22,783 nt of DNA, from positions 1-22,783 of the IMG/VR virus record IMGVR_UViG_3300044949_001271; one strand, written 5' to 3'. Source of the stretch: a virus. This document shows positions 1 to 22,783 of the stretch, piece by piece. The translations under genes were made by a program, and so were the position numbers. Every line of letters starts with the position of its first letter. The stretch's first letter is position 1. The notes beneath the pieces were generated by a model. It was not told the DNA's origin and ran no database searches. It saw only the letters and a program-made list of their open reading frames with translations.

Positions 1-251
1 CCAGCGGTCCCGCCCCAGAGGCGCCAAGCGATGCTGGCCGCGCTGGACTTGTCGTCCTTGGGATCGACGCTGTGACGGGCAAAGAACGACTTCATGCGCT
101 TCAGGGTAGACTCGCTCATGCCCTTGCCGTTGGCGAGGTCACGTGCGCGTGCAACCCCGACCTCGGTGCCACCGCGACCATGCTTCTTGCGGTCCTCGAG
201 CGCCTTGCGAGCGATCTGCTGAACAACTGACGGCGGCTTAGGGTTCTCCAT
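1..251 (-). CDS. AWxLWGG-family phage protein, C-terminus cut by window edge
   Basis: At least 83 residues are visible from an ATG at 251, with an AGGAGT Shine-Dalgarno at 263-258. The protein is basic and contains HGRGGTEVGVARARDLANG, a KRMKSFFARH stretch, then AWRLWGGTAG at the cut edge. I recognise this combination from phage proteins, sometimes as a module attached to prohead-protease or structural proteins, but I cannot give it a function. The reading frame is open to base 1, so the C-terminus is missing. It follows the ribbon-helix-helix gene on the same strand after 31 bp and probably shares its promoter. Confidence 0.8.
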   Translation of the reverse strand, partial: MENPKPPSVVQQIARKALEDRKKHGRGGTEVGVARARDLANGKGMSESTLKRMKSFFARHSVDPKDDKSSAASIAWRLWGGTA

Positions 252-282
252 CGGCAGACTCCTTTGGCGCAGCATACGCTTG

Positions 283-456
283 TTACTTGCGCGTCCGCAA
301 CCGCTCGCGCACGGCGTCTGCCACCCAGCGGGAGATGGTCTTGGCGTCGGCGTCTGCCGCCTGCTTCAGTGCCTCGCGCTCCATGTCGTTGAGGTCGTAC
401 AGCACGATGCGCCGCTTGTACGCGGGCCGCGATCCGGTCTTCTGCTTGCCACCCAT
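283..456 (-). CDS. Small ribbon-helix-helix DNA-binding protein
   Basis: A 57-aa basic protein. The ATG at 456 is preceded by GAGGTG three bases upstream. Residues 13-57 have the CopG/Arc-like pattern: a short beta strand (RRIVLYDL), then two helices (DMEREALKQAADADAK and ISRWVADAVRERLR). Proteins of this type bind DNA as dimers through the beta strand and often repress their own promoter. A perfect 9-bp inverted repeat surrounds the candidate promoter upstream (536-593), which fits autoregulation, though that is inference. Upstream GTG codons in frame would add a few residues; the ATG was chosen for its ribosome binding site. Confidence 0.75.
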   Translation of the reverse strand: MGGKQKTGSRPAYKRRIVLYDLNDMEREALKQAADADAKTISRWVADAVRERLRTRK

Positions 457-535
457 ATGCACCTCGAAATGCACGCACCGGAGCGGGCCTACTTGGCTGG
501 ATGCCAAGGCTCTCGCAAGCCGCGACCCGTCCGAT

Positions 536-593
536 GCGTGATGCCAGTTGAGCCCCATGCCCAAACAGACACTCGCATCATATAGCATCACGC
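536..593. repeat. 9-bp inverted repeat around the RHH gene promoter
   Basis: GCGTGATGC at 536-544 is matched by its exact reverse complement GCATCACGC at 585-593. The right arm abuts the candidate -10 element (579-584). This is a plausible operator for the ribbon-helix-helix protein encoded just downstream on the minus strand. Confidence 0.5.
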
Positions 594-607
594 CTGACGC
601 CACACAA
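579..607 (-). promoter_or_regulatory. Candidate leftward promoter for the RHH gene
   Basis: On the minus strand, TTGTGT (607-602) and TATATG (584-579) are separated by 17 bp. The -35 match is weak (3 of 6) and the -10 is moderate; an overlapping TATGAT (582-577) matches 5 of 6 at a longer spacing. It lies just past the SSB operon terminator, where a new promoter would be needed. Confidence 0.4.
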
Positions 608-610
608 GAG

Positions 611-649
611 GGAAAAGAGAAGGGCGCCCCGGTTGCCCGAGACGCCCTT
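611..649 (-). terminator. Rho-independent terminator of the leftward early operon
   Basis: On the minus strand, AAGGGCG-TCTCGG (649-637), loop GCAA (636-633), then CCGGGG-CGCCCTT (632-620) form a 13-bp stem including two G-T pairs, with a GNRA-type tetraloop. A U-rich tail (CTCTTTTCC) follows at 619-611. It sits about 20 bp after the SSB stop codon and closes the operon. Confidence 0.85.
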
Positions 650-669
650 GGTCGTGCGGTGGTGTAGGT

Positions 670-1020
670 CTAGAACGGGTCGATGTCGTCGGACACGGGC
701 GCGGGGCGCGAGGCCGGCGCGGGCTCCGTGCGGAAGGCGTTCACCGACTGAGCGTTGAGCTCCAGCGAGGTGCCCTTGCCCTTGGCGCTCTCGTACTCGC
801 GCAGTTCGATGCTGCCGCTGCACGTCACAAGCGAGCCCTTCTTGACGTAGTTGCTGACGAACTCAGCGGTCTTGCCCCAGGCCGTGACGCGCACCCAGGT
901 CGTGGGCTTGTCCTTGCCCTGCGACACGGGGATGCTAAACCCCATCGCCTTGCCGTTGGCCTTGCTCTCAGGATCCTTTGCCACGTACCCAGTCACCGTA
1001 CCGTTGAACGCTCCAGCCAT
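670..1020 (-). CDS. ssb: Single-stranded DNA-binding protein
   Basis: A 116-aa OB-fold SSB. It begins MAGAFNGTVTGYVAKDPE and has the family segments TTWVRVTAWGKTAEFVSNYV and KGSLVTCSGSIELREYE (about residues 40-75). A proline- and serine-rich linker leads to the acidic tip DDIDPF, the C-terminal tail by which bacterial-type SSBs recruit replication and recombination partners. The ATG at 1020 has a GGAG Shine-Dalgarno. It is the last gene of the leftward operon that also encodes Bet and the nuclease, so it probably coats single strands during phage replication and recombination. The length is near the short end for phage SSBs. Confidence 0.93.
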   Translation of the reverse strand: MAGAFNGTVTGYVAKDPESKANGKAMGFSIPVSQGKDKPTTWVRVTAWGKTAEFVSNYVKKGSLVTCSGSIELREYESAKGKGTSLELNAQSVNAFRTEPAPASRPAPVSDDIDPF

Positions 1021-1039
1021 CTCTCACTCCACGCAGCCT

Positions 1040-1231
1040 CTATTGGCCGCTCTTATCCGGCGTCATGCCGGCATCCGTAAGGCCCGCCGCTTCCTTGATC
1101 CAGAGCGGTAGGTGCTCGTATTCCCATCTGTGTAGCGCGCCAAGTCGGCGCAGTTCAGCCATCGCTTCCGGCTTGTGGAGTTGGCTCGCTAGTTCGCACA
1201 GCCTCGCATACACAAGCTTGCTCTCGTCCAT
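1040..1231 (-). CDS. Small hypothetical protein
   Basis: A 63-aa soluble helical protein (MDESKLVYARLCELASQLH...). The ATG at 1231 has GAGGTGG upstream and forms a TGATG stop/start overlap with the 1231-1527 frame, the usual coupling in this operon. No recognised family. A sequence like HRWEYEHLPLWIKEAAGL suggests a compact helical fold. It ends 19 bp before the SSB start. Confidence 0.65.
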   Translation of the reverse strand: MDESKLVYARLCELASQLHKPEAMAELRRLGALHRWEYEHLPLWIKEAAGLTDAGMTPDKSGQ

Positions 1232-1343
1232 CAGCGACCACCTCGCGCAGCTTGGCCTCGGCTTCGATTAGTTCCCGTCGAGGAGCCCCGCGCCGTTGCG
1301 CTTGCACCCACTGAAGGGCTGCTATCCAGAGTTGGCTGTGCAT
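1155..1343 (-). CDS. Possible overlapping small protein in an alternate frame
   Basis: This 62-codon frame starts at ATG 1343 and overlaps both the tail of the 1231-1527 frame and the first 77 bp of the next gene. Its middle (ELIEAEAKLREVVADGREQ) reads like a normal amphipathic helix, while the competing frame there is a low-complexity Ser/Gly/Arg/Thr tail. Against it, no Shine-Dalgarno is visible before this ATG. Either it is a real overlapping gene or it marks a frameshift joining it to the upstream frame. Confidence 0.35.
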   Translation of the reverse strand: MHSQLWIAALQWVQAQRRGAPRRELIEAEAKLREVVADGREQACVCEAVRTSEPTPQAGSDG

Positions 1344-1527
1344 CGGAGGGACCACAGTACCACACCGCCTTTCGCTTGTGCCACTTTTCGGGTTTGCGTC
1401 CGGGGCATGGCTTCCAAGTGCTGGGATCGTATCCCTCGGTCACTGCCTGCTCAGGGAACACATAGTCGAGCGTGGCCTCGCCAACGATGACGCCCAGCAC
1501 GACTGCGGTCAGGATTGCTCGGAGCAT
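1231..1527 (-). CDS. Small membrane-anchored or exported protein, C-terminus uncertain
   Basis: A 98-aa frame from ATG 1527, with AGGAG eight bases upstream. Residues 1-19 (MLRAILTAVVLGVIVGEA) form a hydrophobic segment, either a signal anchor or a signal peptide. A tryptophan-rich region with two cysteines follows (TWKPCPGRKPEKWHKRKAVW). After WYCGPSD, at about residue 62, the sequence becomes low-complexity and may be the shadow of the overlapping 1155-1343 frame. The stop overlaps the next start (TGATG), which supports this frame being translated to its end. No family recognised. Confidence 0.6.
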   Translation of the reverse strand: MLRAILTAVVLGVIVGEATLDYVFPEQAVTEGYDPSTWKPCPGRKPEKWHKRKAVWYCGPSDAQPTLDSSPSVGASATARGSSTGTNRSRGQAARGGR

Positions 1528-1646
1528 CGCACCAACTCCTCCAGTAGCCGCCGGATCTCCTGCACGAGCGCCCGCACGGTGGTTGCGTCCGGGCCGATCC
1601 GGGTTTCGTATGCTTCCTCAATACGCTCCAGTTCTTCCTCGGTCAC
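1509..1646 (-). CDS. Very small helical protein (45 aa)
   Basis: A 45-residue acidic protein starting at GTG 1646, whose GTGA overlaps the stop of the preceding gene (1643). The sequence MTEEELERIEEAYE followed by VRALVQEIRRLLEELVR is consistent with two helices, the second amphipathic. It overlaps the start of the next gene by 19 bp, whose Shine-Dalgarno lies within it. No family recognised. The coupling on both sides and the clean heptad-like pattern are the evidence that it is real. Confidence 0.6.
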   Translation of the reverse strand: MTEEELERIEEAYETRIGPDATTVRALVQEIRRLLEELVRCSEQS

Positions 1647-1909
1647 GGCTTGTCCTCGGGCACCGGCAGGGCGCGGATACGCCCCTCCAGTACGCTGCGG
1701 TAGGTCTGGAGCAGCATGGTATCGCTGCCCACGCAGGACGCTGCCGCCTCGCGCATCGCTTCCGCGCCTCGCTTAAACGCCTCCTCGACCGCCTTGCTCT
1801 TACGGGGCTTTCGTCGTCGGTGCATGGGGCAGGTAGTCCCGCCTTGGCAGCAGGGCACACCGTCAGTCTCAAACCAGCAGCGCCCTTCGTCGTCGCTCCA
1901 GCTTGGCAT
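1643..1909 (-). CDS. Hypothetical protein with the EAMREAA / IRALPxP tail
   Basis: An 88-aa protein from ATG 1909, with GGAGG upstream. The N-terminal 30 residues carry three cysteines and a histidine (CWFETDGVPCCQGG, then CPMH), possibly a zinc site. The C-terminal half has KRGAEAMREAAASC and ends GRIRALPVPEDKP. The same tail occurs in the adjacent gene (1910-2518) and in 11824-12009 on the other strand. This tail is frequent in phage hypothetical proteins and its role is not known to me. It starts directly after the TAG of the preceding gene. Confidence 0.7.
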   Translation of the reverse strand: MPSWSDDEGRCWFETDGVPCCQGGTTCPMHRRRKPRKSKAVEEAFKRGAEAMREAAASCVGSDTMLLQTYRSVLEGRIRALPVPEDKP

Positions 1910-2518
1910 CTACTTGTCCTCCGGTATCGGCAGGGCGCGGATTCTGGTGGCAGCGTTCTGCGCCGTTCCCTGTTCGGTCAGCATCCCGCGCACGTTCGCC
2001 ATTTCGTCGGAGAGCGCCCAGCACTCACGCGCCGCCGCCTCGCGCATCGCCTCGGCTCCGCGACGGTAGGCCGCATCTGCGAGGTGCCACGGTGTCCAGT
2101 AGCCGTCAGCCATCGGAACGGCAATCGGCGCGGTCGGCCCGTTCCATCGGATGCCGTAGCGCGGGAGGCCATCTCCATCAGGTGGGCGCGGCGGAAGTTC
2201 TGGCTTGGCTCCACGCAGCCGCTCGACCTCGGCCCGCGCTTCGTCGCGTTCGCGCTGCGCTGTAAGCATCCCTTCCCACAGCCCGTTCACATAGGCGTCG
2301 GCGGGTTCGTCCGTAGGCAGGCCCTCGCTGTATCCCTTCACCGGCTCCGCGAGCGCGGCGTCGATGCGCTGGCGTATGTCGCGCAGCAAGTCATCTACGG
2401 GCGGCGCATCATCTACAGCCTCACACGCCCATCCTTGCAGGGCGTCAATATCCAACACCAAGTGAATAGCGGCTCGCGCCTCCGCGAGCAGCGCCCGCAG
2501 TTTCTCAACCTCGCTCAT
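1910..2518 (-). CDS. Hypothetical coiled-coil protein with the EAMREAA / IRALPxP tail
   Basis: A 202-aa protein from ATG 2518, in an ATGA overlap with the preceding gene. The N-terminus is helical (EKLRALLAEARAAIHLVLD). Residues 85-105 form a charged coiled coil (QRERDEARAEVERLRG). A proline-rich linker (KPELPPRPPDGDG) is followed by a tryptophan-containing segment and the tail YRRGAEAMREAAA...TRIRALPIPEDK. It resembles the modular early-region proteins of many phages, where unrelated N-termini are joined to this tail. Function unknown. Confidence 0.75.
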   Translation of the reverse strand: MSEVEKLRALLAEARAAIHLVLDIDALQGWACEAVDDAPPVDDLLRDIRQRIDAALAEPVKGYSEGLPTDEPADAYVNGLWEGMLTAQRERDEARAEVERLRGAKPELPPRPPDGDGLPRYGIRWNGPTAPIAVPMADGYWTPWHLADAAYRRGAEAMREAAARECWALSDEMANVRGMLTEQGTAQNAATRIRALPIPEDK

Positions 2519-2850
2519 GGCTCGCCCACCTGCATCCGCATGACCCGATCAGCCATCGCGTTGCGCTGACGCCGCGTTTCCTCTTCGATCACGCCCTGCG
2601 GCATCACATCGTCGGGCCAACGGATCACGCGGGCGATCATGTCGCGCACTTGGGTTGCACGCTGACGCAAGCGCAGATTCTCGGCGGCGAGGTACTGCGC
2701 GAGGTCGAGCGCCTCCTCGAGCGCCATCTGGTTCCAATCGTAGGCGTCGGTGTGCTCCAAGCCACGCCCATAGGTCTCGCGTCCCTTGCGACGACGCTGC
2801 GCGATGAGCCCGTCGAAGTGGAGTTCCGCGTCGGTGCGCGCGCGGTTCAC
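2515..2850 (-). CDS. Phage hypothetical protein, 'YGRGLE...EEALDLAQYL' family
   Basis: A 111-aa protein from ATG 2850, overlapping the previous gene by ATGA. It contains RRKGRETYGRGLEHTDAYDW followed by EEALDLAQYLAAENLRLRQR. The combination of 'tYG.gLe' with 'EEaLDLaqYL' is common in phage early genes, and its acidic helix resembles all-alpha nucleotide pyrophosphohydrolases. Without the full metal-binding pattern I do not assign that activity. The C-terminal half is arginine-rich and helical. Confidence 0.75.
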   Translation of the reverse strand: MNRARTDAELHFDGLIAQRRRKGRETYGRGLEHTDAYDWNQMALEEALDLAQYLAAENLRLRQRATQVRDMIARVIRWPDDVMPQGVIEEETRRQRNAMADRVMRMQVGEP

Positions 2851-3131
2851 TTGCTGCCGCCCTTCTTGAACTTCTTGAGGTTCTCAGGCGTGCGAGCCTC
2901 GGGCATGAGGTAGCTGAAGCGGCGGTGGGTGTTGAGCACGCCGGTCACGGGGCAGGGCTTTGCCTGGGCCTTGGTGCCCTTCTCGGGGCCGCGCTGCTTG
3001 GGCTCCACCACCGGAGTCGGCGTAGCGGGCGTGTCGCGCACGATGGCGCTGACCTGGCGGCGCACCTCGTCGTTGATGAAGTTGCGGAGGTCGATCTGGA
3101 ACTGGTGCAGAACGATGTTGAGCTCATCCAT
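2847..3131 (-). CDS. Hypothetical protein with RGPxKGT...PCP...NTHRRFSY motif
   Basis: A 94-aa basic protein from ATG 3131. An N-terminal helix (IVLHQFQIDLRNFINDEVRR) leads through a proline/threonine linker to KQRGPEKGTKAQAKPCPV and then TGVLNTHRRFSYLMPEAR. The tail is lysine-rich. It shares the RGPxKGT-PCP-G-N-R pattern with the zinc-binding protein at 12263-12805 on the opposite strand, so the two may be distant paralogues. Only one cysteine remains here. It overlaps both neighbours by a few bases. Function unknown. Confidence 0.7.
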   Translation of the reverse strand: MDELNIVLHQFQIDLRNFINDEVRRQVSAIVRDTPATPTPVVEPKQRGPEKGTKAQAKPCPVTGVLNTHRRFSYLMPEARTPENLKKFKKGGSK

Positions 3132-3336
3132 GTCGTCGCTTCTCTTTCTTTCGGAGGCTCTTCGCGGCCTCCGTTGCTAGGTGCCGCTCACCCTTGAGCG
3201 GCTTGTTCTTGAGCGCCTCGCGCTTTGCGATGGCACGCTCACAGAATCCACACATTGATCGCTCGGGAGCGATCCACTGGCCGTCGCACGCCACTTGTGC
3301 GGGGCACATATCCCAGATGGTCTTGTACCGGCTCAT
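3124..3336 (-). CDS. Small cysteine-containing basic protein, possible zinc finger
   Basis: A 70-aa protein from ATG 3336 (ATGA overlap with the previous gene). Four cysteines (CPAQVAC and CGFC) in the first 35 residues could coordinate one zinc ion, followed by a lysine/arginine-rich helix (SLRKKEKRRHG) suited to nucleic-acid contact. No family recognised. The position in the recombination operon suggests a DNA- or RNA-binding accessory role, but that is inference. Confidence 0.65.
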   Translation of the reverse strand: MSRYKTIWDMCPAQVACDGQWIAPERSMCGFCERAIAKREALKNKPLKGERHLATEAAKSLRKKEKRRHG

Positions 3337-3677
3337 TTGCTCACAAGGCGAGAGAAGACGCCAACCATGATGGCGCGAGCGATCTTCTCGGCGTCGGTCA
3401 GAGGCGGCTTCTTGTCCTTGTCGGTCGCAGGCTTCCTCTTGACCGGAGGCGTGGGCTTGGCCTTGATCTCTAACGCGGGCGCGATGCGGTACACCCAGAC
3501 ACCGATGTCATCGTAACGCTTCTCGACGTTGAAGCCGCCGTGCTTGGGGTTCCGCAGTTGGCGCATGAGCGACGACACGCTGTCGCGCTTGCCGCCGGTC
3601 GTGCTGGCGATGTAGTCCAACGAGCGCCACTGGTTGTCGAGCATAATCCTGCGAACACGGTCGATCATCCTGTCCAT
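3333..3677 (-). CDS. Winged-helix-like DNA-binding protein
   Basis: A 114-aa protein. The ATG at 3677 lies in a TGATG overlap with the nuclease gene and has GGGAGGTGGAG upstream. Residues 1-66 resemble a winged helix: two helices (DRVRRIMLDNQ, SLDYIASTTG), a recognition-like helix (KRDSVSSLMRQLRNP) and a wing (NVEKRYDDIGVWVYRI). A lysine/proline linker leads to a helical C-terminus (DAEKIARAIMVGVFSRL). It may regulate transcription or assist recombination; the sequence does not decide. Confidence 0.7.
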   Translation of the reverse strand: MDRMIDRVRRIMLDNQWRSLDYIASTTGGKRDSVSSLMRQLRNPKHGGFNVEKRYDDIGVWVYRIAPALEIKAKPTPPVKRKPATDKDKKPPLTDAEKIARAIMVGVFSRLVSK

Positions 3678-4816
3678 CACTCCACCTCCCGGTAACTGTC
3701 CACCGTTGTCGTGCGGGTAGCGCCCGCCGCGCGCAGCTCGCTCATCACGTTGTCGAGCTTCTCCCTGAGTTCCTTGCCCTTGAGGCCAGCGGCCTTGAGT
3801 TCTCGTTCGATGCCGGCCTTGGAAACGCTGATCTTGGGCTCGAGAGCCTTCTCGGCGCCGGCCATGCTGATGATCGCGATCCCCATCGCGTTGGCGTCAC
3901 CGTTGAGGTTGATCGACTCGCGGTCCACGCTGGTCCGCACCCAACGCTTGCCAGTGGGGAGCCGGATGCCCTCCTCGTTCTTGTTCGCGGCGTACAACTT
4001 GAGCGCGCCCTCAAGCTGCTCGCACGCAGCCTGCACCTGGCGCAGTTTCATCAGCAGGTTGCCGGCGTTGTCGTCGTTGATCTCCAACTTGATCGGAGCC
4101 GGCGGTGCGATGGCGGTCGTCGCAGCGTTGGTCGTCGGGCAGACGGCGACAGCGCGGCAGCGGTGGCAGTGCGAGCCGGACTGAGGCAGAGCGGTGGGCA
4201 CCGACTGCACCAGGCGCTGAACCTCATGGGCGACCGCGTCGAGCTCAAGCGAGTCAAGGGTGTGCGAGGTGCTGGTGACGCCGTTGGTGGTGATGCGGAC
4301 GACGTGGATCGTAACGCTGTCCACGCGGTGCGCGCGAGCGACCATCAAGGCGTACAGGCGCAACTGCCAGTTGTCCTCGGCATCGGCGGGACCGGGGCCA
4401 AAGCCGCTGGTCGTCTTCCAGTCCACGACGTGCGCGTGCTCATCGTCTAGCGCGAGGGCGTCAATCGTGCCAGGGATCTCGGACGCGCTGACCTCGTAGC
4501 CTCGCCCGACGTTCTCACCGATCAGACGCGCGGCGTCACGCTGCACGTCGTAGGCGTAGGCGACCTCGGCCTTCCACTGGTTGGCGGCGAGCGGCGAGGT
4601 GCTCCACCACTGCATCCACTCGCGGAAGAGATCCATGCCGTCGTCGGTGGACAACTTCACGTCGCGCTTGGTGAGCACGCCCTCAATGGCCGCGTGAACC
4701 TCGGTGCCGATCAGCATGGCGTCCGAGGGCGGCAGGGCGGGCGGCGCGACGACATCCTCGCGAGCCCACCACTGGCACTTGCGGAGGACCGGGAGCGTGG
4801 AGCCGGTGATCTTCAT
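3677..4816 (-). CDS. PD-(D/E)XK (RecB/Cas4-like) nuclease with likely Fe-S cluster
   Basis: A 379-aa nuclease, probably the exonuclease partner of Bet. The motifs in order are TEVH (His41), GTID (Asp119), VDWKT (Asp132, Lys134) and QLRLY (Gln151, Tyr155), which together form the RecB-family active site. Cys14 and the C-terminal trio Cys217-x2-Cys220-x5-Cys226 match the four-cysteine iron-sulphur arrangement of Cas4 and AddB nucleases. Residues 230-379 form an additional helical and basic domain of unknown role. The ATG at 4816 overlaps the preceding stop. In this operon it would resect DNA ends to expose the strand that Bet anneals. The family assignment is strong; its polarity is not readable from sequence. 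Confidence 0.88.
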   Translation of the reverse strand: MKITGSTLPVLRKCQWWAREDVVAPPALPPSDAMLIGTEVHAAIEGVLTKRDVKLSTDDGMDLFREWMQWWSTSPLAANQWKAEVAYAYDVQRDAARLIGENVGRGYEVSASEIPGTIDALALDDEHAHVVDWKTTSGFGPGPADAEDNWQLRLYALMVARAHRVDSVTIHVVRITTNGVTSTSHTLDSLELDAVAHEVQRLVQSVPTALPQSGSHCHRCRAVAVCPTTNAATTAIAPPAPIKLEINDDNAGNLLMKLRQVQAACEQLEGALKLYAANKNEEGIRLPTGKRWVRTSVDRESINLNGDANAMGIAIISMAGAEKALEPKISVSKAGIERELKAAGLKGKELREKLDNVMSELRAAGATRTTTVDSYREVE

Positions 4817-5004
4817 TTGAAAAACCCCTTTGTCACTTTTGCCTTCAACTGGTCAAGTTCCAGAGTGCGTTCGTGCAGTCGTTCGTTGACAGAATCCAGC
4901 GCCATCCGAAGGTTGGATAAGTCTTGCCGCTGCTCAATGATTCTGGCTTCAGCGGCTTCTGCGGCCTCGCGCCAGTAGATGATCATTTCTTCGCGGGTCT
5001 TCAC
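4813..5004 (-). CDS. Small coiled-coil protein
   Basis: A 63-aa, almost entirely helical protein from GTG 5004, whose GTGA overlaps the Bet stop. Residues 1-57 carry a continuous heptad pattern (AAEARIIEQRQDL, LRMALDSVNERLHE, LELDQLKAKV). The stop overlaps the nuclease ATG. It is translated between Bet and the nuclease, so it may bridge or regulate them, but there is no family match to support that. Confidence 0.7.
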   Translation of the reverse strand: MKTREEMIIYWREAAEAAEARIIEQRQDLSNLRMALDSVNERLHERTLELDQLKAKVTKGFFK

Positions 5005-5729
5005 GCGACCTCCTGACGGCGAGCGTTGTAGCGGGCGCGGAGGTCCGACTGCTCCTGCGCGGTCATGTCACCCTTGGCGGCGCTGATGCGACCGGCCACG
5101 ATCTTGAGGGCGTCCAAGGTGCTGGCGTCTGCGATGGCGTTGACGGCGGCGGTGTACGCGGCGCTCATCGACGGCGCGGCGGGGAACTCAATGCCGTCAT
5201 CCTGGGGCTGCACGACGACGACAGGGCGCTCGACGGGGCGCTCCTCGCGCTGCGCCTGATCCATCTCCTCGGCGGCGTACAGGCCGGACAGGTCGCTGCT
5301 GAACGCGCGGCGCAGGGCTCGAGCCTCGGCGCACTTGGCGAGCATCACGCGGGGCATCTTCTTCCAGATGGGCGACGAGCCACGGTACTCCTCGTAGAAC
5401 GCCGACTCCTCAACGTCGAACCAAGTGCCGTTGACGAACTTTTTGACGCTGACGAACGCGGCGACAAGGTTCTTGCTGTCGTCGTACTCGTAGCGGGTGG
5501 CGCCGGGAGCGTAGCAGTTGGTGCGCTCCGCGATGGCGCGGAGGCCGTCGATGCTGACGATGATGCCCTGCGGCGTGAAGTAGACCTGCTTGACGAACGG
5601 GTCCAGCCCGCGCGACTTGCAGACCTGAAGGAACAGAGCGAGCTGCGCGTCGTTGGCGCCCTTGGCGACGGTCTGCTTGATGGTGTCGATCTGCTCGCGG
5701 GTCCAGTCGGTCTTGGTGATGGCGGTCAT
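5001..5729 (-). CDS. bet: Bet/RecT-family single-strand annealing recombinase
   Basis: A 242-aa protein of the phage recombination protein Bet family (lambda Red beta-like). Family features: the N-terminal KGANDAQLALFLQVCKSRGL and DPFVKQVYFTPQG, IVSIDGLRAIAERT (compare the VGVDGW segment of lambda Bet), then PRVMLAKCAEARALRRAF and the ending SGLYAAEEM near residue 172. The variable C-terminus contains proline/valine repeats and a helical end. Such proteins bind single-stranded DNA and anneal complementary strands. It is encoded with the nuclease and SSB, as in other phage two-component recombination systems. The ATG at 5729 was taken as the start. Confidence 0.92.
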   Translation of the reverse strand: MTAITKTDWTREQIDTIKQTVAKGANDAQLALFLQVCKSRGLDPFVKQVYFTPQGIIVSIDGLRAIAERTNCYAPGATRYEYDDSKNLVAAFVSVKKFVNGTWFDVEESAFYEEYRGSSPIWKKMPRVMLAKCAEARALRRAFSSDLSGLYAAEEMDQAQREERPVERPVVVVQPQDDGIEFPAAPSMSAAYTAAVNAIADASTLDALKIVAGRISAAKGDMTAQEQSDLRARYNARRQEVA

Positions 5730-5736
5730 CGTGTCC

Positions 5737-5955
5737 TCAGTTCAGGTTGAAGCGGTTGGCGTTCTCAAGGTTGATGTCGTGCATCAGGACGCGGCGGGAG
5801 AGGCAGGCGTGCCCGTAGCGGCAGAGGAAGCCGTTAAACTCCTCCTCATCCATGTCCCCGTCGTAGCGGGCCTGCGCGGCCTGAAGCAGTTGGATGCCCC
5901 GCAACTGCTCCTCGCGCTTGGCGTCTGCCAGGATCTTCTGCTGCTCGGCGGTCAT
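5737..5955 (-). CDS. Small hypothetical protein
   Basis: A 72-aa protein from ATG 5955 (TAATG overlap with the preceding stop), with GGAGG upstream. The N-terminal helix (EQQKILADAKREEQLRGIQL) is charged, and the second half is acidic, then aromatic with two cysteines (NGFLCRYGHACLS). It is the second gene of the leftward operon, seven bases before Bet. No family recognised. Confidence 0.7.
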   Translation of the reverse strand: MTAEQQKILADAKREEQLRGIQLLQAAQARYDGDMDEEEFNGFLCRYGHACLSRRVLMHDINLENANRFNLN

Positions 5956-6152
5956 TACGCGGCCTCCTTGCTGGCGGCGATGCGCGCGTCGATCTCGGCG
6001 TACCACTCGGCCTGAGTGGCGCGGTAGATCTCGAGGGCGTCGAGCGAGAGCTGCGTCAGCTTGCCGGCAAACTGCACGTCGTGATTGACGTGGTACGCGA
6101 GAGCCATCGCTGCCTCTTCATGCCTGCGGAAGGTGGTCTTGTCGTTCGTCAC
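5955..6152 (-). CDS. First gene of the leftward operon, small hypothetical protein
   Basis: A 65-aa helical protein from GTG 6152, with GGAGG upstream. It begins MTNDKTTFRRHEEAAMALAY and ends in a helix with AEWYAEIDARIAASKEAA. The distance from the promoter (-10 at 6197-6192) to the start is about 40 bp. First position after an early promoter is often used for host-takeover or regulatory proteins, but I see no family signature. Confidence 0.7.
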   Translation of the reverse strand: MTNDKTTFRRHEEAAMALAYHVNHDVQFAGKLTQLSLDALEIYRATQAEWYAEIDARIAASKEAA

Positions 6153-6191
6153 TGCGTCCTCCGTGTTGGTCGCTCACTTGCGACGTTGGGC

Positions 6192-6220
6192 ACTCTAGCC
6201 ATGTCCGCTTGTCGAGTCAA
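6192..6220 (-). promoter_or_regulatory. Early leftward promoter
   Basis: On the minus strand, TTGACT (6220-6215; 5 of 6 matches to consensus) and TAGAGT (6197-6192; 4 of 6) are separated by exactly 17 bp. Transcription would start near 6185 and read into the recombination operon. It lies between divergent gene blocks, and its -35 overlaps the TGTCGA/TCGACA inverted repeat. Confidence 0.8.
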
Positions 6221-6232
6221 AATAAATCGACA
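6210..6232. promoter_or_regulatory. Candidate operator (TGTCGA-N11-TCGACA)
   Basis: A perfect 6-bp inverted repeat with an A-rich centre (arms 6210-6215 and 6227-6232) covers the -35 of the leftward promoter. It is a natural binding site for the Cro-like protein encoded at 6347-6568. The match of protein to site is inference. Confidence 0.55.
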
Positions 6233-6346
6233 CGGATGACGCAAGTGCCTGATTTTGCGGGCATCCGGTGAGCAGGAACTAAAGCCAGACACGCCGCCCT
6301 TGACGCTGCCGGTCGCCCTGGTGTACCTCGCCGGCAGGAGGTACGC

Positions 6347-6568
6347 ATGACGTTGCGAGAGTGGTTGTCACGGGAGCGCATGAGCCAGGCAGAGTTGGGG
6401 CGACGCTTGGGCGTGCAGCGGCAAGCGGTGCAGCAGTGGTGCTCGGGGACGACGCTGCCGACGCTGTACTACGCGCTGGCTGTGTGCGCGCTGACGCACG
6501 GCGAGGTGCCGCCCGACTCGTGGCTGGATGTCAAGGAGCGCGCGGCGCTCAGGGGTCTGACAGCGTGA
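6347..6568 (+). CDS. Cro/C1-type helix-turn-helix regulator
   Basis: A 73-aa protein from ATG 6347, with AGGAGG six bases upstream. The XRE-type helix-turn-helix is clear: SQAELGRRLGVQRQAVQQW followed by SGTTLPTLYYALAV (residues 14-46). It is the first rightward gene, divergent from the recombination operon, the place of Cro in lambdoid phages. No CI-like repressor lies beside it. It probably represses the early leftward promoter through the nearby inverted repeats. Confidence 0.88.
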   Translation: MTLREWLSRERMSQAELGRRLGVQRQAVQQWCSGTTLPTLYYALAVCALTHGEVPPDSWLDVKERAALRGLTA

Positions 6569-6738
6569 CGGTCCTCGAGGTCGTGCTGGGCCTGGTCGTC
6601 GTGGTGCTGTGGCTCGCGCTGATCCGGCTGCACGCTGAGGTCGTGGTGCTGCGTCGCGAGTGTGATGAACTAGCGAAGATCAAGGCGCTGGCGATCTGGT
6701 ACCGCAGAGGAGTTGACAAGCGACCGGAACGTCGGTAA
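6565..6738 (+). CDS. Small single-span membrane protein
   Basis: A 57-aa protein from GTG 6565, in a GTGA overlap with the HTH gene stop. Residues 2-22 (VLEVVLGLVVVVLWLALIRLH) form one transmembrane helix, followed by a charged helix and a basic tail (RRGVDKRPERR), giving a probable N-out orientation by the positive-inside rule. No family recognised. The start was chosen by translational coupling, since upstream starts in this frame would overlap the HTH gene extensively. Confidence 0.65.
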   Translation: MTVLEVVLGLVVVVLWLALIRLHAEVVVLRRECDELAKIKALAIWYRRGVDKRPERR

Positions 6739-6741
6739 CGT
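6713..6741 (+). promoter_or_regulatory. Candidate rightward promoter for replication genes
   Basis: A perfect -35 TTGACA at 6713-6718 is followed, 17 bp on, by TAACGT at 6736-6741, a weak -10 (3 of 6). It sits at the end of the membrane-protein gene, about 155 bp before the initiator gene. It may need an activator. Confidence 0.5.
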
Positions 6742-6759
6742 CCCCCTCGCTTGACCCGC

Positions 6760-6835
6760 TGTGTCAGCAGCGGACTCACAGAGCCTTTAGGGCGATCCCC
6801 CCACGCCCCGGAGAGCGTGTTCGGTTGCTGACACA
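6760..6835. repeat. 10-bp inverted repeat in the leader of the initiator gene
   Basis: TGTGTCAGCA (6760-6769) and its exact reverse complement TGCTGACACA (6826-6835) are separated by 56 bp in the 156-bp gap before the initiator gene. They could be regulator half-sites or the base of a long RNA stem enclosing a C-rich loop. Confidence 0.45.
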
Positions 6836-6894
6836 ACCGGATGCGCTCTCTGTCTTTGGTGACCCATGCATCACGTTCAACGCTGGAGGCTCTT

Positions 6895-7806
6895 ATGAGT
6901 CTCCCTTGGATCAGGATCTACAACGACCTGCCGGATCATCCCAAGAGCGATCACTTGGCGGCGATCCTTGAGGAGCCTCGCGCTTGGACGCACGTTGTTG
7001 AGTTGTGGCTCTGGGTGTCTCGCGTGCGGCCTGACGGCAGCCTGACCGGACTCCATCCCGTCGTCATCGCCCGTCGAGCCGGATGGGCCGGCGATCCGAT
7101 CATGTTTGTTGACGCCATGCGTCAGGCAGGATTTATCGACGGCGATCAGATCCATGCGTGGGTGGAATATCAGGGCGCTCACGCGAAAAAGCTGGAAAAA
7201 GATCGCACCCGCATCCGTCAACTACGCGACACAAATAAAAATGTCGCCGCGACACTCCCTGCGACACCCTCCGCGACAGTCGTAGCGACACTCCCTGCGA
7301 GCGTCGCGGGGAGCGTCCCCCCGTTAGAGGAGATGAGAGGAGAAGAGAAGATAAAGAACAACAACCTTGCGCTTTTCGAAAATCGAAAAGACGCGGCGCC
7401 GGTTGAGGAGGTCAAGCCCCGTCGAGGACGCCCGCCGAAGGACAAGTCCCCGGAGGCCGAGGCCGAGCGCGTGGTTGAGAAGGCAGACGGCGACCGCTGG
7501 ATGGACGCCGCTCGCAAACTCACCGGCCTGACCGCCGACGAGCTTCGCTGGAACACCGGGGCATGGATGGGCTTCCGGAGGCAGCGCAAGGCGCGAGGCA
7601 TGGATCAGTTGATGCGGGCGCTTGAGGGCTTGGAGTCGGATGCGTTTAGCAAGACCGCCGGCCTTGGGTGGCTTGTGAGCGACAACGGGATCACCAAGGG
7701 GCTCGCCAAGTGGAACAAGGGCGCGACGGGCGCTCACGTTAGCCGCACGGTTCACGCAGTCGGTACCGGGGACGCTTTCATGCGCTCCATGTGGGGAGAA
7801 GAGTGA
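6895..7806 (+). CDS. Phage replication initiator (lambda O-like organisation)
   Basis: A 303-aa protein. The ATG at 6895 has GGAGG at 6885-6889, which is better than the upstream in-frame ATG at 6841. Residues 1-90 look like the winged-helix domain of phage replisome organisers (PWIRIYNDLPDHPKS, ELWLWVSRVRPDG, DAMRQAGFID). A basic segment (KKLEKDRTRIRQLRD) leads to a low-complexity Ala/Thr/Pro/Val linker near residues 117-142, encoded by 12-bp DNA repeats that look like origin iterons. The C-terminal half (MDAARKLTGLTADELRWNTG...) would contact the helicase loader. It is directly followed by a DnaC-like gene, as O is by P in lambda. The initiator role is inferred from architecture and context. 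Confidence 0.75.
   Translation: MSLPWIRIYNDLPDHPKSDHLAAILEEPRAWTHVVELWLWVSRVRPDGSLTGLHPVVIARRAGWAGDPIMFVDAMRQAGFIDGDQIHAWVEYQGAHAKKLEKDRTRIRQLRDTNKNVAATLPATPSATVVATLPASVAGSVPPLEEMRGEEKIKNNNLALFENRKDAAPVEEVKPRRGRPPKDKSPEAEAERVVEKADGDRWMDAARKLTGLTADELRWNTGAWMGFRRQRKARGMDQLMRALEGLESDAFSKTAGLGWLVSDNGITKGLAKWNKGATGAHVSRTVHAVGTGDAFMRSMWGEE
7226..7320 (+). repeat. 12-bp iterons inside the initiator gene, probable replication origin
   Basis: Five tandem units start every 12 bp: GCGACACTCCCT (7249), GCGACACCCTCC (7261), GCGACAGTCGTA (7273), GCGACACTCCCT (7285) and the degenerate GCGAGCGTCGCG (7297); a related GCGACACAAATA lies at 7226. An A-rich tract (7231-7241) is enclosed by the inverted repeat GCGACA/TGTCGC (7226-7231, 7242-7247). 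Iterons inside the initiator gene next to an AT-rich segment are the arrangement of the lambda origin within O. Confidence 0.65.
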
Positions 7807-8669
7807 TGAAGAAGCTTTCGACGTTCGATGAGATGAGCCTCAAGCACTTTCAGGACCGCGCCCTGGTGGCAATGGAGAACATCAAGCGCACGCGGCGCGA
7901 GGACTGCCCGCGCTGCCCCAACGCCCACAGCGAGGTGGCGCTCAAGTGCTCCTCAAGGCTGGACCCGGATACCGAAACGCATGGCTTCCTTGACGGCCCC
8001 ATGTGCCGACACGTCGAGGCCGAGGCGCACCGCGCCGCCGAGGAGGAGTTGACCAAGCGCCGTGCTGAGCGCATGAAGCACGCTGGCGTGCCCGATCCCG
8101 ACGTGATCAAGGCTCTCGCCCCGATCCGCGTTATGCCGCAGCCGCCTCGCGCTTGGTACGGTCCCGATCAGGGCAAGCGTGAAGCCGCGATGATGGTGGT
8201 TGAGGGCGCTGAGTCGTGGCTGTCGTACCCCGATTGCCGCTGCCTGGTCATCACCGGGGACGTTGGCACCGGCAAGAGCACCGCTGCCGCTTGGATCGTC
8301 GCCGGCACGCAGGACAATGCGCTGTGGCTTAGCGCCCGCATGGTGGACGACCTGGAGCGCTGGAAGCCTGTCAGCGAGCTTGCCTACCGCGTGGGCCTGC
8401 TTGTGATTGACGACTTGGGCACCGAGCGCGAGAGCGAGAGCGGCTGGAGCACCGACACCCTGGGCGGGCTTCTTGTGGACCGCCTCGATAGCGGCAAGCG
8501 GACGGTCGTCACGACCAACCTCAACGGCGTCGGCATCGTGAAGCGTTACGGCGACCGGCTGCGCTCGCGCTTGTCACGCCGCCCGCAGGTTGGCTTGATT
8601 GAGGCGGGCACCACCGACTTGAGGCGCATGAAGCGCGAGTACCAGCAGCGCATGGGAGAAGTGAAGTGA
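7806..8669 (+). CDS. DnaC-like helicase loader, AAA+ ATPase
   Basis: A 287-aa protein from ATG 7806 (TGATG overlap; GGGGAGAAGAG ribosome site). The N-terminal region has cysteines Cys34-x2-Cys37, Cys48 and Cys67, a likely zinc site. The AAA+ core has Walker A GDVGTGKS (151-158), Walker B LLVIDDLG (198-205), sensor TTN (236-238) and the arginine-rich DRLRSRLSR (250-258). This is the layout of DnaC/IstB-type loaders, which place the replicative helicase on DNA. It follows the initiator, so the phage probably recruits the host helicase. Confidence 0.9.
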   Translation: MKKLSTFDEMSLKHFQDRALVAMENIKRTRREDCPRCPNAHSEVALKCSSRLDPDTETHGFLDGPMCRHVEAEAHRAAEEELTKRRAERMKHAGVPDPDVIKALAPIRVMPQPPRAWYGPDQGKREAAMMVVEGAESWLSYPDCRCLVITGDVGTGKSTAAAWIVAGTQDNALWLSARMVDDLERWKPVSELAYRVGLLVIDDLGTERESESGWSTDTLGGLLVDRLDSGKRTVVTTNLNGVGIVKRYGDRLRSRLSRRPQVGLIEAGTTDLRRMKREYQQRMGEVK

Positions 8670-8950
8670 CCACCTCTATTGAGTGCCCGTGCTGCGGCGT
8701 CCGCCGGCTAAAGCCCAAGCCGCCAAGCATCCATGAGGTGCCTTGGGGCGACTGCGCGTGCCGGGACATGGAGCCTTGCGTGGCGCATCGCCTGAACCCC
8801 GGCTCTGACACCGTGCCGCCGAGGCCCACCGACGCTGACCTCGCTGAGAAGGGCCAGCACATCTACGTTGAGCGGCTCAAGAGGCACATGGAACTCACGT
8901 CGAAGTTCGCATGGGTGAAGCAACTGATGACGAAGGCAGGGATTGAGTGA
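8666..8950 (+). CDS. Small cysteine-rich hypothetical protein
   Basis: A 94-aa protein from GTG 8666 (GTGA overlap with the loader stop). The N-terminal part has cysteines in CPCC, then DCACRD and CVAH, which could bind one zinc ion. The C-terminal half is helical (HIYVERLKRHMELTSKFAW). No recognised family. Its coupling to the helicase loader suggests a role in early replication, unproven. Confidence 0.7.
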   Translation: MTTSIECPCCGVRRLKPKPPSIHEVPWGDCACRDMEPCVAHRLNPGSDTVPPRPTDADLAEKGQHIYVERLKRHMELTSKFAWVKQLMTKAGIE

Positions 8951-9189
8951 TGGCATACGTTGAGAACGCCACGATCATCGCGGACCATGAGCGCGAGGTC
9001 CGCATCACCGTCGAGCCTGGGTACATGGACGACCGGGACCGTGACGCGCTGCGCTTCATGGTCGAGGTCAAGGGGACGCACGGTGAGATGCGTCTACCGT
9101 ATGCCGACGTTCGCCCGCTGTGCGAGGCGCTGTTGTCGGCGGTCGCCGGCAGGCCGGTCAAGGTGACGACGAAGAAGGTGCCGCGATGA
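8950..9189 (+). CDS. Small hypothetical protein
   Basis: A 79-aa protein from ATG 8950 (TGATG overlap). It appears to consist of beta strands (ATIIADHEREVRITVEPG, LRFMVEVKGTHGEMRLP) followed by a helix (DVRPLCEALLSAVAG) and a basic end (KVTTKKVPR). No family recognised. Confidence 0.7.
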   Translation: MAYVENATIIADHEREVRITVEPGYMDDRDRDALRFMVEVKGTHGEMRLPYADVRPLCEALLSAVAGRPVKVTTKKVPR

Positions 9190-9416
9190 CCGACGCTGAG
9201 ATCGCGGAGTTGGAGGCTGAGTTGCGCCTGCACAAGGAGGAGCGGTTGCGCCTCCGAGCGCTGGAGATGCGTTTATCGCGGGAGTTGGAAACGACCAAGG
9301 CCAAGTTGTCTGAGGCGCTGGACTTCGCGGAAGAGGGCTGGGCGTACGTCGATAAGTATTACAGGGCCAAGTGGGATTACGCGGGGCGACTTGCCGCCTT
9401 GCGAGGGCAGCGATGA
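9186..9416 (+). CDS. Small coiled-coil protein
   Basis: A 76-aa protein from ATG 9186 (ATGA overlap). Residues 3-48 form a continuous charged helix with heptads (IAELEAELRLHKEERL, LEMRLSRELETTKAKL), followed by an aromatic segment (EGWAYVDKYYRAKWDY). The in-frame extension upstream overlaps the previous gene and is not used. Likely a dimerising accessory protein; no family. Confidence 0.7.
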   Translation: MTDAEIAELEAELRLHKEERLRLRALEMRLSRELETTKAKLSEALDFAEEGWAYVDKYYRAKWDYAGRLAALRGQR

Positions 9417-9640
9417 CCGACACGGGATGGGAGCGATGGAACGACGTGCGCGAGATGCCGCCCGCCGAGCAGTCGGAGATGGCAGATGCTTGCATCGAGC
9501 ACCTCAAGCGCAAGCCGGCGGTGAACTTCAAGTTGAGAACCTACGGCGGCAAGCTGTTCCTCGCCGTGCGCGGCGACGACGGCACGATCTGGGCGTGGCA
9601 GACCGACATCCGAGCAGAGAGGCTTGTTTATGCTGACTAG
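9413..9640 (+). CDS. Small hypothetical protein
   Basis: A 75-aa protein from ATG 9413 (ATGA overlap). It has tryptophans and acidic residues at the N-terminus (TGWERWNDVREMPPAEQ), a helix with a cysteine, then predicted beta strands (NFKLRTYGGKLFLAVRGDDG, TIWAWQTD). Its end overlaps the start of the PP-loop gene. No family recognised. Confidence 0.7.
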   Translation: MTDTGWERWNDVREMPPAEQSEMADACIEHLKRKPAVNFKLRTYGGKLFLAVRGDDGTIWAWQTDIRAERLVYAD

Positions 9641-10526
9641 TGATCAGATTGCGGAGTTGAAGGTGAAGATCAACGGGCGTCGGGTCGTGGCAAGCATCAG
9701 CGGCGGCAAAGACTCCGCTGCCATGAGTTTGTACCTGACCGAGTTGGGGATCGAGCACGACCGCGTGTTCATGGACACCGGATGGGAACATGACCTGACC
9801 TACGCCTACCTGCGCGGGCCGCTGACTGAGAAACTGGGGCCGATCACTTGGTTGGAGCCCAAGCGCAAGATGGAGGAACTGGTACTGCACAAGGGGATGT
9901 TCCCCTCGCGGATGCAGCGATTCTGCACTCAGTTGCTCAAGGTCGATCCGATGAAGCGCCACATCCGGTCAATCCAAGATACGGACGGTGATGTGGTCAA
10001 CGCCGTGGGCGTGCGAGCCGCCGAGTCTGAGGCGCGATCCAAGATGGCTGAGTGGGAGTGGCAAAACATCATGGACTGCGAGGTGTGGCGCCCGCTGATC
10101 CGGTGGAGCGAGCAGGATGTGATCGACATCCACAAGCGACACGGTCTTGCGCCTAATCCGCTGTATCTCAAGGGTGCCGAGCGCGTTGGATGCTGGCCGT
10201 GCGTGTTCGCTCGCAAGGAGGAGATCCGCTTTATTGCGGACGCCGATCCCGAGCGCATTGACCGCATCCGTGAACTGGAGGGACTGGTGACGCTCAAGGC
10301 CAAGGAGCGCAATGAGGCTCGCGGCGACACACTGAAGAACAATCCCTCATGGTTTCAAGCCCGAAACGGCGGGACGGGCGAGTGCTGGCCCATCGACACC
10401 GTGGTGCAGTGGAGCAAGACCTCGCGCGGCGGCAAGCAGTTTGAACTGTTCGCCGCTGGCGAGCGTGATGCTGGGTGCATGAGGTGGGGCCTGTGCGAAA
10501 CCAACGTGGAGAAGAAGGATGAGTAG
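9630..10526 (+). CDS. PP-loop PAPS-reductase/DndC-like protein
   Basis: A 298-aa protein from ATG 9630, with AGAGAGG upstream. The PP-loop SGGKDS (residues 24-29) binds the nucleotide in adenine nucleotide alpha hydrolases, including PAPS reductases and DndC. Other family features are VFMDTGWEH, the RFCTQLLK segment, VGVRAAES and the cysteine motif GCWPCVFARKEE. Many phages carry such a gene without other sulphur-assimilation genes. Possible roles include thiol or sulphur-based nucleic-acid modification; no other dnd-type gene lies in the window, so the function is open. It sits just before the RusA-like gene. Confidence 0.85.
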   Translation: MLTSDQIAELKVKINGRRVVASISGGKDSAAMSLYLTELGIEHDRVFMDTGWEHDLTYAYLRGPLTEKLGPITWLEPKRKMEELVLHKGMFPSRMQRFCTQLLKVDPMKRHIRSIQDTDGDVVNAVGVRAAESEARSKMAEWEWQNIMDCEVWRPLIRWSEQDVIDIHKRHGLAPNPLYLKGAERVGCWPCVFARKEEIRFIADADPERIDRIRELEGLVTLKAKERNEARGDTLKNNPSWFQARNGGTGECWPIDTVVQWSKTSRGGKQFELFAAGERDAGCMRWGLCETNVEKKDE

Positions 10527-10926
10527 CCACAAGCCGACCTGCGCTTCATGGGGCTACAACCCTTGCGACTGCCGCCAGATCTCCTTCTATGTGCCCACCA
10601 AGTTGGTCAGCGAGGCCAATATGCGAGAGCACTGGGCGATCAAGAACAAGCGCAAGAAGGCGCAGCAGCGGGCCGTCGAGCTGGTCTGGCTCGCCCAGCG
10701 TATCCGCGTTGCGCCGCCCGTCGTCGTCCACCTGACCCGCGTCGGCGTCCGCAAGCTCGACTCGGACAACCTCGCCGGCTCCTGCAAGGGCGTCCGCGAC
10801 CAGGTCGCCAAGATGATCGGCGTGGACGACGGCGACGAGCGCAAGGTCCGATGGGAGTACTCACAGCGCAAGGGGCTCCCGAAAGAGTACGGGCTTGAGG
10901 TCCGCATCGTGGAGGTGGACCGATGA
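10519..10926 (+). CDS. RusA-like Holliday-junction resolvase
   Basis: A 135-aa protein from ATG 10519, overlapping the preceding gene by 8 bp. The RusA core is visible: KLDSDNLAGSCKGVRDQVAK (Asp81, Asp83, Asn84, Leu85, Lys90, Asp94) followed by GVDDGDERKV (Asp103, Asp104, Lys109). Aspartates in these positions form the metal site that cuts four-way junctions. The N-terminus carries CDCRQISFYVPTK with three cysteines in the first 18 residues, an addition not typical of Escherichia coli RusA. It would resolve recombination or replication intermediates before packaging. Confidence 0.87.
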   Translation: MSSHKPTCASWGYNPCDCRQISFYVPTKLVSEANMREHWAIKNKRKKAQQRAVELVWLAQRIRVAPPVVVHLTRVGVRKLDSDNLAGSCKGVRDQVAKMIGVDDGDERKVRWEYSQRKGLPKEYGLEVRIVEVDR

Positions 10927-11105
10927 CGGGCTACGTGTACGACGACCGCGTTGTCGCCCTGATCCGCTCAGGCGTAGGGACCATCGCTGCGATCCGTCGA
11001 GAACTCAACATCCCCGCCGGGACCATCAAGCGGATCATGCCGCGACTGATCAAAAGCGGACAAATCAAGGTGATCACGCAGGGATGGTACGCACCATGCG
11101 AGTAG
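10923..11105 (+). CDS. Small winged-helix-like DNA-binding protein
   Basis: A 60-aa protein from ATG 10923 (ATGA overlap, GGAGGTGG upstream). It resembles a minimal winged helix: VVALIRSGVGTIAAIRRELN, turn, IPAGTIKRIMPRLIKSGQIK and wing VITQGWYAPCE. It may be a local regulator. It continues the RusA operon. Confidence 0.7.
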   Translation: MTGYVYDDRVVALIRSGVGTIAAIRRELNIPAGTIKRIMPRLIKSGQIKVITQGWYAPCE

Positions 11106-11332
11106 TGTCGGCCAACGGACAATGCCTGGCCTGCAAGGCACCGCTGACCAGCTACAGTCTGAGCGGCTACTGCCGCAAACACGCAGGAGCGGCCCGCCCG
11201 TGCGTTATGGCGAGCGAGGGATGCCGGGGTAGGGTTGCGTCGTGGTCAAGGTCCGGCGTGTGCCGCAGGCACGCTAGCGGCCTCAAAAACGGTATGCGGG
11301 GGACACAGCGTGACCAGGCCAGCGACCGATGA
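11096..11332 (+). CDS. Small zinc-finger-like basic protein
   Basis: A 78-aa protein from ATG 11096, overlapping the previous gene by 10 bp. Cysteine/histidine groups (CLAC, CRKH, CVMASEGC, CRRH) are spaced like two related zinc knuckles, the second echoing the first (YCRKHAG and VCRRHASG). This suggests internal duplication of a small C2-CH unit. The tail is basic. Likely nucleic-acid binding; no family name. Confidence 0.65.
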   Translation: MRVVSANGQCLACKAPLTSYSLSGYCRKHAGAARPCVMASEGCRGRVASWSRSGVCRRHASGLKNGMRGTQRDQASDR

Positions 11333-11513
11333 CCCAGGGCACGGCTCCCCAGGGCGTGCGCGAAAGCGGATTGATGCCCTGCTCCGCGAGGCATGGGGCG
11401 TGCGCGAGGTGGACGGCGGTTGGCTCATCCGCGCCCCGATGGACAGTCACTGGCAACTCTGGCTCCGCATCGACAAGGAGTGGGCGGTGATGGAGAAGTG
11501 GAAAGCTGAGTGA
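11310..11513 (+). CDS. Small hypothetical protein
   Basis: A 67-aa protein from GTG 11310, with a GGGGG ribosome-site-like run upstream and a 23-bp overlap with the preceding gene. The C-terminal 40 residues (VREVDGGWLIRAPMDSHWQ, LWLRIDKEWAVMEKW) look like a compact beta-rich tryptophan-containing fold. The N-terminal part is flexible. The exact start is uncertain. Confidence 0.6.
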   Translation: MTRPATDDPGHGSPGRARKRIDALLREAWGVREVDGGWLIRAPMDSHWQLWLRIDKEWAVMEKWKAE

Positions 11514-11538
11514 TGTCAGGCGCATACGGAAAGATGTC

Positions 11539-11565
11539 TCTAGGATGTTGACACCGCATCCTAGA
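11539..11565. promoter_or_regulatory. Perfect 9-bp inverted repeat enclosing TTGACA
   Basis: TCTAGGATG (11539-11547) and CATCCTAGA (11557-11565) are exact reverse complements around the 9-nt centre TTGACACCG, which contains a perfect -35 hexamer. No good -10 follows at 16-18 bp. It lies in the 105-bp gap before 11619, the largest gap inside the rightward operon, and looks like an operator or regulated promoter. Confidence 0.5.
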
Positions 11566-11618
11566 CCGTGGCAGTCTGCCTGGACCGTGCCGATGAGGCC
11601 GGATGGAGGCAGCGAGCC

Positions 11619-11831
11619 ATGATTTTTGAGACGACGACCATCGCGCGAGACGTTGACGGGGCTGAGCAGCTTTTCCGGGTCCGTATCGGCCTCGGCATGG
11701 ACACCTACGGCATGGTGGTGATCGAAGAGTCCACCGTGGACGGCAAAGACTTTGACCTGACGCCTGCCGAGCACCGGGAACTGACCAACCATTACCGCAC
11801 CGTGCAACGTCAAGGGGGTTTCGATGACTAG
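11619..11831 (+). CDS. Small hypothetical protein
   Basis: A 70-aa protein from ATG 11619, with GGAGG nine bases upstream (11605-11609). It is probably beta-rich (MIFETTTIARDVDG, QLFRVRIGLGMDTYGMVVIE) with a helical end (TPAEHRELTNHYRTVQ). It is the first gene after the inverted repeat at 11539-11565, so it may start a sub-operon. No family recognised. Confidence 0.7.
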   Translation: MIFETTTIARDVDGAEQLFRVRIGLGMDTYGMVVIEESTVDGKDFDLTPAEHRELTNHYRTVQRQGGFDD

Positions 11832-12009
11832 TCACGACAAGGAGCGCATCCACCGCTGGATCACGCAAGCGGAACTTGAGCAAATGCTGGATGATGCGTT
11901 CGCCAAGGGCGCGGAGGCGATGCAAGAGGCCGCATTCTTAGCGGTCGATCAGCATCTGTCGTGCCTTTCGTCTATCCGCGATCTGCCTCTGCCCAAGAGG
12001 CCCGCATGA
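11824..12009 (+). CDS. Small protein with the EAMxEAA / IRxLPLP tail
   Basis: A 61-aa protein from ATG 11824, overlapping the previous gene by 8 bp. After a short helical N-terminus (QAELEQMLDDAFAKG) it has the same tail as two leftward genes: GAEAMQEAA, about 17 residues, then SIRDLPLPKRPA. It is close to the minimal form of this module. Function unknown. Confidence 0.65.
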   Translation: MTSHDKERIHRWITQAELEQMLDDAFAKGAEAMQEAAFLAVDQHLSCLSSIRDLPLPKRPA

Positions 12010-12266
12010 GCGAGGAAACGGTTGTCATTGAGCCCGTGAAGTGGGTCGAAAAGCCGCCATTCAAGGATAATCGCTACTTTGAGTGTGAACGGATCGCTGG
12101 AAAGCTAGAGGTCTGGAGCCAAAATAACATTCACCAACCTTGGCGTTGGCACGTTGGAATCGGTTACGGTGACGAGGGTTACGCCATGTCGTCCGACGAA
12201 GCCATGCAGCGATGCGAAGAGAGCTTCATCAAGATTGTCAAAGCCCTCTGTCGGAGCGAGCCGTGA
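12006..12266 (+). CDS. Small hypothetical protein with WRWxVGxGYGDE motif
   Basis: An 86-aa protein from ATG 12006 (ATGA overlap). It seems to be a beta sheet followed by a helix: IEPVKWVEKPP, FECERIAGKLEVW, PWRWHVGIGYGDEGYA, then SSDEAMQRCEESFIKIVKAL. The layout (strand, W-R-W-x-V, Y-G-D, helix with EAxxR) is repeated in 17933-18154, a possible distant paralogue. No named family. Confidence 0.7.
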   Translation: MSEETVVIEPVKWVEKPPFKDNRYFECERIAGKLEVWSQNNIHQPWRWHVGIGYGDEGYAMSSDEAMQRCEESFIKIVKALCRSEP

Positions 12267-12805
12267 GCGACGAGCAGGAACATCCGGTCATCCCCAAGGG
12301 CGCCAAGGTCATCGACACCAAGGAGTCCTTGGAGTTGACTGACAAGATCCACCGGCTCGTCCGGCGCTTCAGTCGTGAGCTTGCGGAGCTTGTCTCGCAG
12401 GAGATCGGCGCCCGAGCCGTTAAGATCAAGAAGAAGCGCGGCCCTGCCAAGGGCACGCCGATGCCCAAGAGCCCCTGCCCCATCTGCAAGGGCAACCCCA
12501 ACTCCGGGCGCTGCTATGGGTTTATTTGCAAGGACTGCCGTGCCGGAAAGCCTATCGGCCACCGCCAAAAGGTAAAGGAAGTCTGGCGCGGCCACGAATA
12601 CAAGAAAAAAGACCGGCTGGGGAAGGACTTCGAGGTCAAAGTACCCGTCCCTAAGCACATTCCGCTCGCCCCTAAGCCTGTCGAGGTTGAGGACGTTGAG
12701 CCAAGCTTCCTTGACACGCTTGTCGAGGTTGTGACAGTTTCCAAGCCGGCGATTGAACCGCCAAAAGCCCCGACGAGTGACGACGGGATGGATTTTTTCG
12801 GATGA
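12263..12805 (+). CDS. Zinc-ribbon protein with RGPxKGT motif
   Basis: A 180-aa protein from GTG 12263 (GTGA overlap), with CGGAG upstream. A helical N-terminus (ESLELTDKIHRLVRRFSREL) is followed by KKKRGPAKGTPMPKSPCPIC and a zinc ribbon (CPIC-x9-11-C-x5-CKDC). The remainder is basic, then acidic and valine-rich, ending DDGMDFFG. The end resembles SSB-type acidic tips, which hints at recruitment to a replication partner; this is inference. The RGPxKGT-PCP core is shared with 2847-3131. Confidence 0.7.
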   Translation: MSDEQEHPVIPKGAKVIDTKESLELTDKIHRLVRRFSRELAELVSQEIGARAVKIKKKRGPAKGTPMPKSPCPICKGNPNSGRCYGFICKDCRAGKPIGHRQKVKEVWRGHEYKKKDRLGKDFEVKVPVPKHIPLAPKPVEVEDVEPSFLDTLVEVVTVSKPAIEPPKAPTSDDGMDFFG

Positions 12806-13224
12806 GTGAGCAGAACTACATCATCGCGAAAGGCCTGGGGGACGCAAGATCCCTCATCTTCGCGACCTGGTTGAAGTCCTACCAGAACTCCTCGCTCTTC
12901 GCGAAAGGCATCCCTCGGGAAACCTTTTTCGCGGCCCATCACAAGGTGATTGAGCGCATCCTCGAGCGTGCCGAGGTTCGCCTCGCCGTGCTGCCGGATG
13001 ACCCCAGCGTCGTTTTCGGTTGGTCGGTCACCGAGCCGGGGCTCGTTCACTACGTCTACGTGAAGCCTGATTTTCGCAAGTACGGCATTGCCAAGGCCCT
13101 CCTCGCGCACGTTGCCGGCGAGCCCTGGTCTTACTCGCACTCCACCTATCTCCTTCGGGAACTGCGCGAAAATCGCGTCATCCCTGAGTCTGTCATTTAC
13201 AACCCTTACGAGGCCTTCCGATGA
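12802..13224 (+). CDS. GNAT-like acetyltransferase fold protein
   Basis: A 140-aa protein from ATG 12802 (ATGA overlap). Residues 85-101 (VYVKPDFRKYGIAKALL) match GNAT motif A, with the acetyl-CoA-binding R-x-x-G-x-A (Arg92, Gly95, Ala97). The preceding strands (RLAVLPDDPSVVFGWSVTE) fit the central sheet. Similar short proteins occur near terminase genes of many phages. The fold tail is shorter than in classical GNATs, so the enzyme activity and its target are uncertain. Confidence 0.75.
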   Translation: MSEQNYIIAKGLGDARSLIFATWLKSYQNSSLFAKGIPRETFFAAHHKVIERILERAEVRLAVLPDDPSVVFGWSVTEPGLVHYVYVKPDFRKYGIAKALLAHVAGEPWSYSHSTYLLRELRENRVIPESVIYNPYEAFR

Positions 13225-13439
13225 GTGATATCGAAGACATCAAGCAGAAGTATGCCCAAAAGTGCGCCCAACTTGGCGACCTGGTCGTCCAGCAGCGCCG
13301 TCTCCACACCGCCGCCGAGCACGTCATCCGCGAGATCGAACAGCTTGAACAGGATGCTCGCGCTCTCACCCAGGAACAACCCACCAACACCACCGAACCT
13401 ACCAACAACACTCCCGTTGCTGGTACCCAGGAGCCCTAA
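13221..13439 (+). CDS. Small coiled-coil protein with Thr/Asn/Pro-rich tail
   Basis: A 72-aa protein from ATG 13221 (ATGA overlap, GAGG upstream). Residues 2-50 form a heptad-containing helix (IEDIKQKYAQKCAQLGDLVV, AAEHVIREIEQLEQDARAL). The last 20 residues are a disordered tail (TNTTEPTNNTPVAGTQEP). No family recognised. Confidence 0.7.
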   Translation: MSDIEDIKQKYAQKCAQLGDLVVQQRRLHTAAEHVIREIEQLEQDARALTQEQPTNTTEPTNNTPVAGTQEP

Positions 13440-13712
13440 ATGTCCAAGGATACCAAGTCTGACGTTACCCCCGGCAAGGAACCCATCCACTCCGTCCGCG
13501 TCAGGACCGGCGGCGTCCACTTCACGGGCGCTCGCATCGTCACCACGCTCACCACCGATCAGGCCGCTCAGAATCTTACGGGAAGCAACGTTGTCGTCTG
13601 CAAGGACATCCGCTTCCACCCTGCCGGGATCTTTTTCGAGTCCGTGCCGAGCGAGGGTGCCGGCTCGCACGTCATCCCCTACGCCAACATCGAGGTCGTC
13701 AACCTCGCCTAA
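13440..13712 (+). CDS. Small beta-rich hypothetical protein
   Basis: A 90-aa protein from ATG 13440, directly after the preceding TAA, with CAGGAG eight bases upstream. After a charged N-terminus the sequence alternates in beta fashion (SVRVRTGGVHFTGARIVTTL, SNVVVCKDIRFHPAGIFFE, SHVIPYANIEVVNLA). It lies next to terS in the structural-gene direction. Role unknown. Confidence 0.7.
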   Translation: MSKDTKSDVTPGKEPIHSVRVRTGGVHFTGARIVTTLTTDQAAQNLTGSNVVVCKDIRFHPAGIFFESVPSEGAGSHVIPYANIEVVNLA

Positions 13713-13742
13713 CGCACTGCGTTACGGCTCCCAAGGTGCGCC

Positions 13743-14156
13743 ATGAAGCGAGCCACGGACGCACTCACTAATCTTCAGGAAAGATTCCTAGAGGAATATC
13801 TCAAGGACCGTAACGGCAAACAAGCCGCTCTCCGTGCTGGTTACTCCCCGAAAACCGCCGGAAGCATGGCTGTAAAAAATCTGCAACTCCCCGTCATCGC
13901 CTCTAAGTTGAAAGAAATTTCAACCCGCGCAATCCAACGGAGCGAGGTCGATGCAAGCTTTGTGATTAGGGAACTAAAGCGCGTCGCGGAGCAGGAAGAT
14001 GTCGCGCAATCGACAAAAGTGCGCGCCCTGGAACTCATCGCCAAGCATCTCGGGATGCTGGAAGACCGCGTTTCGCTGAAAGTTGACGGCCTCACGTCAG
14101 AGCAACGCGCGGAGCGGGTTGCGATACTCCTCGAGCGCGTCAAGCAACGTGAATAA
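13743..14156 (+). CDS. terS: Terminase small subunit
   Basis: A 137-aa protein from ATG 13743, with AAGGTG upstream. The N-terminal domain has the Terminase_2 family signature: LTNLQERFLEEYLKDRNGKQ, AALRAGYSPKTAGSMAVKNL, PVIASKLKE. This helix-turn-helix recognises the packaging site. A helical oligomerisation region follows (VRALELIAKHLGMLEDRV), with a basic C-terminal end (RVAILLERVKQRE) that would contact TerL. The large subunit lies about 4.6 kb downstream beyond an opposite-strand cassette, which is unusual. A repeat-bearing non-coding stretch follows directly. Confidence 0.9.
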   Translation: MKRATDALTNLQERFLEEYLKDRNGKQAALRAGYSPKTAGSMAVKNLQLPVIASKLKEISTRAIQRSEVDASFVIRELKRVAEQEDVAQSTKVRALELIAKHLGMLEDRVSLKVDGLTSEQRAERVAILLERVKQRE

Positions 14157-14381
14157 GTGCGACGCGGGATCAAAAAGTGCGGCGAGGTTCGCAGCGCGAG
14201 GCAGGAATATCAAGAGATCCATAGATCGGGCACGCGCGCGACCCCAGAATTAGCAGTAGTGCGTGGACACAGTCAAGCACGAAAAGTGCGGTGGCGTAAA
14301 TCTGCGAAAACAGGGCACAAAAAAGTGCGCTTGATCTGTGCTTAGAGCAAAAAGTGCGCCTCTTGTGGTAGCAAATCTGCG
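14155..14381. repeat. Iterated AAAAGTGCG / AAATCTGCG repeats, 3' of terS
   Basis: In the 320-bp stretch 14157-14476 without a convincing gene, A-tract-GTGCG occurs at 14172-14181, 14282-14290, 14319-14329 and 14349-14358, with shorter AAGTGCG at 14155-14161 and TAGTGCG at 14257-14263. AAATCTGCG occurs at 14298-14306 and 14373-14381. The copies fall in different codon phases of the only open frame here, so they act as DNA rather than protein repeats. Position beside terS makes a packaging (pac/cos-type) or regulator-binding site plausible. Confidence 0.6.
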
Positions 14382-14476
14382 CCAAGCCTGGTGCGGCCCG
14401 GATGAATTCTGCGCGCGGAAACGCTGTAAAACAAGGGCATCGCGGAGTGTTGCCAGAAAGGCGTTGTCAGGGCGGC

Positions 14477-14716
14477 ATGATCTGGACAAAAGAGGACGGC
14501 GAAGACCAGAAAAACGCGGCCAAGAAGTGCCGCGAAGTGGCCGAGCTGCTCGAGGCAGACGCCCGCTCGCGAGCCGCACGCTGGCAGACCCGCCGCGCCC
14601 TGGATGCCGCGATGTCGGCCCTGCTCGCCCTGGACGATGTCTATTTCGAGGATGACCAGGGCGGGCCGGTGCCTGCCGCGTGGCGCCGCGCGCGGGAGCT
14701 CTTACGCAAGGCATGA
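14477..14716 (+). CDS. Small helical hypothetical protein
   Basis: A 79-aa protein from ATG 14477, with a moderate AGGGCGG site upstream; an in-frame ATG at 14402 would add 25 residues but has no better site. It is helical with many Ala/Arg/Glu residues (DQKNAAKKCREVAELLEADA, RRALDAAMSALLALDDVYFE). It converges on the leftward cassette, and its stop lies at the shared terminator. No family recognised. Confidence 0.6.
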   Translation: MIWTKEDGEDQKNAAKKCREVAELLEADARSRAARWQTRRALDAAMSALLALDDVYFEDDQGGPVPAAWRRARELLRKA

Positions 14717-14745
14717 AAAAGGCCCCGGCCCGTGAGACCGGAGCC
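14716..14745 (-). terminator. Rho-independent terminator of the leftward accessory cassette
   Basis: On the minus strand, GGCTCCGG (14745-14738) and CCGGGGCC (14728-14721) form an 8-bp stem with one mismatch, followed by TTTTT (14720-14716). It comes 22 bp after the stop of the last leftward gene (14768). The block AAAAGGCCCCGGC (14717-14729) recurs at 15600-15612, just after another leftward gene. Confidence 0.65.
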
Positions 14746-14767
14746 CGTAAGGTGCGTGCGGGGTAGG

Positions 14768-14989
14768 CTACCCTTCGATGACGGCTCGTGCCTGTTCCAC
14801 TTCCTGCGCGAGACGCGCCGCGATGAATCGCTCCTCGGTGAGCCAAGCCATGTCGTGTCGGGACCAGGCGCCGTCAAATTCCTCGAGCCGGGCCTGCGCG
14901 GCGACGATGGCGGCTGTTAGCTCATGCCGGCGCGCGGCGAGCGTCTCGCCTAGTGTCTCCATAATGTCTTGCGCGTCCGTTTTTGTCAT
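14768..14989 (-). CDS. Small coiled-coil protein
   Basis: A 73-aa protein from ATG 14989, with GGGAGG upstream. It is nearly all helix with heptads (AQDIMETLGETLAARRHEL, AAIVAAQARLEEFDGAW, EERFIAARLAQEVEQARAV). The longer in-frame upstream extension is compositionally unlike a protein and overlaps the preceding gene. It is last in the leftward cassette. Confidence 0.7.
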   Translation of the reverse strand: MTKTDAQDIMETLGETLAARRHELTAAIVAAQARLEEFDGAWSRHDMAWLTEERFIAARLAQEVEQARAVIEG

Positions 14990-15174
14990 CGTGCCTCCCA
15001 GTCGCGGACCAGGTCTGCATATGTGCGCCTCTCTCGGCGCGTTGTCGCTTGCCAAGTAGCCTGAATCAGGGCGCGGGCTCTGATTTGAATGCACCATGAA
15101 CAAAAGGCGCCGATCATGCCCTCGCAATTTGTGCACTCATCATCATGCTCGTGCCCGCATTGGTCGCACGTCAT
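14986..15174 (-). CDS. Small zinc-ribbon protein
   Basis: A 62-aa protein from ATG 15174 (TGATG overlap with the upstream peptide). Three CxxC pairs (CDQC, CTNC, CSWC) plus HEHDDE form a likely double zinc site in the first 30 residues. The rest is an arginine-rich helix (TTRRERRTYADLVRDWEAR). No strong Shine-Dalgarno, so it is probably translated by coupling. No family name. Confidence 0.7.
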   Translation of the reverse strand: MTCDQCGHEHDDECTNCEGMIGAFCSWCIQIRARALIQATWQATTRRERRTYADLVRDWEAR

Positions 15175-15260
15175 CGGCGCACCGCGTCGATAGCCTCTGC
15201 GACAATCCGGCCGGCGATAATTGCGGTCAGCGCAAGCAAGCAACACTCAACAAAAAGCAT
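15171..15260 (-). CDS. 29-residue membrane peptide
   Basis: Starts at ATG 15260, with GAGGGG upstream. The sequence MLFVECCLLALTAIIAG is one hydrophobic span with two adjacent cysteines, followed by RIVAEAIDAVRR. Its TGA overlaps the next gene's ATG (TGATG), the same coupling as its neighbours, which supports translation despite its size. Confidence 0.5.
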   Translation of the reverse strand: MLFVECCLLALTAIIAGRIVAEAIDAVRR

Positions 15261-15358
15261 GGCATACCCCTCGCCCGTCACGCGGGCGCACTGCGGCCGG
15301 AATAGGCGCGCACTGGAAGGGCGCCCGAATAAGCGCGCCCCTCCTATCCGCGTCTAGC

Positions 15359-15550
15359 CTAGCGTGCGGACGCTACCAGGGCCCCGTCGGCATCCCGTAT
15401 CTCTACCACCCGCACGCCGTTACGCACCTTGCCGCACGCCCACATCATGCACGCGCGCGGATGCAGCCCCGGAGGGGCGCGGTAGACCGCGATCCCGCAA
15501 GACAGGGAAACGAGCGGAAAATCTGCATCGCTGACCGAAAAGTATTCCAT
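15359..15550 (-). CDS. Small hypothetical protein
   Basis: A 63-aa protein from ATG 15550, with GGAGG seven bases upstream. Predicted beta strands (MEYFSVSDADFPLVSLSCGI, NGVRVVEIRDADGALVASA) flank a proline/cysteine region (APPGLHPRACMMWACGKV). No family recognised. Gaps of about 76-98 bp separate it from both neighbours; a GGGCGC/GCGCCC hairpin without a T-run lies downstream (about 15320-15345). Confidence 0.65.
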   Translation of the reverse strand: MEYFSVSDADFPLVSLSCGIAVYRAPPGLHPRACMMWACGKVRNGVRVVEIRDADGALVASAR

Positions 15551-15626
15551 GCAGTGCCTCCGGGCGCCTGACATAGGCGCACCCTGGAACGCCGGACACA
15601 AAAGGCCCCGGCGCTCCTAGGCGCGT

Positions 15627-16313
15627 CTACTTGGCGCACACAACCTTTTCTGCGGCCTTGCGCTTGCCGCTACCGTGTGCCTCGAAAGCCACGCCGGCCC
15701 CGATTGCGCGGAGCTTATCGTCGCTCATGCACAAGCGGCACGTCGAGCACGTCACGTTGTCCCGCGTTTGCGCGGGGCACGGGATCCACCGGATGCCGCC
15801 CTCGAGCCACGCCTTGTCGCCGGAAAACTGCGGCACCACGCGCGCGACAGCCCACCCGCGCTTGCTCGCACGGGCGGCGTCGGCGAGAGTCTCGACGCTC
15901 GCGAGTACCGACACCGAGCCCCACGCCTTGCGGGGCACGCGCCGCCACGCGTGCGTGTAACTCCAGGGCGTCCCGCCCCCGCGCGCCACAAAACGCTCAG
16001 CCGCGTCGGCGACGATCTCAGCCGCCTCACGCGTCGGGCAATCACCGGACGTGTGGATCCGGAGGGGTTGGCCGTTCGCGCGGAGCGCGTCGATCCCGCG
16101 CGCTTCCTGTTTCGCCGTGCGCACGGGGCTTGCGTGCGAGTCTCGCGCGGCCGCGTTCAACTTGCGGACGTGCATTCCGACCATGCCAGTCTCTGCGTAG
16201 CAGCCCGCGCCCTTAAACTCGCAGTCAACGCAATGCGTTGTCGGCGCATAGGTTGTCGAAACGGGGCCGATTTTTTCGTTGTGCGATTTCTGCACCACAA
16301 TTGCTAGTTTCAT
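15627..16313 (-). CDS. Cysteine-rich phage protein, 'GPVSTTYAP...CYAETG' family
   Basis: A 228-aa protein from ATG 16313. Conserved-looking features are KIGPVSTTYAPTTHC at the N-terminus, Cys28-x2-Cys31-x6-Cys38 in CVDCEFKGAGCYAETG, LRIHTSGDCPTREAAE (Cys92), WSYTHAWRRVPRKAWGSVS and the second cluster Cys179, Cys189, Cys192, Cys195 (PCPAQTRD, CSTCRLC). I recognise this family from many phages and bacteria as an uncharacterised protein. The cysteine clusters suggest metal or Fe-S binding. The CYAE segment is reminiscent of Gp37/Gp68-type phage proteins, but the radical-SAM CxxxCxxC motif is absent. The start codon lies in a perfect hairpin (16311-16325). Confidence 0.8.
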   Translation of the reverse strand: MKLAIVVQKSHNEKIGPVSTTYAPTTHCVDCEFKGAGCYAETGMVGMHVRKLNAAARDSHASPVRTAKQEARGIDALRANGQPLRIHTSGDCPTREAAEIVADAAERFVARGGGTPWSYTHAWRRVPRKAWGSVSVLASVETLADAARASKRGWAVARVVPQFSGDKAWLEGGIRWIPCPAQTRDNVTCSTCRLCMSDDKLRAIGAGVAFEAHGSGKRKAAEKVVCAK

Positions 16314-16325
16314 GGTTTCACCATG
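16311..16325 (-). promoter_or_regulatory. Hairpin over the start codon of the 15627-16313 gene
   Basis: CATGGT-TTC-ACCATG at 16311-16325 is a perfect 6-bp inverted repeat. The gene's ATG (16313-16311) and the GGTGAAACC sequence before it both lie within the stem and loop, so folding could limit translation. Confidence 0.4.
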
Positions 16326-16418
16326 CGCGTCACGCGCGCCATCCGGGGGGAGTCCCGGAGTCAACGCCCCTCGCGAGGCGCTCACTCCGAGACGCGGCAA
16401 GGGCCGCGCCCGGACGTG

Positions 16419-16613
16419 CTAGCCGTGCCACCCCCCGTCGTCGAACACGCGCCGCGCTTCGTAGCGGTGATCCTCGCGATCCGCGCAGTCGCAGCCCGTA
16501 TGATCGCCCCACGCTACCGTGTGGTTGATCGCGTTCGCCAATTCCCGCGCGAACCGTTGCGCCTGCGCGTCCGTCACGTTCCCGAGCGTGTCCCGCTTGA
16601 TATAGTAGACCAC
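16419..16613 (-). CDS. Small hypothetical protein
   Basis: A 64-aa protein from GTG 16613 (TAGTG overlap with the preceding stop), with GGAGGCGG upstream. A helix (DAQAQRFARELANAINHTVA) is followed by a Cys/His/Asp-rich segment (GDHTGCDCADREDHRYEA) that may bind metal. A gap of about 105 bp separates it from the next gene. No family recognised. Confidence 0.65.
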   Translation of the reverse strand: MVYYIKRDTLGNVTDAQAQRFARELANAINHTVAWGDHTGCDCADREDHRYEARRVFDDGGWHG

Positions 16614-16735
16614 TACCGCCTCCGCGCGGCATACGCCGCATCAATCGACCGATCCTGCGCCGTCCACACGTATCCGATACCGGCGGCAAACTCCGCCGCG
16701 AGCATAAGCAGCGCCAGCGCCATTCCCCTAGTCAT
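16613..16735 (-). CDS. 40-residue single-span membrane peptide
   Basis: Starts at ATG 16735, inside the end of the previous gene (8-bp overlap). Residues 4-25 (GMALALLMLAAEFAAGIGYVW) form one transmembrane helix, with a basic C-terminus (AARRR). No family. Size and position resemble accessory membrane peptides of phages. Confidence 0.55.
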   Translation of the reverse strand: MTRGMALALLMLAAEFAAGIGYVWTAQDRSIDAAYAARRR

Positions 16736-16994
16736 ATTCCGCCTCTTCTGCGCGACGCTGAGCGTCCCGCTCCCGCTCCCGCTTGACTTGCGCCGTCGCA
16801 CACTCCAACCACCCGCGAATCCACGCCTCCCGCAACGCCTCCGCGTGCGGCGCGTCCTCCGGCGTCAGCGTGTCCGCGTGTCCGTGCTGCCACCCCTCCC
16901 GCAAGTCGTCGGCGCTGGGCACGTCGTCGCCGTCGAACACGTTGCAACAGTCTTGGCAGCCGGTGGTGTAGTAAAGCGATTCAAGGTTCGTCAT
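16728..16994 (-). CDS. Small acidic hypothetical protein
   Basis: An 88-aa protein from ATG 16994, with GAAGG upstream. The N-terminus has three cysteines (TTGCQDCCNVFDG). The middle has two similar segments, DDLREGWQHGHADTL and EALREAWIRGWLECA, which look like an internal repeat. The C-terminus is a charged helix (KRERERDAQRRAEEAEYD). No family recognised. Confidence 0.7.
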   Translation of the reverse strand: MTNLESLYYTTGCQDCCNVFDGDDVPSADDLREGWQHGHADTLTPEDAPHAEALREAWIRGWLECATAQVKRERERDAQRRAEEAEYD

Positions 16995-16995
16995 G

Positions 16996-17226
16996 TTAGC
17001 CTTCTTCCGGGATGACAGTAAACTTCAGGAAGTGTCCCTCGCTCAGCGCGATTTCCAGCGTGCCACCGTGCTGGTACACGTCGTCCACGTCGCTCCATGC
17101 CTCCCGCACGTCGTCTTCCAGCACGCGCATGACCGTATCCGTGTCCGTGGACCCGCACTTGCGGAAGGCGTCGAAACACGTCGTCTCAGTCTTCCCGCGC
17201 AGCGTCTCTTCCCGGCAGATCATCAT
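16996..17226 (-). CDS. First gene of the leftward accessory cassette, hypothetical
   Basis: A 76-aa protein from ATG 17226, with GGAG nine bases upstream. A GTG at 17274 in frame was not chosen because it lies within the likely promoter. It contains two cysteines (TETTCFDAFRKC), an acidic stretch (RVLEDDVREAWSDVDDVYQH) and a beta-like end (TLEIALSEGHFLKFTVIPEE). No family recognised. Confidence 0.65.
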   Translation of the reverse strand: MMICREETLRGKTETTCFDAFRKCGSTDTDTVMRVLEDDVREAWSDVDDVYQHGGTLEIALSEGHFLKFTVIPEEG

Positions 17227-17265
17227 CTGGTCACTCCGCCGCAGCGTCAGTGCTGCGATGGTGAG

Positions 17266-17294
17266 AAGGTACACCGTGATGCCACACCTGTCAA
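17266..17294 (-). promoter_or_regulatory. Leftward promoter of the accessory cassette
   Basis: On the minus strand, a perfect TTGACA (17294-17289) and TACCTT (17271-17266; 3 of 6) are separated by 17 bp. Transcription would start near 17259, giving a leader of about 33 nt before the ATG at 17226. Confidence 0.6.
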
Positions 17295-17458
17295 GCGCAC
17301 GTTGTCGATTTTCTGTTTCTGCCTTTATTTGCAGCGGATCGTGCGCGACGAAACTAGGGCGCGCGGTCCTCGAACGGCTCCGGTGACGCACGATAGGTGC
17401 GCCGTCCGCGACACGTCCGGCGAAGACCAGGTCGTCATGCCGCAGCGCGTCAGGCCGG

Positions 17459-17655
17459 CCCTCGAGCCCTACCCCCACCCCCCCCACCATGCGCGCGCGG
17501 GATTACTTCAATATATATATACCCCCCAGAGAGTACCCACCATGTTTGGTGGCGTGATGCTACGCTTATACCCACCCCCCAGAGAGCAACAACCCTTGCC
17601 TGTGGCGTGGCGCTACGGTAAGGTGTGTGGGCCGCAGTGACGGCAGAGGTGGCAT
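17459..17655. promoter_or_regulatory. Divergent control region: G-rich tract, AT tract, direct repeats, hairpin
   Basis: The 429-bp gap 17227-17655 has no convincing gene. It holds a C-rich run on the plus strand (17467-17488), which as GGG-TA-GGGGG-T-G8 on the minus strand could form a G-quadruplex; an AT tract (17509-17520); two copies of the 13-bp ACCCCCCAGAGAG (17521-17533 and 17574-17586), starting 53 bp apart, near five helical turns; and between them the perfect hairpin CCACCA-TGTT-TGGTGG (17537-17552). Confidence 0.55.
17596..17624 (+). promoter_or_regulatory. Weak candidate promoter for the morphogenesis operon
   Basis: TTGCCT (17596-17601; 4 of 6) and TAAGGT (17619-17624; 3 of 6) are separated by 17 bp, about 30 bp before the ATG at 17656. 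It lies just after the second ACCCCCCAGAGAG repeat, so an activator bound there could contact polymerase. Confidence 0.35.
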
Positions 17656-17940
17656 ATGAAGCGAGTTAGGGCAACGAAGAAGCAGTTGTTGGCAGAGATT
17701 CTGAATTTGCAGGCGCGGCTGGCTGACCCGGAAGGGGAGATACAGCGAGGCGTAGCTGCGCTTTATCGGCGTGATTTGCGAGAGCGGGAGATGGAGCACC
17801 ATGCGTCCTGGGACGCGGAAGTGGTGGTGCATAAGATGGCGGCTGCGCGGTGGATGCGTTCCTGCGTGCTTGATTTGGTAACGGATGAAGCGGTGCGTAC
17901 TGCGATTGAGGCGCTGCCGTTGGTGCCGTCTGATGGCTGA
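17656..17940 (+). CDS. Small helical hypothetical protein
   Basis: A 94-aa protein from ATG 17656, with AGAGGTGG upstream. Helical and basic at the N-terminus (KRVRATKKQLLAEILNLQAR), with a charged middle (LYRRDLREREMEHHASWDAE) and a hydrophobic C-terminal helix. It is the first gene of the rightward operon leading to terL. No family recognised. Confidence 0.7.
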   Translation: MKRVRATKKQLLAEILNLQARLADPEGEIQRGVAALYRRDLREREMEHHASWDAEVVVHKMAAARWMRSCVLDLVTDEAVRTAIEALPLVPSDG

Positions 17941-18154
17941 GTTGATTTTTCAAGATTTGGATTGGCAGCGGACAGACCCGAGCGGGCCTGACTGCGGAGA
18001 GCGGTACGTGGCTTTTACGCAGACGTGGTGTTGTTGGCTGGAGTTTGACAAGACAACTGGGGCGTGGCGGTGGGGCGTGAGCAGTTACGGCGACAACGTG
18101 GCAAAGACATTGGAAGAGGCTAAGCGGCGGGTAGACGGTCAGGTGATGATATGA
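17933..18154 (+). CDS. Small hypothetical protein with WRWxVSSYGD motif
   Basis: A 73-aa protein from ATG 17933, overlapping the previous gene by 8 bp. Beta strands (LIFQDLDWQRTD, ERYVAFTQTWCCWLEFDK, AWRWGVSSYGDNVA) are followed by a helix (TLEEAKRRVDGQV). The order and the W-R-W-x-V and Y-G-D residues resemble 12006-12266. Function unknown. Confidence 0.7.
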   Translation: MAELIFQDLDWQRTDPSGPDCGERYVAFTQTWCCWLEFDKTTGAWRWGVSSYGDNVAKTLEEAKRRVDGQVMI

Positions 18155-18489
18155 AGCCGTGCGACACGCCGTTGTGCAAGAACCAGGTGGTGCGGGCTGC
18201 GCTGTGTAGATGGTGTTACGAGCGGAAGCGGTCGCAAGATCCGGTGCGTCGGGCGACGTTGAAGAAGTGGATGAAGAAGTACTTGAAGAGGCCAGAGGTG
18301 CGAGAGGCGCATCGGTTGGCGTGTCAGGCGTATAGGGATGCAGGGAAGGTGGAGCAGGGCGAGTGCGTGTACTGCGGGGGAGCAACGAACGACAAGCGGG
18401 CGAAGAGGTGTTGGCGCTGTTATCGGGCGCGGGTGCTGCCGGTGGCGAGTAGGCGTGGGTTGGAGGCGATTCACGGGAGGCCGGTATGA
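18151..18489 (+). CDS. Zinc-ribbon protein with two CxxC modules
   Basis: A 112-aa basic protein from ATG 18151 (ATGA overlap). The N-terminal CDTPLCKNQ...LCRWCYERKR and C-terminal CVYCGG...RCWRCYRAR each carry four cysteines, so the protein is probably two zinc-binding knuckles linked by a lysine-rich helix (LKKWMKKYLKRPEVREA). The ends of the two modules are similar (CRWCYERKR and CWRCYRAR), suggesting duplication. No HNH catalytic histidines are visible. It precedes terL and may bind DNA. Confidence 0.7.
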   Translation: MKPCDTPLCKNQVVRAALCRWCYERKRSQDPVRRATLKKWMKKYLKRPEVREAHRLACQAYRDAGKVEQGECVYCGGATNDKRAKRCWRCYRARVLPVASRRGLEAIHGRPV

Positions 18490-18800
18490 GGGACGAGTTG
18501 CTGGCGCTGAAGGCGCGGCTGGAGCAGTTGCGCTGGGAAGGGAAGACGGACGAGGACATCGACGCCGCGTACTGGACGGTAGATCGGGCGCTTGAGGGGC
18601 GCGGGTGGGGGACACCTACGGCGGCGTTGTCGTACGGTCGTGAGGTGGTGGGGCGGTACGACCAGGCTGCGCGAAGGAAGATTGAGTTGCAGACGCGAGC
18701 GCTGACGAAGGAGGAGCACGACGCGCTGTTGGCGTCGGATGCGCCGAAGTCGGTGTCGCGGGAAGACTATGAGCGGATGATGCGGGAGGCGCAGGAGTGA
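18486..18800 (+). CDS. Small helical protein upstream of terL
   Basis: A 104-aa protein from ATG 18486 (ATGA overlap). The N-terminal helix (RDELLALKARLEQLRWEGKT) and central DAAYWTVDRALEGRGWG are followed by a charged C-terminus (LTKEEHDALLASDAP, REDYERMMREAQE). Its stop overlaps the terL GTG start. No recognised family. Confidence 0.7.
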   Translation: MRDELLALKARLEQLRWEGKTDEDIDAAYWTVDRALEGRGWGTPTAALSYGREVVGRYDQAARRKIELQTRALTKEEHDALLASDAPKSVSREDYERMMREAQE

Positions 18801-21139
18801 CCAAGGAAGAACTCGACCGTTTGATCGCCAAGATGACGCCGACTGAGAAGTCGGAGTTTTTTGCCTTGATCGCGGCTGAGAAGAAAGAGCCGGTGTTCAA
18901 GGACGTGGCGTTTAAGGCGCAGACGGCGTTCTTGGAAGATCCGGCTCGCATGAAGGTGGTGCTGTGTACGCGCCGCTCGGGCAAGTCGTATGGCGCTGGC
19001 TTGATGCTAATGCGGGATGCGTATGAGACACCCAACGTGTCGTGCTTGTACGTGGCGCTGACGCGGGCGTCTGCCAAGCGGATCATGTGGAAGGACGTGC
19101 TGAAGACGATTGACCGTGAGCAGGCGCTTGGGTGCCGGTTCAACGAGACTGAGTTGTCGGTGACGCTGCCCAACGGGAGCATGATTTACCTGCTGGGCAT
19201 GGACGCGGACGAGCAGGAAAAGGACAAGGCGCTCGGTCAGAAGTTCAAGAGCGTGGTGATCGATGAGGCTGCGTCCTACGGCGTGGACTTGCATGAGATG
19301 GTGTACGGCATTTTGAAGCCGGCGACGGCTGACTATCGCGGCACGATTGCGATGATCGGAACTCCCGGCAACATGAAGCGCGGGTTGTTTTACGACCTGA
19401 CGAAGGGCCAAGTGCCGGGGGAGTCGGGTCGCTGGGAGAAGATGGGCTGGAGCGGCCATCGCTGGACGGCGTTCGACAATCCGCATATGGCGGACAAGTG
19501 GAAGGCAGAGATTGAGGACTTGAAGTTGGCGAACCCGCTGATCGAGGAAACGCCGCTGTTTCAGCAGCACTACTTGGGCAAGTGGGTGATCGACGACAGC
19601 AACCTTGTGTACCGTTTTGACTACGAGAAGAACACGTTTGACGAGTTGCCGGCGATCACCAAGAAGGGGCGCTGGCACTATGTGCTGGGCATTGACCTTG
19701 GGTTCAACGACCCGACTGCGTGGGTGGTGTGCGCGTATCACGACAGCGACCGGACCCTGTACGTGCTCGGGGCGCACAAGAAGGACAAGTGCGACATCAC
19801 CGAGGTCGCGGACCAAACGCGCAAGTTGATGGGACGCTTTGACTTTGATCGGATCGTGATCGACAACGCCAACAAGCAGGCGGTTGAGGAGATGCGGCGT
19901 CGGCATGACATCCCGCTTGTGGGCGCAGAGAAGGCGGGCAAGGCTGACTTTATGGAACTGATGAACGGCGACTTTGTGAGTGCGCGGATCAAGTTGCACA
20001 AGAAGGCGGCTGCGCCGTTGATTGACGAGTACTCGCAACTGATCTGGGACGACCGGAGCCAGAGGCGCGAAGAGCATCCTGGGTGTGCCAACCACGCTTG
20101 TTTTGTGGACGGCACTTTGGTGACAACCGCACGCGGCGATGTGCCGATTGAAACGGTCAACGATCAAGATTGGGTGCTGACCAGAGATGGCTGGCAACCT
20201 GTTGATTGGTGTGCGCCCACGGGAGTGAAGCCGGTTTACAGGCTTGATTTTACTGACGGCAGATCGTTGACCGGGACGGCTGATCATCCTGTTTGGACAG
20301 AGCACGGGTGGAAGCAATTGATTGACTTGACCGCAACAGACGTATTTGTTACGTCAGTTGCACCATGCGAAAAGAATACACCAAAGGCAAGGCTGAAACC
20401 GTGGAGTGGAACGGGCTTGTTTGGCGAAGGTGGCCTGAGTCCACAAGGCGCAGTGATCGCGTCTACTTCAAGAACCACACGACATGGCTACACCGAGCCG
20501 TTTGGGAGCATCACAACGGACCCGTACCCAAGGGGTTCCATGTTCACCACAGGGACGGCAACACTCTTAACAACGACATCTCCAATCTGGAATGCGTTGT
20601 ATCCCGCGAGCACCATCGGCACCATCACGCAACCGCTAGCGATGATGTTAAGGCCAAGCGTCGAGCAGGGATTGCCAAGGCGCAGTTGGCAGCGCCTAAG
20701 TGGCACGCTTCTCCAGAAGGCCGTGAGTGGCATCGACAACACGCTAAAGCGGTTGCGGCAAATCGCCCAGACGTGGTGGTTCAATGCGAGGTCTGCGGCA
20801 TTGAGTTCAAGGCCAAGCATTCAACGCGCCGAGTTTGCGGTGGAACGTGTTACGCCAGACGGCACCGCGCGCGTTTGGGCGCTAAGAGTCTCTGGAAAGC
20901 CTGAGTATTTTGCTAACGGCGTGTTGGTGCACAACTGTGACGCGGCGTTGTACGCATGGCGGCACTGCTACGCCTACCTATCGGACATGAGGCAGGACAA
21001 CGGGCTGCGTTACGGCAAGAGCGAAGATGAGTGGATGTTGATGCAGGAGGAGCAAGAGTTGGAGCGACTGCTGCAAGAGAAGCGGAACATGGAAGCGGAG
21101 ATTGAGTTGTACGGCGACCCGCTGGATCAACTGAACTAA
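18797..21139 (+). CDS. terL: Terminase large subunit interrupted by an intein
   Basis: A 780-codon frame from GTG 18797 (GGAGGCGCAGGAG upstream) encodes TerL plus a 279-aa intein; spliced TerL would be 501 aa. The ATPase domain has CTRRSGKSY (Walker A, 57-65) and VVIDEA (Walker B, Asp156-Glu157). The RNase H-like nuclease has LGIDLGFND (Asp300), IVIDNANK (Asp356) and, after the intein, CDAALYAWRHCYAYL (Asp715). Residues 435-713 are the intein, beginning at Cys435 and ending His-Asn before Cys714. The final catalytic aspartate is therefore separated from its domain until splicing, so the uncut precursor should lack nuclease activity. The C-terminal end is a charged coiled coil (MLMQEEQELERLLQEKR). 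Confidence 0.95.
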   Translation: MTKEELDRLIAKMTPTEKSEFFALIAAEKKEPVFKDVAFKAQTAFLEDPARMKVVLCTRRSGKSYGAGLMLMRDAYETPNVSCLYVALTRASAKRIMWKDVLKTIDREQALGCRFNETELSVTLPNGSMIYLLGMDADEQEKDKALGQKFKSVVIDEAASYGVDLHEMVYGILKPATADYRGTIAMIGTPGNMKRGLFYDLTKGQVPGESGRWEKMGWSGHRWTAFDNPHMADKWKAEIEDLKLANPLIEETPLFQQHYLGKWVIDDSNLVYRFDYEKNTFDELPAITKKGRWHYVLGIDLGFNDPTAWVVCAYHDSDRTLYVLGAHKKDKCDITEVADQTRKLMGRFDFDRIVIDNANKQAVEEMRRRHDIPLVGAEKAGKADFMELMNGDFVSARIKLHKKAAAPLIDEYSQLIWDDRSQRREEHPGCANHACFVDGTLVTTARGDVPIETVNDQDWVLTRDGWQPVDWCAPTGVKPVYRLDFTDGRSLTGTADHPVWTEHGWKQLIDLTATDVFVTSVAPCEKNTPKARLKPWSGTGLFGEGGLSPQGAVIASTSRTTRHGYTEPFGSITTDPYPRGSMFTTGTATLLTTTSPIWNALYPASTIGTITQPLAMMLRPSVEQGLPRRSWQRLSGTLLQKAVSGIDNTLKRLRQIAQTWWFNARSAALSSRPSIQRAEFAVERVTPDGTARVWALRVSGKPEYFANGVLVHNCDAALYAWRHCYAYLSDMRQDNGLRYGKSEDEWMLMQEEQELERLLQEKRNMEAEIELYGDPLDQLN
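20099..20935 (+). mobile_element. Intein in terL (protein-splicing element)
   Basis: Block A starts CFVDGTLVTTARGDVPIE with Cys1 (20099-20101). Block B is GTADHPVW with the Thr-x-x-His motif. The C-terminal blocks read ARVWALRVSGKPEYFANG and GVLVHN, followed by the +1 Cys (20936-20938). All nucleophiles for splicing are present. Only about 85 N-terminal and 30 C-terminal residues look like a mini-intein. The middle (about residues 523-682 of the precursor) is Ser/Thr/Arg/Pro-rich and is the out-of-frame reading of the nested HNH gene. Base content dips locally: 20341-20400 is 45% GC against 57% for 19621-19680. Confidence 0.92.
20365..20904 (+). CDS. HNH homing endonuclease nested in the terL intein, different frame
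   Basis: A 179-aa protein from ATG 20365. The HNH core is VHHRDGNTLNNDISNLE (residues 60-76), preceded by YFKNHTTWLHRAVWEHHNG and followed by the His-rich CVVSREHHRHHHA. A C-terminal zinc module (CEVC at 141-144; CGGTC at 158-162) and basic tail ARRHRARLGAK suit DNA recognition. It is read one frame off from TerL, entirely within the intein. An in-frame TGA about 35 bases upstream prevents extension, and no good Shine-Dalgarno is visible before the ATG, so expression could be by weak initiation or by -1 slippage from the intein frame. It would cut intein-free terL alleles to spread the intein; that is inference from the family. Confidence 0.88.
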   Translation: MRKEYTKGKAETVEWNGLVWRRWPESTRRSDRVYFKNHTTWLHRAVWEHHNGPVPKGFHVHHRDGNTLNNDISNLECVVSREHHRHHHATASDDVKAKRRAGIAKAQLAAPKWHASPEGREWHRQHAKAVAANRPDVVVQCEVCGIEFKAKHSTRRVCGGTCYARRHRARLGAKSLWKA

Positions 21140-21193
21140 GCGTCTTGATTGTCAAGCAGTAGTCTTATACCGTCGCCGCGATTGGAGGCCGTT

Positions 21194-21463
21194 GTGGATC
21201 AGCACCAGGTCGAGAAGTGGGTGGGGTTCATGCGCGAGCATGGGCTGAAGCGACTTGCGATCAGCGGCCTTGAGGTTGAACTCGGCGCACCTCCATCGTC
21301 CCACTCAGCAAAAGAAGCCCCAGTGGCAACGCAGGGAGTGTTTGAAGGCGGCGCCGAGTCTTTTTGTGGTTGCGGTCACCAGTGGATTGACCACAGTGAT
21401 GCAGGGTGCTTGATGGGTTGCTCGCACGGTCTTTGCGTGAAGCAGGAGGCGCTGGGTGAGTGA
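21194..21463 (+). CDS. Small protein between terL and portal, with Cys-rich tail
   Basis: An 89-aa protein from GTG 21194, with GGAGG five bases upstream. The N-terminus (EKWVGFMREHGLKRLAISG, LEVELGAPP) matches a short phage pattern seen next to terminase and portal genes in other phages. The C-terminus (CGCGHQWIDHSDAGC, GCSHGLC) has five cysteines and three histidines and probably binds zinc. Function unknown. Confidence 0.7.
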   Translation: MDQHQVEKWVGFMREHGLKRLAISGLEVELGAPPSSHSAKEAPVATQGVFEGGAESFCGCGHQWIDHSDAGCLMGCSHGLCVKQEALGE

Positions 21464-21785
21464 CGACATCAAGCACGACGACGCAGCAATGACGGACGAG
21501 GAGCAGGCGCGGGTCAACTCTCGGGAGCATCTCTGGCGTGCTGCGATGTGGGCGGGATTTGCTCACGCAGAGGAAGTGGTAGCGGCGCTGAAGGCTGGAC
21601 AGCGCCCGTGGTTCAACGAGCTTGCGCCACTGAACGTCAACGAGCGCGTGTTTGTGATGACCCAGATCTGCAAGTACTTCTTCCCCGAGATGACCGGCGA
21701 GAACGAGATCAAGGCCGTCAAGATGCTCGGCAAGTTGTACGGTGTGAAGCGCACGACGCGCATGGAGCGACGCTATGCCCATTGA
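21456..21785 (+). CDS. Small hypothetical protein upstream of portal
   Basis: A 109-aa protein from GTG 21456 (overlaps the previous gene by 8 bp; GGAGG upstream). It has helical stretches (EEQARVNSREHLWRAAMWAG, EVVAALKAGQRPWFNELAPL) and a conserved-looking hydrophobic region (RVFVMTQICKYFFPEMTGE), followed by a basic end. Overlapping the portal start by 11 bp suggests co-translation. No family recognised. Confidence 0.7.
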   Translation: MSDDIKHDDAAMTDEEQARVNSREHLWRAAMWAGFAHAEEVVAALKAGQRPWFNELAPLNVNERVFVMTQICKYFFPEMTGENEIKAVKMLGKLYGVKRTTRMERRYAH

Positions 21786-22783
21786 ATTTCGGGATTTTAC
21801 GATTGGCGGCGAGCGTTCTGGCGTGCCGGACAAGTTGCCGGACAACAAGGAGCGTCGTTGGTGGATGCTGAAGGGTTCCGACGCTGCTGACGTGATCAGC
21901 GGGACGCTGAACCTGATCCGCGACGCGCAGTCGTTCCGGGCCACGCAGTGGATCGTGAGCGCGCGTCTGTACGGCAACCTGGCGCCGACGACGCTTGCGG
22001 GCGTGTCGTTCAGCAAGCTTGCAGCGCAGCAGCCGGCGCTGCGTGACCGCATCTCGTACAACCTTGTGCAGAGCGTTGTGGATACGGTGTGCGCGAAGAT
22101 CACGCGCAACCGTCCCAAGCCGCTGTTCCTCACGTCTGGTGGCGACTACAAGAAGCAGCGTGAAGCCAAGAAGATGAACGCCTTCCTCGACGGCGTGTTC
22201 TACGAGAACTCGACGCATGAAATCGGGATGCAGGTGTTCCGTGACGCTGCCGTCTGGGGCGACGGGTTCATCCATGTGTTCGCCAAGGGTGACCGCGTTT
22301 GCCATGAGCGCGTGATGTCGAGCGAGATCTTTGTGGACGACGTGGAGTCGCTCTACGGGATTCCCCGGCAGATGCATCGCGTCAAGCAGGTGGACCGTCA
22401 GGTGTTGTTCGATATGTTCCCTGACGACGTGGACGTGATTGCTGGAGCCAAGCCCTCGAGGACCGAGGAGGCGGGCCGCAGCATGGTTGCGGACATGATC
22501 ACCGTGCGCGAGTCGTGGCATCTGCCCAGCGGCCCTGGCGCGGATGACGGTAAGCACTGCATCACGATTGACGGAGCGGTGCTGGGCGAGATGGAGCCTT
22601 GGCCGCACTCGTTCTTTCCGTTTGCACGTTGCCAGTGGTCGCCGCGTCTGTACGGGTATTGGGGCCAGGGTCTTGCGGAGCAGTTGCAGAACATCCAGTT
22701 GGAGATCAACAAGCTCCTGTGGGTAATTCAGCGCAGTTTCCATCTGGCCGGCTCGTTTAAGGTGTTCATTGAGAACGGCAGCA
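21775..22783 (+). CDS. Portal protein, C-terminus cut by window edge
   Basis: 336 residues are visible from ATG 21775, read in full without a stop. Features that fit a tailed-phage portal are an N-terminal tryptophan-rich region (KERRWWMLKGS), SYNLVQSVVDTVCAKITRNR, a central beta/alpha region with AVWGDGFIHVFAKGD, and SWHLPSGPGADD followed by SFFPFARCQWSPRLYGYWGQ and GLAEQLQNIQLEINKLLWV. The 'FPF...W......GQGLaeqLq.iQ.eiNkl' stretch is characteristic of portals. The portal forms the dodecameric channel at the capsid vertex that docks the terminase, consistent with its place after terL. Confidence 0.85.
   Translation, partial: MPIEFRDFTIGGERSGVPDKLPDNKERRWWMLKGSDAADVISGTLNLIRDAQSFRATQWIVSARLYGNLAPTTLAGVSFSKLAAQQPALRDRISYNLVQSVVDTVCAKITRNRPKPLFLTSGGDYKKQREAKKMNAFLDGVFYENSTHEIGMQVFRDAAVWGDGFIHVFAKGDRVCHERVMSSEIFVDDVESLYGIPRQMHRVKQVDRQVLFDMFPDDVDVIAGAKPSRTEEAGRSMVADMITVRESWHLPSGPGADDGKHCITIDGAVLGEMEPWPHSFFPFARCQWSPRLYGYWGQGLAEQLQNIQLEINKLLWVIQRSFHLAGSFKVFIENGS

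What the first reader, a model, noticed from the sequence alone, without database searches (positions are those of the whole stretch)
20365..20904. HNH endonuclease written out of frame inside a terL intein
Seen directly: an intact intein in terL contains, in another reading frame, a full HNH endonuclease gene with HHRDGN...NLE and a C-terminal zinc module. The intein frame stays open across 180 codons of this gene. With 3 of 64 codons as stops, chance openness would be about 2 in 10,000 under uniform codon use, so selection for the intein frame is likely. The middle intein residues look like a shadow, yet the last 25-30 residues of the HNH gene overlap codons of the splicing block. In the usual arrangement the endonuclease is an in-frame domain of the intein. 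An out-of-frame nested version is not a class I know as established, so this may be an undescribed homing design.
Basis: partly seen in the sequence, partly recalled or inferred. Interest (0 to 1): 0.92.

Follow-up and report, generated by a model that had tools for sequence, protein, structure and literature searches.

The report
Nuclease gene overlapping a phage intein
In the DNA-packaging gene of many unrelated viruses of bacteria and archaea, a self-splicing protein insert (an intein) and a DNA-cutting enzyme probably used to spread it are written over each other in two reading frames of the same DNA, an arrangement I could not find described for inteins.

Summary
Window terL (18797-21139) contains an intact class-1 intein (20099-20935, 279 aa; spliced TerL 501 aa), with a complete HNH gene (20365-20904) inside it in another frame. 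Identical copies in other contigs and nested forms in isolated phages exclude an error. It is not a one-off: of 140 non-redundant HNH relatives, 88 sit inside a continuous intein in the same phase (+1) and 9 in the other (+2), essentially always in terL. In 4, the gene lies between the halves of a split intein; 17 strong hits (before dereplication) are free-standing near terL. None of the strong hits is in frame. Openness of the intein frame is selected: 0 stops against 130 (+1) and 83 (+2) expected, with no depletion in free-standing relatives. HNH is under purifying selection; the overlapping intein linker is not, except where the HNH tail overlaps splicing block F, where both are constrained. 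Close terL alleles (95-98% identical flanks) lack exactly the 837-nt intein. Closest published case: the ShiLan domain (2025), an out-of-frame HNH without an intein. Splicing, cleavage and homing are inferred, not tested. Verdict: a new, widespread variant of endonuclease-bearing intein.

The parts
18797..21139 (+). terL, precursor of the terminase large subunit (780 aa, GTG start with a good Shine-Dalgarno; spliced product 501 aa)
   Evidence: Terminase_6N 2e-7; phrog_2 terminase large subunit 1.4e-41
18797..20098 (+). N-extein (434 aa): ATPase and most of the nuclease domain
   Evidence: 100% protein identity to the intein-free alleles L152-L154
20099..20935 (+). Intein (279 aa, Cys1 to Asn279; +1 residue Cys)
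   Evidence: Hint_2 and Intein_splicing matches; AlphaFold model resembles mini-inteins; exact 837-nt absence in empty alleles
20099..20353 (+). N-terminal splicing half (blocks A and B; TxxH at residues 60-63)
   Evidence: pLDDT above 90 for residues 1-80; T60 and H63 conserved
20354..20830 (+). Intein linker: the out-of-frame shadow of the HNH gene, predicted mostly disordered
   Evidence: pLDDT below 50 over most of residues 90-207; dN about equal to dS in this frame
20831..20935 (+). C-terminal splicing half (blocks F and G, ...VHN)
   Evidence: pLDDT above 90 from residue 251; conserved in alignment A2
20365..20904 (+). HNH endonuclease gene (179 aa), terL frame = HNH frame +1 nt; a possible alternative start is GTG 20401
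   Evidence: AlphaFold pLDDT 90.6; dN/dS about 0.1-0.2
20485..20619 (+). HNH_3 catalytic domain (HHRDGN...NLE...H)
   Evidence: Pfam HNH_3 residues 41-85; H61, H62, N70, N74, L75, H83 invariant
20785..20850 (+). C-terminal zinc-binding module (C141, C144, C158, C162)
   Evidence: All four Cys invariant in A5; pLDDT above 90
20824..20901 (+). Last 26 HNH codons, overlapping codons of intein block F (dual-coding stretch)
   Evidence: HNH third-position changes suppressed only here, e.g. 4/26 vs 83/153, p=2e-4

Best explanation
This is a composite homing element in which a class-1 intein and a free HNH homing endonuclease share the same DNA in two frames. Reading the terL frame gives a precursor whose intein folds into an ordinary HINT domain; the codons that overlap HNH give only a floppy loop between the two splicing halves, and the intein splices out to leave functional TerL. 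Reading from an internal start in the other frame gives a separate HNH protein, inferred to cut intein-free terL at the conserved nuclease-domain motif so that repair copies in the intein together with the nested HNH gene. Selection on the linker is to stay free of stops. The two proteins truly share constraint only where the HNH tail runs over splicing block F. Shown: both frames, selection on both, conservation in two phases, empty sites, Shine-Dalgarno enrichment in the family. Inferred: splicing, internal initiation (no Shine-Dalgarno in the window itself), cleavage and homing.
For: Conservation: 88 non-redundant loci with a continuous intein at +1 and 9 at +2, in bacterial and archaeal hosts or their viruses, in TerLs as little as 12-28% alike. 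Selected openness: +1 class 0 stops vs 129.7 expected, while the +2 frame of the same genes shows 1101 vs 1162; +2 class 0 vs 82.7; free-standing HNHs 91 vs 84.8 and 238 vs 239. GC-matched comparison: 38/38 open vs 0/10, p=1.5e-10. Constraint: HNH dN 0.18-0.29 vs dS 1.2-2.1; intein-frame dN about equal to dS in the overlap; dual constraint over block F. Intact splicing residues and HINT fold; intact HNH motif (95 of 97). Empty alleles with 95-98% identical flanks lack exactly 837 nt. Single target: nearly all insertions at the TerL nuclease motif (N/D)H|C-DA..Y, and all 17 strong free-standing relatives lie within about 3 kb of terL. HNH ATGs have stronger Shine-Dalgarno matches than other out-of-frame ATGs, p=1.6e-7.
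Against: No wet-lab evidence of splicing, HNH expression or cleavage. The window's own HNH ATG has no Shine-Dalgarno (+0.6 kcal/mol). The empty/occupied comparison shows presence/absence polymorphism, not a caught homing event; loss of the intein could also explain it. A few members end in ADS, QNT or VNS instead of H/S-N-C/S, so not all need be active. The 97 loci share ancestry, so counts are not independent events.
Confidence: 0.85

Rival explanations
1. The two frames come from sequencing or assembly frameshifts; the real protein is an ordinary intein with an in-frame HNH domain.
For: Two compensating indels would produce such a picture in principle.
Against: Other contigs carry the same HNH and intein. 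The layout recurs at 32-77% identity, with the HNH stop codon 31-85 nt before the intein end in nearly every locus, in two different phases, and in isolated phages and a complete plasmid. No in-frame relative among the strong hits.
Confidence: 0.01
2. ShiLan-type insertion: an out-of-frame HNH gene tolerated as a loop, with no splicing; the HINT-like parts are degenerate.
For: The ShiLan domain is a published out-of-frame HNH insertion open in the host frame, also in the +1 phase (PMC11855218).
Against: Splicing blocks A, B, F and G and their catalytic residues are conserved across the family; the model is a confident HINT fold; block F is under dual constraint; the insertion interrupts the conserved TerL nuclease motif, which would need removal. 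My intein HMMs find no blocks flanking the ShiLan HNH.
Confidence: 0.05
3. The HNH is not a homing endonuclease for the intein but a terL-linked packaging nuclease (as HK97 gp74) that happens to be stored inside terL.
For: HNH proteins next to terminases can assist cos cleavage (discussed in PMC10448857); all strong free-standing relatives are beside terL.
Against: Very close terL alleles lack both intein and HNH (these records are fragments, so an HNH elsewhere is not fully excluded); the distribution is patchy; the best solved-structure relative, though weak, is the homing endonuclease I-HmuI.
Confidence: 0.1
4. The insert is a self-splicing RNA intron with an HNH ORF, and the open terL frame is accidental.
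For: HNH genes commonly sit in phage group I introns.
Against: No Rfam intron match down to E=10, only three sub-threshold snoRNA hits; the frame is stop-free in 97 loci with selection; intein motifs are conserved at both ends.
Confidence: 0.01
5. HNH is made by programmed ribosomal frameshifting as a TerL-IntN-HNH fusion rather than from an internal start.
For: The window HNH ATG lacks a Shine-Dalgarno, and the HNH frame is open for 13 codons upstream of it.
Against: Shine-Dalgarno enrichment at the HNH ATG across the family, with several perfect AGGAGG sites; the start MRK is shared by the four closest relatives; I see no obvious slippery heptamer in the short open stretch (reading).
Confidence: 0.07

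Closest known systems
[quoted passage not shown] also Pacc40 gp60, and Applejack gp54/55 in PMC12613952)
   Same: HNH gene encoded out of frame inside a host gene whose own frame stays open; the same +1 phase; no Shine-Dalgarno, as in the window; patchy distribution.
   Different: No intein blocks, so no splicing is predicted; dispensable methylase host; a different HNH with zinc fingers on both sides that only weakly matches my HNH profile. Here the host is terL and the carrier is an intact intein.
Classical large inteins with an in-frame homing endonuclease domain
   Same: HINT splicing domain with homing-endonuclease coding DNA between the splicing halves.
   Different: The endonuclease is a separate protein in another frame, so splicing domain and nuclease are not one polypeptide; the linker is a disordered shadow.
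Fractured genes: split inteins with an endonuclease gene between the halves (Dassa et al. 2009; from memory, paper not read)
   Same: Separate nuclease gene between intein halves. I found HNH relatives with this layout (L149 Lactobacillus phage CL2, L120, L084, L093).
   Different: In the window and the other nested loci the host gene stays whole; no trans-splicing is needed.
Collaborative homing of a free-standing endonuclease with a nearby intron (discussed in PMC10448857)
   Same: Free-standing HNH relatives lie beside intein-free terL (and annotated loci).
   Different: Nuclease gene and splicing element are here merged into one DNA segment.
Mycobacteriophage TerL inteins (PMC5050341)
   Same: Inteins in terL.
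   Different: Those lie in the ATPase domain; these lie at the nuclease-domain motif.

Membership tests
Class 1 intein | Cys/Ser1, block B TxxH, block G His/Ser-Asn, Cys/Ser/Thr +1 | tested here: met
   Window Cys1, TADH, VHN, Cys+1; family of 93 scored: HNC 60, SNC 21, HNS 4, SNS 4; TxxH in 89 of 93
Class 1 intein | HINT fold | tested here: met
   AlphaFold core pLDDT above 90; Foldseek to Ssp DnaB mini-intein E 3e-7
Class 1 intein | Precise insertion, empty alleles exist | tested here: met
   L152-L154 lack exactly 837 nt
Class 1 intein | Splices the precursor | not testable with these tools
   Needs expression or mass spectrometry
HNH homing endonuclease (HNH_3) | HNH catalytic motif and family profile | tested here: met
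   PF13392 1.7e-17; motif intact in 95 of 97
HNH homing endonuclease (HNH_3) | Purifying selection on the protein | tested here: met
   dN/dS about 0.1-0.2
HNH homing endonuclease (HNH_3) | Cuts the empty target site specifically | not testable with these tools
   Needs biochemistry; association with terL is indirect support
Classical in-frame endonuclease intein | Endonuclease domain in the intein reading frame | tested here: not met
   HNH in a different frame
ShiLan-type out-of-frame HNH insertion | Out-of-frame HNH, host frame open | tested here: met
   ShiLan gp65 checked
ShiLan-type out-of-frame HNH insertion | No splicing domain | tested here: not met
   Splicing blocks present and conserved
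Fractured-gene split intein | Host gene and intein broken into two ORFs around the nuclease gene | tested here: not met
   Window ORF continuous; met in relatives L149, L120, L084, L093
Group I or II intron with HNH ORF | Intron RNA core | tested here: not met
   No Rfam intron match

The most novel reading that the evidence does not exclude
A distinct, widespread class of mobile element, the dual-coding intein, in which splicing domain and homing nuclease are two separate proteins on overlapping frames. It arose or re-phased at least twice (two phases) from a free-standing terL-associated HNH gene landing in a mini-intein. Stops in the linker would then convert it into a split intein with the nuclease gene between its halves, which would give a direct evolutionary route to naturally split inteins and fractured genes.
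Probability: 0.55. Interest if true: 0.92.

Novelty: new variant of a known kind. Interest (0 to 1): 0.86.

Why it matters
How endonucleases enter inteins, and how split inteins arise, are open questions usually argued from endpoints. Here one HNH family shows free-standing, nested out-of-frame (two phases) and between-split-halves states around one target gene, so the order of events becomes testable. It is also a clear natural case of long gene overlap in which one frame is selected merely to stay open while the other codes. And it hides: the annotations of TJE1, Highwayman, MD07 and pGSL19 list one terL or Hint-domain gene and no HNH at that place, so such nucleases are being missed.

Tried and rejected
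Sequencing/assembly error: rejected by conservation. RNA intron: no Rfam support. ShiLan-like unspliced insertion: rejected as the main reading. In-frame HNH relatives: none among strong hits. Intein-only alleles without HNH in the window's terL group: none found; all intein-bearing terL alleles reached by terL search or by intein-N-block search also carried the out-of-frame HNH. HNH fold search against PDB gave only a weak I-HmuI hit. L121 was left out of the split class because its contig has ambiguous bases at the junction. A phylogenetic order of free, nested and split states was sought but the tree is too weakly supported to give one.

Full report
Observation. terL (18797-21139) is a single 780-aa ORF. 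It holds an intein from Cys at 20099 to Asn at 20935, followed by Cys+1; removal gives a 501-aa TerL. A second ORF, 20365-20904, lies wholly inside the intein; the terL frame is the HNH frame plus one nucleotide. The ORF is an HNH_3 endonuclease (PF13392, 1.7e-17; PHROG HNH endonuclease families). The terL product matches terminase large subunit and Hint/intein models. The window is an IMG/VR virus record.

Not an artefact, not unique. A search with the HNH protein returned 34 loci. In the 100% identical contigs, and in relatives down to 32% identity, the HNH again lies in one frame while a terL-type ORF with intein motifs runs through in another. A profile search and phage/plasmid records brought the set to 151 sequences. 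With HMMs for the N- and C-terminal splicing blocks, 98 loci have both blocks in one open ORF at +1 relative to HNH, 9 at +2, a few in two ORFs, 36 lack an intein, and one remote weak hit (L131) is in frame. After 90% dereplication there are 140, of which 88 are +1 and 9 are +2. Members occur in isolated phages and complete records: Tetrasphaera phage TJE1, Acinetobacter phage Highwayman, Rhodobacteraceae phage MD07, Halobacterium plasmid pGSL19, and in MAG contigs including a Thermoplasmatales archaeon and Nitrospiraceae. The host gene is terL: of 94 N-exteins scanned, nearly every matching PHROG family is 'terminase large subunit' (phrog_2 71 members, phrog_979 50, phrog_3717 40, phrog_38 32), although most exteins are only 12-28% identical to the window's.

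More than chance. I shuffled synonymous codons within each HNH gene. For the 88 +1 genes the intein frame has 0 stops against 129.7 expected, while the unused +2 frame of the same genes has 1101 against 1162. For the nine +2 genes the intein frame has 0 against 82.7, and their unused +1 frame shows 76 against 59. Free-standing relatives show no depletion (91 vs 84.8; 238 vs 239). Because 'same ORF' is part of the class definition, the fair checks are these: loci with both blocks are almost all continuous (107 same-ORF against 4 split plus one ambiguous), and among genes under 46% GC, 38 of 38 nested genes but 0 of 10 free-standing ones are open at +1 (p=1.5e-10; shared ancestry makes the p-value optimistic).

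What is selected. Among the window, L035, L005 and L006, substitutions in the overlap fall on HNH third positions (e.g. 41/20/87 at positions 1/2/3). HNH-frame dN is 0.18-0.29 against dS 1.2-2.1; in the intein frame dN is about equal to dS. The linker is thus free apart from stops. The exception is the last 26 HNH codons, over intein block F: HNH third-position changes drop to 4/26 vs 83/153 (p=2e-4), 5/26 vs 76/152 (p=0.005) and 7/26 vs 84/153 (p=0.01), with no significant drop at positions 1 and 2. Both proteins are constrained there. In nearly all members HNH stops 31-85 nt before the intein end, so this overlap with block F is a fixed part of the design.

Structure. AlphaFold on the intein alignment gives a confident HINT core (residues 1-80 and 251-280, pLDDT above 90) with residues 90-207 mostly below 50. 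Foldseek returns Ssp DnaB, Npu DnaB and Mtu RecA mini-inteins. The HNH model is confident (90.6); its best PDB match is I-HmuI but weak (E 0.1; sequence E 0.027). Splicing residues and the HNH motif are intact in nearly all members. Rfam finds no intron.

Target and mobility. Insertion is nearly always at the TerL nuclease-domain motif (N/D)H|C-DA..Y, unlike mycobacteriophage TerL inteins, which sit in the ATPase domain (PMC5050341). A terL search found empty alleles L152-L154 with an N-extein 100% identical in protein to the window, close flanks 93-96% identical in DNA and neighbouring genes up to 98%, and exactly the 837-nt intein missing; the codons just outside the intein differ as well (HA|C in occupied, HCT in empty). 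Further occupied/empty sets exist (L160 with L161-L165; L171 with L169). No allele in this group carries the intein without the HNH. All 17 strong free-standing relatives lie close to terL, and four relatives have the HNH gene between the halves of a split terL intein. On the HNH tree these states are interleaved: 14 changes, +2 needing only two. Many inner branches are weakly supported, so I do not claim an order.

Expression. Across 91 nested genes the HNH ATG has a stronger Shine-Dalgarno match than other out-of-frame ATGs in the exteins (median -5.4 vs -2.4 kcal/mol, p=1.6e-7), with perfect AGGAGG in several. The window's ATG has none, so in this clade initiation is unexplained; a short stretch upstream (GTATTTGTTACGTCA) is conserved in the four closest relatives.

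Known or new. Searches of the open literature found one precedent for an out-of-frame HNH in an open host frame, the ShiLan domain. Its authors found no splicing blocks, and my intein HMMs find none flanking it. I found no description of an out-of-frame nuclease in a genuine intein. Subscription papers could not be searched. I rate it a new variant of a known kind (homing inteins), widespread and structurally distinct.

Mechanism (inferred). TerL is made as a precursor and the intein splices; an internal start in the other frame yields free HNH; HNH cuts empty terL at its conserved motif; repair copies the intein with the nested gene. The +1 phase probably predominates because it is the stop-poorer alternative frame of HNH genes (free-standing: 91 vs 238 stops).

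Noticed in passing
L149 (Lactobacillus phage CL2, KR905067.1) 454-2771; also L120, L084, L093: terL split in two: an ORF ending in the intein N half, the HNH gene, then a short ORF with the intein C half and the TerL C-terminus that overlaps the 3' end of HNH. A predicted natural split-intein TerL; in CL2 the C-terminal ORF is not annotated.
   Followed up: partly
L061, L072, L077, L085, L087, L089, L098, L108, L111: The same nesting in the other alternative phase (+2), with 0 stops against 82.7 expected: a phase switch or a second origin.
   Followed up: partly
window 20335-20364 and the same place in L035, L005, L006: Stretch GTATTTGTTACGTCA just upstream of the HNH start is conserved also at synonymous positions; possibly a start signal in place of a Shine-Dalgarno. 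Four sequences only.
   Followed up: no
L117 (Thermoplasmatales MAG), L141 (Halobacterium plasmid pGSL19_54.9): Nested form in archaeal records; in L141 a portal gene lies next to it.
   Followed up: partly
L173 and L181, about 1294: Relatives with empty terL carry an HNH motif about 1.2 kb upstream of terL; it may be a free-standing copy of a related nuclease.
   Followed up: no
L190 (ShiLan gp65, JN020143.1) 4786-7668: The ShiLan out-of-frame HNH uses the same +1 relative phase as the terL inteins, although its HNH is only a remote relative.
   Followed up: yes
L131: Remote relative with an apparently in-frame HNH inside an intein-like ORF (weak HNH score 22).
   Followed up: no
One of the 94 N-exteins in alignment A6 (member not identified): One N-extein stretch matches a thymidylate synthase PHROG (2e-7), so one nested element may sit in, or next to, a gene other than terL.
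   Followed up: no
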